From the NCBI RefSeq assembly GCF_008000895.1, contig NZ_CP042823.1, positions 744,001 through 808,000 on the forward strand: DNA of 64,000 nt. Reading direction: 5' to 3'. The notes beneath the pieces were generated by a model, which worked only from the letters and a program-made list of their open reading frames with translations, made no database searches and was not told where the DNA came from. This stretch comes from Methylobacterium sp. WL1. GTDB lineage: Bacteria > Pseudomonadota > Alphaproteobacteria > Rhizobiales > Beijerinckiaceae. A program made the translations under genes and the position numbers. Of this stretch, positions 1 to 64,000 are shown in pieces (position 1 is the stretch's first letter; each line of letters begins with the position of its first letter).

Positions 1-859
1 GCCAGTCGCGCGCCTCGTCGATGTAGCCCGCATCCATCAGGGCGATGAGCGTCAGGGTCGAGTCGCGCAGCCAGCAGAAGCGGTAATCCCAGTTGCGCTC
101 GCCGCCGAGGCCCTCGGGCAGGGACGCGGTCGGCGCGGCGACGATGCCGCCGGTGGGCTCGTAGATCAGCGCCTTCAGGGTCAGAAGCGAGCGTTGCAGC
201 ATCCGGTCCCAGGCGGTGCCGCCGGCGCAGCGGCTCGACCAGTCGCGCCAGACCTGATCGGTAGCCTCGAGGGTCTTGAGCGGCTCGATCGGATGCGGGT
301 CGTCCTCGTGCGAGGCGCCGTAGCTCAGGACGAAGCGGCAGCGTTCGCCGGCATGGACGGTGAACTCGGATAGCGTCGTCTGCGCGTCCGAGCCCTTCAA
401 GTGGACATCGGTGCGCAGCACGACCTTGTGGGGGCCGGACACGGCGCGCAGGTCGTCCAGTTCCGAGCGCGAGACCCACGGCACCGCGGAGCCGTAGTCG
501 AATCGCACCGCCATCTCCATGCGCATGGCAACACGCCCATGAACACCCTCGACCAGGCGCACCAAGTGGGCGCCGTCGCCGACCGGCATGAAATCGGTGA
601 CCAGGACCTCGCCCTGCCGCGTCGTGTGCCGGGTCTCCAGCACCAGGCTTCCCGGACGGTAGGCCCAGCTGGTCTCGACATGCTCGGCCTCGGGATAGAT
701 CTTCCAGAATCCGTGAGCCTCGGTCCCGAGCAGGCTGGTGAACAGGGCGGCGGCGTCGAAGCGCGGCCAGCACAACCAGTCGACACTGCCCTGCCGGCTG
801 ATCAGCGCGGCGCTGCGGCAATCCCCGACGAGCGCATAATCCTCGATGCGTGCAGCCAT
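1..859 (-). CDS. Glycoside hydrolase family 15 (glucoamylase/trehalase-like), 3' end outside window
   Basis: Partial gene; about 286 N-terminal codons are visible and the frame is open at the window edge. The N-terminus (MAARIEDYALVGDCRSAALI, then a Ser-Val-Asp-Trp-Leu-Cys-Trp-Pro-Arg-Phe-Asp stretch) is the usual opening of cytosolic GH15 proteins of about 600 residues. Near residue 260 the motif RNWDYRFCWLRDSTLTL marks the start of the (alpha/alpha)6 catalytic barrel. The family hydrolyses alpha-glucosidic bonds; bacterial members of this type are often trehalases or glucoamylases, and the substrate cannot be decided here. The catalytic glutamates lie beyond the edge. The start is the ATG whose complement is at 857-859. 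Confidence 0.9.
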   Translation of the reverse strand, partial: MAARIEDYALVGDCRSAALISRQGSVDWLCWPRFDAAALFTSLLGTEAHGFWKIYPEAEHVETSWAYRPGSLVLETRHTTRQGEVLVTDFMPVGDGAHLVRLVEGVHGRVAMRMEMAVRFDYGSAVPWVSRSELDDLRAVSGPHKVVLRTDVHLKGSDAQTTLSEFTVHAGERCRFVLSYGASHEDDPHPIEPLKTLEATDQVWRDWSSRCAGGTAWDRMLQRSLLTLKALIYEPTGGIVAAPTASLPEGLGGERNWDYRFCWLRDSTLTLIALMDAGYIDEARDW

Positions 860-998
860 ACGGCCCCGGCTCCCGCGCGGCCGGAATCCCCCGGCCATCC
901 GCTGCAACGCACCTAGGACGCCCGGTTGCGAGGTCCAGAGCCGGAGGCACGGCGAGCCAAGCGGAATGCCGTGTCGTACGGACGGAGTTGCAGGCGCG

Positions 999-1586
999 TC
1001 AGCGCAGGCAGTCGGCCACCACCAGGGCGACGGATCCCTGCACGGCGGCCGCCCCGTCGCGCATCAGGTTGGCCGCATCGCCGACGACGCGGGCGGCGGG
1101 CGTCAGCCGTTCGACCACGGAGGCCGCGAAGGGCAGGGCGGCGGGGGGCAGCAGCCCGGCCTCATCCGAATCGATGGTCTCCGCACGGGCGGCGGCCAGC
1201 GGATCGGTCATGCGCTGGGGCATCTCCGGGCAGCGGCGCCCGGGGCAGGCATGGCGGCCTGCGATCGCGATATGCGACGTCGCCCGGGCCGCGAACGCCG
1301 GCCGGGCCGGCTGCGTCGGGACCAGGGGATAGACTTCGGCGAAGGCCACGGTGGCCGGGCGGCGGACCGGCACGGACACCGGCGCGGCTTTGACGAACGC
1401 GGTGGGCGACGGAGCCTCGGGCGCGACGAGCTCGGCGCGGGCCTCCGGCGGCGGCGTCAGCTGCGACGACGGGCAGTAGAGGGACGCGACGCCCAGGATC
1501 CCCACAACGACCAACGTCGGCAGGAACGGCATCGACACGCGGCCGGTGGCGGCGTCCGTGAGGGCAAGCGGGTCTGGCCTGCGCAT
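999..1586 (-). CDS. Hypothetical membrane-anchored protein, proline/alanine-rich
   Basis: 195 residues, not recognised. A hydrophobic segment at about residues 20-37 (FLPTLVVVGILGVASLY) follows a short basic N-terminus, so the protein is probably anchored in the inner membrane with its body outside. The rest is low-complexity Pro/Ala/Val-rich with a few cysteines (a CPGRRC motif). The frame stays open further upstream, but the ATG at 1586 places the hydrophobic segment in the right position for an anchor. It is divergent from nasT, with 181 bp between the start codons. The reading frame, not the function, is what is supported. Confidence 0.5.
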   Translation of the reverse strand: MRRPDPLALTDAATGRVSMPFLPTLVVVGILGVASLYCPSSQLTPPPEARAELVAPEAPSPTAFVKAAPVSVPVRRPATVAFAEVYPLVPTQPARPAFAARATSHIAIAGRHACPGRRCPEMPQRMTDPLAAARAETIDSDEAGLLPPAALPFAASVVERLTPAARVVGDAANLMRDGAAAVQGSVALVVADCLR

Positions 1587-1693
1587 CCGTTTCACCACCC
1601 CCGCCCTAGTTCCGACGACGCAAGAATGCCCCCAGCATTGCGGCGGAAGCTGGACCGTTTCTTTGCGCGGCGGTAACGCTGGCGACAGCTGCG

Positions 1694-1709
1694 GGGCATA
1701 TGCCTTGCT
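1694..1709 (+). promoter_or_regulatory. Sigma-54-like promoter upstream of nasTS
   Basis: GGGCATATGCCTTGCT fits the -24/-12 consensus TGGCACG-N4-TTGCW with the invariant GG and GC spaced by 10 nt (GG 1695-1696, GC 1707-1708). The -12 half matches fully; the -24 half is GGCA followed by mismatches. Transcription would start near 1720, about 48 nt before the nasT ATG. Nitrogen control through RpoN/NtrC is biologically sensible here, but no NtrC site was identified. Confidence 0.5.
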
Positions 1710-1767
1710 TGGCCGGAGCGCCCGAACCGGGTCGCCCTCTCGAGAAGTCCCGCCCGACCGGGCCCCG

Positions 1768-2355
1768 ATGACCGAATCCAACCTCACCGTCGCCGTGATC
1801 GACCCGAGCCGCGCCCGCGCGGCGATCCTGGAGGAGGGCTTGCGCGCGGCCGGCATCGGTCGAATCGTGGTGATTCCCGATACCGTCGACCTTCTGGAAC
1901 GAGTGACCGCCCTCAAGCCCGACGTGGTGGTGATCCACCTCGAGAGCCCCAGCCGGGACATCCTGGAGCAGATGTCCGGGGTCTCTCGGCAAGTCGAGCG
2001 GCCGGTGGCGATGTTCGTCGACCGCTCGGACACCACCATGATGCAGGCGGCGGTCGACGCCGGCATCTCGGCCTACGTGGTCGACGGGCTGCGGGCGGAG
2101 CGGATCAAGTCGATCCTCGATATCGCGATCCTGCGCTTCAATGCCTTCGCGCGGCTCCAGCGCGAATTGTCGGAGGCCCGCGGCGAACTGGCCGACCGCA
2201 AGTTGATCGAGCGCGCGAAGGGCATCCTGATGAACTTGAAGGGGCTGACCGAGGACGAGGCCTACAAGCAGCTGCGACGCAAGGCCATGAACGAGAAGCG
2301 CAAGATCGCCGACATCGCCCGGGCCATCGTCACCACGGCGGACCTGCTCGGATGA
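1768..2355 (+). CDS. nasT: ANTAR-domain antitermination regulator NasT
   Basis: 195 residues. Residues 1-125 form a receiver-like domain and about 136-193 an ANTAR RNA-binding domain (ERAKGILMNLKGL then EDEAYKQLRRKAM), joined by a helix. NasT proteins bind tandem hexaloop hairpins in nitrate-assimilation leader RNAs and prevent termination; without nitrate or nitrite they are held by NasS. The position normally held by the phospho-accepting Asp at the end of beta-3 is His57 (VVVIHLESP), so control by NasS binding rather than phosphorylation is likely. The frame is open upstream to 1546, but the ATG at 1768 begins the receiver fold properly. It overlaps nasS by 4 nt (ATGA). A matching target leader lies at 4047-4146. 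Confidence 0.93.
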   Translation: MTESNLTVAVIDPSRARAAILEEGLRAAGIGRIVVIPDTVDLLERVTALKPDVVVIHLESPSRDILEQMSGVSRQVERPVAMFVDRSDTTMMQAAVDAGISAYVVDGLRAERIKSILDIAILRFNAFARLQRELSEARGELADRKLIERAKGILMNLKGLTEDEAYKQLRRKAMNEKRKIADIARAIVTTADLLG

Positions 2356-3365
2356 GGCTTCAGCTCGGCTACGTCCCGCTCTGCGATGCCGCGCCGCTGA
2401 TCGTGGCGCACGCGTTCGGCTTCGCCCGGGCCGAGGGACTGGAACTCGACCTTTCGGCAGAGCCGTCCTGGGCGACCCTGCGCGACCGCCTCGCGCTGGG
2501 CCATCTCGACGGCGCCCACATGCTGGCGCCGCTGGCGCTGGCGAGCCGGCTCGCCCTGTCGGGACCGCCCTCCGACCTCGTCGTCCCGCTGCAGCTCAGC
2601 GCCAACGGCAACGCCATCACGGTGTCGCGCGGGCTCTGGGCCGCGATGGGCCCGGCGAGCGAGGCCCTGACGGATGTGGCCCGGGCCTTCGCCCGGGTGG
2701 CGGTCGAGCGCCGGGACGCGGGCCAGCCGCTGACGCTCGGGACCGTGCATCCGTTCTCCTGCCACAGCTATCAGCTGCGGCTGTTCGCCGAGGCCGGCGG
2801 CCTCGACCCGTCGGCCTTCCGCACGGTCGTGGTTCCGCCCCAGCACAGCGTCGAGGCGCTCGCCCGCGGCCTGGTCGACGGCTATTGCGCGGGCGCGCCC
2901 TGGAACGACGTCGCGGTATCAGCCGGTCACGGGCGGATCGCGGCGCTCGGTTGCGACCTCGCACCGGACGCCCCCGAGAAGGTCCTGGCCGTGTCGGGCC
3001 GGCTCGACGACGCGCTGCTGCCCCTCGTCCGGGCGGTGGCGCGGGCCGGCCTATGGTGCGCCGACCCGGCCAACCGCACCGACCTGATCCATTGCCTGGC
3101 GCACCGGACCTATCTCGACCTCGACGTCGACCTCGTGGCCCGGGGCTTCGCGGGCGATGCGATCCTGGACGCGGCCGGCGCGACGCGGCCGATGCCGGGC
3201 CGTCTCGACCTCGGCGCCGACGTGCAGGAGCCGCGGCCCGAGGCCGCGCGGTGGCTCGTGACGCAGATGGCCGCCTCGCAGCAGTTACCGCCGGGGAGAC
3301 ACCCGGATGCCGAAGCGGCGGCCATCTACAGGCCCGACCTCTACCGGGCCGCGACAGCGCTCTGA
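2352..3365 (+). CDS. nasS: Nitrate/nitrite sensor NasS (NrtA/CmpA-like, cytoplasmic)
   Basis: 337 residues of the NrtA/CmpA/NasS substrate-binding fold, with no signal peptide, so it acts in the cytoplasm. Family landmarks are the opening LQLGYVPLCDAAPLIVA, the DGAHMLAPL segment and the GYCAGAPWND segment. In the studied systems (Azotobacter, Paracoccus, Bradyrhizobium) NasS binds NasT and releases it when nitrate or nitrite binds, allowing antitermination. The 4-nt overlap with nasT suggests translational coupling in fixed stoichiometry. No nitrate transporter genes follow it, so this copy is a sensor and not part of a transporter. Confidence 0.92.
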   Translation: MRLQLGYVPLCDAAPLIVAHAFGFARAEGLELDLSAEPSWATLRDRLALGHLDGAHMLAPLALASRLALSGPPSDLVVPLQLSANGNAITVSRGLWAAMGPASEALTDVARAFARVAVERRDAGQPLTLGTVHPFSCHSYQLRLFAEAGGLDPSAFRTVVVPPQHSVEALARGLVDGYCAGAPWNDVAVSAGHGRIAALGCDLAPDAPEKVLAVSGRLDDALLPLVRAVARAGLWCADPANRTDLIHCLAHRTYLDLDVDLVARGFAGDAILDAAGATRPMPGRLDLGADVQEPRPEAARWLVTQMAASQQLPPGRHPDAEAAAIYRPDLYRAATAL

Positions 3366-3461
3366 GTGGCAGCAGACTTCACGCGGATTTCGTCATTCGC
3401 CCATTGCCGGGATGCGGCAGATCGCGGAACGTTGCCGGGTCTCGGCCGTTGTGACTACGCC

Positions 3462-3674
3462 ATGCCCGGATGCCGTAAACTCGATACCGAATCGTCGACA
3501 TCGCATCCGCGCAGCCGGATCGAGCTTCGACGCTATGTTCGCCGCGGCGCCAAGGCTCCGCGCGCCAGCAACGACAACCGCCGTCCCGGTGGTGTTCCGT
3601 CCTGGTATTGGGTGCTCGTGGCCGGCGCCATGCCGACGCTGGGCCTGCTGGCGATGCTCTCGACACTGATCTGA
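3462..3674 (+). CDS. Possible small membrane protein
   Basis: 70 codons, not recognised. A basic region with an ASNDNRRP motif, seen in many small alphaproteobacterial membrane proteins, precedes one hydrophobic C-terminal helix (YWVLVAGAMPTLGLLAMLSTLI minus its ends). The frame is open back to a GTG at 3366 directly after the nasS stop, but the ATG at 3462 gives a more natural small protein. A hairpin with a GAACACG/CGTGTTC stem at 3685-3720 follows it and could end the nasTS transcript. This is a weak call, resting on the terminal hydrophobic helix and the hairpin. Confidence 0.35.
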   Translation: MPGCRKLDTESSTSHPRSRIELRRYVRRGAKAPRASNDNRRPGGVPSWYWVLVAGAMPTLGLLAMLSTLI

Positions 3675-4019
3675 GATCCGAGTCGAACACGGCATGTAAT
3701 CCGATCCGATCGGCGTGTTCCTGTTTCTCCGTCTCACCGAGTAGAGGGAAGCAATCCGAGTTCGCTCTCGCTACGAGCGTATAGGGTTCCTCGATTGCTT
3801 CGCCGTGCTCGCAATGAGCGTGCAGTGCGATCCTGCTGCCGTCTGCGCTCGTGTTTGAAGGCAGCTCGGACGCCAGTTCCACTGCCACAGCGCTGATCGT
3901 TTAAGCGACCACCAGCCCACTTTTTGTGCAGTGCGATGCGATGCGCTCCGGCGTGCCAGGCCCCATGGGCCGCCGCGATTTCAAGCGTCATGACAACACC
4001 TTACCGATTCGGATCCTGC
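3675..4019. other. Intergenic control region upstream of the nitrate assimilation operon
   Basis: No gene is supported here, and base composition is lower in GC than the neighbouring genes. It contains a hairpin at 3685-3720 (GAACACG/CGTGTTC), a short palindromic repeat at 3794-3815, and two copies of the 12-mer GTGCAGTGCGAT at 3820-3831 and 3926-3937. The copies lie about 227 and 121 nt upstream of the predicted transcription start, within the range where enhancer-binding proteins such as NtrC sit. They do not match the NtrC consensus well. Confidence 0.4.
3794..3815. repeat. Short interspersed palindromic repeat (ATTGC...GCAAT type)
   Basis: ATTGCTTCGCCGTGCTCGCA followed by AT: outer arms ATTGC and GCAAT around an internal TTCG...CTC core. 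A relative is at 28687-28711 (TGCTTCGCTGCGCTCGCAATG). Elements of this kind are scattered between genes in many Hyphomicrobiales genomes; that statement is from general knowledge. Confidence 0.5.
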
Positions 4020-4020
4020 T

Positions 4021-4036
4021 TGGCATGAGATCTGCT
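4021..4036 (+). promoter_or_regulatory. Sigma-54-like promoter of the nitrate/nitrite assimilation operon
   Basis: TGGCATGAGATCTGCT matches TGGCACG-N4-TTGCW with two mismatches and the required 10-nt spacing between GG (4022-4023) and GC (4034-4035). Transcription is expected to begin near 4047, only a few nucleotides before the first leader hairpin at 4050. This agreement of promoter and RNA structure is the main support. Confidence 0.7.
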
Positions 4037-4046
4037 TGATAGCTCG

Positions 4047-4146
4047 CGTCCGTCAATGGCGACGGGCAGCGCCGTCAGCGAGGCCGCTGATCCGGTTCTC
4101 CTGCGGGTTCAAGCCTGCCCTGGGGGATAACCGGCAGCGGCTTTTT
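4047..4146 (+). ncRNA. ANTAR/NasT-type antitermination leader RNA
   Basis: Hairpin 1 spans 4050-4065: stem CCGTC/GACGG around the hexaloop AATGGC, which has A at position 1 and G at position 4 as described for ANTAR targets. Hairpin 2 spans 4075-4090: stem TCAGC/GCTGA around GAGGCC, with G at position 4 but G, not A, at position 1. The 3' arm of hairpin 2 is reused as the 5' arm of the terminator at 4083-4146, so the two structures exclude each other. NasT binding to hairpins 1 and 2 should therefore permit read-through into the reductase genes. The second loop deviates from consensus, which lowers certainty slightly. Confidence 0.75.
4083..4146 (+). terminator. Regulated intrinsic terminator in the nitrate assimilation leader
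   Basis: The 5' arm GCCGCTG (4083-4089), a 2-nt bulge and CCGGTT (4092-4097) pair with AACCGG (4129-4134) and CAGCGGC (4135-4141), followed at once by TTTTT (4142-4146). The apical part (4098-4128) may fold further. It lies 54 nt upstream of the first ATG, so termination here would block the operon. Confidence 0.75.
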
Positions 4147-4199
4147 CGTGGGCGGTCCGCCGACGATCCTGCAATCGAGGTCCCCGACGCGATCGAGAG

Positions 4200-5468
4200 A
4201 TGGCGACATCCCCAATGGATACCAGCGCACACGATACGCGCGCCGAGACCGGTCTCCCACGCGAGCGGCTCGTCGTCGTCGGCAACGGCATGGCCTCGCT
4301 CCGCTTCCTCGAGCGCCTGACCGAAGGATCGCCCGGCCGGTTCGACGTGACCTGCGTCGGCGCCGAGCCGAAGGCCGCCTATAACCGGGTCCTGCTCTCC
4401 TCGCTGCTGGGCGGCGAAGTCGAAGAGGCGGCCTGCGACTTCCGCGGCCTGGACTGGTACGCGGCCCACGGAATCCGCCTGATCACCGGAGCCCCGGTCA
4501 CCCAGATCGATCGCGAGAACGGGCTGGCGATCGTGGGAGAGACCCACGTCCTGCCCTTCGACAAGCTCGTGCTGGCGGTGGGATCGCTGCCGATCCGCCT
4601 GCCCAAGCCCGGGATGGACCTTCCCGGGGCGATCACGTTCCGTGACCTCGCCGACGTGGCGGCGATCCGCAAGGCCGCCGTGCAGCACGCCCGGGCGATC
4701 GTCATCGGCGGCGGCCTGCTCGGGCTGGAAGCCGCGGTCGGCCTGGCGCGTCTGGGGGTCGACACGACCCTTCTCCACGTCATGGACCGGCTGATGGAGC
4801 GCCAGCTCGACCACCACGCAGCCGGGCTGGTGAAGCGGGCCATGGAGGCCCGCGGCGTGCGGGTACTGCTCAAGGCCGACACCGCCCGGGTCGAGGGCGA
4901 CGGCAGGGTCGAGCGCCTGATCCTGGCCGACGGGACCGTGCTCCCGGCCGACATGGTGGTGATGTCGGTGGGGGTGCGCCCCTCAGTGGCCCTGGCGCAG
5001 GGGGCGGGGCTGGAGATCGGCCGCGGCATCAAGGTCGATGACCGGATGACCACATCGGACGCCAACATCTTCGCCCTCGGGGAATGCGCCGAGCATCGCG
5101 GCCTGATCTACGGGCTGGTCGAGCCGGCCTACGAGCAGGCCGACATCCTGGCCCGGCACCTCGCCGGCGAGAGCGCCGCCTATGCCGGCACCTCGCTTGC
5201 CACCAGCCTCAAGGTCTCGGGCCTCCCGGTTTTCTCCGCCGGCCTCGTGGACACCCCCGAAGATGCCGAGGCGATCGTCCTCTCCGATCCCGGCGCCGGG
5301 CTCTACCGCAAGCTGCTGGTGCGAGAGGGCAGACTGATCGGTGCCGTGTTCGTCGGCGACATTGCCGAGCAGGGCGCCTGCAAGGGCCTGATCCGCTCCG
5401 GCGATCCGGTCGGGAACGTCGACGACCTGATGTTCGGGCGCCCGGTGCCCGAGCCGCTCGCCGCTTAG
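4200..5468 (+). CDS. NirB-like FAD/NAD(P)H oxidoreductase of the nitrate assimilation operon
   Basis: 422 residues corresponding to the flavoprotein half of NirB/NasB-type reductases, without the siroheme half. An FAD-binding dinucleotide fold is near residues 22-40 (VVVGNGMASLRFLERL), an NAD(P) fold near 165-185 (VIGGGLLGLEAAVGLARLG) and the FAD-contacting NIFALGECAEHRG near 290. The substrate is NAD(P)H; the likely acceptor is NasA, which carries a BFD-type 2Fe-2S tail of the kind found in NirB/NasB partners (inference). It is the first gene after the regulated leader. The ATG at 4200 is used; an in-frame ATG at 4215 is possible. Confidence 0.85.
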   Translation: MATSPMDTSAHDTRAETGLPRERLVVVGNGMASLRFLERLTEGSPGRFDVTCVGAEPKAAYNRVLLSSLLGGEVEEAACDFRGLDWYAAHGIRLITGAPVTQIDRENGLAIVGETHVLPFDKLVLAVGSLPIRLPKPGMDLPGAITFRDLADVAAIRKAAVQHARAIVIGGGLLGLEAAVGLARLGVDTTLLHVMDRLMERQLDHHAAGLVKRAMEARGVRVLLKADTARVEGDGRVERLILADGTVLPADMVVMSVGVRPSVALAQGAGLEIGRGIKVDDRMTTSDANIFALGECAEHRGLIYGLVEPAYEQADILARHLAGESAAYAGTSLATSLKVSGLPVFSAGLVDTPEDAEAIVLSDPGAGLYRKLLVREGRLIGAVFVGDIAEQGACKGLIRSGDPVGNVDDLMFGRPVPEPLAA

Positions 5469-5570
5469 GTTCCCGGCCGATCGGCCGGGGGTACTAAGCC
5501 TTTGATTTGACACGCTCGCTTACGCCGGACCGGCGTTCACTTCGGCGGCGAGCGATCCAGGGAGGCGCAG

Positions 5571-7382
5571 ATGGCCGAGACCACCCCACAGACCGCCCCG
5601 GACGGCTTCAATCCCGAGCAGAAGCGCTATCTCGAAGGGTTCGCCTCCGGCGTGGCCGCGGCCCGCCTCACCGGCGGCCTCGCGATCGGGCAGGGCCCGC
5701 CGGCGCCGGCCGAGCCCACCGGGCCGGACGCGATCCACCTCAAGGCGCAGGACAAGACCGTCAAGGACGGCGGCAAGCTCTGCGAGCAAGAGAAGTGGAA
5801 GCGCGCCGAGCACCCGTTCGACGGCCATAACCGGCTGATCGCGGACGCCGCCGCCGGCAAGCCGCCCAAGCCCGAGGACAATTTCCGCTGGCGCTACCAC
5901 GGCCTGTTCTGGGTGGCGCCGAACCAGGTGAGCTACATGGCGCGCCTGCGGATCCCCAACGGCATCCTGCACCACTGGCAGTTCGCAGGCGTCGCCGACC
6001 TCGCCGACCGGCACGGCGGCGGCTACGTCCACGTGACGACCCGGGCCAACCTCCAGGTCCGCGAGATCGGCCCCGAACACGCCCAGCCGTTCCTCGACGG
6101 GCTGGTGGATATCGGCCTGACCGCCCGCGGCTCGGGCGCCGACAACATCCGCAACGTCACCGGCTCGTCGACCGCCGGCATCGACACCCAGGAGCTGCTG
6201 GATACGCGCCCGCTGGCGAAATCCTGGAACAACTGGATCATCAACGACCGCTCGCTCTACGGCCTGCCGCGCAAGTTCAACGTCGCCTTTGACGGCGGCG
6301 GCGTCATGCCGACCCTGGAGGAGACCAACGACATCGGCTTCCAGGCGATCGAGGTGCTGGACGGGGCCGCGGTGGCGGCGGGCGTCTACATGCGCCTCGT
6401 GCTCGGCGGCATCTCCGGCCACCGGGACCTCGCCCGCGACACCGGCATCGTGCTCAAGCCCGAAGACTGCAATGTGGTCGCGGACGCGATCATCCGGGTG
6501 TTCATCGAGAACGGCGACCGGACCAACCGCAACAAGAGCCGGATGAAGTACGTCCTCGACGCCTGGGGCTTCGACGCGTACCTCGCCGCCGTCGAGGAGA
6601 AGCTCGGCCGCAAGCTCGACCGGGTCGATCCGGCCCACGTGGCGCCGCGCCGGCCCACCGACCGGTTCGCCCATGTCGGCGTCCACGCCCAGAAGCAGCC
6701 CGGCCTCAACTGGATCGGCGTGGTCCTGCCGGTCGGCAAGATGACCAGCGACGAGGTCCGGGCGCTGGCCGAGATCGCCCGCGACTGCGGCGACGGCCAG
6801 ATCCGCCTCACCGTCTGGCAGAATTTCATCTTTTCCGGGGTCCCGGACGCGCGGGTGGCGGAGGTCGAGAGCCGTATCCTCGAACTCGGCCTGACCATCA
6901 AAGCGGCCGGCATCCGCTCGGGTCTCGTCGCCTGCACCGGCGCACGGGGCTGCAAGTTCGCCGCCTCCGACACCAAGGGTCACGCGCTGATCATCGCCGA
7001 CCACGTCGAGCGCACGGTGACGGAGCTCGACGTGCCGGTGAACGTCCACCTCACCGGCTGCCATCATTCCTGCGCCCAGCACTACATCGGCGACATCGGG
7101 CTGATCGGCGCAAAGGTGGTCGTCTCGGAGGAGGGAGACACCGTCGAGGGCTACGACATCGTGGTCGGCGGCGGCTTCGCCGAGAACCCGAAGATCGGCA
7201 CCGAGATCTGGAAGGCCGTGAAGGCCGAGGACGCGCCGTTCCGGGTCGAGGCGCTGCTGCGCACCTATCTGGCCCGCCGGCAAGGCCCGGACGAGAGCTT
7301 CCAATCCTTCACCGCCCGCACCGGCGCCGAAGCCCTGCGGGACGCCGCCGAGGAACAGCCCGCCCTGAAGGCCGCCGCATGA
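5571..7382 (+). CDS. nirA: Assimilatory nitrite reductase, siroheme/4Fe-4S type (NirA)
   Basis: 603 residues of the sulfite/nitrite reductase family, with two ferredoxin-like half domains and two siroheme/4Fe-4S domains. The cluster ligands are Cys455 and Cys461 (ACTGARGCKF) and Cys497 and Cys501 (CHHSC), the standard C-x5-C...C-x3-C arrangement. It performs the six-electron reduction of nitrite to ammonium in the cytoplasm. Plant and cyanobacterial NirA take electrons from ferredoxin; here the next gene, overlapping by 4 nt, encodes an NADPH flavoprotein with its own 4Fe-4S domain, which is the likely donor (inference). A purine-rich ribosome site (GGGAGG) precedes the ATG at 5571. Confidence 0.93.
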   Translation: MAETTPQTAPDGFNPEQKRYLEGFASGVAAARLTGGLAIGQGPPAPAEPTGPDAIHLKAQDKTVKDGGKLCEQEKWKRAEHPFDGHNRLIADAAAGKPPKPEDNFRWRYHGLFWVAPNQVSYMARLRIPNGILHHWQFAGVADLADRHGGGYVHVTTRANLQVREIGPEHAQPFLDGLVDIGLTARGSGADNIRNVTGSSTAGIDTQELLDTRPLAKSWNNWIINDRSLYGLPRKFNVAFDGGGVMPTLEETNDIGFQAIEVLDGAAVAAGVYMRLVLGGISGHRDLARDTGIVLKPEDCNVVADAIIRVFIENGDRTNRNKSRMKYVLDAWGFDAYLAAVEEKLGRKLDRVDPAHVAPRRPTDRFAHVGVHAQKQPGLNWIGVVLPVGKMTSDEVRALAEIARDCGDGQIRLTVWQNFIFSGVPDARVAEVESRILELGLTIKAAGIRSGLVACTGARGCKFAASDTKGHALIIADHVERTVTELDVPVNVHLTGCHHSCAQHYIGDIGLIGAKVVVSEEGDTVEGYDIVVGGGFAENPKIGTEIWKAVKAEDAPFRVEALLRTYLARRQGPDESFQSFTARTGAEALRDAAEEQPALKAAA

Positions 7383-8983
7383 CCCAGCACGTCTCGCCCC
7401 CCCTCGTCCTGATCCCCGAGACCGCCCCGTTCGACGCCGACCAGCGCTCGTGGCTCTCCGGCTACTTCGCCGCCCTGCTCGGCCCCGCCGTGACGGGAGC
7501 CACAGCCCTAGCGCCGGGCGAGGCCTCCGCCGCCGGCCCCAAGCTGGCCGACAACGACGACGCGCCCTGGCACGACCCCTCCGTGCCGATCGGCGACCGG
7601 ATGGCGATGGCCAAGGACCGGCCCGAGCCGCAGAAGCTCATGGCCGCCATGGCCCAGCAGGATTGCGGCCAGTGCGGCTACAACTGCGCCGACTACGCCA
7701 ACGCGATCTTCCTGAAGAACGAGGAGCGCCTGAATCTTTGCCAGCCCGGCGGCAAGGAGACCCTGCGCATGCTCAAGAAGCTGGACGAGGAATTCGGCAC
7801 CGCCGGCGGCGCGCCCGTGTCCCCGATGGCCGAGGGCGACACACCGAAGCAAACGGCCGATCTCGGCCCCCTGGGCTTCTGCCGCGAGAACCCGGTCGAG
7901 GCGCTGTTCCTGTCCCGCCGCCGACTCAACGAGCCGGGCGGCGAGAAGGAGACCTGGCACATCGAGATCGGCCTGGACGGCACGCCGATCACCTACGAGG
8001 CCGGCGATTCGCTCGGCCTGTTCCCGGCCAACGCCCCGGCTCTGGTGGACGCGGTGATCGCCGAACTCGGCGCCCGGCCCGAGCGGATGATCGGGACCCA
8101 GACCCTGCGCGACCACCTGCTCACGGACTACGCGCTCGGCGCCGCGCCGGACAACCTCTACCAGCTGCTGTCGCTGCTCACCTCGGGAGCGGCGCGCAAG
8201 AAGGCGCAGGCGCTGGCCTCGGGCGAGGACCCGGACGGGGACGCCGCCTATCTCGATGTGCTCGGCGCCCTGCACAAGTTCCCCGGCGCCCGGCCCGACG
8301 CGGAGGTCTTCTTGGAAGCTTTGGACGAGCTTCAACCGAGGCTCTACTCGATCTCGTCCTCGCCCAAGATGGATGCCGGCCGCGTCTCGCTGACCGTCGA
8401 TGCGGTGCGCTACAACCACCGCTCCCGGCTGCGGCTCGGCGTGGCCTCGACCCATCTCGGCGAGCGCCTGCCCGAGCAGACCAAGGTGAAGATCTACCTC
8501 CAGAAGGCCCACGGCTTCGCCCTGCCGGCGGACCTGTCCAAGGACGTGATCATGTGCGGCCCCGGCACCGGCATCGCGCCGTTCCGGTCGTTCCTGCGCG
8601 AGCGCGCCGCCACGAACGCCCCCGGCCGCAACTGGCTGTTCTACGGCCACCAGCGCCAGGCCACGGACTTCTTCTACAAGGACGAGCTCAACACGCTGAA
8701 GGACGACAAGGTGCTCAACCGCCTGTCGCTCGCCTGGTCCCGGGACGGCAGCGAGAAGACCTACGTCCAGGACCGGATGCGCGAGAACGGCGCCGACCTG
8801 TGGAAGTGGCTCGAAGGCGGCGCGCATTTCTACGTCTGCGGCGATGCCAAGCGCATGGCCAAGGACGTGGAGCGGGCGATCATCGACGTGGCGGCGCAGT
8901 TCGGGGGCAAGAGCCCCGAGGACGCGGTGGCGTATCTCGGCGCACTCAAGAAGGCTGGCCGCTACCAGGCCGACGTGTACTGA
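7379..8983 (+). CDS. 4Fe-4S / FAD / NADPH reductase (CysJ-like), electron donor for NirA
   Basis: 534 residues. Residues about 90-125 hold a C-x2-C-x3-C-x17-C motif (Cys96, 99, 103, 121; DCGQCGYNCADYA) like the single-cluster Fe-S domain of RnfB-type proteins. The rest is the FAD-plus-NADPH half of sulfite reductase alpha subunits: FAD motif RLYSISSSPK, NADPH motif GPGTGIAPFRSFLRER and a C-terminal aromatic (DVY) as in CysJ/CPR. The flavodoxin (FMN) domain of CysJ is absent and the Fe-S domain takes its place in the chain. The ATG overlaps the nirA stop by 4 nt, so the two are made together; oxidation of NADPH to feed nitrite reduction is inferred. Confidence 0.88.
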   Translation: MTQHVSPPLVLIPETAPFDADQRSWLSGYFAALLGPAVTGATALAPGEASAAGPKLADNDDAPWHDPSVPIGDRMAMAKDRPEPQKLMAAMAQQDCGQCGYNCADYANAIFLKNEERLNLCQPGGKETLRMLKKLDEEFGTAGGAPVSPMAEGDTPKQTADLGPLGFCRENPVEALFLSRRRLNEPGGEKETWHIEIGLDGTPITYEAGDSLGLFPANAPALVDAVIAELGARPERMIGTQTLRDHLLTDYALGAAPDNLYQLLSLLTSGAARKKAQALASGEDPDGDAAYLDVLGALHKFPGARPDAEVFLEALDELQPRLYSISSSPKMDAGRVSLTVDAVRYNHRSRLRLGVASTHLGERLPEQTKVKIYLQKAHGFALPADLSKDVIMCGPGTGIAPFRSFLRERAATNAPGRNWLFYGHQRQATDFFYKDELNTLKDDKVLNRLSLAWSRDGSEKTYVQDRMRENGADLWKWLEGGAHFYVCGDAKRMAKDVERAIIDVAAQFGGKSPEDAVAYLGALKKAGRYQADVY

Positions 8984-8993
8984 GCCCGTGAAA

Positions 8994-9018
8994 CCCTCCC
9001 CCCCTCTGCGGGGGAGGG
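8994..9018. repeat. GC-rich interspersed palindrome
   Basis: A perfect 9-bp inverted repeat, CCCTCCCCC (8994-9002) and GGGGGAGGG (9010-9018), with a 7-nt loop, between the flavoprotein gene and nasA. There is no T-tract, so it is more like a dispersed palindromic element than an intrinsic terminator. Confidence 0.5.
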
Positions 9019-9024
9019 AATAGG

Positions 9025-9040
9025 CGGCCCGCCTCTTGCG
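9025..9040 (+). promoter_or_regulatory. Possible internal sigma-54-like promoter before nasA
   Basis: CGGCCCGCCTCTTGCG has the GG-N10-GC spacing (GG 9026-9027, GC 9038-9039) and a perfect TTGC, with mismatches in the -24 element. It would start transcription near 9051, 26 nt before the nasA ATG. It also forms a GGCGGCC/GGCCGCC inverted repeat and may just be part of the adjacent palindromic element. Confidence 0.3.
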
Positions 9041-9076
9041 GCCGCCGTCGAACACAGAAGTTTCGAGGATTCAGCC

Positions 9077-11773
9077 ATGACCCTGTCCGTGGCAGACCCG
9101 GCGGTGCGGACAACCTGCCCCTATTGCGGTGTCGGGTGCGGCGTTCTCGCGACCCCGGACGGGAACGGCGGCGCGGCGATCGCGGGCGATTCCGAGCACC
9201 CGGCCAATTTCGGCCGGCTCTGCTCGAAGGGCTCGGCACTCGGCGAGACCCTGTCGCTGGAGAACCGCCTGCTCCACCCGCAGGTCGATGGCGTCCAGGC
9301 CTCGTGGGACGCGGCGCTGTCGACCGTGTCGGAAAAACTGCGCGCGGTGGCCGAGGCGCACGGTCCGGAATCGATCGCGTTCTACCTCTCGGGGCAGCTT
9401 CTCACCGAGGATTACTACGTCGCCAACAAGCTGGCGAAGGGCTTCATCGGCACGCCGCATGTCGACACCAATTCGCGGCTCTGCATGTCGAGCGCGGTGG
9501 CGGCCCATCGCCGCGCCTTCGGCTCGGACACCGTACCGGGCTGCTACGAGGACTTGGACGAGGCCGACCTGATCGTCATGGTCGGGTCCAACGCCGCCTG
9601 GTGCCACCCGGTGCTGTTCCGCCGCATGGCCGACGCCAAGGCCCGTCGGGGCACCAAGTTCGTGGTGATCGACCCGCGCCGGACCCAGACCGGCCAGGAG
9701 GCCGACCTGTTCCTCGGGATCCGGCCCGGCAGCGACGTGGCGCTGTTCTCGGGGCTGCTCGTGCACCTTTCGGATAACGGCTTCCGCGACCGGGCCTTCG
9801 TGGAGGCCCACACCGCCGGGCTCGATGCCGCCCTGGATCGCGCCCGCCTCATCGCGCCGGACGTGGCGACGGTCGCCGCCGCGACGGGGGTACCGCTCGC
9901 CGACATCGCCGCCTTCTACGACCTGTTCGCGGGCACCCGCCGGGTGGTCACCGCCTTCTCGCAGGGTGTGAACCAGTCGGCCCAAGGGACCGACAAGGGC
10001 AACAGCATCATCAACTGCCACCTGATCACCGGCCGCATCGGCGAGACCGGGATGGGGCCGTTCTCGCTCACCGGCCAGCCCAACGCCATGGGCGGCCGCG
10101 AGGTCGGGGGTCTGGCCAACATGCTGGCCGCCCACATGCACTTCGCCCCCGAGGAGGTGGACCGGGTGCGCCGGTTCTGGGGTGCGCCCCGGATCGTCAC
10201 CGGCGAGGGCATGAAGGCGGTGGCCCTGTTCGAGGCGATCTGCCGGGGCAGGATCAAGGCCCTGTGGGTGATGGGCACCAACCCGCTGGTCTCGATGCCG
10301 CGGGCCGACGTGATCCGCGACGCCCTCGACGGGCTCGACCTCTACGTCGTCTCCGAGGTGATGGCCGATTCCGACACGGTGCGGGGTCTCGGCAAGACTA
10401 CGGTGCTGCTGCCCGCGCTCGCCTGGGGCGAGAAGGACGGCACGGTCACCAATTCCGAACGGCGGATCTCCCGGCAGCGCCGGTTCCTGGCGCCCCCAGG
10501 CGAGGCGCGGGCCGACTGGGCGGTGCTGTCCGACATCGGCCGCCGGCTCGGCCACGGCCGGGCCTTCGCGTTCGACTCCGCGGCGGCGGTGTTCCGCGAG
10601 CATGCCGGGCTCTCGGCCTACGAGAACAACGGCACCCGCGACTTCGATCTCGGCGCGCTCACCGACATCGGCGACGCCGCCTACGAGAGCGCCTTGCCGG
10701 TGCAATGGCCGATCCCGAAGCGCTCCGGCCCGCGGGGCGCGCCGCAGGGCAAGGCCCGGCTGTTCGGCGACGGGCGGTTCTACACCTTCGACCGGCGCGC
10801 CCGCTTCGTGGCGGTGCAGCCACCGGCCCTCGCGCAGGCGATCTCGGAGGCGTTCCCATTCGTGCTCAACACCGGCCGGGTGCGCGACCACTGGCACACG
10901 ATGACCCGCACCGGGAAAAGCCAGCGCCTCTCGGCGCACCGTGCCGTGCCGTTCGTCGAGGTGCATCCGGACGACGCGGCCGGCCTCGGCCTCACCGAGG
11001 GCGGCATCGCCCGCCTGTGGACCGAGCACGGCGAAGCCGAATTGGAGGTGATGGTCACGGACACGGTGGTACCGGGCTGCCTGTTCATGCCGATGCACTG
11101 GGGCAGCGCCCACGCGTCGAAGGCCCGGGTCGGGGCCCTGGTCCGCGGCGTGCCGGACCCGGTCTCGGGCCAGCCCGAGTTGAAGGCGACGCCTGTCGCC
11201 ATCGCGCCCGTCGCCTACCGGGCTCGGGGCTTCCTGCTGTCGCGCCGTCAGGTGGCGCTGCCGGAGGGCTGGTGGTGGGCGCGGGCGGCGATCACTGGCG
11301 GATGGGGCGTACAATTCGCCACCGCGGCCAGTTCCAGCGCCGTGGCGCTGATGGTCCGCGGGCTGATCCAGAGCGAGGCGCTCGCCGGCTACGAACTCGC
11401 CGAATACGCCGACCATGCCCGCGACCGCTACCGCTGCGCCGTCTACGACGGTGCGCGGCTGGTCGCGTGCCTCGCCTATGCCCCCGCGGAGGCCCGCCCG
11501 GACTGGGAAACGGCCAAGGCCCTGTTCGCCATCGAGGCCCCCGAGGCGGCCGAGCGCCGTGCCCTGCTCTCGGGCCGTGCCGCCACCGCGCCGGCCGGCC
11601 CGGTGGTCTGCGCCTGCCATGGGGTCGGTGCCGACGTGATCGCCGCGACCATCGCGGCGGGGGCCGGATCCGTCGCGGCGGTGGGCGCGGCCTGCAAGGC
11701 GGGCACGAATTGCGGCTCCTGCATCCCCGAGATCCGCAAGATGCTCCCCGGCCAGACTGCCCGCGCCGCATGA
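9077..11773 (+). CDS. nasA: Assimilatory nitrate reductase catalytic subunit NasA
   Basis: 898 residues of the molybdopterin-bisMGD oxidoreductase family. An N-terminal 4Fe-4S site is formed by Cys14, Cys17, Cys21 and Cys49 (TCPYCGVGCGVL...CSKG); Mo-cofactor domains follow through about residue 690 (including NSRLCMSSAV and GPFSLTGQPNAMGGREVGG). At about 840-890 there is a BFD-like 2Fe-2S domain with Cys845, Cys847, Cys879 and Cys882. It reduces nitrate to nitrite in the cytoplasm; no Tat signal is present. Electrons probably come from the FAD reductase encoded at 4200-5468 through the BFD tail (inference). It is separated from the upstream gene by a palindromic element, so it may have its own promoter. 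Confidence 0.93.
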   Translation: MTLSVADPAVRTTCPYCGVGCGVLATPDGNGGAAIAGDSEHPANFGRLCSKGSALGETLSLENRLLHPQVDGVQASWDAALSTVSEKLRAVAEAHGPESIAFYLSGQLLTEDYYVANKLAKGFIGTPHVDTNSRLCMSSAVAAHRRAFGSDTVPGCYEDLDEADLIVMVGSNAAWCHPVLFRRMADAKARRGTKFVVIDPRRTQTGQEADLFLGIRPGSDVALFSGLLVHLSDNGFRDRAFVEAHTAGLDAALDRARLIAPDVATVAAATGVPLADIAAFYDLFAGTRRVVTAFSQGVNQSAQGTDKGNSIINCHLITGRIGETGMGPFSLTGQPNAMGGREVGGLANMLAAHMHFAPEEVDRVRRFWGAPRIVTGEGMKAVALFEAICRGRIKALWVMGTNPLVSMPRADVIRDALDGLDLYVVSEVMADSDTVRGLGKTTVLLPALAWGEKDGTVTNSERRISRQRRFLAPPGEARADWAVLSDIGRRLGHGRAFAFDSAAAVFREHAGLSAYENNGTRDFDLGALTDIGDAAYESALPVQWPIPKRSGPRGAPQGKARLFGDGRFYTFDRRARFVAVQPPALAQAISEAFPFVLNTGRVRDHWHTMTRTGKSQRLSAHRAVPFVEVHPDDAAGLGLTEGGIARLWTEHGEAELEVMVTDTVVPGCLFMPMHWGSAHASKARVGALVRGVPDPVSGQPELKATPVAIAPVAYRARGFLLSRRQVALPEGWWWARAAITGGWGVQFATAASSSAVALMVRGLIQSEALAGYELAEYADHARDRYRCAVYDGARLVACLAYAPAEARPDWETAKALFAIEAPEAAERRALLSGRAATAPAGPVVCACHGVGADVIAATIAAGAGSVAAVGAACKAGTNCGSCIPEIRKMLPGQTARAA

Positions 11774-11825
11774 TTCTTTGATATATGCCCAATCGAGAAC
11801 GGATCGGCCCGTCCCGCCAGCCCCT

Positions 11826-11881
11826 CTCATCCTGAGATGCGGGCGCGGAGCGGCAGCGGCGACGCGGCACCTCAGGATGAG
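11826..11881. repeat. Interspersed inverted repeat (CTCATCCTGAG type)
   Basis: Perfect 11-bp inverted arms, CTCATCCTGAG (11826-11836) and CTCAGGATGAG (11871-11881), enclose a GC-rich core that can fold further. It lies between nasA and cysG. Similar CTCATCCTGAGG elements are common between genes in Methylobacterium and Bradyrhizobium (general knowledge). There is no T-tract. Confidence 0.6.
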
Positions 11882-11927
11882 GTTGTCGGTTGGGATGACC
11901 GGCACGATGTAGGCTCAGGATAGATTC

Positions 11928-13406
11928 GTGACCGACACCCCAAGCCTCCTGCGCGCGGCCCGCGCACCCCGCGAGACCCAATCCGCCGGCCTGGAGCCGC
12001 TGGCGGTGCTGCCGGTGTTCGTGCCCCTGCGAGGCAAGCGGGTGGTGCTCGCCGGATCCTCGGGCGGGGCGCCTTGGAAGGTGAAGGTCCTGGCCGCCGC
12101 AGGCGCCCATGTCGACGTCTACGCGCCGCAGCCCAGCGACGAGCTCCGTGCGGTGCCGGACGAGATCGTCGACGGCAGCGTGGCCCTTCACGAGCGCGCC
12201 TGGACACTCGACGACCTCTGGGGGGCCGCCTTCTGCATCGGCGCCATGGAGGACGAGGCCGACTGCGTCGCCTTCGTAGTCGCGGCCCGCGGCGCCGGCG
12301 CGATCGTCAACGCGGTGGACCGGCCGCACCTGTGCGACGTCAAGTTCGGCGCCATCGTCAACCGCTCGCCCCTGGTCGTCGGCATCTCCACGGAGGGCGC
12401 GGCGCCGGTCTTCGGCCAGACCGTGCGCGCCCGGATCGAGGCGATGCTGCCGCGCGGGTTCAGTCGCTGGGTCGGGGCCGCCCGCGACTGGCGGGACGGC
12501 GTCACCGCCCGGTTCCACGGGTTCAGTGAGCGACGCAGCTTCTGGGAACGCTTCACCGATCGCGCCTTCGCGGAGCCGGACCGCGCTCCGACGCAACAGG
12601 ACCTCGCCGAGCTGCTGGGGGAGACCGAGGTGGCGCCGAAGGGCGGCGCGGTGAGCCTCGTCGGCGCCGGTCCGGGCGACGCGGAGCTGCTCACGCTCAA
12701 GGCCCTGCGGGCGCTGCGCAACGCCGACGTGATCCTGTACGACGACCTCGTCGCCCCCGAGATCCTGGACTATGCCCGCCGGGAGGCGCGGACCATGCTG
12801 GTCGGCAAGACCGGTCACGGCCCGTCCTGCCGCCAGGACGACATCAACGCGCTGATGGTTCAGCTGGCCCGCACCGGCAAGCAGGTGGTGCGGCTGAAAT
12901 CCGGCGATCCGCTGGTGTTCGGCCGGGCCGGCGAGGAGATCGATGCCTGCCGGGCTGCGGGCATTCCCGTCACCGTGGTGCCGGGCATCTCGGCCGCGCA
13001 GGGGGCCGCGGCCGCGCTGGGCCTGTCGCTGACCCACCGCGACGCTGCCCGCCGTCTGCAATTCGTCACCGGCCACGACCGCCGCGGCGCCCTGCCGGAC
13101 GACCTGAACTGGGGTGCCCTCGCCGATCCGAGCGTCACCACGGTGGTCTACATGCCCAAGCGCACGCTCCGCGCGCTGCTGGCCCGGGCCGTGGACGAGG
13201 GGCTGGCGCCCGCGACCCCGGCGCTCCTCGTCTTCAACGTCAGCCGCCCGAACCAGGCCTCGCTGCGCGGCACCGCCGCCGACCTTGCCGACCGGGTCGA
13301 GGCTGCGGGCCTCGACGGGCCCGCGCTGCTGATGGTCGGCGAGGCCTTTTCGGAGACGCGGGCGGCGGTGGCCCCCGAGACGGTGCCGGAGCGTTTGGCG
13401 ATCTGA
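11928..13406 (+). CDS. cysG: Siroheme synthase CysG (uroporphyrinogen methyltransferase plus precorrin-2 oxidase/chelatase)
   Basis: 492 residues. Residues about 28-225 are the precorrin-2 dehydrogenase/ferrochelatase half and about 240-475 the SAM-dependent uroporphyrinogen III methyltransferase (SLVGAGPGDAELLTL, VVRLKSGDPLVFGRAGEE, VVPGISAAQGAAA). It supplies siroheme to NirA. Two oddities lie in the N-terminal half: the NAD-binding loop reads AGSSGGAP instead of GGG-type, and the segment equivalent to the conserved I-D-R-S-P reads IVNRSP, with Asn145 where Met8p/CysG have the catalytic Asp. The start is GTG (11928). Its place after nasA fits the pathway. Confidence 0.92.
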   Translation: MTDTPSLLRAARAPRETQSAGLEPLAVLPVFVPLRGKRVVLAGSSGGAPWKVKVLAAAGAHVDVYAPQPSDELRAVPDEIVDGSVALHERAWTLDDLWGAAFCIGAMEDEADCVAFVVAARGAGAIVNAVDRPHLCDVKFGAIVNRSPLVVGISTEGAAPVFGQTVRARIEAMLPRGFSRWVGAARDWRDGVTARFHGFSERRSFWERFTDRAFAEPDRAPTQQDLAELLGETEVAPKGGAVSLVGAGPGDAELLTLKALRALRNADVILYDDLVAPEILDYARREARTMLVGKTGHGPSCRQDDINALMVQLARTGKQVVRLKSGDPLVFGRAGEEIDACRAAGIPVTVVPGISAAQGAAAALGLSLTHRDAARRLQFVTGHDRRGALPDDLNWGALADPSVTTVVYMPKRTLRALLARAVDEGLAPATPALLVFNVSRPNQASLRGTAADLADRVEAAGLDGPALLMVGEAFSETRAAVAPETVPERLAI

Positions 13407-13495
13407 GGCCGAGACGGATCGGTCCTGGGTCGAAAGTCGGTACTGATCCCGGCATCGCGTTACGCCCCGAGGAATGAAATCTCTCGACGATCGCG

Positions 13496-13668
13496 ATGCG
13501 AGCCGTGCTGGCGAACCGGGCTTTGAGCGTGTCGGATCTGGAGGAGGGTCCGGCCGGTGTGTCGAGCGCAGCGCAGGGCGAGCGGGTCGCGATCCTCAAC
13601 CCCAATCGGGTCATGGCCTAAAAGGCCCCTCCGGCCGCCTGCGAAGCCAGGATGGAGCGGATCGACGC
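13496..13668 (+). pseudogene. Remnant of a Phd/YefM-type antitoxin gene
   Basis: The frame from ATG 13496 gives a typical short antitoxin start with VSDLEEGPAGVSSAAQGERV, then AILNPNRVMA, and a TAA at 13619-13621 where related antitoxins continue with Tyr-Leu-Val-Pro. Beyond the stop the same frame continues with a family-like tail (KAPPAACEARMERID). The coding pattern across the stop indicates a nonsense mutation (Tyr codon to TAA). It is followed at once by a toxin fragment in another frame. Family assignment is by pattern, not by search. Confidence 0.6.
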
Positions 13669-13782
13669 GCCTCCGGGCACCGCTTGGTCTACCGAGTCAG
13701 CGATGCGGCGATCACCGTGACCGTGGTCGCCGTGAGGAAGCTCGGTGGGGATGAGGCGTACCGGACCGCTCGGAACCGTTGA
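13669..13782 (+). pseudogene. Remnant of a RelE/ParE-type toxin gene (C-terminal part only)
   Basis: 38 codons, beginning with ASGHRLVYRVSDAAITVTVV and then AVRKLGGDEAYR and a basic end, resemble the last third of RelE-family toxins (R-x-V/I-Y-R then strand and V-x-V-V-A-V-x-K). It has no start codon or N-terminal half. It joins directly to the antitoxin tail, so an internal deletion probably removed the 3' end of the antitoxin and the 5' part of the toxin. No functional product is expected. Confidence 0.6.
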
Positions 13783-13832
13783 GCGCCGTCGATGCCGCCG
13801 GCGGTTTCCGATGGGCTGAAGCGGCGAGTGGC

Positions 13833-14732
13833 TCAGGTCTCGCCGGCCACGAACGCCCGCATCAGGTAGTTGGCGATCGCCATGGGCGGCGGGGACTGGA
13901 TGCCCTCGGGATGGGTGCCGGCCAGCATGGCGGCGACCGCGGCGCGGTCGAACCAGCGGGCGTCCTCCAATTCGCTCGGATCGGTGACGATGTCGCCGTC
14001 GAGGGCCTCGGCGGCGCAGCCCAGCATCAGCGAGGACGGGAACGGCCAGGGCTGCGAGGTCCGGTAGGTGACCGCGCCGACCCGGATCCGCGTCTCCTCG
14101 AACACCTCCCGGCGCACCGCGTCCTCGATGGTCTCGCCGGGCTCCAGGAAGCCGGCGAGGCAGGAATACATGTGCGGGCGGAAATGTGGGCCGCGCCCGA
14201 GCAGGCAGGTCTCGCCCCGGCGCACCAGCATGATCACCACCGGGTCGACCCGGGGGAAATGGTGGGCGTTGCAGGACGGACATTCCCGGCGGAAGCCCCC
14301 GGCCTTCGCCACGGTGGCCGTGCCGCAATTGGCGCAGAAGCCGTGCCGGGCGTGCCAATCGAGCATCGACTTGGCCACCGCCAGCAGGCCCAGCTCCTCG
14401 GCCTCAACGGCGTTTTCGGTCGCGATGGCGCGCAGGTCTAGGGTACGGGTCTCGCCGGCGGCAAAACCCTCCGCGGCCTCGGCCGGTGCCGACGCGGCGA
14501 AGACCGGCCTTCCGTCCCGATGGCCCAGGAAGATGCGCGTGCCGGACGGGTCCGGCGCTTCGGCCGGGGTGATCAGCGCGGTCGCCCCGCGCAGCACGAT
14601 CCGGTCGCCGCAGATCAGGACGAGGCGCGCGTCCGGCGCGTCGAACGGAGGCACCGCCTCCTCGGGCTGCTCGGCCGAGTGCCGGTCGAGGCGGTTGCGG
14701 ACGAAGCCGAGGGTGTCGCGGGGATCGGTCAT
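13833..14732 (-). CDS. nudC: NAD+ diphosphatase / NAD-capped RNA hydrolase NudC
   Basis: 299 residues. An N-terminal NUDIX-like domain is followed by a zinc ribbon (Cys133, Cys136, Cys151, Cys154) and a catalytic Nudix box at about 194-216 (GFLEPGETIEDAVRREVFEE). The NudC signature SQPWPFPSS is at about 226-234, followed by a C-terminal A-N-Y-L-M-R helix. It hydrolyses NAD(H) to NMN(H) and AMP and can remove NAD caps from RNA. All zinc and metal-binding residues are present. It is 6 nt downstream of the HIT gene on the same strand, so the two are probably cotranscribed. Confidence 0.95.
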   Translation of the reverse strand: MTDPRDTLGFVRNRLDRHSAEQPEEAVPPFDAPDARLVLICGDRIVLRGATALITPAEAPDPSGTRIFLGHRDGRPVFAASAPAEAAEGFAAGETRTLDLRAIATENAVEAEELGLLAVAKSMLDWHARHGFCANCGTATVAKAGGFRRECPSCNAHHFPRVDPVVIMLVRRGETCLLGRGPHFRPHMYSCLAGFLEPGETIEDAVRREVFEETRIRVGAVTYRTSQPWPFPSSLMLGCAAEALDGDIVTDPSELEDARWFDRAAVAAMLAGTHPEGIQSPPPMAIANYLMRAFVAGET

Positions 14733-14738
14733 TCGGGT

Positions 14739-15158
14739 TCAGGCCGCGGAGAACAAGGTGCCGGCGCGCTCGATCAGCTGGGCGCGGGCATGGAACGGGT
14801 AGGGCTTCCGGGTCTCGAAGCCCCAGACCGGCCCGGGCCAGGCCGGGTCGGAGCGGAACCGGCCGATGACGTGGACGTGGAGCTGCGCCACGACATTGCC
14901 CAACGCCCCGACATTGACCTTGTCGGGCTTCGACAGCGCCTGCATCACCCCGGTGGCGATGCGGATCTCCCGCCACAGTGCCCCGGCATCGGCCTCGGAC
15001 AAATCTGTGATCTCGGAGACGTCGGGGCGGCGCGGGACCAAAATCAGCCAGGGGAACCGGGCATCGTCCATCAGCAGGACGCGGCAGAGGGTCAGGTCGC
15101 CCACCTCGACGGTGTCGGCAGAGAGGCGCGGATCGAGGAGGAAGGCGGACTCGGTCAT
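14739..15158 (-). CDS. HIT-family nucleotide-binding protein
   Basis: 139 residues of the histidine triad fold; the C-terminal motif is QLHVHVIGR (His94 and His96). The canonical motif H-x-H-x-H-x-x has a third His at position 98, which here is Ile, so classic nucleotide hydrolase or transferase activity is doubtful although the middle catalytic His is kept. The WPGPVWGFE segment after it is characteristic of this bacterial subgroup. The frame is open to 15290, but the ATG at 15158 starts the domain correctly. It precedes nudC. Confidence 0.88.
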   Translation of the reverse strand: MTESAFLLDPRLSADTVEVGDLTLCRVLLMDDARFPWLILVPRRPDVSEITDLSEADAGALWREIRIATGVMQALSKPDKVNVGALGNVVAQLHVHVIGRFRSDPAWPGPVWGFETRKPYPFHARAQLIERAGTLFSAA

Positions 15159-15240
15159 GGCACGACGGTGTAGCGCAGCCAGCGCGCCGGCGCGCGCCTC
15201 GGATGCGCGGAGTGATGACGCAACCGGCGCAAAGCTTCGG

Positions 15241-15846
15241 TCAGAACGAAGGCACGGCGCCCTGCCGGCCCACCGCGATCGTACCGACATCGAGGGCGCC
15301 GTCCGGCCCGGACCGGGCGAAGATCGTGGTGGCCGCGCCGGGCTCCAGCAGGGCCTTCTCGCCGGGCGCCATCGCGGTGACCGGGGTCCCGGCGGGAACC
15401 GAGAAGCTGGCCTGACCGCCGCCGAAGCCCAGGGTCAGGCCAAGCGGACGTCCGCCACGCAGGTCCGAGACCCAGCCAGCCGTGAACGTCGCTCCCGGCT
15501 CGGTATCCCAGGTCTGGCTGCCCGCCTCGAAGCCGCGCTCGGAAGGCGAGTACACGGTCACGGCCGTCGCCCGCCGCGGCTCGGCCTCGGAGCCGGCGAG
15601 CACGCTGACGTAGCTCTCGGGCTTGATGTTGCGCACGGCCGCCTCGGTCACCGCGAAGACCCGGGTCCGCGGGTTCATCCGCAGGGTCAGGGTGCTGCCG
15701 CCGGCGCGGCGGATCTGCAGGCGGTCGGCCTCGGCCCACACAATGGTACCGCGGAACCGGACGGTGCTCGGCTGCGCCCGGACAGCGGTCGCCGTCACGG
15801 CCATCAGAAGGGCTGCGAGAAGGAAGCGGGTTCGCGATTTCGTCAC
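15241..15846 (-). CDS. Exported protein of unknown function
   Basis: 201 residues, not recognised. A clear Sec signal peptide (MTKSRTRFLLAALLMAVTAT, cleavage probably after AVRA) is followed by a small beta-rich domain at about 30-100 (RFRGTIVWAEADRLQIRRAG, like OB-type DUF5666 domains that describe metal- or oxide-binding periplasmic proteins) and a second beta-rich part. No catalytic motif is visible. It stands alone between the HIT gene and the stress protein gene on the same strand. Confidence 0.7.
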   Translation of the reverse strand: MTKSRTRFLLAALLMAVTATAVRAQPSTVRFRGTIVWAEADRLQIRRAGGSTLTLRMNPRTRVFAVTEAAVRNIKPESYVSVLAGSEAEPRRATAVTVYSPSERGFEAGSQTWDTEPGATFTAGWVSDLRGGRPLGLTLGFGGGQASFSVPAGTPVTAMAPGEKALLEPGAATTIFARSGPDGALDVGTIAVGRQGAVPSF

Positions 15847-15907
15847 GGGGATCCTGGTCCGGCTGCGGGGGCCGAACGCCAGGGGCGGACGACGGTTCCA
15901 GTCGCGG

Positions 15908-16771
15908 TCAATGCGCCATCAGCACCGGCATGTCGGCATGGGCCAGGACGTGGCTGGTGACACCTCCGAAGATCATCTGGCGCAGGCGGCTCTGGGTGTA
16001 GGCGCCCTTGATCAGGAGGTCGCAGTCGAACGCCTTGGCTTCGGCCAGGAAGGTCTCGCCCGGCGCGCGCCGGCCGGACGGAAGGGAGCGATGCGAGGCG
16101 GCCACGCCCTCGCAGGCCAGCGCCTGGGCGAGGTCCTGGGCGCTCGGCCCCGGGACCATGCCGCCCTCGACGCTGAGCACCAGCACCCGCTCGGCCCGTC
16201 GCAGGAACGGCATCGCGAAGGCCACCGCCCGGGCGGTCTCGGTAGAGCCGTTCCAGGCGATCAGGATCGCTTCTCCAAGCGACGTCGGGGCGACCGGCGG
16301 CGCCAGCAGGATCGGCCGGCCGCCCTCGAACAGCGCAGTCTCGAAGGTGGTCATCCGCGGGGCGTTGTCGGTGGTCCCCGGGCGTCCGACCACGGTGGCC
16401 GAGAACAGCCGGGCGTATTGGCCGAGGAACGCGTCGCCGGTGGGCACGTCCTGCCGCCAGCGGTAGCGCGGCCCGGCATCCGCCACCTTCTCGGGGATGC
16501 ACAGGCCGTCGCGGGCGTGCCGCGGGATCCCGGCCGCGTCCATGAAGGCGACGAAGCGGCCGCCGGCCTCCTCGGCCTCGGCGCGGTCGGCCTCCTCGTC
16601 GCGCAGCCAGGTCATGCCGCCCACCATGTCGACGGGGACGTACTCGGCGAGCGCAGGGCGCAGGGATACGCCCTCGATCAGGCTGCCGAAGCGCGACGCC
16701 GCGAGCCGCGTCGTCTCGAACACGGAGGTCAGGCCGTCGTGCATCGCGACGGGTACGAGCAAAGTCTTCAT
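15908..16771 (-). CDS. Universal stress protein, double-domain type
   Basis: 287 residues with an N-terminal USP-like half starting MKTLLVPVAMHDGLTSVFET and a C-terminal USP half starting near 165 (AILIAWNGSTETARAVAFAM). The ATP-binding style loop near the end reads LIKGAYTQSRLRQMIFGG followed by VTSHVL, close to the G-x2-G-x9-G-[ST] pattern. It is presumably a cytoplasmic dimer or pseudo-dimer; the ligand is unknown. Confidence 0.88.
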   Translation of the reverse strand: MKTLLVPVAMHDGLTSVFETTRLAASRFGSLIEGVSLRPALAEYVPVDMVGGMTWLRDEEADRAEAEEAGGRFVAFMDAAGIPRHARDGLCIPEKVADAGPRYRWRQDVPTGDAFLGQYARLFSATVVGRPGTTDNAPRMTTFETALFEGGRPILLAPPVAPTSLGEAILIAWNGSTETARAVAFAMPFLRRAERVLVLSVEGGMVPGPSAQDLAQALACEGVAASHRSLPSGRRAPGETFLAEAKAFDCDLLIKGAYTQSRLRQMIFGGVTSHVLAHADMPVLMAH

Positions 16772-16798
16772 CGCGGCATCCTCCTCCGGTGCGCGAGG

Positions 16799-17947
16799 CT
16801 AATCCGCCCGAGGCCCGGTGGGAACCGGGGCCGGGACGGGGCGCACACGGTTTTGCGCGGCGCCGGGATCCAGGTGGTCGCGCGCCCAGCGGCTCAGCGG
16901 CCGCTCGACGAACCGGTGGACCAGCAGGGCAGCCGCGACGCTGCCGGCGAGCATCACAACGACGCTGCCCCAGGGGTGCAGGACCGGGGCGAGGCCGAGC
17001 CGCAGCAGCGCCTCGCGCCCGAGGCGCAGCGCGAAGGGGTGGACGAGGTACAGCGCGTAGGAGGCGTTCCCGAGGATCACGAGCCCCCGCGTCAAGGCGG
17101 GCAGGGCCGCGACCTGAGCGGCATCCCGCGCCGGCCCGAGGGCGGCGGTCACCAGGAGGGCGGATGGCAGGCCGACGAGCAGGGGGCGGAGGACCCCGTC
17201 GGCGGACCCGTCGTCGCCGAGCAGGCGGGCGGCCAGGGCGAGCCCCAGGAGACCCATCACCCCGAGCCCGAGGCGCACCCCGGATCCAGGCCGAAGACCC
17301 TCCCGATGGGCGAGGGCGAGCCCAGCTCCGAGCAAGAATTCCAGCACGATCGGGTTCGCCCAGAACCGGACCGGCACCGGCAAGGCGGGCACGAGCGCAC
17401 CCACGGACACCAGCAGCACCAGCGCCAGGGCGAGCCAGGCCACGGCGCCGCGCCGGCCGAAGCCCAGCCCCAGGGCGAAGAGGCCGTAGAAGAACACCTC
17501 GTAATTGAGGGTCCAGCCAAGGCTGTAGAGGGGCTGGATGGTGCCGTCCGGCCGGGCCGCCGGCCAGAACAGGAATCCGGCCAGGATCGTGCCCGGCTCT
17601 CTGACGAGGGCCGCGGCCTCGCCCAGCCAGTCGGGGCGCGCGATGGCGAGGGCCAGGACGATCAGGCTCACCAGCCAGTACAGGGGGACGACCCGGGCGA
17701 CCCGGTGCGCCAGGAAGCGGGCGCGTCCGCCCGGCGCCCCGAACAGCCGGCCGCTCGCATGGACGATGACGAAACCAGAGATCACGAAGAACAGGTCGAC
17801 CCCGCCCCACCATGGCAGGAGCGTCCCGGGATCGAGGGTCGGGCCGGCGCCGCGGGCAGCCATCATCCCGGACTCGTGGCGCGCGTGATGCCAGACCACC
17901 ATGAGCGCAGCAGCGGCGCGCAGGATCTGGATTCCGAACAGGGTCAC
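16799..17947 (-). CDS. Acyltransferase family 3 membrane protein (OafA/YrhL type)
   Basis: 382 residues with about 10 membrane segments. The opening GIQILRAAAALMVVWHHARH contains the family's R-x(n)-H-H region, and GGVDLFFVISGFVI follows. These enzymes acylate extracytoplasmic sugars, for example O-antigen or exopolysaccharide. No glycan biosynthesis genes are adjacent, so the substrate is open. It lies 27 nt upstream of the universal stress protein gene on the same strand. Confidence 0.9.
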   Translation of the reverse strand: MTLFGIQILRAAAALMVVWHHARHESGMMAARGAGPTLDPGTLLPWWGGVDLFFVISGFVIVHASGRLFGAPGGRARFLAHRVARVVPLYWLVSLIVLALAIARPDWLGEAAALVREPGTILAGFLFWPAARPDGTIQPLYSLGWTLNYEVFFYGLFALGLGFGRRGAVAWLALALVLLVSVGALVPALPVPVRFWANPIVLEFLLGAGLALAHREGLRPGSGVRLGLGVMGLLGLALAARLLGDDGSADGVLRPLLVGLPSALLVTAALGPARDAAQVAALPALTRGLVILGNASYALYLVHPFALRLGREALLRLGLAPVLHPWGSVVVMLAGSVAAALLVHRFVERPLSRWARDHLDPGAAQNRVRPVPAPVPTGPRAD

Positions 17948-18154
17948 GGAGCCTTCAACACAAATGGAGTTCCTCTAATCCCGGGCTCTCAGTAAAAAAC
18001 GGCAGGAACCATAAGTCGATAGCCCCGTTGTCGAACTAATTCGCGAACGTGTCGCCGTACCGTTTCGGCTGCAAGATCTTGGGCCTTCGACCAGGACCGG
18101 ATCTTTGCTGGCCCCGCGGGCCGCTTCGCGTCTTCACACGTAATCGAGGTTTCC

Positions 18155-18859
18155 ATGCTGAAGAACTACGCTGCCGCGTCCGCGCTCGTCCTGGCGCTAT
18201 CGACCCCCGCCTTCGCACAGGGCGCGAACGATTTCCGCCTGCAGTCGATGCAGGCGAACGCCTTCGAGGTCCAGTCCTCGCAGATCGCCCTGTCGAAGTC
18301 GCGTAATCCCAAGGTCCGGTCGTTCGCCCAGGAAGTCATCCGCGACCATCGCGCCGCCAACGTGGCGCTGTCCGGCGGCGAGAGCAACTACATGGCGGCC
18401 CGGGACGAAGGCCTCGGCGGCCTCGTGACGGCACCGCTGGCGGTGGCGGGCGGCGCTGTCGGCGCAGGCGTCGGCGCAGCGACCGGCGTGGTCGGCGGAA
18501 CCCTGGCGGGCGGCCCGGTCGGCGGCCTTCAGGGCGTCGGCACCGGCGCGGCCAGCGGCGCGGCGGCGGGCAGTCGCCTCGGACGCGGCGATGCCATGGC
18601 CACCGGCGCCTCGACTGTCGTCCCGCCGAGCCCCGAGCAGCAGGCGATGCTCGCCGAGCTGTCCGCGACCCCGGCCGGCCCACGCTTCGACCGTCTCTAC
18701 GCCAGCCAGCAGATCCAGGCGCACCAGATGTCGATCGCCATGACGCAGGCCTACGCCCAGGGCGGCCCGAACCCGGCCCTGCGCAACTACGCCCAGCAGG
18801 CCCTGCCGGCCTTGCAGATGCACTTCGATCACGCCCAGCGTCTGCCGGGCGCCATGTGA
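18155..18859 (+). CDS. Exported DUF4142-like protein with a glycine-rich insertion
   Basis: 234 residues. A signal peptide (MLKNYAAASALVLALSTPAF, cleaved after AFA-Q) is followed by a ferritin-like DUF4142 helical hairpin (about 23-75: SQIALSKSRNPKVRSFAQEV, IRDHRAANVAL) and its second half at about 168-234. Between them, residues about 85-150, lies a Gly/Ala-rich stretch (GGAVGAGVGAATGVVGGTLA and onward) resembling glycine-zipper membrane segments. An intrinsic terminator follows directly. GAGG at 18146-18149 is the ribosome site. The function of DUF4142 proteins is unknown; periplasmic or surface location is likely. Confidence 0.82.
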   Translation: MLKNYAAASALVLALSTPAFAQGANDFRLQSMQANAFEVQSSQIALSKSRNPKVRSFAQEVIRDHRAANVALSGGESNYMAARDEGLGGLVTAPLAVAGGAVGAGVGAATGVVGGTLAGGPVGGLQGVGTGAASGAAAGSRLGRGDAMATGASTVVPPSPEQQAMLAELSATPAGPRFDRLYASQQIQAHQMSIAMTQAYAQGGPNPALRNYAQQALPALQMHFDHAQRLPGAM

Positions 18860-18899
18860 TCGTTTAGGATATCCCGGCCCCGGCCGGGTGACAGGGCGA

Positions 18900-18928
18900 G
18901 GCGGCGTGCGCGAGCACGCCGCCTTTTT
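18900..18928 (+). terminator. Intrinsic terminator after the DUF4142-like gene
   Basis: A perfect 10-bp stem GGCGGCGTGC (18900-18909) / GCACGCCGCC (18914-18923) with loop GCGA, followed by TTTTT. Confidence 0.92.
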
Positions 18929-19305
18929 CTTGTCTCTGACCGCGCACTGCACCGTTCTTGCGGGTGCAGCGAAGCCACCCCGGCAGCAGTTGCGGCCAGA
19001 CGTCATCGTGTTCGAAGGTGCGACGAGCCACTCGACCTTGCGGGCTCGCGGAGCCGCAGATGGTAGACGTCAAGCCGTAAGTATCGGTGCGGAACCTGCT
19101 TCCTCTCTCCCTCGTGGGGAGGCGCGTTCGTCGAGCCCTGCAGACGCTTAAGCGCCTTACAGCTTTCGCAAGCGACAACCGATACGCGAAGAACGGCGAC
19201 GCGCATCTGCCAGTTGGCGACCGCAGCATCCGGTATGCAGCCCCCCGGCCTGAGACGCCCCGCAGAACACCTCAAGCCGGAATGTCGAGCCGTCCGAGGG
19301 GTTCC
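18929..19305. other. Intergenic region without a supported gene
   Basis: Several open frames cross this stretch, but none has a convincing start, ribosome site or recognisable protein. It separates the DUF4142 terminator from the 3' end of the convergent carbonic anhydrase gene. No repeat or promoter stands out. Confidence 0.5.
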
Positions 19306-19968
19306 TCAGTCGCAAGCCACCGCGGTCGGCAGGATCTTGCGGCCGGCATCGTCCACCGCGGGGTGGAAGTGGCCGGTCTCCGGATTCCGGACCAGCAGCA
19401 CGCCGTTGGCCACGCCGAAATGCGCACCGTGGATGTTGAGCCGGCCATCCTCGACCCGCTCCTTGATGAACGGGAAGCTCAGCAGGTTCTCCATGCTCTG
19501 GCTGACCATGGCGTGCTCCATCCGGGTCAGGTAGTCCGGCGCGCTCGAATCACCCGCCTTCGCTTCCGCGGCGCCCACCAGCGAGACCCACTTGCCGATG
19601 AAGTTGCTGCTCGAGAGCGGCGCAGCCTTGTTGGCGAAGGCCTTGATGCCGCCGCAGGTGGCGTGGCCGAGCACGACGATGTGCTTCACCTCGAGCGCCT
19701 GGACCGCGAACTCGATGGCCGCCGAGGTGCCGTGATAGGCTCCGTCCGGCTCGTAGGTCGGCACGATGTTGGCCACGTTGCGGATCACGAACAACTCACC
19801 GGGGCCGGCATCGAAGATCGCCTCCGGGGCCACCCGGCTGTCGCAGCAGCTGATCACCAGGATCTGAGGCTCCTGGCTTTGAGCGAGCTGCGCGAAGCGC
19901 CGCCGCTCGGTGGGAAACCGGTCGGCCAGGAACGCGCGGTAGCCCTCGGTCAGGAATTCAGGGAACAT
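19306..19968 (-). CDS. Beta-class carbonic anhydrase
   Basis: 220 residues. Zinc ligands are Cys42 (SCCDSRV), His102 and Cys105 (LGHATCGGIKA), and the Asp43-Arg45 dyad is intact. It interconverts CO2 and bicarbonate in the cytoplasm; in methylotrophs and heterotrophs it supports carboxylation reactions. Length and motifs are typical (CynT/Can-like). It probably belongs with the upstream Nudix gene on the same strand, 45 nt away. Confidence 0.95.
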   Translation of the reverse strand: MFPEFLTEGYRAFLADRFPTERRRFAQLAQSQEPQILVISCCDSRVAPEAIFDAGPGELFVIRNVANIVPTYEPDGAYHGTSAAIEFAVQALEVKHIVVLGHATCGGIKAFANKAAPLSSSNFIGKWVSLVGAAEAKAGDSSAPDYLTRMEHAMVSQSMENLLSFPFIKERVEDGRLNIHGAHFGVANGVLLVRNPETGHFHPAVDDAGRKILPTAVACD

Positions 19969-20013
19969 GCCGTCTCCTTGAGGTTCGGGATCTTCGCAGA
20001 TGCGAGATCCGGG

Positions 20014-20529
20014 TCAGCGATCGTGCCAAGTCAGAACGCGCGGCCGAGGCGGAATAGTCCCGGCCGCGAGATCGGCCGCGAGATCGGCCAGCCCCGCCGG
20101 CTCGACGCGCTCGCCGCTCGCCTTGAGTTCGGCCAGCGGCCACCAGCGGGTTCCGATCACCGGGTTGTCCTCGGTCTCGGCGAGCTGGCTGGTATCGACC
20201 CGGTCGTCGGGCAGGCGGACCAAGAAGTAGCGCTCCCGGGCATCCCGCGACTGGCGGAACAGGTGGAACGGGCCGTCGCAGGCCGCGACCTGCGGGCCTA
20301 TCGCGACGTCATCGCGGCCGATCTCCTCGCCCAGCTCCCTGCGGCAGGCGGTGACGTGGTCCTCGCCGGGTTCCAGTCCGCCACCGGGCATGAACCAGAA
20401 GCGCAGCGGCTCGCCGTCCGGCCCCTTGGCGTGGACGGAGGCGTACGCGATCAGCAGGATCCGGTCCTGCGGGTCGAGGACGATCGCCCGGGCAATGTGG
20501 CGGATCGCGGGTGTGTTCGGTTCGCTCAT
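20014..20529 (-). CDS. Nudix hydrolase
   Basis: 171 residues with a complete Nudix box at about 49-71: G-x5-E-x7-R-E-x2-E-E-x-G (GGLEPGEDHVTACRRELGEE). The segment before it (LRFWFMPGGG) and the aromatic W-W-P-L-A-E-L after it resemble nucleotide or NADH pyrophosphatases of the MutT group. The substrate is not predictable. Confidence 0.9.
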   Translation of the reverse strand: MSEPNTPAIRHIARAIVLDPQDRILLIAYASVHAKGPDGEPLRFWFMPGGGLEPGEDHVTACRRELGEEIGRDDVAIGPQVAACDGPFHLFRQSRDARERYFLVRLPDDRVDTSQLAETEDNPVIGTRWWPLAELKASGERVEPAGLADLAADLAAGTIPPRPRVLTWHDR

Positions 20530-20619
20530 GCAATTGAGCTAGAGCACGAGGCCACAGACGGACACCGCTCAGCCGCGATCACCAAGTTGTGAGCGATCAC
20601 AAGACCTCGAGGTGGCGGG

Positions 20620-21360
20620 TCACAGCACCCGCGCGGCCGGCGCCCAGATCACCACCGGCAGGCCGTACCCATCCCGCTCAGGCGGGTCCGGCAGCGGCAC
20701 CGCGGTGCCCTCGAGGATGTCCCGTGCCACCAACAAGGCGGCGAGGGCGTCGAGGTGGTCGTCGGCCGGCACGCCCTTGGCGCGGACCTCGATCAGGGCG
20801 ACCGGCAAGCCCGCAGCCTCCAGCAGGCTCCGGCGCAGGGCGAGGCCCTCGCGGGCCCGGGCGCCCTTCTTGGGCAGGCCGAGGGGCCGGAGGCCGTTCA
20901 GGGCGTGGAACGCCACCTCCGGGTGAACCTCGTGGACGCGTGCCAACGCCACCGGCCGCGCCCGCAGCAGCGTGTCCACCGCGCGGACGGCGCGGAAGAT
21001 GTTGTAGCCCTGGATCGAGGGCGCGAAGGGCGGGTCGCTCGTCGCCCGGGCGATGGCCTTGGCCGCGTCGTAATCCGCCGCGTAGACCGCCGCCCGGGCC
21101 GGCATCGGGAACACGGACGATCGGGCCGGGCCGAGCCGGAGGCGGGCGGCCCTGTCGGCACCCCGGCCGCCGGAAACGATCCGGTCCGGCAGGCCGATCG
21201 GCACGTCGATGCCGACGATCAGCGGCTGCTCCGGCGCGTCGAGGAGTGCGGCCACGTCGGGAAACAGGGCGCAGCGGTACCGACCGGGATCGTCGAGGTC
21301 GAGGAGCGCCCCCGCCCAGGCGCCTCGGCAGCCGTCCAGCCCCGCGACCCAGCGCGCCAT
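20620..21360 (-). CDS. DUF429 domain protein (predicted RNase H-like nuclease)
   Basis: 246 residues. The opening VAGLDGCRGAWAGALLDLDD and the IVGIDVPIGLPD segment carry the acidic residues of the RNase H-like fold assigned to DUF429; a later HEVHPEVAFHALNG segment and D-D-H-L-D-A near the C-terminus are typical. Predicted nuclease activity comes from fold assignment in the literature; no biochemical role is established. It is divergent from the CitE-like gene, with 95 bp between starts. Confidence 0.85.
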   Translation of the reverse strand: MARWVAGLDGCRGAWAGALLDLDDPGRYRCALFPDVAALLDAPEQPLIVGIDVPIGLPDRIVSGGRGADRAARLRLGPARSSVFPMPARAAVYAADYDAAKAIARATSDPPFAPSIQGYNIFRAVRAVDTLLRARPVALARVHEVHPEVAFHALNGLRPLGLPKKGARAREGLALRRSLLEAAGLPVALIEVRAKGVPADDHLDALAALLVARDILEGTAVPLPDPPERDGYGLPVVIWAPAARVL

Positions 21361-21455
21361 CCCGTCCCCGCATCCCGCGATCCGTTCTTGCCCGGGACGC
21401 GGTGGAAAGCTATCGGCGACCGCAAGGGCATCGCCGCCGGCCCGGGAGAAGCGTG

Positions 21456-22337
21456 ATGAGCGAGATCCGTCCCCGTCGCAGCGTGCTGGCCATGCCCGGC
21501 TCCAACGCCCGCGCCCTCGACAAGGCGCGCACGCTGCCCGCCGACGTGATCCTGATCGACCTGGAAGATGGGGTCGCGCCGGAGAAGAAGGCCGAGGCCC
21601 GCGCCCTCGTGGCCGCGGCGGTCTCGGGATCGGGCTTCGGCTCGCGCGAGGTGGTCGTGCGGATCAACCCGCCCGAGACCGAGGACGGCGAGGCTGACCT
21701 CGCGGCGCTGGCCGGCGCCGGCCCGGATGCGATCCTGGTGCCGAAGGTGCGCTGCTCCGACGCGCTAATCGCGGTGGGCGCCCGCCTGCGCCGGCTTGGG
21801 GCGCCCGCGGCGACGCGGATCTGGGCGATGATCGAGACCCCGATGGCGGTGGTGAACGCCGCCGAGATCGCCGGGGCCGCGCGGGACGTGGATGGACGGC
21901 TCGCCGCCCTGGTGATCGGCCCCAACGACCTCGTGAAGGCGGCCCGGATCCGCCCCCCGGGCCGGGCCGCCCTGGTGCCCTGGCTGATGAATGTCCTGGC
22001 CGCCGCCCGGGCCTACGAGATCGAGGCAATCGACGGGGTTTTTTCCGGTCTCGACGACGCGGCGGGATTCGAGGCGGAATGCGCAGAGGGCCGCGACCTG
22101 GGCTTCGACGGCAAGATGCTGATCCACCCGAGCCAGATCGGCCCGGCCAACGCCGCGTTCGGGCCCGACGCGGCCGAGATCGCGGAGGCGCGCCGGGTCG
22201 CCGCCGCCTTCGACGCACCGGAGACCCAGGCCCACGGGGTCATCGCGCTCGACGGGCGCATGGTCGAGCGCCTCCATGTCGAGGCCGCGCGGCGCACCCT
22301 GGCCCTGGCCGAGGCGATCGAACGGCTCGGCGCGTGA
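21456..22337 (+). CDS. CitE-like HpcH/HpaI family lyase (CoA ester lyase)
   Basis: 293 residues of the citrate lyase beta / malyl-CoA lyase superfamily TIM barrel. Landmarks are RRSVLAMPGSNARALDKA, the metal-binding region IDLEDGVAPEKK, IWAMIETPMAVVNA and GFDGKMLIHPSQIGPANAAF. Stand-alone CitE-like proteins cleave or form (S)-malyl-CoA, beta-methylmalyl-CoA or related CoA esters. It is shorter than the serine-cycle malyl-CoA lyase (about 320 residues) and no serine-cycle genes are near, so the substrate is left open. Its frame is open far upstream; the ATG at 21456 matches the family start. Confidence 0.88.
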   Translation: MSEIRPRRSVLAMPGSNARALDKARTLPADVILIDLEDGVAPEKKAEARALVAAAVSGSGFGSREVVVRINPPETEDGEADLAALAGAGPDAILVPKVRCSDALIAVGARLRRLGAPAATRIWAMIETPMAVVNAAEIAGAARDVDGRLAALVIGPNDLVKAARIRPPGRAALVPWLMNVLAAARAYEIEAIDGVFSGLDDAAGFEAECAEGRDLGFDGKMLIHPSQIGPANAAFGPDAAEIAEARRVAAAFDAPETQAHGVIALDGRMVERLHVEAARRTLALAEAIERLGA

Positions 22338-22804
22338 ACGATTCACCCGAGGTCGGCCTGCGTCTCCTCGACCTGCGGCTGCCCGGCTGGGGCTTCCCGC
22401 GCTGGGGCTCGGCGGCGGCGGCCGGCCTCGACCTCCATGCCTGCCTGGACGAACCGCTGACGCTGCCGCCCCGGGGCGCACCGGCCCTGATCCCGGCGGG
22501 CTTCTGCGTGCTGATCCGCGACCCCGCCTGGTGCGGCCTGATCTTCCCGCGCTCCGGACGCGGCCACCGGGACGGCTTGGTGCTGGGCAACGGCACCGGA
22601 GTGATCGACGCGGATTACGAAGGCCCCCTGATGGTCTCGGCCTGGAATCGCGACGACGCGCGGCCGATCCGGATCGAGCCGGGCGACCGGATCGCCCAAC
22701 TGGTCTTCACCCGCGTGACCCGGCCGGTCCTCACCGTGCTGGAGGACGAGCCCGGTTCGGGTTCGGGCCGTGGGGCAGGGGGGTTCGGGTCGAGCGGTCG
22801 GTAG
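22334..22804 (+). CDS. dut: Deoxyuridine triphosphatase (dUTPase)
   Basis: 156 residues with the five dUTPase motifs in order: AAAGLDLHA (1), FPRSGRGHRDGLVLGNGTG with IDADYEG (2 and 3, carrying the catalytic Asp), GDRIAQLVF (4) and the flexible glycine-rich tail GSGRGAGGFGSSGR (5). It hydrolyses dUTP to dUMP and keeps uracil out of DNA. The start GTG at 22334 overlaps the stop of the CitE-like gene by 4 nt, an alphaproteobacteria-style coupling without obvious functional link. Confidence 0.93.
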   Translation: MNDSPEVGLRLLDLRLPGWGFPRWGSAAAAGLDLHACLDEPLTLPPRGAPALIPAGFCVLIRDPAWCGLIFPRSGRGHRDGLVLGNGTGVIDADYEGPLMVSAWNRDDARPIRIEPGDRIAQLVFTRVTRPVLTVLEDEPGSGSGRGAGGFGSSGR

Positions 22805-23157
22805 GGCCCCGGGCGATACGCGGGTGACGGAGATCGCCGGTTGGCGCCCCGCCCCTCAAGCCAGATCATTCCCGAAGGCGATCACCTCGTATCGCGCGAG
22901 CCCGACGTAGCTGCCGATGGGTCGCAAGGCCCAAGCCGAACATGCTCTGACGTATCGCGCCGTGCCGACCAGTCGAAGGTCGACTCCCGAGATACGACGG
23001 CGGCCGAACGATTCACCGTGTCGTCCCGGCGGGGCGCCGGAGACGGGGACGACACGGTGCGTGGACCGATCTCGGCGCATCCACCGATCCCGCCGCCGAT
23101 GACCGTCTGAGGCTGCGTCCGCCGGGATGCCGCGCATGTTCTAGGCGGTCAAACGCC
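22805..23157. other. Intergenic region with a long inverted repeat
   Basis: No gene is supported. It holds a perfect 14-bp inverted repeat at 23013-23026 and 23045-23058 (listed separately). An open frame on the minus strand (22856-23137) covers part of it but runs through the repeat and has no recognisable domain. Confidence 0.5.
23013..23058. repeat. Perfect 14-bp inverted repeat with 18-nt loop
   Basis: CACCGTGTCGTCCC (23013-23026) and GGGACGACACGGTG (23045-23058). It lies between two convergent genes (dut ends at 22804, the DUF815 gene ends at 23158), so it could act as a shared transcription stop, but there is no T-tract on either strand. Confidence 0.6.
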
Positions 23158-24024
23158 TCAATCCAGCACCTTCCCTATCCGCCCGGCCAGGTCCTGGATG
23201 AACTGGAAGGCGGTGCGGCCCGAGCGGGAGCCCCGGGTGGTGGCCCATTCCAGGGCCTCGGCGCGCAGGCGCTCCGCGGGCAGGTCCAGGCCATAGCGCT
23301 CGGCATAGGCGCGGATCATCGCCAGGAACTCGTCCTGGCTGCATTTGTGGAAGCCGAGCCAGAGGCCGAACCGGTCCGAGAGGGAGACCTTCTCCTCCAC
23401 GGCCTCGCCGGGGTTGATCGCCGTGGAGCGCTCGTTCTCGACCATGTCGCGGGCCAGCAGGTGCCGGCGGTTCGAGGTGGCGTAGAACAGGACGTTCCCA
23501 GGCCGGCCCTCGATGCCGCCGTCCAGCGCGGTCTTGAGCGACTTGTACGAGGTGTCGTCGCCGTCGAAGGACAGGTCGTCGCAATAGACCAGCCAGCGAT
23601 GCGGGTCGGGCCGCAGCAGGGCCATCAAGTCGGGCAGGGCCTCGATATCCTCCCGGTGGATCTCCACCAGCTTCATCGGCCGCGCACCCTCGGGACGGCG
23701 GGCGTTGATCTCGGCATGGGCCGCCTTGACCAGCGAGGACTTGCCCATGCCGCGGGCGCCCCACAGCAGGGCGTTGTTGGCCGGCAGGCCGCGGGCGAAG
23801 CGCTCGGTGTTCTCGATCAGCGTGTCGCGCGCCCGGTCGATGCCGGTGAGCAGGCCGATCTCCACCCGCGCCACCTGTGGCACCGGGGTGAGCCGCCGCT
23901 CCGGTCCCCACAGGAAAGCGTCGGCGGCGTTCGGGTCGAAGGCCGGCTGGGCGGGCGGCGCGGCGCGCTCCAGGGCGGTGGCGATCCGCTCCAGGAGCGG
24001 CATCAGGGTCTCGAGGCTCGTCAT
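23158..24024 (-). CDS. DUF815-family P-loop ATPase
   Basis: 288 residues, AAA+-like. Walker A is GARGMGKSS at about 89-97 and the Walker B region is WLVYCDDLSF at about 143-152; a sensor-like FYATSNRRHLLARD follows. DUF815 ATPases are conserved in alphaproteobacteria and are uncharacterised. The frame extends upstream to 24204, but the ATG at 24024 gives the family's usual start (ETLMPLLERIATALERA). It is divergent from the OsmC gene. Confidence 0.88.
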   Translation of the reverse strand: MTSLETLMPLLERIATALERAAPPAQPAFDPNAADAFLWGPERRLTPVPQVARVEIGLLTGIDRARDTLIENTERFARGLPANNALLWGARGMGKSSLVKAAHAEINARRPEGARPMKLVEIHREDIEALPDLMALLRPDPHRWLVYCDDLSFDGDDTSYKSLKTALDGGIEGRPGNVLFYATSNRRHLLARDMVENERSTAINPGEAVEEKVSLSDRFGLWLGFHKCSQDEFLAMIRAYAERYGLDLPAERLRAEALEWATTRGSRSGRTAFQFIQDLAGRIGKVLD

Positions 24025-24175
24025 CGGATCGGGGGTTCGCTTCCGGATCGGTCGAGCAACCGTACTACGGCGTTCGGTGGCGGAAATCATCCGTCCCCGT
24101 GCGGCTCGAACGCGAAGCCGGATCGGGCGTTGAATCCTCCGCGAGGGCGGTCGGGTCGGCCCCGGGAGGGCGCGG

Positions 24176-24619
24176 ATGGATGCGGGACCGACGATCCGGA
24201 TCACCCAGGTCGGGGCTTACGTCTTCTCCGTCGATTTCGGTGCGGGCCTTCCGGGCCTCCTCACCGACGAGGCGCCCCCGGTCGGCGGCGGCACAGGTCC
24301 GATCCCCGAGCAGCTGCTGGCATCGGGCGTAGCGAACTGCCTTTGCGCCAGCCTGGTCTTCGCCCTCGGCAAGTTCCGGCAGGACGCGCAGGGCGTCGCC
24401 GCCGAGGCGACCTGCCGGATGGCACGCAACCCGGAGGGCCGCCTGCGGATCGGCGGGATCGACGTGCGCATCCGGCTGGGGGCCGCGGCCGAGGCCATGC
24501 CCCGGATCGACCGGGTGCTGGAGCAGTTCGAACGCTTCTGCACGGTCTCGGAGAGCGTGAAGGCCGGGATCCCGGTGGCGGTCTCGGTGGAGGATGCCGA
24601 CGGGGCGCGGCTCGCATGA
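24176..24619 (+). CDS. OsmC-family protein
   Basis: 147 residues. The central segment PIPEQLLASGVANCLCASLV and the later FCTVSESVKAGIP place the two redox cysteines as in OsmC/Ohr proteins, which reduce organic hydroperoxides. It is shorter and more diverged than Ohr, and the first site is a C-L-C pair. Peroxidase activity is plausible but not certain. Confidence 0.85.
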   Translation: MDAGPTIRITQVGAYVFSVDFGAGLPGLLTDEAPPVGGGTGPIPEQLLASGVANCLCASLVFALGKFRQDAQGVAAEATCRMARNPEGRLRIGGIDVRIRLGAAAEAMPRIDRVLEQFERFCTVSESVKAGIPVAVSVEDADGARLA

Positions 24620-24735
24620 GCGCCGGCTGGACGTGTGGCGTTTCGGACCTTCCCGCAGCGTCGCGGCCGACATCTCAAACATCCGGGCGCGCGGCCCGAG
24701 ATGTCACACACTCATAGCCTACACAGGAGTTGCCC

Positions 24736-25101
24736 GTGGCCCACGATCACCGACACGCTGCCACCGAGCCGGCGGCGCTGGCCCAGCTCTTCAACGAGCG
24801 GGCCAATGCCGGCGATGTCGAGGGCCTGGTGGCGCTCTACGAGCCTGACGCGGTGCTGGCCGCCGGCCGCGTCGTGGCCACGGGTCATGCCGAGATCCGG
24901 GCCTTCTACACGGACCTGCTGGCGCGCAAGTCCGACTTCCCGGCCCCCGAGACGCTGGAGCCCGTGCGCAACGGCGCCCTCGCGTTGACCTTCGCCCGGC
25001 TGCCCAACGGCGCGCTGTCCGTGGAGGTCGCCCGCGCGCAGCCGGACGGCACCTGGCTCTGGGCGATCGACCAGCTGAAGATCGCGCCCCCGAAGGCGTG
25101 A
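24736..25101 (+). CDS. SnoaL/NTF2-like small protein
   Basis: 121 residues with a cone-shaped NTF2-like fold: [20 protein letters not shown] then [12 protein letters not shown] and [13 protein letters not shown], and a closing [11 protein letters not shown] strand. Family members range from isomerases to binding proteins; no role is predictable. AGGAG at 24725-24729 is 6 nt before GTG 24736, which is preferred over the in-frame TTG at 24730. Confidence 0.8.
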
Positions 25102-25192
25102 GGGCGGCCTGCGCTTGTCCCACCGGACGCAATGCGGCAAAGCGTGGGCCGCGCGCGCCGAGCCTCGTGCGCCGCAGATCCGAGCCAACACG

Positions 25193-26551
25193 ATGCACGA
25201 CATCCGCGCCATCCGGGACAACCCGGACGCCTTTGACCGCGACCTCGCCCGCCGGGGCCTCACGCCGCTCTCGTCCGCGCTGATCGGCCTCGACGAGGCC
25301 CGCAAGTCCGCGGTCTCGGCGGCCCAGGCCAACCAGGAGCGGCGCAACGCGCTCGCCAAGGAGATCGGCGGCGCCAAGAAGGCCAAGGACGAGGCGCGCG
25401 CGGCCGACCTGATGGCCGAGGTCGCCGCGCTCAAAAGCGCCGAGGCCGACTTGAAGGCGGCGCAGGACCGGGCCGACGCGGCGCTGTCCGAAAAACTCGC
25501 CGCGATCCCGAACCGGCCCAAGTCCGACGTGCCGGACGGCGCCGACGAGCACGGCAACGTGGTCTACCGCAGCCACGCCTCGACCCGCGAGCGGCTGACC
25601 GAAGGCCGCGAGCATTTCGAGCTCGGCGAGGCCAGCGGGCTGATGGATTTCGAATCCGCCGCCAAGCTCTCCGGCTCGCGCTTCGTGGTGCTGAAGGGCC
25701 AGCTCGCCCGGCTGGAACGCGCGCTCGGCCAGTTTATGCTCGACCTGCACACGCAGGAGCACGGGTACTTGGAGGTGGCGCCGCCGGTACTGGTGCGGGA
25801 CGCCGCGATGTTCGGCACCGCGCAGCTGCCGAAATTCGAGGATGATCAGTTCTCGGTCTTCAAGGGTCTCGATGCCCCGAAGGCGCAGGAGATCGGCGTG
25901 ACCCCGGGAGATCAGGACGAGGCCGGCCGGAGCACGTCTGAAAAATTCTGGCTCATCCCCACCGCGGAGGTGCCGCTGACCAACCTCGTCCGCGAATCCA
26001 TCCTGCGCGAAGAGGAATTGCCCCTGCGCTTCACCGCGCTCACGCCCTGCTTCCGGGCCGAGGCCGGTGCGGCGGGGCGGGATACCCGCGGCATGCTGCG
26101 CCAGCACCAGTTCAACAAGGTCGAGATGGTCTCGATCACCACACCGGAGGAATCCGACAACGAGCACGAGCGCATGCTCACCTGCGCGGAGGCGGTCCTG
26201 AAGAAACTCGATCTGCCCTACCGGGTGATGACGCTCTGCACCGGCGACATGGGCTTCGCGTCCCAGAAGACCTACGACATCGAGGTCTGGGTGCCCGGCC
26301 AGCGCACCCACCGCGAGATCTCGTCGTGCTCGGTGTGCGGCCCGTTCCAGGCCCGCCGGATGAACGCCCGCTACCGGGGCAAGGACGGCAAGCCGGCCTA
26401 TGTCCACACGCTGAACGGCTCGGGGGTGGCGGTCGGCCGCGCCCTCATCGCCGTGATGGAGAACTACCAGAACCCGGACGGGAGCATCACGATCCCGTCG
26501 GTGCTCCACCCCTACATGGGCGGGCTCAACCGGATCGAAGGGGCCCGCTGA
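25193..26551 (+). CDS. serS: Seryl-tRNA synthetase
   Basis: 452 residues. An N-terminal tRNA-binding coiled coil spans about 25-105 and a class II catalytic core follows: motif 2 [27 protein letters not shown] and motif 3 [19 protein letters not shown]. It charges tRNA-Ser (and tRNA-Sec where present). It is the first gene of serS-surE-pcm; its TGA shares one base with the surE ATG. Confidence 0.97.
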
Positions 26552-27315
26552 TGCGCATCCTAGTCACCAACGACGACGGCATCCACGCGCCGGGGCTCGC
26601 CACCCTGGAGGAGATCGCCCGGGAGCTGTCCGACGACGTCTGGGTGGTCGCGCCCGAGAGCGACCAATCCGGCGTCTCGCACTCGCTGTCGCTGAACGAC
26701 CCGCTGCGCCTGCGGCAGGTCTCGGAGCAGCGCTTCGCCGTGAAGGGCACGCCGTCCGACTGCGTGATCCTGGGCGTGCGCCACATTCTCGGCGAGCACG
26801 GGCCGGATCTCGTCCTGTCGGGGGTCAACCGCGGCCAGAACGTCGCCGAGGACGTGACCTATTCGGGCACGATCGCGGCCGCCATGGAGGGCACGATCCT
26901 CGGCATCCGCTCGATCGCCCTGAGCCAGGCCTACGGCGCGGGCGGGCGGACCAATCTCAAGTGGGATTGCGCCCGCGAGCACGGGCCGAAGGTGATCCGC
27001 AAGATCCTCGAGACCGGCATTGAGCCCGGCATCCTGATCAACGTGAATTTTCCGGACTGCGAACCGGCCGACGTGCAGGGCATTGCGGTGGCCGCGCAGG
27101 GCTTCCGCAACCAGGCGCTGCTGTCGATCGATGCAAGGATGGACGGGCGCGGCAACCCGTATTTCTGGCTGGCCTTCGCCAAGGCCCGGTTCGAGCCGGG
27201 CCACGGCTCGGACCTGAAGGCGATCGCCGAGAAGAAGATCTCGGTGACGCCCCTGCGCCTGGACCTCACGGACGAGCCGACGCTCACCCGCTTTGCGCAG
27301 GCCTTCTCGGCGTGA
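26551..27315 (+). CDS. surE: 5'/3'-nucleotidase SurE
   Basis: 254 residues. The metal site is NDDGIHAPG (Asp8, Asp9) with the conserved [10 protein letters not shown] and SGVNRGQN motifs. It hydrolyses nucleoside monophosphates and is linked to stationary-phase survival together with Pcm. The start overlaps serS by 1 nt, and pcm begins 4 nt before its stop. Confidence 0.96.
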
Positions 27316-27959
27316 TCGACCTGGGCAGCCTCGAGGAGGCTGCCGGCAACGCGGCCTTCGTCATGGCGCTCCGCGGCCGGGGGATGCGGGACACCGCGAT
27401 CCTGCGGGCCATGGAGCAGGTCCCGCGAGAGCCGTTCGCCCCCGAGGCCCACCGCGCCCAGGCTCGGCGCGACCTCGCCCTGCCGCTGCCCTGCGGCGCC
27501 TCCATGACGGCGCCCACGCAGGTGGCCCAGATGCTGGCGCTGCTGCGGATCGAACCCGGTCTCCGTGTCCTGGAGATCGGCACCGGCTCAGGGTACGTCA
27601 CGGCGCTGCTCGCCCGGCTCGGGGCCGGCGCCGTCCTCAGCCTGGAGCGCTACGCGACGCTCGCCCATGAGGCTGCCGCGCGGCTCGCCGCCCAGTCCGA
27701 GGTGCACGTCGTCCAGGCCGACGGCCTCGCCCCGGAGCTGCCGGACGGCGGCTTCGACCGCATCCTGGTCCATGGCAGCGTCGACGCCATCCCGTCGCAC
27801 TGGCGCGCGGCCCTCGAACCGGGCGGGCGCCTGGTGACGGGCCTCAGCCGAGAGGGCCGGTGCCGGATCGCGACGCTGGCGACGCCCGATGCGGACCCGG
27901 AACTCGGGCCACCGATACGTTTGGCGGGGCTGGTGCCGGGCTTGGCGCGGGTGCTGTGA
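27312..27959 (+). CDS. pcm: Protein-L-isoaspartate O-methyltransferase
   Basis: 215 residues. It has the Pcm opening [20 protein letters not shown], the PREPFAP segment, a SAM-binding loop [14 protein letters not shown] and the C-terminal motif region [11 protein letters not shown]. It repairs isoaspartyl damage in proteins. The GTG start (27312) overlaps surE by 4 nt, giving a tight three-gene unit with serS. Confidence 0.94.
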
Positions 27960-28004
27960 GGCTGAAGCCTTGCGTCGTCGCGCACGACCCGCCATCCCGC
28001 CGAC

Positions 28005-28256
28005 ATGTCGGTCGACGCATTCTACAGCGTCAGGCGCGAGGAGCCGCAGTCGGACCTTCGAGACCTCGACCGAGTGGCGCTGAGGGCGCATGCGATAACT
28101 GACGACGACGTGACAATGGAGCCCGGCACCGAGGGAACGATCGTCGGAATCTGGCGGGACGGGGAAGCCTGCGACGTCGAGTTTGCGCATCCGATGGGCG
28201 CCCTCGCGACGGTCGAGGCCAGCGACCTCCGCCTCGTGAAGCGCGGGCCGGCTTGA
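28005..28256 (+). CDS. DUF4926-like small protein
   Basis: 83 residues. The core D-L-D-R-V-A-L...GTEGTIVGIWRDGEACDVEF...LATVEASDLRLV matches the small SH3-like beta fold of DUF4926 (turn G-T-I/V-V, then an acidic E-V-E-F strand). The function of the family is unknown. Its stop overlaps a TTG start of the following DUF6883-like reading frame, so the two form a pair. It differs from its neighbours in being small and alone among housekeeping genes. Confidence 0.7.
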   Translation: MSVDAFYSVRREEPQSDLRDLDRVALRAHAITDDDVTMEPGTEGTIVGIWRDGEACDVEFAHPMGALATVEASDLRLVKRGPA

Positions 28257-28603
28257 CCCTCCCGGACTGGCCTCTGAGCTGATCGCTCGACCCGCGCACG
28301 ATCAGCAGCTACCTCCTGGATGAAATCCATATCGGAGGGGGTCCGAAAGCACGCATCTTCAAGCGCTCCGGATTCGGGATGCACGATCCCCTGACGTCCT
28401 CAGCCGCCCTCCTCGATCACCCGGCGGACACCACCTTCGTGGCGGAGACGATGTCTGGGCGCGGCGACGTGAGAGTGATCTTCGCGGGGCCTCTCCTCAC
28501 GCCCGATGGACGCAATCCGCGGGTGCGCACGGTGTGGCGCCTCGATGCCGCGCGCAACGCTTGCTTCGTCACGGCCGTGCCTCTGACCCAAATCCCTGCC
28601 TGA
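28253..28603 (+). pseudogene. DUF6883-like gene interrupted by an in-frame TGA
   Basis: Reading from TTG 28253 gives TLPDWPLS, a TGA at 28280-28282, then SLDPRTISSYLLDEIHIGGG, PKARIFKRSGFGMHDP and on to TPDGRNPRVRTVWRLD at the C-terminus. This is the DUF6883 pattern (Y-L-L...H...G-G-P-K-A-R...GF, then D-G-R-N-P-R-V-R-T-V-W). An ATG at 28379 could restart translation and give 74 residues, but that product would lack the conserved first third. So the gene is either broken by a nonsense change at codon 10 or starts from an unusual codon after the TGA. Confidence 0.6.
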
Positions 28604-28686
28604 GATGGTCTGGCACCACCCCCAAAGCTCGTGCCGGTTCATTACCGATTGAATTCAAAAGCCGACCCGGTGGGCTGTCGCACCGG

Positions 28687-28711
28687 GCTGCTTCGCTGCG
28701 CTCGCAATGGC
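28687..28711. repeat. Short interspersed palindromic repeat (second copy)
   Basis: Contains TGCTTCGCTGCGCTCGCAAT, related to the element at 3794-3815. It lies in the roughly 300-bp gap (28604-28902) between the DUF6883 remnant and the NDUFAF6-like gene, in which I see no gene. Confidence 0.45.
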
Positions 28712-28902
28712 GATGCCGTCCCGAGCACCACCCCTTTCCCGGGCGCATGCAGCGTCAGCGGAATGCGACCCTAGACCAAGCACATGACGCCGCGAAGCGT
28801 CTGCGTTGCTTCTCGATCGTGCCGCTGCGCGACACTTCCTCTGCCGGATTCCGGACCGCCGTCCACTGCGTCGCCGGCGTCCGGAAAAGGGCGTCGCCTC
28901 CC

Positions 28903-29781
28903 CTAAGAAATCCGCCGCGACGCCCGCCACAACCACCACAGCCGCCGCCAGCGGGGCAGGTCGGTGATGGTGTTGAGCGGGTCGTAGCTCGCCCGCTCCA
29001 TCGTCGCCAGGTAGGGCTCGACCAGGGCCACCGGCAGGAACGCCGTACCGGCGAGCGGTGCGATCGCCGGACGAGCGGCCTCGAAAGCCTTGAGATGGGT
29101 CCGGGCGAGGTCGCGCAGGTCGGCGCAGGCCCGGCGCAGGCCGGGGCCGCCGCGGCCGCTGGTGATGTCCTCGCGGGTCACTCCGTAGCGGCCCAGGATG
29201 TCCGCCGGCAGGTAGACCTGCCCCGAGCGGGCATGCCACGGCAGGGCGCGGAGCAACCCGGTGATGCCATAGGCGACGCCGGCATGGCCGGCGGCCCCCG
29301 CGCCGCCCGGTTCGGTGCCGTTGCCGATCACAAGGCTCGCCAACCGGAACAGCGCCGAGGCGGTCTCGCCGCAATAGCCCTCCAGGTCGTTCAGCCGGGG
29401 CATCGGGTCCTCGTAGAGGTCGAACACCCGGGCATCGATCAGGTCGACGAAGGGCTGCCGCAGCAGGCGGTTGACCCGGATCGCCTCTTCGAGCGCCGCC
29501 GCAACCGGGTTGGCGCGCACGTCACCCCGGGCCTCGCCCTGGAGGGCGTCGCGCCACCATTGCAGGCGGATCTCGCCGGCCATCGGGTTCGAGGCCGCCT
29601 CGCGCACCCGCGCGACGGTCAGGCTGAAGGCGTAGAGGGCGAAGAGGTGCGGGCGGGCGGCGGCCGGGGCGAACAGGGTCGCATAATAACGGTCGGGGTC
29701 GCCGTCGCGAACCAGCTGCTCGCAATGGGTCTGCGCGAAAGCCAGGCCGGTCTCGGCGGGCTTGTCATCGACCTCCGGCAT
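28903..29781 (-). CDS. Squalene/phytoene synthase-fold protein, NDUFAF6-like
   Basis: 292 residues of the all-helical prenyl synthase fold (LFALYAFSLTVARVREAASN, EIRLQWWRDAL, LEGYCGETASALFRLASL). The Asp-rich motif expected in the first helix pair of true squalene or phytoene synthases is missing (ARVREA here), as in the complex I assembly factor NDUFAF6. Its start overlaps by 1 nt the stop of a Mth938/NDUFAF3-like gene. Together these suggest a role in assembling respiratory complex I rather than terpene synthesis; this is an inference from motif loss and neighbours. Confidence 0.82.
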   Translation of the reverse strand: MPEVDDKPAETGLAFAQTHCEQLVRDGDPDRYYATLFAPAAARPHLFALYAFSLTVARVREAASNPMAGEIRLQWWRDALQGEARGDVRANPVAAALEEAIRVNRLLRQPFVDLIDARVFDLYEDPMPRLNDLEGYCGETASALFRLASLVIGNGTEPGGAGAAGHAGVAYGITGLLRALPWHARSGQVYLPADILGRYGVTREDITSGRGGPGLRRACADLRDLARTHLKAFEAARPAIAPLAGTAFLPVALVEPYLATMERASYDPLNTITDLPRWRRLWWLWRASRRIS

Positions 29782-30179
29782 CAATCGACCACGATCAGGG
29801 CGGCCGCGACCTTCCGGTTCTCGGCCACCAGGATGTTGTAAGTTCGGGCCGCCGCCCCGGTCTGCATCACGTCCAGCCCGACGCCGGCATCCTTGAGCCA
29901 GCCGCGCAGGGACGGATCGATCGCCGCGATGTCGAGGCCGGTGCCGACCAGCAGCAGCTCGATCTCCGCCGCCTCGGCCTGGACCGGGCGCAGGGCCGTG
30001 CGGTCGATCGCCTTCGGCGACGTCACGTCCCACGCCCGAACGCCCGACGGCAGGAGCAGGAGCGAGCCGCGATGCGACATCCCGGCGAAGCGGAAGCCGC
30101 CATTGCCGTAGGTGTCGATGATGTGGCGCCCCGGCACGAAGCCGGACTCGAAACTCTTCGGACTCGGCTGCTCGGCCAT
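29781..30179 (-). CDS. Mth938-domain protein, NDUFAF3-like
   Basis: 132 residues of the Mth938/DUF498 family: HIIDTYGNGGFRFAGMSHRG, SLLLLPSGVRAWDV, then IELLLVGTGLDIAAID and a YNILVAENRKVAAALIVV end. Human NDUFAF3 belongs here, and its bacterial homologues are known to sit next to secDF; here secF ends 12 nt upstream of its ATG. Cotranscription with the NDUFAF6-like gene is very likely. Confidence 0.88.
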   Translation of the reverse strand: MAEQPSPKSFESGFVPGRHIIDTYGNGGFRFAGMSHRGSLLLLPSGVRAWDVTSPKAIDRTALRPVQAEAAEIELLLVGTGLDIAAIDPSLRGWLKDAGVGLDVMQTGAAARTYNILVAENRKVAAALIVVD

Positions 30180-30191
30180 CTCGGGGACAAA

Positions 30192-31133
30192 CTACTCCGC
30201 GGGTTGCGGGACACCGGACCGCTCGGCCGCCGCGCGGGCGCCCGAGAGCATCAGCCCCAGATAGATCAACACTGGAGTCGACACGAAGATCGCCGAGTAG
30301 GTGCAGATCACAACGCCGCAGAGCATCACGGTGGCGAAGCCCTTGATCGCCTCGCCGCCGAACAGCACCAGCGCGAGCAGCGACAGGCCGGACGAGATCG
30401 AGGTCATCACGGTCCGCGACATGGTCGAGTTGATCGACAGGTTGAGCAGGTCGACCGTAGGGATCGTCTTGTAGCGTCGCATCAGCTCGCGGGTCCGGTC
30501 GAACACCACCACGGTCTCGTTGAGCGAGTAGCCGACGATGGTCAGGATCGCGGCGATCGAGGTCATGTTGAACTCGATACGGGTGATGATGAACACGCCG
30601 ACCGTGAGCACGATGTCGTGGAGCGTGCCGACGATGGCGCCGAGCGCCAGTTCGCGCTCGAACCGGAACCACAGGTAGAGCAGCACCGCGACCACCGACA
30701 GCACGACGCCGAGCGTCCCCGACTGGACCAGCTCGCCCGATACGCGCGGGCCGACCGTCTCCGTGCGGCGGAAATCGTAATCGGCGTCGAAGGCGGCGTG
30801 CGCCTTGTTCATCACGGCGGTCTGGCCCTGCTCGCCGGGCTGGAGCGGCAGGCGGACCAGCACGGTGCCCTGGTTGCCAAGTTCCTGCACCTCCGGCTCG
30901 CCGAAGCCGAAGCCCACCGCGGTGTGCCGGATCGCAGCCACGTCGGCAGTGCCGGACTTGGCCTGCAGCTCGACCAGGGTGCCGCCCTTGAAGTCGATGC
31001 CGAAGTTCAACCCGATGGTGAGGAACAGCACCACGGTGACGAGCGACAGCACCGCCGAGAGCGGAAAGGTGAGCCGCCGGAAGCGCATGAAGTCGAAATG
31101 CGATTCATCGGGCCAGAGGCGGAGCAGGCGCAT
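30192..31133 (-). CDS. secF: Protein translocase subunit SecF
   Basis: 313 residues, six membrane segments with a periplasmic loop after the first. Family motifs are LNFGIDFKGGTLVEL near residue 45, VGPRVSGELVQSG, IEFNMTSIAAILTIVGYSLN and NETVVVFDRTRE. It works with SecD and YajC to use the proton-motive force in late protein export. It is separated from secD by a 233-bp gap carrying an interspersed repeat. Confidence 0.97.
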   Translation of the reverse strand: MRLLRLWPDESHFDFMRFRRLTFPLSAVLSLVTVVLFLTIGLNFGIDFKGGTLVELQAKSGTADVAAIRHTAVGFGFGEPEVQELGNQGTVLVRLPLQPGEQGQTAVMNKAHAAFDADYDFRRTETVGPRVSGELVQSGTLGVVLSVVAVLLYLWFRFERELALGAIVGTLHDIVLTVGVFIITRIEFNMTSIAAILTIVGYSLNETVVVFDRTRELMRRYKTIPTVDLLNLSINSTMSRTVMTSISSGLSLLALVLFGGEAIKGFATVMLCGVVICTYSAIFVSTPVLIYLGLMLSGARAAAERSGVPQPAE

Positions 31134-31185
31134 GGTTTCGTCTCGGTTCGCGTATCGGGCGCGAGGGGCCTCCGGATGATCGACG

Positions 31186-31325
31186 CGGGCTCATCCCGCT
31201 CGCTCCGCCAGTCCTGGGCGCCGTAGGCGAGCCCGGGATCCAGACGCACGGCGGCGACAGGATCGGGCGCCGGCGGCGGCTCTGGATCCCCGGCTCCGCT
31301 TCGCGGCCCCGGGATGACGGGTCGG
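31186..31325. repeat. Interspersed imperfect inverted repeat between secD and secF
   Basis: GCCCGGGATCCAGA (31230-31243) pairs with TCTGGATCCCCGGC (31281-31294) with one mismatch, and outer GGGCTCATCCC / GGGATGACGGG arms extend the structure. It looks like one of the dispersed CTGGATCCCCGG elements of Methylobacterium genomes (general knowledge). It interrupts an otherwise compact secD-secF pair. Confidence 0.55.
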
Positions 31326-31366
31326 TGTCTGATCGCTCGGCCAACCTCCTCGGAAGATTCGAAGCC

Positions 31367-32971
31367 TTAGAACGGCAGGGCCTTCGGCCTGAACGTCTTA
31401 TACCACACCGCGATCATCATCCGGGTCAGCGTCACCGCGGTGATGACCGTGGTCAGGATGCCGAGGATGAACACCACGGCGAACCCCTTCACCGGCCCCG
31501 AGCCGAGGAAGAACAGGATCAGCGCGGCGATCGCCATGGTCGAGTTCGAGTCGATGATCGTCGCGAAGGCCCGATCAAAGCCGGCCTGGAGCGCGGAGAT
31601 CAGCGAGCGGCCGGCATGGCTCTCCTCGCGCATGCGCTCGTAGATCAGCACGTTGGAATCCACCGCCGTGCCGATGGTGAGCACGATGCCGGCGATGCCC
31701 GGAAGCGTCATGGTCGCCTCCAGCACCGACATCAGGCCCAGGATCAGCCCGACATGGACCATCAGGGCGATGTTGGCGATGAACCCGAAGGTCCCGTAGG
31801 TGGCGAACATGAAGCAGACCACGAGGCCCGCCGCCACCAGGGTCGCGAGCTTGCCGGCCTGGATCGAGTCGCGGCCGAGGCCGGGGCCGACGACGCGGCG
31901 CTCGACCACGGTGAACTTTGCCGGCAGGGCGCCGGCCCGGAGCAGGACGGACAGGTCGTTGGCCTGCTGAACCGTGAAGTTGCCGGTGATCTGGCCCGAG
32001 CCGCCGGTGATCGCAGAACGGATCACCGGAGCCGACACGACCTCGTTGTCGAGCACGATCGCCATGCGCCGGCCGACATTCTCCGAGGTCGCCTGACCGA
32101 AGCGCTGGGCTCCGCGCAGGTTGAATTTGAAGCTGACCATCGGCTCATGCGACTGCTGGTCGAAGGCCGGCTGGGCGTCGGTCAGCTCGCCGCCATCCGC
32201 CATGACCCGGCGCTCGACCGGGACCTTGGCGCCCTTCTCGTCCTTGGAGGGCAGCATATCGACGTCGCCCGAGGGGCTGTCGGCCAGCATGCGGAACTCG
32301 AGCTTGGCGGTGGAGCCGAGCAGCCTTTCCAGGCGCTCCGGGTTCTGCTCGCCCGGGACCTGGATCAGGATCCGGTCGGCGCCCTGCTGCTGGATCGACG
32401 GCTCGGTGGTGCCGGTGGAATCGAGCCGCCGGCGGATGACCTCGATGCCCTGGCTCACGGCCCGGCGTGTCCGGTCGGTGATGCCGGCATCGGTGAGCGC
32501 CAGGCGGATCACGCCGCCGGGCTGCTCGGTGATGTCGAGGGTGCGGGCGGCGGTCTGGCCGATCGACGTGGTGATCGGCAGCGACAGGTCCTGCAGCTTC
32601 GGCAGGACCTTGGCCCGGGCCGCGTCGTCCGCGACCTTCACTTGGACGCCGCGCTGGAGCAGGCCGATGCCACCGTCGGCCCGGACGTTCTCCTGCTGGA
32701 GCGTGCGGCGCACGTCGTCGCGCAGGGCCTTGGCCTGGGAGGCGATCAGCTCGTTCTGGTCCACCTCCAGCAGCAGTTGCGAGCCGCCCTGCAGGTCGAG
32801 GCCGAGCACGATGCCCCGGGTCGGGACGATCCAGGTCGGGAACCAGGTCGGGAGGCTCGCCACGAAGCCCTTGCGCTGCTCGGGCGAGAAGAAGCTCGGC
32901 ACGGCGAGCATCAGACCGATCAGGATCGCCGCGAGGGTCGTGATGATCTTCGCACGGGAGAAGCGCAGCAT
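31367..32971 (-). CDS. secD: Protein translocase subunit SecD
   Basis: 534 residues. An N-terminal membrane anchor precedes GIVLGLDLQGGSQLLLEVD (the conserved D-L-x-G-G), a large periplasmic part (P1) spans about 50-330 and five C-terminal membrane segments follow (GIVLTIGTAVDSNVLIYERM, and an R-E-E region). It partners SecF and YajC. Its ATG is 57 nt after the yajC stop. Confidence 0.97.
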   Translation of the reverse strand: MLRFSRAKIITTLAAILIGLMLAVPSFFSPEQRKGFVASLPTWFPTWIVPTRGIVLGLDLQGGSQLLLEVDQNELIASQAKALRDDVRRTLQQENVRADGGIGLLQRGVQVKVADDAARAKVLPKLQDLSLPITTSIGQTAARTLDITEQPGGVIRLALTDAGITDRTRRAVSQGIEVIRRRLDSTGTTEPSIQQQGADRILIQVPGEQNPERLERLLGSTAKLEFRMLADSPSGDVDMLPSKDEKGAKVPVERRVMADGGELTDAQPAFDQQSHEPMVSFKFNLRGAQRFGQATSENVGRRMAIVLDNEVVSAPVIRSAITGGSGQITGNFTVQQANDLSVLLRAGALPAKFTVVERRVVGPGLGRDSIQAGKLATLVAAGLVVCFMFATYGTFGFIANIALMVHVGLILGLMSVLEATMTLPGIAGIVLTIGTAVDSNVLIYERMREESHAGRSLISALQAGFDRAFATIIDSNSTMAIAALILFFLGSGPVKGFAVVFILGILTTVITAVTLTRMMIAVWYKTFRPKALPF

Positions 32972-33028
32972 CGGCCGATGTTTTCTCTGTCAGGCCGGCG
33001 GGTTACGCCGGCCGCTTCATGGAAGGTG

Positions 33029-33364
33029 TCAGACGGCCTTGGCCGGTCCGCCCTTGGCGCGGACCTCGGAGATCATCGTCCGGACGACCCGCACGCGGAC
33101 GTTCGGGGCGATCTCGACCTCGATCTCCGCCTGGTCGTCGACGGCCTTCACGACCCGCCCGACGAGGCCGCCATTGGTGACGACCGTGTCGTCCCGGCGC
33201 ACGGCCTTGATCAGCGCCTGGTGGTCCTTGACCCGCTTCTGCTGCGGTCGCAGGATCAGGAAATACATGATCACGAAGATCAGGACGAACGGGATCACCT
33301 GAAAGGCGATCTCCGCTCCGCCAGCGGCCGTAGCGGCCCCTTGCGCGAAGGCGGGGGTGATCAA
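33029..33364 (-). CDS. yajC: Preprotein translocase subunit YajC
   Basis: 111 residues: one N-terminal membrane segment (AFQVIPFVLIFVIMYFLILR) followed by the conserved RPQQKRVKDHQALIKAV and a soluble domain with TNGGLVGRVVKAVDD. A TTG start at 33364 is chosen: it gives the usual ITPAFAQG opening and has AGGAG 7 nt before it. The frame stays open to 33418, but that extension is Arg-rich and unlike the family. Confidence 0.92.
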   Translation of the reverse strand: MITPAFAQGAATAAGGAEIAFQVIPFVLIFVIMYFLILRPQQKRVKDHQALIKAVRRDDTVVTNGGLVGRVVKAVDDQAEIEVEIAPNVRVRVVRTMISEVRAKGGPAKAV

Positions 33365-33484
33365 CGAGCGTCTCCTGCGATTGGCACGCAGGCCTGCCGC
33401 CGGAAGCGGCGTCCGCATACCTGTCTGAAAGCGCGCGGACTATAGCCAGGGGCTACCCGAAAGCAACGCCCCGCGCTCAGACGG

Positions 33485-34369
33485 TCACAGCAGGCCGAGT
33501 ACCGCCTCCGCGAAGGCCTCCGGTGCCTCCTGGGGAAAGTTGTGCCCGACCCCCGCGACGATGGCGCGCCGGTACGGCCCGGTGAAGTGCCGGGCGTCGG
33601 TGTCTTTCTGAGAAGGCGGCCCGACCCCGTCGTCGGCCCCGAGCAGCACCACCGACGGCACGGTGATGTCCGGCTGAGCCGCCAGCCTTGCCTCGATTCC
33701 GGCCAGCGCCGGATCGCCGGGTACAAGCGCGAAGCGATGGCGATAGGAGTGGACCACGACGTCGACGAAATCCGAATTCTCTTCGAAGGACCGTGCGGTC
33801 TGGGCGAACGTTTCTTCGGAGAAAGACCACGAGGGCGACCACAGCCGCCACAGTAAGGCGCAGAATTGCGCGCGGTTGGCCGACAGGCCGGCGCGGCCGC
33901 GCGCGCCATGAAGGTAGTACTGGTACCACAACCGGTGCTCGGCCTCCGGCGATGCGGGCTGGGCCGAGGCCTGGATATTCTGGATGTTGTAGCCCACGCC
34001 GCAGCTCACGAGCCCCGTCGCCCGCTCCGGCCAGAGCGCCGCCACCACGCAGGCCGCCCGGCCGCCCCAATCGTAGCCGGCCAGCACCGCCCGCCCAATC
34101 CCGAGCGCATCCAGGAAGGCCAGGAGATCCGCTCCCAAGGCCGCCTGCTCACCCGAGCGCGGCGTCTGCGGGTCGCGGAACCGGGTCGGCCCGTAGCCCC
34201 GCAGGTACGGGATCAGGCAGCGCACGCCCGCAGAGGCCAGGCATGCCGCCGCCGCATCGTAGGCACGGACGTCGTACGGGAAGCCGTGGAGCAGGACGGC
34301 CGGCTTCCCGTCCGCAGGACCGACCTCCAGGTAGGCGACGTCGAGTAGACCGGCCTGCACGCGCTTCAT
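33485..34369 (-). CDS. Alpha/beta hydrolase, epoxide hydrolase/dehalogenase-like
   Basis: 294 residues. The oxyanion segment is LLHGFPYD; the nucleophile elbow reads AGYDWGG with Asp100 instead of Ser, as in epoxide hydrolases and haloalkane or haloacetate dehalogenases. The catalytic His276 lies in GVGHNFPQE. An aromatic cap (RLWYQYYLHG, LWRLWSPSWSF) spans about 140-190. The substrate cannot be told from the sequence. Confidence 0.87.
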   Translation of the reverse strand: MKRVQAGLLDVAYLEVGPADGKPAVLLHGFPYDVRAYDAAAACLASAGVRCLIPYLRGYGPTRFRDPQTPRSGEQAALGADLLAFLDALGIGRAVLAGYDWGGRAACVVAALWPERATGLVSCGVGYNIQNIQASAQPASPEAEHRLWYQYYLHGARGRAGLSANRAQFCALLWRLWSPSWSFSEETFAQTARSFEENSDFVDVVVHSYRHRFALVPGDPALAGIEARLAAQPDITVPSVVLLGADDGVGPPSQKDTDARHFTGPYRRAIVAGVGHNFPQEAPEAFAEAVLGLL

Positions 34370-34505
34370 GGATCACCTCTCGCTGCGTCGGATGTTCTAG
34401 CCGATCGCCGCGCAATTGCCGCATGCACCGTTGCCGGCCGCCTCTTGCCGCCCGCCGGTCCCGCCCAACCTTGAGCGTGGTAACCAAACCCGGGGATACG
34501 ACACG

Positions 34506-34898
34506 ATGAGCCTGCGCGACGGTGTGAAGACCCTGATCGGCGACGTTGTCGCGGCGGCCGACCGGGCGGTCGTGAGCGCCGGCAGCGGCAAGCTGGCACT
34601 TGCGTTGGCAAAGTTCTACCCGGGCGGCCTCGTCGCGTTCCTGGATCGGCTGCGCGAGGCGGGCCACGGCGGAGCCGTCGATTCTTGGATCGGGTCCGGT
34701 GAGAACCGCCCAGTCCCGGCCTCCGCGATCGCCGGGTGCCTGCCGGATGCGGTCACCGAGCGACTGGCCTACGATCTCAGCCTGCCGGCCGGCCGCGTGC
34801 CGACGGCGCTCGCCGAGTTCCTGCCCGCGGCGGTCGCGGCCCAGAGCGAGGACGGCCGGCTGAAGCCGCAGCCGAACTTCAGCACGCAGGTCCGCTGA
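34506..34898 (+). CDS. YidB/DUF937-like protein, paralogue 1
   Basis: 130 residues with the YidB core: LVAFLDRLREAGHGGAVDSW, IGSGENRPVPASAI, then YDLSLPAGRVPTALAEFLPA. It is a cytoplasmic helical protein of unknown function. A second copy, closer to the family consensus, starts 178 nt downstream on the same strand, so this copy is a diverged duplicate. Confidence 0.8.
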   Translation: MSLRDGVKTLIGDVVAAADRAVVSAGSGKLALALAKFYPGGLVAFLDRLREAGHGGAVDSWIGSGENRPVPASAIAGCLPDAVTERLAYDLSLPAGRVPTALAEFLPAAVAAQSEDGRLKPQPNFSTQVR

Positions 34899-35076
34899 TA
34901 GTTTGATCGGCCGCCCCGGCCGAATCGGTCGGCGGTCTCGAGAACTCGCGCCAAAGGGCGGCGCCGGCTGCTTGGGAAAGGCTGTTGCGAATCAGATCGC
35001 TAGCGCATCCGGCCGGTTCCGGTACCCGGAACCATGCGCTAAGGTCTGTCCCGACGGAGAGCGACGGGGGATCATC

Positions 35077-35418
35077 ATGAGCTTGCTCGACAGTCTCGGC
35101 GGTTCGTTGGGGCAGATGGCGCTCAAGGCGCTCCCCGGCATCATCCAGCAGGTCCTGCCGGGCGGGCTCAACGCGCTGCTGGATCAGCTCCGCCGCTCCG
35201 GCTACGAGAGCCAGGTCAATTCCTGGCTGGGCCGCGGCCCGAACGAGCCGATCACCGCCGACGACCTGCAAAAGGTTCTGGACAACGAGCAGGTCCGCCA
35301 GATGGCCGCGAAGCTCGGCATCCCGGTCGACCAGCTGTTTCCGACCCTGGCCAAGACCCTGCCGGAAGCGGTGGACCACCACAGCCCGGACGGATCGCTG
35401 CAGGTCCCCAAAGCCTGA
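35077..35418 (+). CDS. YidB/DUF937-like protein, paralogue 2
   Basis: 113 residues: LNALLDQLRRSGYESQVNSW, LGRGPNEPITADDLQKVL, GIPVDQLFPTLAKTLPEAVD and a D-G-S-L end, all typical of YidB. Function is unknown. It shares architecture with the protein encoded at 34506-34898. Confidence 0.88.
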   Translation: MSLLDSLGGSLGQMALKALPGIIQQVLPGGLNALLDQLRRSGYESQVNSWLGRGPNEPITADDLQKVLDNEQVRQMAAKLGIPVDQLFPTLAKTLPEAVDHHSPDGSLQVPKA

Positions 35419-35461
35419 TCGCAAGAGTTTGATCGTTTAAGCCAGCGGTCGCGAACGAGAA

Positions 35462-35484
35462 CGGCGGCCCCTCTCGGGACCGCC
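35462..35484. terminator. Possible shared terminator hairpin between convergent genes
   Basis: CGGCGGCCCC and GGGACCGCCG arms around TCTC, between the ends of the YidB-like gene and the LysM/LytM gene. No strong T-tract, so efficiency is uncertain. Confidence 0.4.
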
Positions 35485-35510
35485 GCACGCGCCGCATCGA
35501 CTGCGGCGTC

Positions 35511-36962
35511 TCAGTTGCTGGCGAGCTGGGACATCGGATCCACGGGCGATCCGCCCTTCCGGATCTCGAAGTGCAGCTGCGGCGAGGTGACGTTACCGGA
35601 GGCGCCGGACTTCGCGATGGTCTGACCGCGCTTGACCTTGTCGCCGGGCTTCACGTCGATCTCGCCGTTATGGGCGTAGGCCGAGACGAACCCGTTGGCG
35701 TGGCGCACCAGCACCAGCTTGCCGTAGCCCTTCACGTCCGAGCCGGCATAGGCCACGGTGCCTTCCTCGGCGGCCTTGACCGGCGTGCCCTCCGGCACCG
35801 CGATGTTGATGCCTTCGTTGCCCGACGTGCCATAGCCCGAGATCACCCGGCCCTTGGCGGGCCAGCGGAAGCTCTCCGACACCGTCGCATCCGCGACGGA
35901 CCCGGTGGCGGCGGGCTCCGGCTTGGCTGGCGCGGCGGCGACCGGCTTCGGCGCCTCCTTGGCGGCGACCTTCTCGGGCTTCTCGGCGGCTGCGGCCTTC
36001 TGGGCCGCCTCCTTGGCGGCCTTCGCTTCGGCGAGCTTCTGGGTGGCCTCGGCCTTCGCGGCCGCCTTGGCCTCGGCCTTGGCTTCCAGGGCCTTCGCCT
36101 CGGCCTTGGCCTTCGCCTCAGCCTTCGGGTCGGCCTTCTTCTCGTCCGCCTTGGCGATCTGGCCGGGGCGAACGTGATGCTTCTTGTCGGCGTCCTTCAG
36201 AGACGCTTCCTTGCGAGCCTTGTCCTCGGCGACCTTGCGGGCTGCCGTATCCCGAGCCAGCGCCTCCTTGCGGTCCGCTTCCTTCTCGGCGGCGGCGCGC
36301 TTGGACGCCTCCTCACGTTTGGAAGCCTCCTCGCGCTTGGCGACCTCCTTGGCCTCCTCGCGCTTCGAGGCGACCTTGGCCTCGACCTGCCGCGCGTCCT
36401 CGCGCTTCTCCTCGGCAGCCCGGGCCGGCCGGGCGGTCATCGGAGCCGCGGCTGGGTTCAGCCCGGAGGCGTTGTAGACCGGGATCACGATCTGCCGGCC
36501 GGGAGTGATCTGGCTGGCGTTGGACAGGCCGTTCGCCGACAGGATCGCCGAAGCGGGCACGCCGAAGCGCGTCGACATCTGGTTCAGGCTGTCGTTCTTC
36601 GACACCGTGATCTGCGTGCCGCCCTGGGCGCTCCAACCGGAAGCACCGGTCGAGGCGACCCGGGTGGCCGGCGCAGCCGCCGGGGTCGGGGCCGGGATCG
36701 CCGTAGCGGCCGGACGCGAGGCAGCGCCGGGGGCGCCAAGCGCCTCGGACTGGATCCGGCCGGTGCGGATCACCGGCGCCGGCTTCAGGCTACCCTCCGG
36801 CAGGCTGCCGGTGGCGGCAGGCTCCGACGAGAAGGGGTTTGAAAAAGGGTTGCTCAGGCGCGATGCGTCCGAGGAACAGGCGGCGGCACCGCCACCGATG
36901 ATGCCGATGAGGGCGACGCGCGACAGCGTCCGTAACCCTCGACCCGTACCGCGCACCCGCAT
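35511..36962 (-). CDS. LysM/LytM lipoprotein with degenerate peptidase domain (NlpD/DipM-like)
   Basis: 483 residues. A lipobox GGAAACSSD gives lipidated Cys29. A LysM domain lies near 115-165 (ITVSKNDSLNQMSTRFGVPA), a long charged Lys/Glu/Ala-rich repeat region at about 185-350 (KREEASKREEASKR type), and an M23/LytM domain at about 370-480. The metal-binding H-x3-D of active LytM is replaced (GNEGINIAVPEG) and the final H-x-H is Q-L-H (PQLHFEIRKG), so it is probably an amidase activator and not a peptidase. In other alphaproteobacteria this gene follows serS-surE-pcm; here it is about 7.5 kb away on the opposite strand. Confidence 0.9.
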   Translation of the reverse strand: MRVRGTGRGLRTLSRVALIGIIGGGAAACSSDASRLSNPFSNPFSSEPAATGSLPEGSLKPAPVIRTGRIQSEALGAPGAASRPAATAIPAPTPAAAPATRVASTGASGWSAQGGTQITVSKNDSLNQMSTRFGVPASAILSANGLSNASQITPGRQIVIPVYNASGLNPAAAPMTARPARAAEEKREDARQVEAKVASKREEAKEVAKREEASKREEASKRAAAEKEADRKEALARDTAARKVAEDKARKEASLKDADKKHHVRPGQIAKADEKKADPKAEAKAKAEAKALEAKAEAKAAAKAEATQKLAEAKAAKEAAQKAAAAEKPEKVAAKEAPKPVAAAPAKPEPAATGSVADATVSESFRWPAKGRVISGYGTSGNEGINIAVPEGTPVKAAEEGTVAYAGSDVKGYGKLVLVRHANGFVSAYAHNGEIDVKPGDKVKRGQTIAKSGASGNVTSPQLHFEIRKGGSPVDPMSQLASN

Positions 36963-37152
36963 CGACGCACCCGTTTGCCTGACGCAACTTGATGCCCCAA
37001 TGAAGACGGATTCAGGTTAAGCAACCGTTCCCGTCCGGCCTATCGGTGAGCGCATGACGCTCTGTCTGAGTAGTGGCCGCACTCTGCGCGGGATGAAAGA
37101 CCGGGGTTTGACCGTGCCTTTTCCGGTCCGGCCGTCACCCCACATCGGAAAG

Positions 37153-37698
37153 ATGTTTACCATTCGCGCCGCCCGCGACAGCCTCGCCGACCTGCCTTCA
37201 ATCGAGACCCCACGGCTGTCGATCGCCGCGCTGCGGCCACAGGATGCCCAGGATCTCCGCCGGGTCACCGACGATCCGGCGATCACCGCGGCGGTGGATT
37301 TCCTGCCGACTCCCTTCACCGTACGCGACGCCGAAGACCTGATCCGCAGCGGTGGGCGCGGCCAGGACCGCTTCCTGGGGGTCTGGATGCACGACGCGGA
37401 GGCGGGCCAGCACGCGGCCGCATCCGACCTTGTCGGCGTGGTCGGCACGCATCTGCGCGGCCCCGGTGCGATCGAGATCGGCTACTGGGTCGGTGGCGCA
37501 GCGCGGGGGCGCGGCTTGGCCTACGAGGCGGTCTCGGCGATCCTCGAACTCCTCGGCCGGCGGTTCCCGGCCCGTATCATCGTGGCGGAGTGCCGCCCCG
37601 GCAACGTCGCCTCCTGGGGCCTCTTGCAGAAGCTCGGCTTTCGCGACACCGGCGAGGAAGGGCACCGTCCCGGGCGACGCATACTCCAGCGCGGCTGA
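37153..37698 (+). CDS. GNAT-family N-acetyltransferase (RimJ/RimL type)
   Basis: 181 residues: ETPRLSIAALRPQDAQDLRR, then IEIGYWVGGAARGRGLAYEA with the acetyl-CoA-binding R-G-x-G-L-A, and a closing CRPGNVASWGLLQKLGF. It transfers an acetyl group from acetyl-CoA to an unknown amine. The frame is open to 37054; ATG 37153 is chosen because the upstream part is Arg/Pro-rich and unlike the family, but ATG 37093 is possible. Confidence 0.85.
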   Translation: MFTIRAARDSLADLPSIETPRLSIAALRPQDAQDLRRVTDDPAITAAVDFLPTPFTVRDAEDLIRSGGRGQDRFLGVWMHDAEAGQHAAASDLVGVVGTHLRGPGAIEIGYWVGGAARGRGLAYEAVSAILELLGRRFPARIIVAECRPGNVASWGLLQKLGFRDTGEEGHRPGRRILQRG

Positions 37699-37742
37699 GC
37701 CGCGCCTCTTCGCGCCGCAGGACGACTGCAGGCGCCGTCAGG

Positions 37743-38063
37743 TCAGGTGTTCAGGGCCTCGGCCAGTTCACCCGTCGCAACCTGCGCCGCCTCGGCGGCC
37801 CGGCGCTTCTTCTTGCTGCCCCCGACCTTGATGGTGCGCTCATCCTCCGACACGCGCTCGACGAGGGCGAAGCCATGCAGTTCGGCCAGGCAGGCCAGAT
37901 CCTGCTCCGGCTCCTCGAGCAAGGCATAGAAGGCGGCCCGCACGATATCCTTCTTGGAGGCATCGGGGTGCTTCTCCCGGACGGCGGCGCGCAACGCCTT
38001 CGGCGTCATGCCGGGCGCGGCGACACTCCGCAACGTATCCGACAAAGCCTTTATCACCGGCAT
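37743..38063 (-). CDS. Conserved hypothetical protein, small and basic
   Basis: 106 residues, not recognised. It is predicted helical: VIKALSDTLRSVAAPGMTPK, then ALRAAVREKHPDASKKDIVR and AAFYALLEE, with a KKKRRAAEAA tail. The first half resembles helical DNA- or protein-binding modules but no family motif is clear. It stands alone, upstream of an AT-richer gap. Confidence 0.65.
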   Translation of the reverse strand: MPVIKALSDTLRSVAAPGMTPKALRAAVREKHPDASKKDIVRAAFYALLEEPEQDLACLAELHGFALVERVSEDERTIKVGGSKKKRRAAEAAQVATGELAEALNT

Positions 38064-38289
38064 GTTCTAAGATCCTCAACCCGCATACGCATCACAGGCG
38101 AAGTCTATTACGAGAGTTTACGGCGCCACCGCAAGTTCATTGCGATTCCGGAATCGCTCGAATTGTATGGATTTACCAACCTCTGTGTCGAGAATATACC
38201 GTATTGGAGAAGTTCCATATTTTAATTCAACGATCAAACCGAAACTTGAGCAGTCTTGCACAACGGTTTCGGATTGTTCTTGAGGCATG

Positions 38290-38317
38290 AAAAAACCCCC
38301 GGGCCTGTGCCCGGGGG
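38290..38317 (-). terminator. Intrinsic terminator after the outer membrane protein gene
   Basis: Read on the minus strand: a 9-bp stem (plus-strand CCCCCGGGC 38296-38304 / GCCCGGGGG 38309-38317), loop of 4, then six T (38290-38295 are A on the plus strand). It lies 43 nt after the porin stop. Confidence 0.92.
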
Positions 38318-38359
38318 TCTTCAAAAGGGCCGGCCCGGAGGCCGGCATGAAGAATCAGA

Positions 38360-39637
38360 TCAGAACGTGATGCCGGTCTCGACCATGTAACGGTCCTGCG
38401 AGGTACGGTTGCCGGTGCGGCCGAAGCCGGTGCCCAGCGAGCCCTCTGCAAGATTCCCACGGGTGATGCCGCCGAGCTCGACGTGAGCGTATTCGACCCG
38501 GAAGAAGTAACGGTCGAACGTGAAGGTCGGCGTGACGGTGACTGAGAAGGCGTTGCTGCCAGGACCGAAGCCGAGCAGGTTCGTCTGCGTCGAACCCCGC
38601 ACACCGGTCTGCTCGGTGTACTCGACCCGGCCGGCTAGGGAGAAGTTATCGGTGAAGGAATAGGCCGCCAGCAGGGCACCGCCGTAGGTGGAAGCGGTGT
38701 TGCCGATCCCGACACGCAGGTCACGCTCGACATTCGTGAACTGGAAGTAGGGCGAGATGATCCACGGGCCGTTCGCGTAGGTGTAGTTGATGTTGAAAAT
38801 TCCGCTGTTCTGCTGCGCGTTCGGCGTAGCGAACTGGTAGCGCGGGCTGCGGTCGAGCGAATTGGTGCGCCCGACATTCAAGCCGCCATTGACGCCAATC
38901 GTGTTGTAATCGTCCAGCTTGTAGGCAACGTTGCCGGTGAACCACGTAATTTCGTTGGAGAAGAAGCCGTCCGTGCCGGCGAGCGAGACCGAGAGCGGAC
39001 CGCTGCTGTAATTGACCTGCACGCCTTGGTTGATGAAGTTCTCCTGCACGAACAGGAGGCCGCGGTTGATGTTCAGGTTCTGATAGGTGAACAGCAGCTC
39101 GGTGCCGATCAGGGTGAACATCCGTCCGCCCTGGACCGACCATTCATCGTTGATCTGGATCTTGCCGAAGGCGACCGGAACCGGGCCGAACAGCAAGTCG
39201 GTCTGGGTGAACGTCCCGAGGGTGGGGAAGCCCAGCTGCGGGATCGAGTAGCCACCCGCCTGGATATAGAACTGGAATGCGCCTTCGGGCTTCTGAATGA
39301 TGCCCTGTATGTTCGAGAAGTCGAACCGCGCGGAGCGATCCCGATCATTCGGGGCGGCCGGCGTCGAGAACGACGCGAACGGGTTACTCTGCGTGTAGCC
39401 GTAGCCGGTGACGGCGCCGCCGACATACAGGTCGCCCAGCGGACCGGCAGAGAAGCAGGTCGGGTTCGGGTTGGCCTTGATCGTACCGCTGTAAACCGGG
39501 CCGATCAGGGTGGCCTTGCAGGGCTCGGCCGGAGGCGCGACGGGGACCGGCGCCGGAGCCGAGAGATCGGCCGCGAGGATGCTGGTCGAGGAGAGCAGCA
39601 CGGTGGCCAAGCCGGCCAGGGTGGATCGCTTCAGCAT
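38360..39637 (-). CDS. Outer membrane beta-barrel protein (BBP2/porin-like)
   Basis: 425 residues. A signal peptide (MLKRSTLAGLATVLLSSTSI, cleaved after LAA) is followed by a proline-rich linker and many amphipathic strands with alternating aromatic residues (WIISPYFQFTNV, FFRVEYAHVELGGI). The last residue is Phe (YMVETGITF), the usual signal for outer membrane assembly. A disulfide could link the two early Cys (EPCKATL, PTCFSAG). It resembles the large porin-like families found in many copies in Methylobacteriaceae; the solute is unknown. The start is the ATG at 39637, not the longer frame. Confidence 0.88.
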   Translation of the reverse strand: MLKRSTLAGLATVLLSSTSILAADLSAPAPVPVAPPAEPCKATLIGPVYSGTIKANPNPTCFSAGPLGDLYVGGAVTGYGYTQSNPFASFSTPAAPNDRDRSARFDFSNIQGIIQKPEGAFQFYIQAGGYSIPQLGFPTLGTFTQTDLLFGPVPVAFGKIQINDEWSVQGGRMFTLIGTELLFTYQNLNINRGLLFVQENFINQGVQVNYSSGPLSVSLAGTDGFFSNEITWFTGNVAYKLDDYNTIGVNGGLNVGRTNSLDRSPRYQFATPNAQQNSGIFNINYTYANGPWIISPYFQFTNVERDLRVGIGNTASTYGGALLAAYSFTDNFSLAGRVEYTEQTGVRGSTQTNLLGFGPGSNAFSVTVTPTFTFDRYFFRVEYAHVELGGITRGNLAEGSLGTGFGRTGNRTSQDRYMVETGITF

Positions 39638-39861
39638 GGTTTCGCGGCTCGTTTGGATTGGTTCCCGGCCAAGCTGACACCGACCCGCCGCTGATACAAA
39701 ATCAAACAAATGGCACTTGCCTAGTTTTTAGTCATTCTTGGACGCCAGGGATGGGTCGGCAGAGGTCTGTGGTTTTGTCGCCACATTTTTCAGCCCGCGT
39801 TGCTGCGAGACCTTGTCAGACCGGTGCCCGGATCGTGCGATCCTTCGGCAATAGTGACGAA

Positions 39862-40710
39862 TCAGCCCTCTGCACCGATCCGATCGCAGCGAAACCCGCC
39901 GAACGCGTTCCGGGCCAGCCGCTCAGCTAGCGCCGGCAAAAATAGAAGCGCCTCCTCGGCGAGGCGCCAGGGCGGATTCACGATGATCAACCCGCTGCCG
40001 CACAGCCGTGTCGGATCGTCCGGCCGGTCGATCAGCAGGTCGAGGCGCAGGGCCGGGCGGGGCAGGGCGGCGTCGAGGTCCCCCACCATGCGGTCGATCG
40101 CGGCGGCATCCTTGATCGGATACCAGGCCAGGAACACGCCGGTCGGCCATTTTGCGACCGCCCGAACGAGGTGGGTCCCGAGCCGCTCGATCTCGCCCGG
40201 CACTTCGTAGGGCGGGTCGATGAGCACGAGGCCCCGCCGCTCGGGCGGCGGGATCTGCGCGTTGACCGCAGTCCAGCCGTCGAGGCTCAGGACCCTGGTG
40301 CGCGGGTCGCGGGCGTAGCGCTCCCCCAGGGTCGCGGCATCCTCCGGGTGGAGTTCCACGAACACGCCCTTGTCGCCGGGCCGCAAGGCTTCGCGGATCA
40401 CCGCGGGCGAGCCGGGATAGGCCATGGCGCCGTAGCGGGCCTGCACTGCCGCGACGGTCTCCCGGTAGGGCGCCAGCAGCGCCTCGACCTCGGGAGCGAA
40501 GGGCGTGTCCATCCGGCCCCAGCCGTCCCGCCACTCGCCAGTGCGGGAGGCCTCGTCGGCGGTCAGGTCGTAGACGCCCAGGCCCGCGAAGGCATCGAGC
40601 GCCCGGAACGGCTTGTCCTTGAGGCTCAGGTGGGCGAGCACCCGCGCGAGAACGAGGTGCTTGAGCACGTCGGCATGGTTGCCGGCGTGGAAGGCATGCC
40701 GATAGTTCAT
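39862..40710 (-). CDS. rlmJ: 23S rRNA (adenine2030-N6)-methyltransferase RlmJ
   Basis: 282 residues with the RlmJ opening MNYRHAFHAGNHADVLKHLV, the ALDAFAGLGVYDL cofactor region and the catalytic N6-adenine motif DPPYE (LIDPPYEVPGEIE). It modifies A2030 of 23S rRNA. Length and order of motifs are standard. Confidence 0.95.
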   Translation of the reverse strand: MNYRHAFHAGNHADVLKHLVLARVLAHLSLKDKPFRALDAFAGLGVYDLTADEASRTGEWRDGWGRMDTPFAPEVEALLAPYRETVAAVQARYGAMAYPGSPAVIREALRPGDKGVFVELHPEDAATLGERYARDPRTRVLSLDGWTAVNAQIPPPERRGLVLIDPPYEVPGEIERLGTHLVRAVAKWPTGVFLAWYPIKDAAAIDRMVGDLDAALPRPALRLDLLIDRPDDPTRLCGSGLIIVNPPWRLAEEALLFLPALAERLARNAFGGFRCDRIGAEG

Positions 40711-40776
40711 GGCATCGCCCTCAAGCGGATCCTGCGCTCCAGGTCCAGCCTCGGACCGTAAAAACGGTCAAAAAAG

Positions 40777-41439
40777 TCAGCGGGCGGCGTCGAGGGTGAT
40801 ATCCGGCGCGCGGCAATTGCTCCGGGCGACCTCGGGGCATGGGGTGAAGCCGCGCAGGTCCTTGGAGAAGCAGATCCGCACCTCCTGCAACTGCCCGCGC
40901 GTGCAGGTCACCGCCATCATGTCGGGGCGCAGGCCGCGGTTGGCCGCCACGAACTGCCGGGCGATCTCGATCGGCGCCAGGGTCTGCGGGGCGCCGCCGC
41001 CCTTGAGCCCCTCGGGGATCGTGACGGCGAGGCGCGCGTCGCGGGCGGCCTGGAAGTAGCGGGCCGGGTCGAGACCGGAGCAGGTGCCGTGGGTGCGCCA
41101 CTCGTGTCGGGCGAGCCCCTCGCTCGGATAGACCTGGCCAGCCACCTCAAGCGCCTGCCGGGTCGGCGCCCGCTCCACCGCGGAGCAGTTCTGCGGGTAG
41201 CCCCGGGCGTATTGCGGCCAGAGCCCGTGCACGACGAAGCCGAGGCCCCGGCCGGGGGTGCATTGCACGTCGTTCCGGCGCTCGCCGACGCCCGCGCAGT
41301 AGGTGGGCGACCAGGAGAGTGCCAGCACGTAGAAATCGAACGCGCCGGGCTCGCCCCGCCGGCTGAAGCCGCCGAAATCCTGGGCGGAGGCCGGCCCGGC
41401 GAGCAGCAGGCCGGCGAGGCAGGCGGCGCGAGCGCGCAT
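40777..41439 (-). CDS. Exported ribonuclease T2
   Basis: 220 residues with a signal peptide (cleaved near GPASA-Q). The two conserved active-site sequences are present: FVVHGLWPQ (His71) and RHEWRTHGTC (His112, Glu113, His117). It has several Cys for disulfides. It degrades RNA in the periplasm or outside the cell, probably as nutrient scavenging. The exported-protein gene at 41442 ends 2 nt before its start, so they are likely cotranscribed. Confidence 0.94.
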   Translation of the reverse strand: MRARAACLAGLLLAGPASAQDFGGFSRRGEPGAFDFYVLALSWSPTYCAGVGERRNDVQCTPGRGLGFVVHGLWPQYARGYPQNCSAVERAPTRQALEVAGQVYPSEGLARHEWRTHGTCSGLDPARYFQAARDARLAVTIPEGLKGGGAPQTLAPIEIARQFVAANRGLRPDMMAVTCTRGQLQEVRICFSKDLRGFTPCPEVARSNCRAPDITLDAAR

Positions 41440-41441
41440 CC

Positions 41442-41903
41442 TTAGGGCCGCGCCATCCGGCAGGCCGTCGCGTAAGCGTAGGCGAGGTCGCGGTCGAGGC
41501 CGTGGACGCAGAACTCGACGCCCCAGGTCGCCCCGATGATGCCGAGGCTCTCACGCACCGAATAATCGACCTTGCGGCGCACCCCGTCCGACGTGGTGAC
41601 GGTGGCCGAGCAGAACCGGCGCGGATAGGTGTCGAGGCCCCAGGGTCGCCAGGCGGTGCGCTCGATCGTATCGAACGACCGGATCGTCATCGACGAATTC
41701 CAGTACTTCGCCTCCTTCTCGGCGAAGTTGGTCGAGACCCGCTCCAGCACGCTCGGGTCCTGGCAGCCGGGAATCTGCGCGTCGAACGGGAAGATCCGCT
41801 CCTCGGCGGGCTCGATATCCTCCCGGGCCGAGCGGGCCAGCGCCGGCTGCGCGACGGAGAGGAGTGCCAGCCCGAGGGCGAGGCTGTGAAGGATCGGGCG
41901 CAT
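41442..41903 (-). CDS. Exported protein of unknown function
   Basis: 153 residues, not recognised. A signal peptide (MRPILHSLALGLALLSVAQP, cleaved after ALA) leads to a small domain with CQDPSVLERVSTNFAEKEAK, a W-R-P-W-G-L-D segment and three further Cys (RRFCSAT, EFCVHG, ATACRM), which suggest disulfides. An upstream ATG at 41936 is possible but would bury the signal. It lies just ahead of the RNase T2 gene; a shared role outside the cytoplasm is only a guess. Confidence 0.75.
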   Translation of the reverse strand: MRPILHSLALGLALLSVAQPALARSAREDIEPAEERIFPFDAQIPGCQDPSVLERVSTNFAEKEAKYWNSSMTIRSFDTIERTAWRPWGLDTYPRRFCSATVTTSDGVRRKVDYSVRESLGIIGATWGVEFCVHGLDRDLAYAYATACRMARP

Positions 41904-42035
41904 GGCGCGTGCCTCGACGGGGGTGCTGTCCTGCATGCGCGAGACGATGGCTCGGCTGCGCCGCCAGTCAAGCTCTTGCGCACGATCCGGGACGCTTTAA
42001 CCGATCTGTGCGGCGCAGCCGCTACAGGTCGGGGC

Positions 42036-43085
42036 CTACCGAGGCACGGCGGAGACCGGTCGACTCAGTAGATCGGCCCCGTGCTCGGCGGCGGCGCACC
42101 GAGCTGCAGTGGCTCGTCGTAATCCTGCACCGACTCCTCCGGGGCGGCGGCGACCCGGGGCAGCTGCGATCCGGGGTGCGGGGCGGACCGGCGGCGCGGA
42201 GGTGTAGGCCGAGGCCGCGGGCAGGCGCGCCGGGGCGCGGGCGACCTGCGTCGGACTCGCAGCCTTCGACATCGGCGAGACGCCGTAGGGATCGTCCTCC
42301 TCGATATCCACCGGGGCCTGCGGCGCGGCCGGCTGGCGCGGCGGCGGCAACGGGCGCGACAGGGGCCGCTCGGCCCCGCTCCCGAGCTGGGGCGTGAACT
42401 TGATGAACGGCTGGCAGATCCGCTTCAGGCCGCGCGGGTCGTGCCGGGCGAGGTCGACGTGGATGTGGTCGTAGTGGAACACGTTCGAGCCCGGCGCCAG
42501 CACCGTGGTGAAGCGCTGGCAGGCGCCCAGAAAGATCTCGCGCAGGAAGCTCTGCTCGGCCTCGGTACCGCGCCAGCCGCCCTTGACGGTGATGACGTGG
42601 CCGTCGGCGAGCTTGATCGACATCACGTCGATCGCGTTGCCGAAACCGTGCTCGGAGAGCTTCGCACCGGGCTGGTTGTTGCGCCCCCGGCAGGAATACG
42701 AGCCGGCGTTGATCTCGGCCACGGGCACGCCGAAATACAGGTTCGCGGCGGGTTGGATCGTGTCGGCGAGCCAGGCCTCGGCCTCGGCGAGCGCCGGGCA
42801 ACCCAGCGTCATACGCTGCTTCATCACAACCGTGCCGCCGGCGAGCCGCGTCACCCGGAAGGGCTGCTGCATGCCGCACGGGCCGGGCCCATCCATCGCC
42901 GCGATCGGCGTGATGAACTCGGTCGGCTCGACCAACTTCTTCGCCAGGCAGACTTGCTCCGCCTGGTCGCGCCACGGGTCGCGCCGCTCGAACCGGTTGA
43001 TCGAGCAAGCGGTGAGCCCCGCGCCGAACAGCGCCAGGGCGGAGAACAGGGATACGCCACGCCACATGACCCGGACGATGCGCAC
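42036..43085 (-). CDS. Extensin-like (DUF) lipoprotein, probable frameshift at the C-terminus
   Basis: The frame as it stands gives 349 residues. A lipobox GLTACS is followed by an extensin-like-C domain at about 40-225, with conserved Cys, ARLxEH-type metal-binding sequence GAKLSEHGFGNAIDV and FHYDHIHVDLARHD, as in D-Ala-D-Ala carboxypeptidase-like folds. The Pro/Ala-rich tail then ends in an odd Arg-rich stretch. A -1 frame from about 42183 to a TGA at 42065 gives a more natural acidic ending (EESVQDYDEPLQLGAPPPS and then TGPIY). A single-base indel in the G/C run near 42172-42184, real or a sequencing error, would explain this. Confidence 0.82.
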   Translation of the reverse strand: MRIVRVMWRGVSLFSALALFGAGLTACSINRFERRDPWRDQAEQVCLAKKLVEPTEFITPIAAMDGPGPCGMQQPFRVTRLAGGTVVMKQRMTLGCPALAEAEAWLADTIQPAANLYFGVPVAEINAGSYSCRGRNNQPGAKLSEHGFGNAIDVMSIKLADGHVITVKGGWRGTEAEQSFLREIFLGACQRFTTVLAPGSNVFHYDHIHVDLARHDPRGLKRICQPFIKFTPQLGSGAERPLSRPLPPPRQPAAPQAPVDIEEDDPYGVSPMSKAASPTQVARAPARLPAASAYTSAPPVRPAPRIAAAPGRRRPGGVGAGLRRATAARCAAAEHGADLLSRPVSAVPR

Positions 43086-43280
43086 GGTCGCGTAAAGCGT
43101 TCGTCAACGGCGATTCGGGATTGGCGCGGCCTGTGGTTTTTGCGGATTGCGCCCGTCGGCGTCTGATCGGGAGCGGTGCCAAATCGTCGGTGGGACGGGC
43201 ACCCATGCGCCGAACCCGTATTCACACCGGCGGTGAGGGATCGAGTTGACAGAGCCCGTCGACCGCGGACTGAATACAAG

Positions 43281-44513
43281 ATGCTTTCAATCCTCGACCT
43301 CCGCGCCCGCATCGAAGCCGGCACCCTGACGCCTTCGGGCGCGATCGATCTGTGCCGCGCGGCCATCGCCGCGCGGGAGCCGGAGCTGCGGGCGCTGGTC
43401 ACCCTGGACGACAACCCGGCCATCCCGGAGTCCGGACCGCTCGCCGGCATCGCGGTGGGCGTGAAAGACATCATCGACAGCGCCGGCCTGCCGACGCAGA
43501 TGGGTTCGTCGCTGTACGCCGGCTGGCAGCCCCGGGGCGATGCCTCGGTGGTGGCGCGTCTGAAGAGCCTTGGCGCCGTGGCGCTCGCCAAGACCACCAC
43601 CACGGCCTTCGCCAGCAGCGACCCGACCGCGACCGTCAACCCGCACGATCCCGGCCACACCCCGGGCGGATCCTCGGCGGGCTCGGCCGCCGCGGTGGGC
43701 GCCGGGATGCTGCCCTTGGCGCTCGGCACGCAGACGGCGGGCTCGGTGATCCGGCCGGCGAGCTATTGCGGCTGCGCGGCGGTGAAGCCGTCGTTCCGGC
43801 TGATCCCGACGGTCGGGGTCAAGACGTATTCCTGGGCGCTCGATACGGTCGGGCTGTTCGCAGCCGGCGTCGCGGACGTCGCCCACGCGCTGGCGCTGGT
43901 CACCGGGCGACCGGAGATCGACCGGGCCGAGACCGGCTCGGCGCCACGGATCGGCCTCGTGCGGCAGGATTTCGCCGAGGCGCCGGAGCCCGCCGCCGAG
44001 GCGGCGCTGGACCGCGCCCGGCGGGCGGCCGAGCGGTCCGGTGCACAGGTCACCGACCTGACGCTGCCGGCGGAGCTGGCGCTCGCCTGGGAGCGCCACC
44101 GGATCATCCAGAACTACGAGGGCCGGCTGGCGCTGGCCTGGGAGTACGACGGCCAGCGCGACGCGCTGCCGCCGCGGGTCCGTGAGCATCTCGACGCCGG
44201 CGCGGCGATCGGCGCCGCGGAGTACGACGAGGCCCGCCGCCACGGCCACCGGGCCCGCCGGGTGCTCAAGGGCCTGTTCGCCGAGTACGACGCGATCCTC
44301 ACCTTCTCGGCGCCGGGCCCGGCCCCCGCGACCCTGGCCTCGACGGGCGACCCGCGCTTCAACCAGCTCTGGACCCTGATGGGCGTGCCCTGCGTGAACG
44401 TACCGGTGCCGGGCGACCGCCTGCCGGTGGGCGTGCAGGTGATCGGCCGCTTCGGCGACGATGCCCGGGCCCTGGCGGTGGCGCGGATGATCGAGGACGC
44501 GCTGCGCGGGTGA
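43281..44513 (+). CDS. Amidase signature family protein, malonamidase E2-like
   Basis: 410 residues. The catalytic triad is Lys62 (GVKDIIDSAG), Ser131 (TPGGSSAGSAA) and Ser155 (GTQTAGSVIRPAS). These residue numbers equal those of the rhizobial malonamidase E2 triad (K62, S131, S155), and the length is close to it. It hydrolyses an amide, possibly malonamate or another small amide. The frame is open upstream to 43176, but the ATG at 43281 gives this alignment. Confidence 0.9.
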   Translation: MLSILDLRARIEAGTLTPSGAIDLCRAAIAAREPELRALVTLDDNPAIPESGPLAGIAVGVKDIIDSAGLPTQMGSSLYAGWQPRGDASVVARLKSLGAVALAKTTTTAFASSDPTATVNPHDPGHTPGGSSAGSAAAVGAGMLPLALGTQTAGSVIRPASYCGCAAVKPSFRLIPTVGVKTYSWALDTVGLFAAGVADVAHALALVTGRPEIDRAETGSAPRIGLVRQDFAEAPEPAAEAALDRARRAAERSGAQVTDLTLPAELALAWERHRIIQNYEGRLALAWEYDGQRDALPPRVREHLDAGAAIGAAEYDEARRHGHRARRVLKGLFAEYDAILTFSAPGPAPATLASTGDPRFNQLWTLMGVPCVNVPVPGDRLPVGVQVIGRFGDDARALAVARMIEDALRG

Positions 44514-44757
44514 CGCGTCGGCAGCGCGGATGGCAGGGCCAGGAATTTGGACCTACGGGCGAACGCGGCCGGACTCGTCCGTGGGTCCGGATGCCGGTCT
44601 CGCCTACGCATTGGCTGATATCGACCCGACCTAGCCGCATGGTCGACCATAGGCGCTTCCCAAGAGCGGACATTCGCCGGTCGTCAGGCAACTTCGGCTC
44701 AGGGTGGTGAGCGGTCTCCACCCCAGGCCTCGAAGGCGGACCTTGGCTCCACGCCCG

Positions 44758-45513
44758 CTACGTGAGGTTCAAACCTCCATCCGACAGCAAGATTTCCCCG
44801 GTAAGATAGTCCGAGGCCGCCAGCAGTGCGACGGCCTGGGCGATATCCTCCGGCTTGGCAGCGCGGCGCATGGGCGACCGCTCCCGCCAGAGCGCCTGGG
44901 CAGCAGTCCAATCGGCTGTCAGGGGTGTATCCACTAACCCGGGAGCAACGGCATTCACACGAATGTCCGGCGCCAACGATACGGCGAGCAGGCGGGTCAT
45001 GTGATTCAACGCCGCCTTCGATGCGGCATAGGGGATCGATGCCCCCTTGGGTCTGATCCCCGCGTGCGAGCTGATGTTGACAACACACGCTGAACGACCT
45101 CGCCGCGCGGCGTCCCGCAAAGCGGTTTCGGCTTCTGCCACGAGGCGAAACGGCGCCACTACGTTGACCTCGTGCAACTCGTGCCAGACGGCTGGCGAGG
45201 CGGCCTTGAGATCGGCGTGAGGGATGACCCGGCTGATGCCTGCGTTGTTGACCAAGACATCGAGACGCCCCCAGAAGGCGATGGCCTGCCGCACCAGCTT
45301 GACCCTGTCGGCGTCATCGGCCAGATCGGCCTGGACGTATGCGGCCCTCCCGAGTTCGGCGGCTAGCGCGTGTCCCGTCTCCGCAGACTTGCGCGAGTGC
45401 AACACGACCGCGTAGCCATCGCTGGACAGCCGACGCGCTATCGCCGCCCCGATGCCGGACGTGGACCCGGTCACGAGGGCGACGGGCGGCTCATCCTCAG
45501 GGCGCTGGCTCAA
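44758..45513 (-). CDS. Short-chain dehydrogenase/reductase
   Basis: 251 residues. The cofactor motif is TGSTSGIG (15-22), NNAG is at about 90, and the catalytic Ser and Tyr-x3-Lys are in VVNISSHAG and IPYAASKAALNHM. The C-terminus SDYLTGEILLSDGGLNLT fits the FabG-like group. Both flanks (44514-44757 and 45514-45786) lack genes and each carries the 12-mer AGCGGACATTCG, so this gene may be a relatively recent insertion; the evidence is slight. The substrate is unknown. Confidence 0.9.
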   Translation of the reverse strand: MSQRPEDEPPVALVTGSTSGIGAAIARRLSSDGYAVVLHSRKSAETGHALAAELGRAAYVQADLADDADRVKLVRQAIAFWGRLDVLVNNAGISRVIPHADLKAASPAVWHELHEVNVVAPFRLVAEAETALRDAARRGRSACVVNISSHAGIRPKGASIPYAASKAALNHMTRLLAVSLAPDIRVNAVAPGLVDTPLTADWTAAQALWRERSPMRRAAKPEDIAQAVALLAASDYLTGEILLSDGGLNLT

Positions 45514-45786
45514 GGATTATCCTCCATCCTACGGCCAAGCGGTCTCGGGCCCAGTTACGACCACGTGATCGCCGCAATGGCCCAAGGCGCGGCGTTGTCG
45601 TCGGCTTCGGATACCGGAGTTGCCGCATCCAGGAGCGGACATTCGGGGCAGCTGCTTCGGTCGTGAGCGGGCGTGATGGCAGTGTTCGCTTCGCAAGCGG
45701 ACCGTCCACAAACCACCCTCCGAGACAACGTCACGGCCAAACCGGGCAAGTTCGGGCTCGCGGCCCCGCGCCTCAGGCCATGCGCC

Positions 45787-46923
45787 TCAACTGCTCGGAT
45801 CCTCGTGCAGCGTGTCCTCCACGTAGAGCTGCTCCAGCAGCACCTTGATCACCGCCATCAGCGGCAGAGCGAGGGCGATGCCCCAGAGGCCGAAGATCAC
45901 GCCGAGGATGAGCTGGCCGGCGAAGATCGTTGCCGGGGGTATGTCCAGAGCGCGCTTCTGGATGAACGGCGTCAGGCCGTAGCTCTCCAGGCACTGCACC
46001 GCCAGATAGACGCCGACGGCGCCGATCACCGCTTTGAGGCCCGAGGCGAGGGCCGCCAGGATGATCACGATGCCCGCCACCAAAGGTCCCACGGTCGGCA
46101 CGAAGGCCAGCAGCCCGGCTTGGAGGCCGAGGATCAGCGCGCCGCCGATCCCCAGGAAGGCCAGCCCGGCCCAGGTGCAGACGAAGATCACCGCCATGAT
46201 GATCAGCTGGCCGAACAGCCAGTGCCGCAGGGTTTCGCCCGCACCGTCCAGCACCTTGGCGGCGCGCCGCCGCTTCTTCGGCGGCACGAACCGCAGCACC
46301 CCGTCCCGGTAGGCCTCCGGGTCGGCCGCGAAGGCGAGCCCCAGGAACGCGATCACCAGCAGGTTGCCCAGGGCATCGAACAAGCCGAGGATCACGGCCG
46401 CCGCCGGCCCAAGGACGCTGCCCGCGTCGGAGACGATCGAGCTGCTGCTCTTGAGCAGGCCGTTGGCGAGTCCGCCGAGGCCGCCCTCCTTCTGGCCGGG
46501 CTCGGCCGAGCCGTCCTTCGGCGCCAGGCTCGGCACGTCGATACCGCGCTCGGACAGCCAGCTCGACACCGTGCCGGCCTGATTCTTGATCGTGGTTCCG
46601 AGATCGCGGCCCTGCTGCACGATGGTGGCTCCGCCGTAGGATGCGAAGCCGATCACCCCGACGGCGACCGCGAGGCTGGCGATCGTCAGGCGCAGGCCCC
46701 GGGGCAGGGGCAGGACGTGGCCGAGCCCCCGGGTCAGGCCGTCGAGGAACACGCCGAGCAGCACGCCTGCGAAGATCAGCAGGAGCGTGCCCACCGACAT
46801 CCAGGCCAGCGCCAGCGCCGCGACGAAGCAGACGACGGCGATCCCCGAAGCCGCCAGCGGCAAGGCTCCGCGCCAGGGCCCGACCGGGCCGTCCAACTCC
46901 CGAGATTGACCGTCCGTCATCAT
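45787..46923 (-). CDS. AI-2E family transporter (TqsA/PerM-like)
   Basis: 378 residues with about 8 membrane segments in two groups around a soluble middle (about 125-175, with charged and Gly-rich residues). C-terminal family motifs are FVPTVGPLVAGIVIILAALA and LPLMAVIKVLLEQLYVED. Members export varied small molecules or ions; quorum-signal export was shown for only a few. Confidence 0.88.
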   Translation of the reverse strand: MMTDGQSRELDGPVGPWRGALPLAASGIAVVCFVAALALAWMSVGTLLLIFAGVLLGVFLDGLTRGLGHVLPLPRGLRLTIASLAVAVGVIGFASYGGATIVQQGRDLGTTIKNQAGTVSSWLSERGIDVPSLAPKDGSAEPGQKEGGLGGLANGLLKSSSSIVSDAGSVLGPAAAVILGLFDALGNLLVIAFLGLAFAADPEAYRDGVLRFVPPKKRRRAAKVLDGAGETLRHWLFGQLIIMAVIFVCTWAGLAFLGIGGALILGLQAGLLAFVPTVGPLVAGIVIILAALASGLKAVIGAVGVYLAVQCLESYGLTPFIQKRALDIPPATIFAGQLILGVIFGLWGIALALPLMAVIKVLLEQLYVEDTLHEDPSS

Positions 46924-47085
46924 TGCTCCTGCGTGGCGGGCTCACGAACGCCCCTGACCGGCCGGGGTCAAGGGTGGCGCCGTACCAAGCTTGTGTGCGG
47001 CCGGACGAGACCGGACGGCCTTTCGCGCGTTGTCCGCCCACGCAAGCGCTCCCGCCGGGAGCCGGACGCATCCAGGAGAGACCGC

Positions 47086-47226
47086 GTGAGCAGCAACGAG
47101 CCCCACACCCATTCCCTCGGCCCCGGCCGGACCGTGGATACGGGCGACCAGGTCAGCAGCGTGGTCATCCTCGGCCTCGCCGTCGCGGGCGCCCTGGCGG
47201 CGGTGCTGCTCAACGCGATCCTGTAG
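47086..47226 (+). CDS. Small single-span membrane protein
   Basis: 46 residues from GTG 47086, with AGGAG at 47074-47078. After a polar start (SSNEPHTHSLGPGRTVDTGD) comes one hydrophobic helix (SSVVILGLAVAGALAAVLLN). Not recognised; similar tiny membrane proteins are frequent in this lineage. The strong ribosome site and the clear helix support it. Confidence 0.55.
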   Translation: MSSNEPHTHSLGPGRTVDTGDQVSSVVILGLAVAGALAAVLLNAIL

Positions 47227-47350
47227 GGCGTGTTCTGGCGCGAAACGGCGAGCGCTCCGAGTCGTCCCGCGCTGGGTCACGGGCCGCATTCCGCTGACGC
47301 TGCATGTGCCCGGGAAAGACTGTCTGGGGAATGACTGGACGGCGCGGGGT

Positions 47351-47821
47351 CTATTGTCCCCAGCGCTCGGCCGCCGCGTCGTCGTGGGCGGCGGCCTCGA
47401 CCCAGCCGCCGACGGTGCCGTCGGCCAGATGCTCGCGCTTCCAGAACGGCGCACGGGTCTTCAGGTAGTCCATCAGGAAATTCGCCGCCTCGAAAGCCGC
47501 GACCCGGTGGCTGGAGGCGGTCACCACCAGTACGATGCCGTCGCCCGGACACACGCGTCCGTGGCGATGGATCACCCGCAGCGCCTGAAGCGGCCAGCGG
47601 GCGACGGCGTCCTCGGCGACCCGGAGGATCTCCGCCTCCGCCATGCCCGGATAATGTTCGAGTTCGAGCGCCGCGAGCCGGCCGGCCTCGTCCCGGCACA
47701 GGCCCGTGAAGGTGACGACCGCCCCGGCCCGGCCGCCGAGTTCGGCGCTCACCCGGGCGATCTCGGCGGCGGTGTCGAACGGTTCGGCCTGGATGGCGAC
47801 GCTCGGTGCGGGGGCGCTCAT
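47351..47821 (-). CDS. moaE: Molybdopterin synthase catalytic subunit MoaE
   Basis: 156 residues. GAVVTFTGLCRDEAGRLAAL, HYPGMAEAEI, IHRHGRVCPGDGIVLVVTAS and the active-site lysines in DYLKTRAPFWKREH are all standard. It converts precursor Z to molybdopterin together with MoaD, which is not in the window. The molybdopterin made is needed by NasA. The start is ATG 47821; ATG 47836 is an alternative. Confidence 0.95.
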   Translation of the reverse strand: MSAPAPSVAIQAEPFDTAAEIARVSAELGGRAGAVVTFTGLCRDEAGRLAALELEHYPGMAEAEILRVAEDAVARWPLQALRVIHRHGRVCPGDGIVLVVTASSHRVAAFEAANFLMDYLKTRAPFWKREHLADGTVGGWVEAAAHDDAAAERWGQ

Positions 47822-47964
47822 GCTGCGGTCCAACATCCTCGTCCGACGATCCTCAGGCGGCGCGTGCCGGTCCCACGCCTGTCACACCCGGCCGCGCCTC
47901 TATATGGCACGTGAAGTCGCATTCGCCCCGGTCGCGGGCGTGATCGGCGGAGAAGGATGACCGT

Positions 47965-48984
47965 GTGACCCCCGACCTGATCCTGCCCTACGCGGGCGTC
48001 CTGCCGGATTTCACGAGCCACCCGGTCTGGTGCGGGCGCGGCAGCACGGTGATCGGCGCCGCCCGGATCGGCGCGCAGGCCTGGATCGGAGACGAGGCGG
48101 TGATCCGCGCCGACGGGCAGGCCATCACCCTCGGGGACAGATTCTGGCTCGGCCACCGCTCGACGGTGCACATCGCCACGCTCACCCACGCGACGCAGGT
48201 CGGCGACCGGGTCACGGTCGGGCGCAACAGCGTCGTGCATGCCTGCACGATCGGCTCCGACGTCGTGATCGAGGACGACGTCGTGATCCTCGACGGCGCC
48301 GAGATCGGCGACACCGCGGTGATCGAGGCGGGTGCAACCGTGTTCCCGCGCATGAGGCTCGCGGGTGGATACGCCTATGCCGGCAGCCCGGCGCGGCCGA
48401 GCCGGCCGGTCGGCCCGGACGAGGTCGCCGAGCGCGCCGAGCGCCTGCGCGAGCGGATGGGCGACGGGGCATCCGTCGAACCTGGGCTCCCCCCGGAGGT
48501 GGAGGACAGCGTGTTCGTGGCTCGGACGGCGCGCTTGCGTGGACGGGTGAGCCTGGGGGCCGGCGTCAGCGTCCTGTTCTCTTGCGATCTCAACGCCGAG
48601 GCCGGGCCGATCGTGGTCGGGGCCGACACCAACATCCAGGACAACACGACGATCCGAAGCCGAGCCGAGGGTGTCGTGATCGGGCGCGACACGACCATCG
48701 CCCACAACGTTCGGATCGCCGATTGCCGGATCGGCGCGCGGGCCCTGATCGGCATCGGCGCCACGGTCGCCCCCGGCACACTGATCGCCGACGACGTCAT
48801 GCTGGCGGCCGGCGCCACCACCGATCCTGGCCAGATCCTGGAGGCCGGCTATCTCTGGGGCGGCCGCCCGGCCCGGATCCTCGCGCCGCTCGACGCCGAG
48901 AAGCGCGCGATGATGATCCGCATCGTCGAGGGCTACTGCCAGCACGGGCGGGAGTATCGGGCCGCGCAGGCGGACCTGGCCTGA
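47965..48984 (+). CDS. Tandem gamma-carbonic-anhydrase-like left-handed beta-helix protein
   Basis: 339 residues made of two hexapeptide-repeat domains: about 1-155 (GDEAVIRADGQAITLGDRFW, ending RLAGGYAYAGSPAR) and about 165-320 (LFSCDLNAEAGPIVVGADTN, ending EAGYLWGGRPAR). Each half has the outline of a gamma-CA/YrdA protein, including the closing G-x-P-A-R, but usual members have only one. The second half keeps IQDNTTIRSRAEG and a TIAHNVRIADCRIG with a possible metal His; the first half has H-R-S-T-V-H-I-A. Activity is uncertain. The start is GTG 47965. Confidence 0.8.
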   Translation: MTPDLILPYAGVLPDFTSHPVWCGRGSTVIGAARIGAQAWIGDEAVIRADGQAITLGDRFWLGHRSTVHIATLTHATQVGDRVTVGRNSVVHACTIGSDVVIEDDVVILDGAEIGDTAVIEAGATVFPRMRLAGGYAYAGSPARPSRPVGPDEVAERAERLRERMGDGASVEPGLPPEVEDSVFVARTARLRGRVSLGAGVSVLFSCDLNAEAGPIVVGADTNIQDNTTIRSRAEGVVIGRDTTIAHNVRIADCRIGARALIGIGATVAPGTLIADDVMLAAGATTDPGQILEAGYLWGGRPARILAPLDAEKRAMMIRIVEGYCQHGREYRAAQADLA

Positions 48985-49011
48985 CGGTGCGGCCCAATAC
49001 GGCCGGAACGC

Positions 49012-49872
49012 TCAGTGCTGCAGGATCTTCGACAAGAAGGTCTGGGCGCGCTCGGAGCGGGGGCTGCCGAAGAAGTCCTCCTTCCTGGCATCCTCGACGA
49101 TCTCGCCGCGGTCCATGAAGATCACCCGGTCGGCGACCTTGCGGGCGAAGCCCATCTCGTGGGTCACGACCATCATGGTCATGCCCTCCTTGGCGAGCTC
49201 GACCATCACGTCGAGCACTTCGCCGACCATCTCGGGATCCAGCGCCGAGGTCGGCTCGTCGAACAGCATCACCACCGGGTTCATGGCGAGCGCCCGGGCG
49301 ATCGCCACGCGCTGCTGCTGACCGCCCGAGAGCTGGCCCGGGAACTTGTCCGCCTGGGCGCTCAGGCCCACCCGGGCCAGCAGGTCGAGGCCGCGCTTCT
49401 TCGCGTCCTCGGCGCCGCGCCCCAAGACCTTGCGCTGGGCGATGGTGAGGTTCTCGGTGATCGACAGGTGCGGGAACAGCTCGAAATGCTGGAACACCAT
49501 GCCGACCCGGGAGCGCAACTTGGGCAGGTTGGTCGACTTGTCGATCACCTTGGTGCCGGCGACGGTGATCTGGCCCTTCTGGAACGGCTCGAGGGCGTTG
49601 ACGCACTTGATCAGTGTCGACTTGCCCGAACCCGAGGGGCCGCAGACCACCACGACCTCACCCTTGGCGACCTTGGTGGAGCAGTTGGTCAGCACCTGGA
49701 AGTCGCCGTACCATTTGCTGATGGCGTCGATCGAGATCATCGTCCCGCCGGGGGCCGCGTCCGGTACGCCGGAGACGAGGGCGCCCGGCTGCAGCCCGGC
49801 ATCGCGAGGCGCGTGGGCGGCGTCGGCGACGGGTTCCTTGACGGACGGGGCCGGCATCGGGGTCGAGGTCAT
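49012..49872 (-). CDS. gltL: Glutamate/aspartate ABC transporter ATP-binding protein
   Basis: 286 residues. Walker A is GPSGSGKST, the signature LSGGQQQR and Walker [12 protein letters not shown]; the D-loop and H-loop (THEMG) are present. About 44 extra N-terminal residues precede the usual [13 protein letters not shown] start; the ATG at 49872 is chosen because GGAG lies 9 nt before it and it is 20 nt after gltK. It energises the GltJK permease for acidic amino acid uptake and ends the operon gltI-J-K-L. Confidence 0.94.
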
Positions 49873-49892
49873 GGCGCGGACTCCAGTGTCGG

Positions 49893-50585
49893 TCAGCGGA
49901 TGATGGCGACGCGGCGCTGCAGGCGACGCACCAGGAACGAGGCCGTGAAGCAGATCACGAAGTAGACGATGGCGGCGAAGATATACATCTCGACGAGGCG
50001 GCCGTCGCGCTGCGCCACCTTCGAGGCGGCGCCCATGAAGTCGGTGAGCGAGAGCACGTAGACCAGGGAAGTATCCTGGAACAGCACCACGGTCTGCGTC
50101 AGCAGAAGCGGCAGCATGTTGCGGAAGGCCTGCGGCAGGACGACGTTGGCCATGGTCTGCCAGTAGTTCATCCCGAGCGCCAGGGCCGCCCCGGTCTGTC
50201 CCTTCGGGATCGACTGGATGCCGGCCCGCATGATCTCGGAGAAGTAGGCCGCCTCGAAGGCCATGAAGGTGATCAGCGCCGACGGGAAGGCGCCGACCTG
50301 GATCGGGGTCGAGGCGCCGGTCACGTAGGCGCCGATATACGGTACCAGGAAGTAGAACCAGAAGATCACCAGCACCAGCGGCAGCGAGCGGCACAGCTCG
50401 ACATAGCCCTTGGCGAGGTGGCTGAGGCCCGGCACGCTCGAGAGCCGGGCCATCGCCAGCAGCGTGCCGATGATCACGCCACCGACCGCCGCCATGGCGG
50501 TGAGCGTCACCGTGAAGACCATGCCCTGCCCGAACAGGTAGGGCAGGGACGAGAGGATGACGTTGAAATCGAAATTCGAGAGCAT
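49893..50585 (-). CDS. gltK: Glutamate/aspartate ABC transporter permease GltK
   Basis: 230 residues, about five membrane segments. The EAA loop reads [20 protein letters not shown] then [20 protein letters not shown]. It forms the channel with GltJ. Confidence 0.93.
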
Positions 50586-50648
50586 CGGGACCTGTTCGCG
50601 GTGGCCGAGCGCCGGCGGATCGGGGAAATCGGGGGCGGGGCCGGCGCC

Positions 50649-51371
50649 TCAGCGCTGGCCGGGGATCGCGACGGCGCGCTCCAGGTAGGTCGCCGCGGTG
50701 ACGACCACGAGGTTGACGATCACGTACAGCAGCGTCGCCGCCGTGAACGCCTCGAACACCTGGAACGAGAATTCCTGCATCGAGCGGGCGCGAGCGGTCA
50801 GCTCCAGGAGGCCGATCGTCAGGGCCACGGAGGTATTCTTGAGGTTGTTCAGGAATTCCGAGGTCATCGGCGGCAGGATGATCCGGTAGGCGTTCGGCAG
50901 CAGGACGTACCGGTAGGTCTGGTAGACCGTGAAGCCCATCGCGGTGCCGGCCATGTTCTGGCCACGCGGCAGCGACTGGATGCCGGCCCGGACCTGTTCG
51001 GCCACCCGCGAGGCGGTGAAGAAGCCCAGGCACACCACCGCGGTGTAGAACGGCGCGTCAGGCATCTGCTTGATCGCGTCGCCGAACTGCGTCGGCACCA
51101 CCTCGGGCAGCACGAAGTACCAGAGGAACATCTGCACCAGCAGCGGCACGTTCCGGAACAGCTCGACATAGGTCGTGCCGATCGCGTTGGCGGTCTTCGA
51201 CGGCAACGTGCGCAGCACACCGATCAGGGAGCCGAGGAAGAACGCGATGACCCAGGAGCACAGGGCGGTGGCGATCGTCCACATGAGCCCGGAGAGCAGC
51301 ATGTCGAGATAGGTGCCCGTGCCCTCGGGCGAGGCATCGAAGAAGATGCGCCAGTTCCAATTGTAGTTCAT
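50649..51371 (-). CDS. gltJ: Glutamate/aspartate ABC transporter permease GltJ
   Basis: 240 residues with the GltJ-like opening [20 protein letters not shown], then membrane segments and the EAA loop [20 protein letters not shown]. It pairs with GltK; gltI lies 77 nt upstream on the same strand. Confidence 0.93.
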
Positions 51372-51448
51372 CGCGCTGGTTCTGCCCTGATCTTACGAAG
51401 GCGCACCGCAGGGCAGGGCCCCGCGGTCCGCGTCACGCTGGACGGCTC

Positions 51449-52372
51449 TCAGTAGGCCGCCGGATCGGGGCTGGCGATCGGCGTCGTGAACTGCTTCTTC
51501 ATCTCCGCGCTCATCGGCAGGTTGAGGTTGATGTTGCGCGGCGGGATCGGCTGGGTGAACCACTTGTCGTAGAGCGCCTTGCCCTCGGGGCTCGTATAGA
51601 GCTTGGCGGTGGCCTCGTCGGCGACCTTCTTGAACGCCGTGTCGTCCTTGCGCACCATGATCCCGTAGGGCTCGGGCTTGGACAGGGCTTCGGTGGAGAT
51701 CTCGTAGGCCGACGGGTCCTTGGAGGAGGCGGCCAGCGAGGCGAGCAGCACGTCGTCCATCACGAACGCCACGGCGCGGCCGGTCTCGACCATCAGGAAC
51801 GCCTCGGCATGGTCCTTGGCCGGCAGGATCGTCAGGCCGAGCTTCCGCTCGGTGTTGGCCTCGTTGATCTGCTTGATGTTCGTGGTGCCGGAGGTCGACA
51901 CAACGGTCTTGCCCTTCAGGTCCTCGATCGTGTGCAGGTTGGCCGACTTCTTCGAGACGTAGCGGGTCGCGGTCAGGAAGTGCGAGTTGGTGAACCACAC
52001 CTGCTTCTCGCGCTCGGCGTTGTTCGTCGTCGAGCCGCACTCGAGGTCGATCGTTCCGTTCGCCATCAGCGGGATGCGGGTGGCGGAGGTGACCGGGTTG
52101 AGCTTAACCTCGAGGTTCGGGAGGCCCAGATTGGCCTTCACGGCGTCGGCGATCTTGAAGCAGATCTCCATCGCGTAGCCGACCGGCTTCTGGTCGCCGC
52201 CGAGATAGGAGAACGGCACGGAGGCGTCGCGGTAGCCGATGACGATGGCGCCGTTGTCCTTCACCTTCTTGAGGGTACCGGTCAGATCCTCGGCCCGCAG
52301 GCTGAGGGGGGCCAGGGCGAGGCTCAGGCCGAGCGCCGCGGCAAGGCCACGGCGAGCGATATCAGACTGCAT
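51449..52372 (-). CDS. gltI: Glutamate/aspartate ABC transporter substrate-binding protein
   Basis: 307 residues with a signal peptide (cleaved near SLRA-ED) and the amino-acid-binding SBP fold: IVIGYRDASVPFSYLGG, PVTSATRIPLMANGTIDLEC, GSTTNNAEREKQVWFTNSHF, VSTSGTTNIKQINE. These features (TIDLECGSTTNN) identify the GltI/DEBP group specific for glutamate and aspartate. A sigma-54-like promoter lies about 70 nt upstream of the start. A second, orphan GltI-like protein is encoded at 59907-60833. Confidence 0.94.
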   Translation of the reverse strand: MQSDIARRGLAAALGLSLALAPLSLRAEDLTGTLKKVKDNGAIVIGYRDASVPFSYLGGDQKPVGYAMEICFKIADAVKANLGLPNLEVKLNPVTSATRIPLMANGTIDLECGSTTNNAEREKQVWFTNSHFLTATRYVSKKSANLHTIEDLKGKTVVSTSGTTNIKQINEANTERKLGLTILPAKDHAEAFLMVETGRAVAFVMDDVLLASLAASSKDPSAYEISTEALSKPEPYGIMVRKDDTAFKKVADEATAKLYTSPEGKALYDKWFTQPIPPRNINLNLPMSAEMKKQFTTPIASPDPAAY

Positions 52373-52452
52373 CGGTACGGAACTCCTGGATCGTGTCGAA
52401 CGGGATCGGCTGGCGGCTCGGCGCTCGGCCCCGCCCGCTCGGGCGACGCCTC

Positions 52453-52468
52453 TGCAATGATGGTGCCG
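52453..52468 (-). promoter_or_regulatory. Sigma-54-like promoter of the gltIJKL operon
   Basis: On the minus strand CGGCACCATCATTGCA fits TGGCACG-N4-TTGCW with two mismatches and correct spacing (GG at 52466-52467, GC at 52454-52455). Transcription would begin near 52443, about 70 nt before the gltI ATG. Nitrogen-dependent control of an acidic amino acid transporter is plausible. Confidence 0.6.
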
Positions 52469-52702
52469 GAAGCTGGGCTGCAGCGCCGCGCAGGTCTGTG
52501 GCGGACGACGTACGACCGGCCGCCACCGTCGCGCGAGCGTCCCCGGTTGCGTGTCCCGCCGCCGTCATTCGGCCTCCCCCGGCAGGTCGCGGCAGCTTGC
52601 CGGCCCGCGTGCCGCCGGCATCATGCACAATTCTTGAGCGTACGCACCGGGTAGCGCGGCGGGAAGAACAATTAAGGCTGACGAATCCACCGTTCCGGAA
52701 AC

Positions 52703-52740
52703 GCAGACGCCGCCCCGCACGCGTGCGAGGCGGCGTCTGC
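52703..52740 (-). terminator. Terminator-like hairpin after livJ
   Basis: A perfect 12-bp stem GCAGACGCCGCC (52703-52714) / GGCGGCGTCTGC (52729-52740) with an internally palindromic loop (CGCACGCGTGCG). On the minus strand it is followed by GTTTCC, a weak T-run, so termination is likely but not textbook. It begins 17 nt after the livJ stop. Confidence 0.6.
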
Positions 52741-52756
52741 CCGGATTGGATGCAGA

Positions 52757-53878
52757 TTACTTGGTCAGTTCGTTGCCGGTGTAGTCGATCTTGCCATCGG
52801 CGCCCTTCTTCCACTCGTACAGGACGTAGTCCGGCCGGGTGATGTCGCCCTTCTTGTCGTACGCGATCGGGCCGACAACCGTGTCGACCGGCTTGCCCTG
52901 GTGCAACCACTCGGCGAGCTTCTTGCCGTCGGTGGATCCGGTCTCGGCCATCGCCTTGGCGAGCACCTGGACGGAGGCATAGGAATAGAGCGTGTAGCCC
53001 TCGGGATCGATGTTCTTGGCCTTGAACGCGGCCAGGGCGGCCTTGGCGTTCGGGTTCTTGCGGGCATCCGGCGGGAAGGTGGTCAGCGTGCCCTCGGCGG
53101 CCGGACCGGCGATCGCCACCAGCTCGCGGTCGACCATGCCGTCGCCGCCCATCAACGTGGCCTTGAGGCCCTGGTCGCGCATCTGGCGCAGGATCAGACC
53201 GGCCTCGGTGTAGTAGCCGCCGAAATAGACGATGTCGACGTTGGCCGACTTCAGTTTCGAGACGAGGGCCGAGTAGTCCTTCTCACCGGGGTTGATGCCC
53301 TCGAAGATCACCGGCTTCACGCCCTTGGCCTTGAGCACCATCTGGGTCTCGTCGACGAGGCCCTTGCCGTAGGGGGTCTTGTCGTGGACGAAGGCGATCT
53401 TCTTGTCCTTGTAGTTGGCCACCAGATAGGCGCCCGCCACCGCAGCCTGCTGGTCGTCGCGGCCACAGGTGCGGAAGGTGTTCCACATCCCGCGCTCGGT
53501 GAACTTCACGTTGGTCGAGGCCGGGGTGATCTGGATGATTCCGGCGTCGAGGTAGACGTCGGAGGCCGGGATCGACACGCCGGAATTGTAGTCCCCGACC
53601 ACCATCTTGACGCCGTCGCTGGCGAACTTGTTGGCCACCGAGACACCCTGCTTGGGGTCGGAGGCATCGTCGCCGATCAGGACCGTCAGGGTCGTGCCCT
53701 TGATCCCGCCGGCCTTGTTGATGTCGTCGACGGCTTGGCTGGCGCCGTTCTTGAACTGGACGCCGATGGCGGCGCTGTTGCCGGTAATCGGCGCCGCGAT
53801 GCCGAGCTTGACCTCGGCCGCCTGCGCCGCGGCGATCATTGCACCGAGAGCGAGCCCGGCGAGCAGAAACGATCTCAT
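52757..53878 (-). CDS. livJ: Branched-chain amino acid ABC transporter substrate-binding protein
   Basis: 373 residues. Signal peptide MRSFLLAGLALGAMIAAAQA, then the type I periplasmic-binding fold: KLGIAAPITGNSAAIGVQFK, VVGDYNSGVSIPASDVYLDA and FVHDKTPYGKGLVDE. It binds leucine, isoleucine or valine (or a related amino acid). The second ATG (53878) is chosen over 53887 because AGGGGA lies 8 nt before it. It is downstream of the DUF6867 gene and the livHMGF genes on the same strand. Confidence 0.93.
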   Translation of the reverse strand: MRSFLLAGLALGAMIAAAQAAEVKLGIAAPITGNSAAIGVQFKNGASQAVDDINKAGGIKGTTLTVLIGDDASDPKQGVSVANKFASDGVKMVVGDYNSGVSIPASDVYLDAGIIQITPASTNVKFTERGMWNTFRTCGRDDQQAAVAGAYLVANYKDKKIAFVHDKTPYGKGLVDETQMVLKAKGVKPVIFEGINPGEKDYSALVSKLKSANVDIVYFGGYYTEAGLILRQMRDQGLKATLMGGDGMVDRELVAIAGPAAEGTLTTFPPDARKNPNAKAALAAFKAKNIDPEGYTLYSYASVQVLAKAMAETGSTDGKKLAEWLHQGKPVDTVVGPIAYDKKGDITRPDYVLYEWKKGADGKIDYTGNELTK

Positions 53879-53927
53879 CGCTAACATCCCCTAGATTACA
53901 GGTCCGCCTGTGCGGATCCGGCCGAAC

Positions 53928-54305
53928 TCACCGTCCCCCGTCCGCCACGGAATCCCGTGTACGCCACGTCAGCGGTGAGGTTCTTTCGTAGAGCCAGCGG
54001 TACTGGCTCGTCATCTGGCGCGTCCGCGTGAACCGGAAGCCGGCCGCACCGATGATCATGACGACGGTCGCGTCGATCGCGTAGTAATGGAGCGAGACGA
54101 GCGTCCCCGAGAACAATGCGAAGTGGATGAAGCGCACGGCCGCCGCCACGAGGAGCAGCGCGAGCGCGCATTGCCAGAATGGCCGCCAGCCCCGGGCGAC
54201 CGCGCGGGCGGCCATCCAGCCGGCCCAGCCGCCCATCACCACGGTGACGAGCAGGAACAGCCAAGCCGATTCCTCCTCGTACAGGATCCCCTGCAGCATG
54301 CTCAT
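53928..54305 (-). CDS. DUF6867-like small membrane protein of the liv operon
   Basis: 125 residues with three hydrophobic segments (SAWLFLLVTVVMGGWAGWMA, WQCALALLLVAAAVRF, AIDATVVMIIGAAGF) and an acidic EEES near the start. It matches the small family often placed between livF and livJ in Hyphomicrobiales. Its ATG overlaps the livF stop by 4 nt, so it is translated with the transporter; a role in assembly or regulation of the transporter is only suggested by context. Confidence 0.8.
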   Translation of the reverse strand: MSMLQGILYEEESAWLFLLVTVVMGGWAGWMAARAVARGWRPFWQCALALLLVAAAVRFIHFALFSGTLVSLHYYAIDATVVMIIGAAGFRFTRTRQMTSQYRWLYERTSPLTWRTRDSVADGGR

Positions 54306-55099
54306 GCCCCGACCGGGCCGGTATGGCCCCCTTCCAGATAGGCGGCCTTGACGTTCGGATCGTCGAGCAGCGCCCTGCCGGTTCCGCTCAACGTGACGCG
54401 ACCGTTGACCAGCACGTAGCCGCGATGGGCGAGCTTCAGGGCGTGGTAGGCGTTCTGCTCGACCAGAAAGATCGTCATGCCGTCCGTGCGGTTCAGCTCC
54501 CGGATCGCGTCGAAGATGCCCTTGACCACCAGCGGCGCCAGGCCGAGCGACGGCTCGTCCAGGAGCAGCAGGCGCGGACGGCTCATCAGCGCCCGGGCGA
54601 TGGCCAGCATCTGCTGCTCGCCCCCCGACATCGTGCCGGCGCGCTGGTTCAGGCGCTCCTTCACCCGCGGGAACAGGGTGCAGACCTTCTCGAGATCCTC
54701 CTGGAAGTAGCGCTCGCCGTGGAGCGAGGCGCCCATCTGGAGGTTCTCGAACACGCTCATCCGCGGGAAGACCCGGCGGCCCTCCGGCGATTGTGCGACG
54801 CCGAGCCGGGCGATCTCGTGGGTCGGCAGCCGGGTGATGTCGCGCCCGTCGTACGTGATCGTCCCGGTGCGCGCCTGGGGGCTGCCGAAGATCGTCATCA
54901 TCAGGGTCGACTTGCCGGCGCCGTTGGCGCCGATCAGCGTGACGATCTCGCCGTCGGCGACGTCGATATCGACGCCCCGTAGGGCTGCGACGCTGCCGTA
55001 ATAGGTCGAGACGTCGCGCACCGCGAGGAGCGGGGGCTTGCCCCCCGCCTGGATCGCCCGGGTTTCCTCGACCAGGACGTTGATACCGGCCACGCTCAT
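54302..55099 (-). CDS. livF: Branched-chain amino acid ABC transporter ATP-binding protein LivF
   Basis: 265 residues. Walker A GANGAGKST, signature MSGGEQQML, Walker B LLLLDEPSLGLAP; the LivF-type SPEGRRVFPRMSVFENLQMG is present. It overlaps livG by 4 nt and the DUF6867 gene by 4 nt. Confidence 0.95.
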   Translation of the reverse strand: MSVAGINVLVEETRAIQAGGKPPLLAVRDVSTYYGSVAALRGVDIDVADGEIVTLIGANGAGKSTLMMTIFGSPQARTGTITYDGRDITRLPTHEIARLGVAQSPEGRRVFPRMSVFENLQMGASLHGERYFQEDLEKVCTLFPRVKERLNQRAGTMSGGEQQMLAIARALMSRPRLLLLDEPSLGLAPLVVKGIFDAIRELNRTDGMTIFLVEQNAYHALKLAHRGYVLVNGRVTLSGTGRALLDDPNVKAAYLEGGHTGPVGA

Positions 55100-56024
55100 A
55101 CCGAAGCCTCCGAGCGGTTCACGTCCGGACGCGTCGGGTCCCCGTGCGGCACCGTGATGCCGACCTCGGCCTCCACGGCTTCCACCTCGTCGTCCTCGAC
55201 GCCCAGATAGGCGGCGATCACCTTCGGATCCGCCCGCACCTCGGCCGGGGTGCCGTCGGCGATCTTCTGGCCGTAATCCAGCACGACCACGTGATCCGAG
55301 ATCTCCATCACCACCGACATGTCGTGCTCGATCAGCAGCACGGAGGTGTCGTGCGCGTCCCGGATGTGGCGCAGCAGCGCGTTGAGCTCGGCGGACTCAC
55401 GCGGGTTGAGGCCCGCGGCCGGCTCGTCGAGGCAGAGCAGCACCGGATCGGTGCACATCGCCCGGGCGATCTCCAGCCGGCGCTGGGCGCCGTACGGGAG
55501 GGCGCCGGCCGGATCGTCGGCCCGCGCCATCAGGTCGATCCGGTCGAGCCAGGCCTTGGCCCGCTCGATCGCCTCGGCCTGCGCGTCCCGGTAGCCCTTG
55601 AGGCCGAGCAGACCGAACAGGGTGTAGCCGGAGGCGCGCATCAGCGGCTTGTGCTGGGCGACCAGCAGGTTCTCCAGCACCGTCATGCCCTGGAACAGGC
55701 GGATGTTCTGGAAGGTCCGGGCCACCCGGGCGGTGCGGTTGACCGCGTGGTTCGGCAGCCGCTCCAGTAGGTGCGTGGTGCCGTCGTCATGGGCGAGCCG
55801 GAGCATGCCCTCGGTCGGCTTGTAGAAGCCGGTGATGCAGTTGAACACCGTGGTTTTGCCGGCCCCGTTCGGGCCGATCAGGGCGGTGATGTCGCCGCGC
55901 CTGGCCTCGAAGGACAGGCCGGAGACGGCGGTGAGCCCGCCGAACCGCATGGTCAGGTGCTCGACGGCGAGCACCGGCGGGGCGGAGACCTGCGCCTGCG
56001 CCCGGGGATCCGGATGAAGCGCCA

Positions 56025-56025
<1 letters not shown>
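55096..56025 (-). CDS. livG: Branched-chain amino acid ABC transporter ATP-binding protein LivG
   Basis: 309 residues. Walker A GPNGAGKTT, signature region LPYGAQRRLEIARAM, Walker B LLCLDEPAAGLNP; the family's NCITGFYKPTEG and RVARTFQNIRLFQGMTVLEN are present. A C-terminal acidic extension (about 30 residues, DDEVEAVEAEVG) is longer than usual. Start and stop overlap livM and livF. Confidence 0.95.
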
Positions 56026-57433
<1,408 letters not shown>

Positions 57434-57434
<1 letters not shown>

Positions 57435-58351
57435 CAGACCTTCTCGACCTCCGGCCGGCCCAGGATGCCAGACGGCATGAAGATCAGCACGATCGCCAGG
57501 ATCGAGAACGCGGCGACGTCCTTGTACTCGATGGAGAAGTAGGCCGACCAGAAGGTCTCGATCAGCCCGATGATCAGGCCGCCGAGCACGGCGCCGGGGA
57601 GCGAGCCGATCCCGCCGAGCACCGCCGCGGTGAACGCCTTCACGCCGGGCACGAACCCGTCCGAGAACGACACGACGCCGTAGTACATCAGGTAGAGGAC
57701 CCCGGCGACGGCCGCGAGCGCGGCGCCGAGCACGAAGGTCAGCGAGATCGTCCGGTCGACGTCGATGCCCAGCAGGGCGGCCATCTTGCGGTCCTGCTCG
57801 CAGGCGCGCTGCGCCCGGCCGAACGGGGTCCGCTGCACGAGATACCAGAAGCCGGTGAGCAGCACGGCCGTGACCGCCATGATCAGGATCTGCTTGTAGG
57901 CCAGGAACACCGCGTAGCCGTCGCGCTCGAACAGCGTGATGCCGCCCGAGAGCATCGGCGGCGTCGGCTTGTTGCGTGCGCCCTGCACCACCTGGACGAA
58001 GTTCGACAGGAAGATCGAGACGCCGATCGCCGAGATCAGGGGCGCCAGCCGGAACGAGCCGCGCAAGGGCCGGTACGCGATCCGCTCGATCGCCCAGCCC
58101 CACAGGGCGGTGAGCACCATGGCGACCACGAGGACGATCAGGAATGCCAGGGCGATCGAACTAATGCCCAGCCAGGTCGTCAAGAGAAGGAAGGTGATCA
58201 GCGCAATGAAGCAAGAGACCATAAACACATCGCCATGGGCGAAGTTTACCATTCCAATAATTCCGAACACCATCGTGTAACCGATCGCGATCAGACCGTA
58301 GATCGAACCGAGCGTAAGCCCGTTTATCAGCTGTTGTACGAAGACGTCCAT
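57434..58351 (-). CDS. livH: Branched-chain amino acid ABC transporter permease LivH
   Basis: 305 residues. The family opening QLINGLTLGSIYGLIAIGYT then MVFGIIGMVNFAHGD, and the EAA-like region RAQRACEQDRKMAALLGIDV are present. The ATG at 58351 is preferred over the longer open frame. It is the first gene of livHMGF-DUF6867-livJ and is divergent from the DAACS gene, with 244 bp between starts. Confidence 0.95.
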
Positions 58352-58522
58352 GTATTCTCGCGGGCGCAGGTTTTTGGTCCAGCCTGCAGAAACGGCAGGC
58401 AAGCCGGGAGAGCAAGTCTCGTACCGCAGCTGCGACCGGTCGGCCACAGGTTTCAACCCCGGGCGAACGTCCCGGGAAAACAGTCGGCCAAGTCAGTAAC
58501 ACCCCGCGAATGGGCTTGCATC

Positions 58523-58538
58523 TGGCGTAGTTCGTGCT
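58523..58538 (+). promoter_or_regulatory. Possible sigma-54-like promoter of the DAACS symporter gene
   Basis: TGGCGTAGTTCGTGCT has TGGC and TGCT with correct GG-N10-GC spacing (58524-58525, 58536-58537) but mismatches between. It is 58 nt before the ATG at 58596. DctA genes of rhizobia use sigma-54, which makes it worth noting; the match alone is weak. Confidence 0.35.
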
Positions 58539-58595
58539 TCACGTTAACGAAAATCAATGCTGGTCCATCCCGGGCGGCGACGAGGAGCAGTACCG

Positions 58596-59876
58596 ATGTC
58601 GGGTTCACGGCTCACGACGTTGATTTTCATCGGCATGCTGCTCGGGATAGCGGTGGGCTACGCCTGCAGCATCACCTGGCCGGATCCGCAGACGGCCAAG
58701 GAAATCGCCGGCTATATCGCACTGGTCTCGGACATCTTCCTCCGCCTGATCAAGATGATCATTGCGCCGCTGGTGTTCTCGACACTTGTCGTCGGCATCG
58801 CCCATCTCGGGGATACCGCCGCGGTCGGCCGGGTCGGTGGAAAAGCGTTGCTCTGGTTCGTCGGGGCCTCGTTCTGCTCGCTGATGCTGGGCTTGATCCT
58901 GGTCAACCTGATGCAGCCGGGCCACAACCTGAACCTGCCCCTGCCCGATGTCGGCGCCGGCACCGGGCTCAAGGCGGCTTCGCTGTCGCTCAAGGAATTC
59001 GTCACCCACCTGGTGCCCAAGAGCGCCGTGGAGGCGATGGCCAACAACGAGATCCTGCAGATCGTGGTGTTCTCGATCTTCTTCGGCGTGGCGCTCGCGG
59101 CGCTCGGCGAGAAGGGGCACTTCCTGGCCCAGGGCATCGAGGGCCTGGCCGACGTCATGCTCAAGGTGACCGGCTACGTGATGCTGTTCGCCCCCGTGGC
59201 GGTGTTCGCGGCCATTGCGGCCACGATTACCACGCAAGGGATCGGCGTCCTCGTGACCTACGGCAAGTTCCTGGTCGAGTTCTACGCCGGCCTCGCGGTG
59301 CTCTGGGCGCTGCTGATGGGCGTCGGCTTCCTGATGCTCGGCGGCAGCGGCATCATGCGGCTGTTCAACCTGATCAAGGAGCCGTTCGTGCTCGCCTTCT
59401 CGACCGCGTCGAGCGAGGCGGCCTACCCGAAGATGCTGACCAACCTCGAGCAGTTCGGCGTGCCCAATCGCATCACCTCGTTCGTGCTGCCGATGGGTTA
59501 CTCGTTCAACCTGGACGGCTCGATGATGTACTGCACCTTCGCGGTGATGTTCATCGCCCAGGCCTACAACATTCCTCTCACCTGGGGCCAGCAGCTCACG
59601 ATGCTGTTCCTGCTGATGGTAACCTCGAAGGGCATGGCCGGCGTGCCGCGCGCCTCGCTGGTGGTGATCTCGGCGACGCTGGCGCAGTTCAACATCCCCG
59701 AAGCCGGCCTGCTGCTGATCATCGGCATCGATCAGTTCCTGGATATGGGCCGCTCGGCCACCAACGTGCTGGGCAACAGCATCGCCACCGTCGCGGTGGC
59801 CAAGTGGGAGGGCCAGCTCACCAGCACCGATCAGCGCCTCGACCATGTCGGCACGGTCCCATCGCCGGCTGAATAG
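58596..59876 (+). CDS. Dicarboxylate/amino acid:cation symporter (DAACS family)
   Basis: 426 residues with about eight membrane segments and two hairpins. Family motifs: FSTASSEAAYPKMLTNLEQF (the hairpin Ser-rich region), VLPMGYSFNLDGSMMY with the N-L-D-G substrate/sodium site, and VTSKGMAGVPRASLVV. It may carry C4-dicarboxylates, glutamate or aspartate; the sequence does not decide. GAGGAG at 58582-58587 precedes the ATG. It is followed 30 nt later by a GltI-like binding protein. Confidence 0.92.
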   Translation: MSGSRLTTLIFIGMLLGIAVGYACSITWPDPQTAKEIAGYIALVSDIFLRLIKMIIAPLVFSTLVVGIAHLGDTAAVGRVGGKALLWFVGASFCSLMLGLILVNLMQPGHNLNLPLPDVGAGTGLKAASLSLKEFVTHLVPKSAVEAMANNEILQIVVFSIFFGVALAALGEKGHFLAQGIEGLADVMLKVTGYVMLFAPVAVFAAIAATITTQGIGVLVTYGKFLVEFYAGLAVLWALLMGVGFLMLGGSGIMRLFNLIKEPFVLAFSTASSEAAYPKMLTNLEQFGVPNRITSFVLPMGYSFNLDGSMMYCTFAVMFIAQAYNIPLTWGQQLTMLFLLMVTSKGMAGVPRASLVVISATLAQFNIPEAGLLLIIGIDQFLDMGRSATNVLGNSIATVAVAKWEGQLTSTDQRLDHVGTVPSPAE

Positions 59877-59906
59877 GACGGCTCGGGGTCACGCGGAGGA
59901 CACGGG

Positions 59907-60833
59907 ATGTCGGCGATGCGGTTCGGCTTGGTCATGGCAGGCGTGCTCGCCTTGACGCTGGTGGGCGCCCCGCGCCCCGCCGATGCCGTCGAGGTGCTCA
60001 CCGGCACCCTGAGGCGGGTGGCCGAGCGCGGCGAGATCGTGCTCGGCTATCGTGAGAGCTCGGTGCCGTTCTCTTTCGTGGAGGGCAAGCACCGGGACGG
60101 CAGCCCAAGGGCGATCGGCTACGCCATCGACCTGTGCGGCGAGATTGCCGACGACATCCAGGCGGCGATCGGACGAACCGTGACGGTCCGGTACGAGCCG
60201 GTCACCGCGGATACGCGCATCCCAGCCCTGACCTCGGGCAAGATCGACCTCGAATGCGGCTCGACCACCGCCAACGCCGAGCGGCGCCGGAGCGTCGCCT
60301 TCTCCCCGGTCGACTACATCAGCGCGACGCAGCTATTGGTGAAGAAGGGCTCCGGCGTGGCCTCCTACCGGGACCTCGGCGGCAAGACCGTGGTGGTCAC
60401 GGCCGGCACCACCAACGAGAAGGCGGTGCGCGACCTCCTGGCCAAGCTCAGGATCCAGGCGCAGATCGTGACGGCCCCCGACCATGCGGCGTCCTACGCC
60501 ATGGTGAAGGCCGGTCAGGCGGACGCCTTCGCCACCGACGACGTGCTGCTCTACGGCCTGATCGCCACCGACAGCCAGGACGGGGCCCACTACACCGTCC
60601 TGCCCGACAAGCTCTCCTACGAGCCGTACGGCATCATGTTCCGCAAGGACGATCCCGAGTTGGCTGGGATCGTGGCCCAGACCTTCACGAGGCTCGCCGA
60701 ATCGCGCGCGCTGCGCTGGATCTACGAGCGCTGGTTCCTGAAGCGCCTGCCCAACGGCGAGCGCCTCGACATCCCGATGTCGAACGACCTGCGGACGAGT
60801 TTTCAGCTGATGGGCCTGGACGCGCAGGAGTGA
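59907..60833 (+). CDS. GltI-like amino acid binding protein next to a secondary transporter
   Basis: 308 residues with a signal peptide (cleaved near ADA-VEV) and the GltI-type fold: IVLGYRESSVPFSFVEG, YEPVTADTRIPALTSGKID, LECGSTTANAERRRSV, VVTAGTTNEKAVRDLLAK. The acidic amino acid binding motif (CGSTT, N-A-E-R-R) is retained. No ABC permease or ATPase is nearby; its partner on the same strand is the DAACS symporter. It may feed the GltJK permease in trans or act with the symporter (inference). GGAGG at 59895-59899 is its ribosome site. Confidence 0.9.
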   Translation: MSAMRFGLVMAGVLALTLVGAPRPADAVEVLTGTLRRVAERGEIVLGYRESSVPFSFVEGKHRDGSPRAIGYAIDLCGEIADDIQAAIGRTVTVRYEPVTADTRIPALTSGKIDLECGSTTANAERRRSVAFSPVDYISATQLLVKKGSGVASYRDLGGKTVVVTAGTTNEKAVRDLLAKLRIQAQIVTAPDHAASYAMVKAGQADAFATDDVLLYGLIATDSQDGAHYTVLPDKLSYEPYGIMFRKDDPELAGIVAQTFTRLAESRALRWIYERWFLKRLPNGERLDIPMSNDLRTSFQLMGLDAQE

Positions 60834-60936
60834 CGTCTCGGGACCTGCTGCGCCTCGCTTTCGCCCAACCAGCGGATGAGGAAGGGGCCGCGTTTCTCGT
60901 GGTCCCCCCTCTCTGCAGCGAGCGTGCCGCCGCCCC

Positions 60937-61647
60937 ATGCCGATCGCCGCGCCTTTCCCCAAGCCCGTCCCCAAACCGGTGCCGAAGCCGGCCCTGAAGA
61001 CCGTCGCCCTGCTCCTGGCCGCCGGCCTCGCCTGCGCCGCCACGCCCGCGTCCGCCCATCCCCATGTCTGGGTCACCGCGAAGGCGCAGCTCGTCTATCA
61101 GGACGGCAAGCTCGTGGGCGTGCGCGATACCTGGAGCTTCGATCCCGAATACACCGCCTTCGTCACGCAGGGGCTCGACACCGACAAGGACGGCACGCTC
61201 TCGCCCGACGAATTGGCTGGGCTCGCGGCCGAGAACACCAAGAACCTCGCCGAGTTCGGCTACTTCACGAAACTGAAGGTCGGCGGCAAGGACCAGGCCT
61301 TCGCCGAACCGAAGGAGTCGGCGATGCGCCTTGAGGGCAAGGCGCTGGAGCTGAGCTTTCTGCTGCCGCTCAAGGCGCCGGTCCAGCAGGGCAGGGGCGT
61401 CGCGGCCCTGGAAGTCTACGACCCAACGTATTTCGTCGCCTTCTCCTTCGCGGAGGGCTCGGACGCGGCCACCCTCGCGGGTGCGCCGCAGGGCTGCGCC
61501 GCCACGGTCACTCGTCCGAAGACGGAGCAGCCCAAGACCGCCGAAGCCGGTTCGCCCGGCATGACCGAGGCCTTCTTCGAGGCGCTCACCGCCGCCTCGT
61601 CCTACGGAGTCCAGTTCGCCAGCCGGATCCTGGTCGCATGTCCGTAG
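60937..61647 (+). CDS. DUF1007 exported protein with EF-hand-like loop
   Basis: 236 residues. A Pro-Lys-Pro repeat N-terminus (KPVPKPVPKPALK) precedes the signal helix (cleaved near ASA-HPH), and the mature protein starts HPHVWVTAKAQLVY, the DUF1007 hallmark with metal-binding His. An EF-hand-like loop DTDKDGTLSPDEL follows at about 80-95. DUF1007 proteins occur next to NicO transporters and are thought to bind metal in the periplasm; the next gene, overlapping by 10 nt, is such a transporter. Confidence 0.88.
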   Translation: MPIAAPFPKPVPKPVPKPALKTVALLLAAGLACAATPASAHPHVWVTAKAQLVYQDGKLVGVRDTWSFDPEYTAFVTQGLDTDKDGTLSPDELAGLAAENTKNLAEFGYFTKLKVGGKDQAFAEPKESAMRLEGKALELSFLLPLKAPVQQGRGVAALEVYDPTYFVAFSFAEGSDAATLAGAPQGCAATVTRPKTEQPKTAEAGSPGMTEAFFEALTAASSYGVQFASRILVACP

Positions 61648-62630
61648 GGATCGGCGTTGCCGCGCAGCCCCGGTACGGACGGCTCGGGTTGCGGTTGGGT
61701 CTGATGGCCGCCGCCGTGGTGCTGGCCGCCCTCGTGGCAGCCGGGCTGGCCTGGCTCATCGCCCCCGGGATCGCCGCGCCGCCGGCACGCTCGCCGTTCG
61801 GCATCGGCTTCCGCGAGGCGGCCCCGGCCGCCTCGGGTCTCGGCGGCGTGATCCTGGCCCTGCAGGCGAGCTTCTCCCGCAGCCTCAACGCCGCCGTATT
61901 GGCGCTGAAGGGCGGCGGCGACTGGGCGCCGCTGATCGGCCTGGCCTTCGCGTACGGCGTGTTCCACGCCGCCGGCCCCGGCCACGGCAAGGCGGTGATC
62001 GCCGGCTACATCCTGGCAGGCGAGCGGGCCCTGCGTCGGGGCTGCGCCCTGAGCGCCTGCGCGGCCCTGCTCCAGGCGCTGGTCGCGGGGGCGATCGTCG
62101 GGATCGGCACCGTGGTGCTGAACGCCACCGCAGCCGGAGTGACCCGGGCCGGAACCGTGATCGAGACCGCCAGCTTCGCCCTCGTCGCCGTGGTCGGGCT
62201 GTCGCTGACCTGGCGTAAGGCCGGCCGGCTCGTCCAACTCGGGACGCCCTGCGGACCTGGCTGCGCCCACCTGCCCGACGCCCGGACGCTCGACAGCCTG
62301 GATAGCTGGCGCGCCCGCGCCGGCGTGGTCCTGGCGGCGGGCTCGCGGCCCTGCGCCGGAGCGGTGCTGATCCTGGTCTTCGCGGTCTCGCAGGGGGTGC
62401 CGGGGGCGGGGATCCTGGCTGTCCTGGCGATGGCGGTGGGCACCGCGCTGACCACCACGGCCCTGGCCTGCCTCGCAGTCTTCGCCAAGCGTGCGGCCCT
62501 GCGCCTCGCGGGCGGTCGCGGCCAAGCGGGTCTGCTGGCCATCGGCGGCCTGGAGCTCGTGGCCGCCGCCTTCGTGCTGGTGCTGGGCGTCGCGATGCTG
62601 TCCGGCCTGGCACTGAACCTCGGCGGGTGA
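61638..62630 (+). CDS. NicO-family (RcnA-like) nickel/cobalt transporter
   Basis: 330 residues, about seven membrane segments. Family motifs: FHAAGPGHGKAVIAGYILAG with the H-x4-G-x-G-H-G metal pattern and GSRPCAGAVLILVFAVSQG. It likely exports or imports Ni2+ or Co2+; the His-rich cytoplasmic loop of RcnA is shorter here (C-G-P-G-C-A-H). The ATG at 61638 overlaps the DUF1007 gene, so the two are coupled. Confidence 0.88.
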   Translation: MSVGIGVAAQPRYGRLGLRLGLMAAAVVLAALVAAGLAWLIAPGIAAPPARSPFGIGFREAAPAASGLGGVILALQASFSRSLNAAVLALKGGGDWAPLIGLAFAYGVFHAAGPGHGKAVIAGYILAGERALRRGCALSACAALLQALVAGAIVGIGTVVLNATAAGVTRAGTVIETASFALVAVVGLSLTWRKAGRLVQLGTPCGPGCAHLPDARTLDSLDSWRARAGVVLAAGSRPCAGAVLILVFAVSQGVPGAGILAVLAMAVGTALTTTALACLAVFAKRAALRLAGGRGQAGLLAIGGLELVAAAFVLVLGVAMLSGLALNLGG

Positions 62631-62776
62631 GTCCGCAATCGAACGGTCGAAACCCGTTTGCGGATGCCGGGCAGCGCGCGGGCTGTCGCAGGATCAGCCC
62701 CTTACCGGCGAGCGAAATCGTCTCGCCAACAGGGCTTTAGCGTGTCACGCTGCCGTCTCGAGGCGGAGGAGCGCGG

Positions 62777-63493
62777 ATGCACGCCGACTTCCTGACGATC
62801 CTGAACTGGCGCCTGCTGGCCGGATCGCATCCCTTCCCGGGTCCCGATGGCGGAACCTGCATCAACGAGGCGGCGATCGTGGCCGCCGGGCTGCCTTACA
62901 AGGCGATCCGTTCCAGCGCCGATTGCCCACCCTGCTTCTCCAGGCCGATCGCGGCCTACGCGCTGGGCCTCAACGACGCGATGCCGGACGACGCGCGGTC
63001 CCAATTGATCGCCTTCGTGCTGCGGCTGTCCGGCAGCGCCGACCGGCCGGACGTCGAGGCTGCCCGGACCCGGCGCCTCGCTCTGGACAGCATCCGGCAG
63101 ATCCTGGCGCCCCTCTGCGCTCGGGCCGGCATGGCCGAGCATGCCGAGGCCTGTGCCGGCGCGCCGGACCTGAGCCTGGGCCTGGCGGCGGCACGGTCGG
63201 CCGAATGGCAGGGCGGCGCGCTGGCGCAGGAAGCCGCCCGCATGCGGCGCTGGCGGGACGGCGCACTGCAATCCGCGGTCGCCCGCACGGCGACGGCGGC
63301 CCAGCGCGCGGCCGAGGATGCCCGCTGTGCCGCCGAGGTCGCCGAGGGCGCGGCCCCGTTCGTGCCGGACACCTGGGCGCGGGCCTGCACGATCCTCGAC
63401 GCTGCCCTGGCGATCGGCCGGCAGGCGCCGGAGATCGACCTCATCGGCGCCCGTGCGCGCCTCGACGCGGCCCGGGCGCGAATCCCGGCCTGA
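62777..63493 (+). CDS. Conserved hypothetical protein with a CINE/DCPPC motif
   Basis: 238 residues, not recognised as a named family. The N-terminal part reads GSHPFPGPDGGTCINEAA then IVAAGLPYKAIRSSADCPPC and FSRPIAAYALGLNDAMPDDA, a dense and conserved-looking pattern with Cys in CINE and in DCPPC that could bind metal or act as a redox pair. The second half (about 150-238) is Ala-rich helix with RTATAAQRAAEDARCAAEVA and may be a coiled coil. GGAGGAG lies 6-12 nt before the ATG. It is convergent with the phosphatase gene, stops abutting. Confidence 0.75.
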   Translation: MHADFLTILNWRLLAGSHPFPGPDGGTCINEAAIVAAGLPYKAIRSSADCPPCFSRPIAAYALGLNDAMPDDARSQLIAFVLRLSGSADRPDVEAARTRRLALDSIRQILAPLCARAGMAEHAEACAGAPDLSLGLAAARSAEWQGGALAQEAARMRRWRDGALQSAVARTATAAQRAAEDARCAAEVAEGAAPFVPDTWARACTILDAALAIGRQAPEIDLIGARARLDAARARIPA

Positions 63494-64000
63494 TCAGGCC
63501 AGGACGGGCTCGGCGGCGAGGTCCAGTTCGATGGAGGCGCAGTTCTCCAGGAATGTGCCGGTGAGGTGATAGAAGAACGTCCCGTGACCGACCACCGCGA
63601 TCGTCGTCTCGGGCCGCCCCCGCAGCCACTCCCGGAATCCGGCCACGCGGGCGTCGAACAGGTGGCGCGGCTCTACCGGGTATCCGCCGACCTCGCAGCC
63701 GGGCTCGGCATGCCACCACACCTCGGGCAGGTGGCCGACATCGAGATGCGGGAACTCGGCGGCGATCTCGGAGGCGGCCCGGCCGACGTCGCAGCTGCTC
63801 TCCTGGCACTCCCGGTGCAGCACCTCGACCAGCACCCGCGGCTGGTTCGGGTGCTCGCCGAACAGGATCGCGGCGGTCTCGATCGCCCGGGTCAGCGGCG
63901 AGATCACCACCAGCTCGAACGGGATATCCTTCAGTCGCTCCCGCGCGTCCCGGGCCTGGGCCTGACCTCGCGGGGTCAGGCGGGCGTCGAGCAGGCCGGG
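63494..64000 (-). CDS. Histidine phosphatase superfamily protein, 5' end outside window
   Basis: Partial, 168 C-terminal codons. The visible part begins in the loop DARLTPRGQAQARDARERLK, then VVISPLTRAIETAAILFGEH and AVVGHGTFFYHLTG, the second catalytic His motif of phosphoglycerate mutase-like phosphatases. The R-H-G motif with the phospho-accepting His would be in the missing N-terminus. Substrate unknown. Confidence 0.9.
   Translation of the reverse strand, partial: PGLLDARLTPRGQAQARDARERLKDIPFELVVISPLTRAIETAAILFGEHPNQPRVLVEVLHRECQESSCDVGRAASEIAAEFPHLDVGHLPEVWWHAEPGCEVGGYPVEPRHLFDARVAGFREWLRGRPETTIAVVGHGTFFYHLTGTFLENCASIELDLAAEPVLA

What the first reader, a model, noticed from the sequence alone, without database searches (positions are those of the whole stretch)
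4047..4146. Nitrate assimilation leader in which an ANTAR-type hairpin and a terminator exclude each other
Seen directly: stem CCGTC/GACGG with hexaloop AATGGC (4050-4065), stem TCAGC/GCTGA (4075-4090), and a terminator whose 5' arm GCCGCTG (4083-4089) overlaps the second stem and pairs with CAGCGGC before TTTTT. Known: ANTAR proteins bind paired hexaloop hairpins with A1 and G4 and block termination. Inferred: NasT encoded 2.3 kb upstream binds here. The second loop (GAGGCC) has G rather than A at position 1, which may define a variant of the recognition rule.
Basis: partly seen in the sequence, partly recalled or inferred. Interest (0 to 1): 0.8.

Follow-up and report, generated by a model that had tools for sequence, protein, structure and literature searches.

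The report
Nitrate-operon RNA switch, altered second loop
The start of this nitrate-assimilation operon's messenger RNA carries a two-hairpin on/off switch of a known type, but one hairpin loop has a base that departs from the published rule and is shared by dozens of related bacteria, which makes the rule testable.

Summary
Between nasS and a nirB-like gene lie P1 (loop AATGGC, 4055-4060), P2 (loop GAGGCC, 4080-4085) and a terminator whose 5' arm is the P2 loop end plus the P2 3' strand. The pattern occurs once in the window and in 0 of 150 random 64-kb sequences. Relatives are Methylobacterium; 110 of 111 genus genomes carry such a leader, and leaders of other Hyphomicrobiales show compensatory stem changes. 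The kind is known: NasS/NasT antitermination through an ANTAR dual-hexaloop attenuator.

Not standard is G at position 1 of the P2 loop. In Methylobacterium it is in 43 of 45 leaders that precede nirB and 0 of 64 that precede nrtA. It recurs in P2 in three other families and in P1 elsewhere; in the terminator-bearing leaders tallied it is never in both loops, and no pyrimidine occurs. G1 would allow cross-loop pairing, which a published proposal says A1 prevents (PMC8934654). NasT binding, the start site and the effect of G1 are untested.

The parts
1768..2355 (+). nasT: REC + ANTAR antiterminator, 195 aa
   Evidence: Pfam ANTAR 8.2e-20; REC weak, 28.8 bits against a 30.2 cut-off; PDB relatives 1s8n (putative antiterminator), EutV 6wsh/6ww6, NasR 4akk, AmiR 1qo0
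2352..3365 (+). nasS: nitrate/nitrite-binding sensor partner of NasT, 337 aa, overlaps the nasT stop
   Evidence: Pfam NMT1_2 3.7e-58; the NasS role is inferred from synteny and the literature
3924..3930 (+). TTGTGCA element 123 nt upstream of the predicted +1, possible activator site
   Evidence: TTGTGCA 30-220 nt upstream of P1 in 76 of 100 genus leaders, 68 of the 76 at 120-126 nt; protein unknown
4021..4036 (+). sigma-54 promoter TGGCATGAGATCTGCT (GG 4022-4023, GC 4034-4035); predicted +1 at 4047
   Evidence: such an element 20-24 nt upstream of the P1 loop in 36 of 36 genus leaders; +1 inferred from the -24/-12 geometry
4048..4067 (+). P1 hairpin, 7 bp, hexaloop AATGGC (A1, G4)
   Evidence: covariation
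4068..4073 (+). linker AGCGCC
   Evidence: invariant at 5 of 6 columns in the 43 G1 leaders
4074..4091 (+). P2 hairpin (antiterminator), 6 bp, hexaloop GAGGCC (G1, G4)
   Evidence: 5' strand and loop positions 2-5 do not vary in the 43 G1 leaders; -9.2 kcal/mol as 7 bp plus tetraloop, -7.0 as hexaloop
4083..4146 (+). intrinsic terminator: GCCGCTG..CCGGTT / AACCGG..CAGCGGC then TTTTT; 5' arm shared with P2
4200..5468 (+). nirB-like FAD/NAD reductase (N-terminal NirB part only, 422 aa), first gene after the leader
   Evidence: TIGR02374 382.7 bits, below its 578 cut-off, model positions 1-382 of 794
5571..7382 (+). nirA-family nitrite reductase
   Evidence: NF007126 1024 bits, cut-off 523
7379..8983 (+). 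flavoprotein reductase (sulfite reductase alpha type)
   Evidence: NF004859 907 bits, cut-off 432
9077..11773 (+). molybdopterin reductase, likely assimilatory nitrate reductase, with a C-terminal BFD-like domain
   Evidence: Pfam; NasC-type NF047855 399 bits, below its 1100 cut-off, and formate dehydrogenase alpha scores slightly higher (435, cut-off 666), so the name rests on context
11928..13406 (+). cysG siroheme synthase
   Evidence: NF007922 508.8 bits, cut-off 400

Best explanation
This is a nitrate-responsive transcription attenuator of the ANTAR type. A sigma-54 promoter starts the RNA at about 4047, so P1 is the first thing made. Without nitrate, NasS holds NasT, the P2 3' strand goes into the terminator and transcription stops at 4142-4146. 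With nitrate or nitrite, freed NasT binds P1 and then P2, P2 stays closed, the terminator cannot form, and nirB-nirA-flavoprotein-nitrate reductase-cysG is transcribed. Here and in many related genomes the P2 loop starts with G, which by energy rules can pair across the loop and make P2 more stable on its own. Shown: anatomy, conservation, covariation outside the genus, promoter-like element at a fixed place. Inferred: start site, NasT binding, read-through, effect of G1.
For: Single exact pattern, 0 of 150 random sequences. nasT-nasS directly upstream. Leader in 110 of 111 genus genomes; the miss is a 70%-complete assembly. In 27 other leaders of related families: 5 pairs and 15 cells changed on both sides, 1 of 500 and 0 of 500 shuffles as high. 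Sigma-54 element in 36 of 36 genus leaders and 31 of 39 outside leaders. The EutV RNA-contact residues named in PMC8934654 are the same or K/R in NasT. The P2 5' strand, which the terminator does not need, does not vary in 43 G1 leaders. NasT binds the nasA leader RNA in Paracoccus (PMC3795266), and mutating hairpin HI there abolishes growth on nitrate (PMC5424462); passages seen.
Against: No RNA, binding or expression data for this organism. P2 lacks A1, a defining base of the motif. Within the genus the stems hardly vary: 1 pair with a two-sided change, 188 of 500 shuffles as high. Stem pairing was among the criteria by which the sites used were picked. In Paracoccus the second-hairpin mutation had little effect under nitrate (PMC5424462), so the role of P2 in binding may differ. 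8 of 39 outside leaders lack the sigma-54 match within 80 nt.
Confidence: 0.88

Rival explanations
1. NasT contacts only P1 where P2 has G1. P2 then folds as a 7-bp stem with an AGGC tetraloop (or a G1-C5 pseudotriloop) and works as an antiterminator by its own stability once NasT on P1 gives it time.
For: G1 gives P2 -9.2 against -7.0 kcal/mol for A1 versions with the same stem. In the EutV work a single hexaloop is the minimal target and Met172 may exclude tetraloops (PMC8934654). In Paracoccus the HI mutation is severe and the HII mutation is not (PMC5424462).
Against: A2 and G3 do not vary in the 43 G1 leaders, more than a bare stem needs; G4-C5-C6 also serve the terminator, so their constancy says little. 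In other families the G lies in P1 with A1 in P2.
Confidence: 0.35
2. G1 is a neutral or nearly neutral substitution; a purine at position 1 is enough.
For: G1 goes with similar NasT sequences (17 genomes at 90-100% identity have G1, 19 at 81-86% have A1; with the leaders). Only A or G is seen at position 1 of the terminator-bearing leaders tallied. NasT shows no matching change at an RNA-contact residue.
Against: Loop positions 2-5 and the P2 5' strand are constant in the 43 G1 leaders while the terminator apex has 41 distinct 42-mers and P1 12 forms, so drift is not free in this loop. This does not test position 1 itself, which defines the set; there the test is 17 of 17 and 43 of 45.
Confidence: 0.4
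3. A constitutive terminator ending the nasTS transcript, with the hairpins incidental.
For: It lies downstream of nasS on the same strand.
Against: A sigma-54 element at a fixed distance between nasS and P1. P1, linker and P2 5' strand are conserved though the terminator does not need them. A similar sigma-54/P1/P2 unit stands before nrtA at another locus in the five genomes read.
Confidence: 0.03

Closest known systems
Paracoccus denitrificans nasA leader controlled by NasS-NasT (PMC3795266, PMC5424462)
   Same: nasTS directly upstream, two leader hairpins, nitrate-assimilation operon
   Different: The passages seen give no loop sequences; here the P1-P2-terminator overlap, a sigma-54 element at P1 and G1 in P2 are read from sequence
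Enterococcus faecalis eutP leader with EutV (PMC3369931, PMC8934654)
   Same: two hexaloop hairpins, G4 in both, short linker (5-12 nt among eut leaders, 6 here), P2 overlaps the terminator
   Different: both eutP loops have A1; here P2 has G1. EutV is controlled by phosphorylation; NasT is reported to be held by NasS (PMC3795266)
Klebsiella oxytoca nasF leader with NasR (PMC7496416, PMC3369936)
   Same: nitrate assimilation, P1/P2/terminator logic; Ntr control reported (PMC5424462)
   Different: NasR joins a nitrate-sensing NIT domain to ANTAR; here sensor and antiterminator are two proteins. SELEX with NasR preferred A1 and G4
Bradyrhizobium diazoefficiens nirA and nosR leaders with NasT (PMC6759348)
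   Same: NasT-interaction hairpin predicted before an assimilatory nitrite reductase gene; NasT acts on the nosR leader
   Different: loop sequences are in a supplementary figure that I could not read
Predicted actinobacterial ANTAR RNAs (PMC8164766)
   Same: A1 and G4 are stated there to be more than 50% conserved, so departures from A1 are already predicted
   Different: only few reside upstream of a terminator; no lineage-wide G1 described in the passages seen

Membership tests
ANTAR dual-hexaloop antiterminator RNA | two small stem-loops with six-base loops and C-G closing pairs | tested here: met
   but P2 is predicted to fold best with a G1-C6 pair and a four-base loop
ANTAR dual-hexaloop antiterminator RNA | G at loop position 4 in both loops | tested here: met
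   AATGGC and GAGGCC
ANTAR dual-hexaloop antiterminator RNA | A at loop position 1 in both loops | tested here: not met
   P1 has A, P2 has G; G in P2 of 43 of 109 genus leaders. Filed as a variant, not as a standard member
ANTAR dual-hexaloop antiterminator RNA | P2 overlaps and excludes an intrinsic terminator | tested here: met
   shared bases 4083-4089; the fold with P1 and P2 forced has no such terminator
ANTAR dual-hexaloop antiterminator RNA | stems kept by compensatory change | tested here: met
   outside the genus; weak inside it
ANTAR dual-hexaloop antiterminator RNA | binds an ANTAR protein | not testable with these tools
   no binding data
NasS-NasT nitrate regulatory pair | ANTAR protein without its own sensor domain next to an NMT1-type binding protein | tested here: met
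NasS-NasT nitrate regulatory pair | nitrate/nitrite dissociates the complex | not testable with these tools
   known for Paracoccus (PMC3795266)

The most novel reading that the evidence does not exclude
G1 loops are a distinct, selected form of the ANTAR target: G1 pairs across the loop (with C5 as a pseudotriloop or C6 as a tetraloop), NasT is recruited at the A1 loop, and the G1 hairpin is held largely by RNA stability. The rule would then be one A1 hexaloop plus one self-stabilised G4 hairpin, reached independently in several families.
Probability: 0.3. Interest if true: 0.55.

Novelty: new variant of a known kind. Interest (0 to 1): 0.4.

Why it matters
ANTAR targets have been searched for with a rule of A1 and G4 in both loops (PMC3369931). 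The EutV-RNA paper found no specific protein contact to A1 and proposed that A1 is kept to stop cross-loop pairing (PMC8934654, passages). Here 43 Methylobacterium genomes have a G that could make that very pairing, next to sister genomes with A at the same base and similar NasT (81-86% identical where compared), which is a ready test of that proposal. If G1 works, searches that demand A1 miss real sites.

Tried and rejected
Within-genus covariation: too little variation to decide, so outside leaders were used. MAFFT put P1 out of register when genus and outside leaders were aligned together (A6); that alignment was dropped, and pairs were counted on A7 and on a hand-registered set. R1 aligned outside leaders badly (A5); not used. 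R2 does not find the window's own leader, since it models the outside type. A co-change in NasT with G1: among 30 NasT compared only residue 157 separates the two groups (L/M/V/I against A/R), not an EutV contact site, so no adaptation is claimed. G1 as a consequence of losing nrtABC from the operon: in the 36 genomes first read the two go together, but two A1 genomes (G537, G532) also have nirB next, so the gene order does not force G1. One origin of G1 in the genus: the NasT tree of 30 genus proteins needs 2 changes, 24% of bootstrap trees need 1; not resolved. A second own-genome target: R1 gives one strong hit, the next at E 0.09. A dual hexaloop at the second ANTAR locus: none convincing (R1's best there is 13.2 bits). 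The tally gave a small bonus to A or G at P2 position 1; it was repeated without it. That run lost L069 and L116 of 74 and read L134 in a wrong register (GCAGAG in place of AGAGCT). The forced-fold means (terminator favoured by 5.9 kcal/mol in 43 G1, 7.7 in 57 A1 leaders) include A1 leaders cut at a wrong T-run, at least G007, so only the single-hairpin energies are used. Both Rfam searches gave no match. The promoter match counted was also a bonus in its parser, so that 100 of 100 leans high; one search had no such bonus.

Full report
What is there. The sequence between nasS and the nirB-like gene was read directly. P1 is GTCCGTC[AATGGC]GACGGGC (4048-4067), the linker AGCGCC, P2 GTCAGC[GAGGCC]GCTGAT (4074-4091). 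The terminator is GCCGCTG-AT-CCGGTT (4083-4097) with AACCGGCAGCGGC (4129-4141) and TTTTT (4142-4146). Loop positions 4-6 and the 3' strand of P2 are the terminator's 5' arm, so P2 and the terminator exclude each other. The free fold has P1 and the terminator, -68.6 kcal/mol for 4030-4160, z -3.28. The full pattern occurs once in the window and never in 150 first-order Markov sequences of the same length.

Surroundings. The gene before the leader is NasS-like (NMT1_2), and before it a REC+ANTAR protein, related by sequence to the PDB entries 1s8n, EutV, NasR and AmiR. After the leader come a NirB N-terminal-like reductase, a NirA-family nitrite reductase, a flavoprotein, a molybdopterin reductase with a BFD-like domain and CysG. 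The genome has one other ANTAR gene, next to a urea-type binding protein and a nitrilase-like gene, an AmiC/AmiR-like locus.

Promoter. In all 36 genus leaders first read, a sigma-54 element (GG and GC at the standard spacing, score 14 or 15 on my scale) lies 20-24 nt before the P1 loop. In the window GG is 4022-4023 and GC 4034-4035, which by the usual -24/-12 geometry (recalled) puts +1 at 4047. The 100 genus leaders parsed have a TGGC[AG][CT] match in that place, a looser criterion that the parser also favoured. Of 39 leaders outside the genus, 31 have the element at score 14 or more within 80 nt; 8 do not (L068, L071, L074, L102, L103, L104, L106, L152). In 28 of the 31 it lies 36-57 nt from the P1 loop, in 3 (L112, L138, L146) 22 nt. 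In several an extra hairpin fills the gap.

Conservation. A strong nasT match was found in 36 of 37 same-genus genomes, the window's own counted (G013 has only a weak one). A covariance model of 36 genus leaders (R1) finds a leader in 110 of 111 genus genomes at E <= 0.001; the miss is 70% complete. Where the fetched stretch reaches far enough, nasS is upstream in 53 of 55 genomes (36 of 36 and 17 of 19); for the other 55 too little was fetched to tell. In the own genome R1 gives one hit at 3.5e-13, the next at 0.09. Inside the genus only one pair shows a two-sided change. In 27 leaders outside the genus, 93.5% of cells pair, against 87.8% in shuffles, with 15 two-sided cells against 2.8 (0 of 500 shuffles). 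On a hand-registered set of 73 sites, 49 distinct, 461 of 490 cells pair against 358 +- 6 in shuffles. Stem pairing was part of how sites were picked, so percentages lean high; the two-sided changes are the stronger evidence. R2, from the 27, hits 28 of 150 genomes of the order and 13 of 337 of the class at E <= 0.01.

Loop position 1 in Methylobacterium. Of 110 genus genomes with an R1 hit, 109 have as best hit a leader of the window's type: 43 with G1 in P2 (GAGGCC 41, GAGGCT 2) and 66 with A1 (57, 8, G525). All 43 G1 leaders precede nirB; of the 66 A1 leaders 64 precede the nitrate-transporter gene nrtA and 2 (G537, G532) precede nirB. So G1 is in 43 of 45 leaders before nirB and 0 of 64 before nrtA. 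The remaining genome, G013, has a leader of the second type (see noticed), also before nrtA and with A1. By another grouping, all 17 genomes whose NasT is 90-100% identical to the window's have G1 and all 19 at 81-86% have A1. In the 43 G1 leaders the P2 5' strand and loop positions 2-5 do not vary, P1 has 12 forms, and the terminator apex has 41 distinct 42-mers. The P2 5' strand is not part of the terminator, so its constancy speaks for P2 itself.

Elsewhere. Of 43 loci read, 2 could not be parsed, 6 had no terminator and 35 did. In these 35, position 1 is A in 64 loops and G in 6: P1 in L182 (GACGAC), L198 (GTCGAT), L209 (GATGGC), P2 in L184 (GATGCC), L191 (GAAGCC), L199 (GACGCC). These are six different families. 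L194, of the same genus as L199, has A1, so G1 there looks derived. R2 was built from A1-rich leaders, so G1 is likely under-counted. Rhodoplanes (L102) has GACGCT in P1. No tallied leader with a terminator has G1 in both loops or a pyrimidine at position 1; among those without a terminator L188 (P2) and L220 (P1) were read with a pyrimidine, and L192 has no G4 in its P1 loop as read. The leaders of Rhizobium, Agrobacterium and Microvirga, which look different, are not in these tallies. L069, with a possible G1 in P1 and a poor P2, is unresolved.

What G1 may do. With G1 the P2 hairpin folds best as 7 bp with an AGGC tetraloop, -9.2 kcal/mol, against -7.0 for A1 with the same stem. Position 5 is C in all four P2-G1 groups, so a G1-C5 pseudotriloop is also possible. 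The EutV-RNA paper reports that A1 makes no specific contact, that G4 stacks on Tyr164, and suggests that A1 may prevent pseudotriloops (PMC8934654, passages). By the alignment the EutV contacts Lys143, Lys147, Tyr164, Arg168, Met172, Asn173, Arg175, Arg177 fall on K145, R149, Y166, R170, M174, N175, K177, K179 of NasT. The mapping is mine; K145, R170, M174 and N175 are invariant and Y166, K179 at least 90% conserved in the 22-sequence alignment, R149 and K177 less. Only residue 157 separates NasT of G1 and A1 genomes among the 30 compared. So either NasT accepts G1 as it is, or it does not need to touch P2 in these genomes.

What is known. NasT binding to the nasA leader and the NasS-NasT release by nitrate are known in Paracoccus (PMC3795266, PMC5424462; passages). 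The dual-hexaloop rule is from Ramesh 2012 (PMC3369931; passages), and NasR SELEX agrees with A1/G4 (PMC7496416; passages). NasT hairpins were predicted before Bradyrhizobium nirA (PMC6759348; passages). Actinobacterial ANTAR RNAs are stated to keep A1 and G4 at more than 50% (PMC8164766; passages), so departures from A1 are predicted there. A sigma-54 survey lists promoters of nitrate transporter, nitrite reductase and ANTAR/NasT genes in Pseudomonadota (PMC12316311; passages). The listings of seven searches showed me no paper on this leader in Methylobacterium or on a lineage-wide G1; I saw the top rows only (15 of 169, 15 of 437 and 10 of 36), supplementary files could not be read, and most subscription papers, among them the Azotobacter NasT paper, are not held.

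Verdict. The finding is real and correctly read. The switch is of a known kind. The G1 loop is a real, lineage-wide and recurrent variant, whose meaning is open but easy to test.

Noticed in passing
L306, L307, L308, L309, L310: Five G1 genomes carry a second sigma-54/P1/P2 leader before an nrtA at another locus, with A1 in P2 (loops AACGCC, ACCGCC, AGCGCC) but without a clear U-run, so perhaps not an intrinsic terminator. 16 of 111 genomes have a second R1 hit; only these five were read.
   Followed up: partly
own genome, G000: The window's lineage seems to have lost nrtA: of 17 G1 genomes searched, 9, the window's among them, have no close nrtA match and 8 do. A NarK-like protein, 241 bits against a cut-off of 311.7, is at G000:C2:3153930.
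   Followed up: partly
window 4061-4076: An alternative hairpin GACGG[GCAGCG]CCGTC, again a hexaloop with G4, pairs the P1 3' strand with linker and P2 5' strand and would exclude both.
   Followed up: no
L105, L109, L116, L179, L180: In several leaders outside Methylobacterium an extra hairpin, often GGCCC..GGGYC, lies between the sigma-54 element and P1; in L179 and L180 its loop is ANTAR-like (AAAGTC, AACGAT).
   Followed up: no
L050, L051, L053, L055, L058, L060 and others: Some Methylobacterium and Methylorubrum leaders have GCC[AACGNN]GAC in P1, a C-A mismatch in the second pair from the loop in place of U-A.
   Followed up: no
window 3924-3930: TTGTGCA, part of a palindrome-like element in some relatives, 120-126 nt upstream of P1 in 68 of the 76 (of 100) leaders that have it; its protein is unknown.
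   Followed up: partly
L075:5514-8308: Second ANTAR gene of the genome, beside a urea-type binding protein and a nitrilase-like gene (AmiC/AmiR-like); no convincing dual hexaloop nearby.
   Followed up: partly
L112, L114, L121, L124, L138, L146, L147, L158: Rhizobium, Agrobacterium, Microvirga and related leaders after nasS show hairpins such as GGTC[AACGGC]GATC, long linkers and a second hairpin of another type before a GCGGCGTTT-like 3' arm.
   Followed up: no
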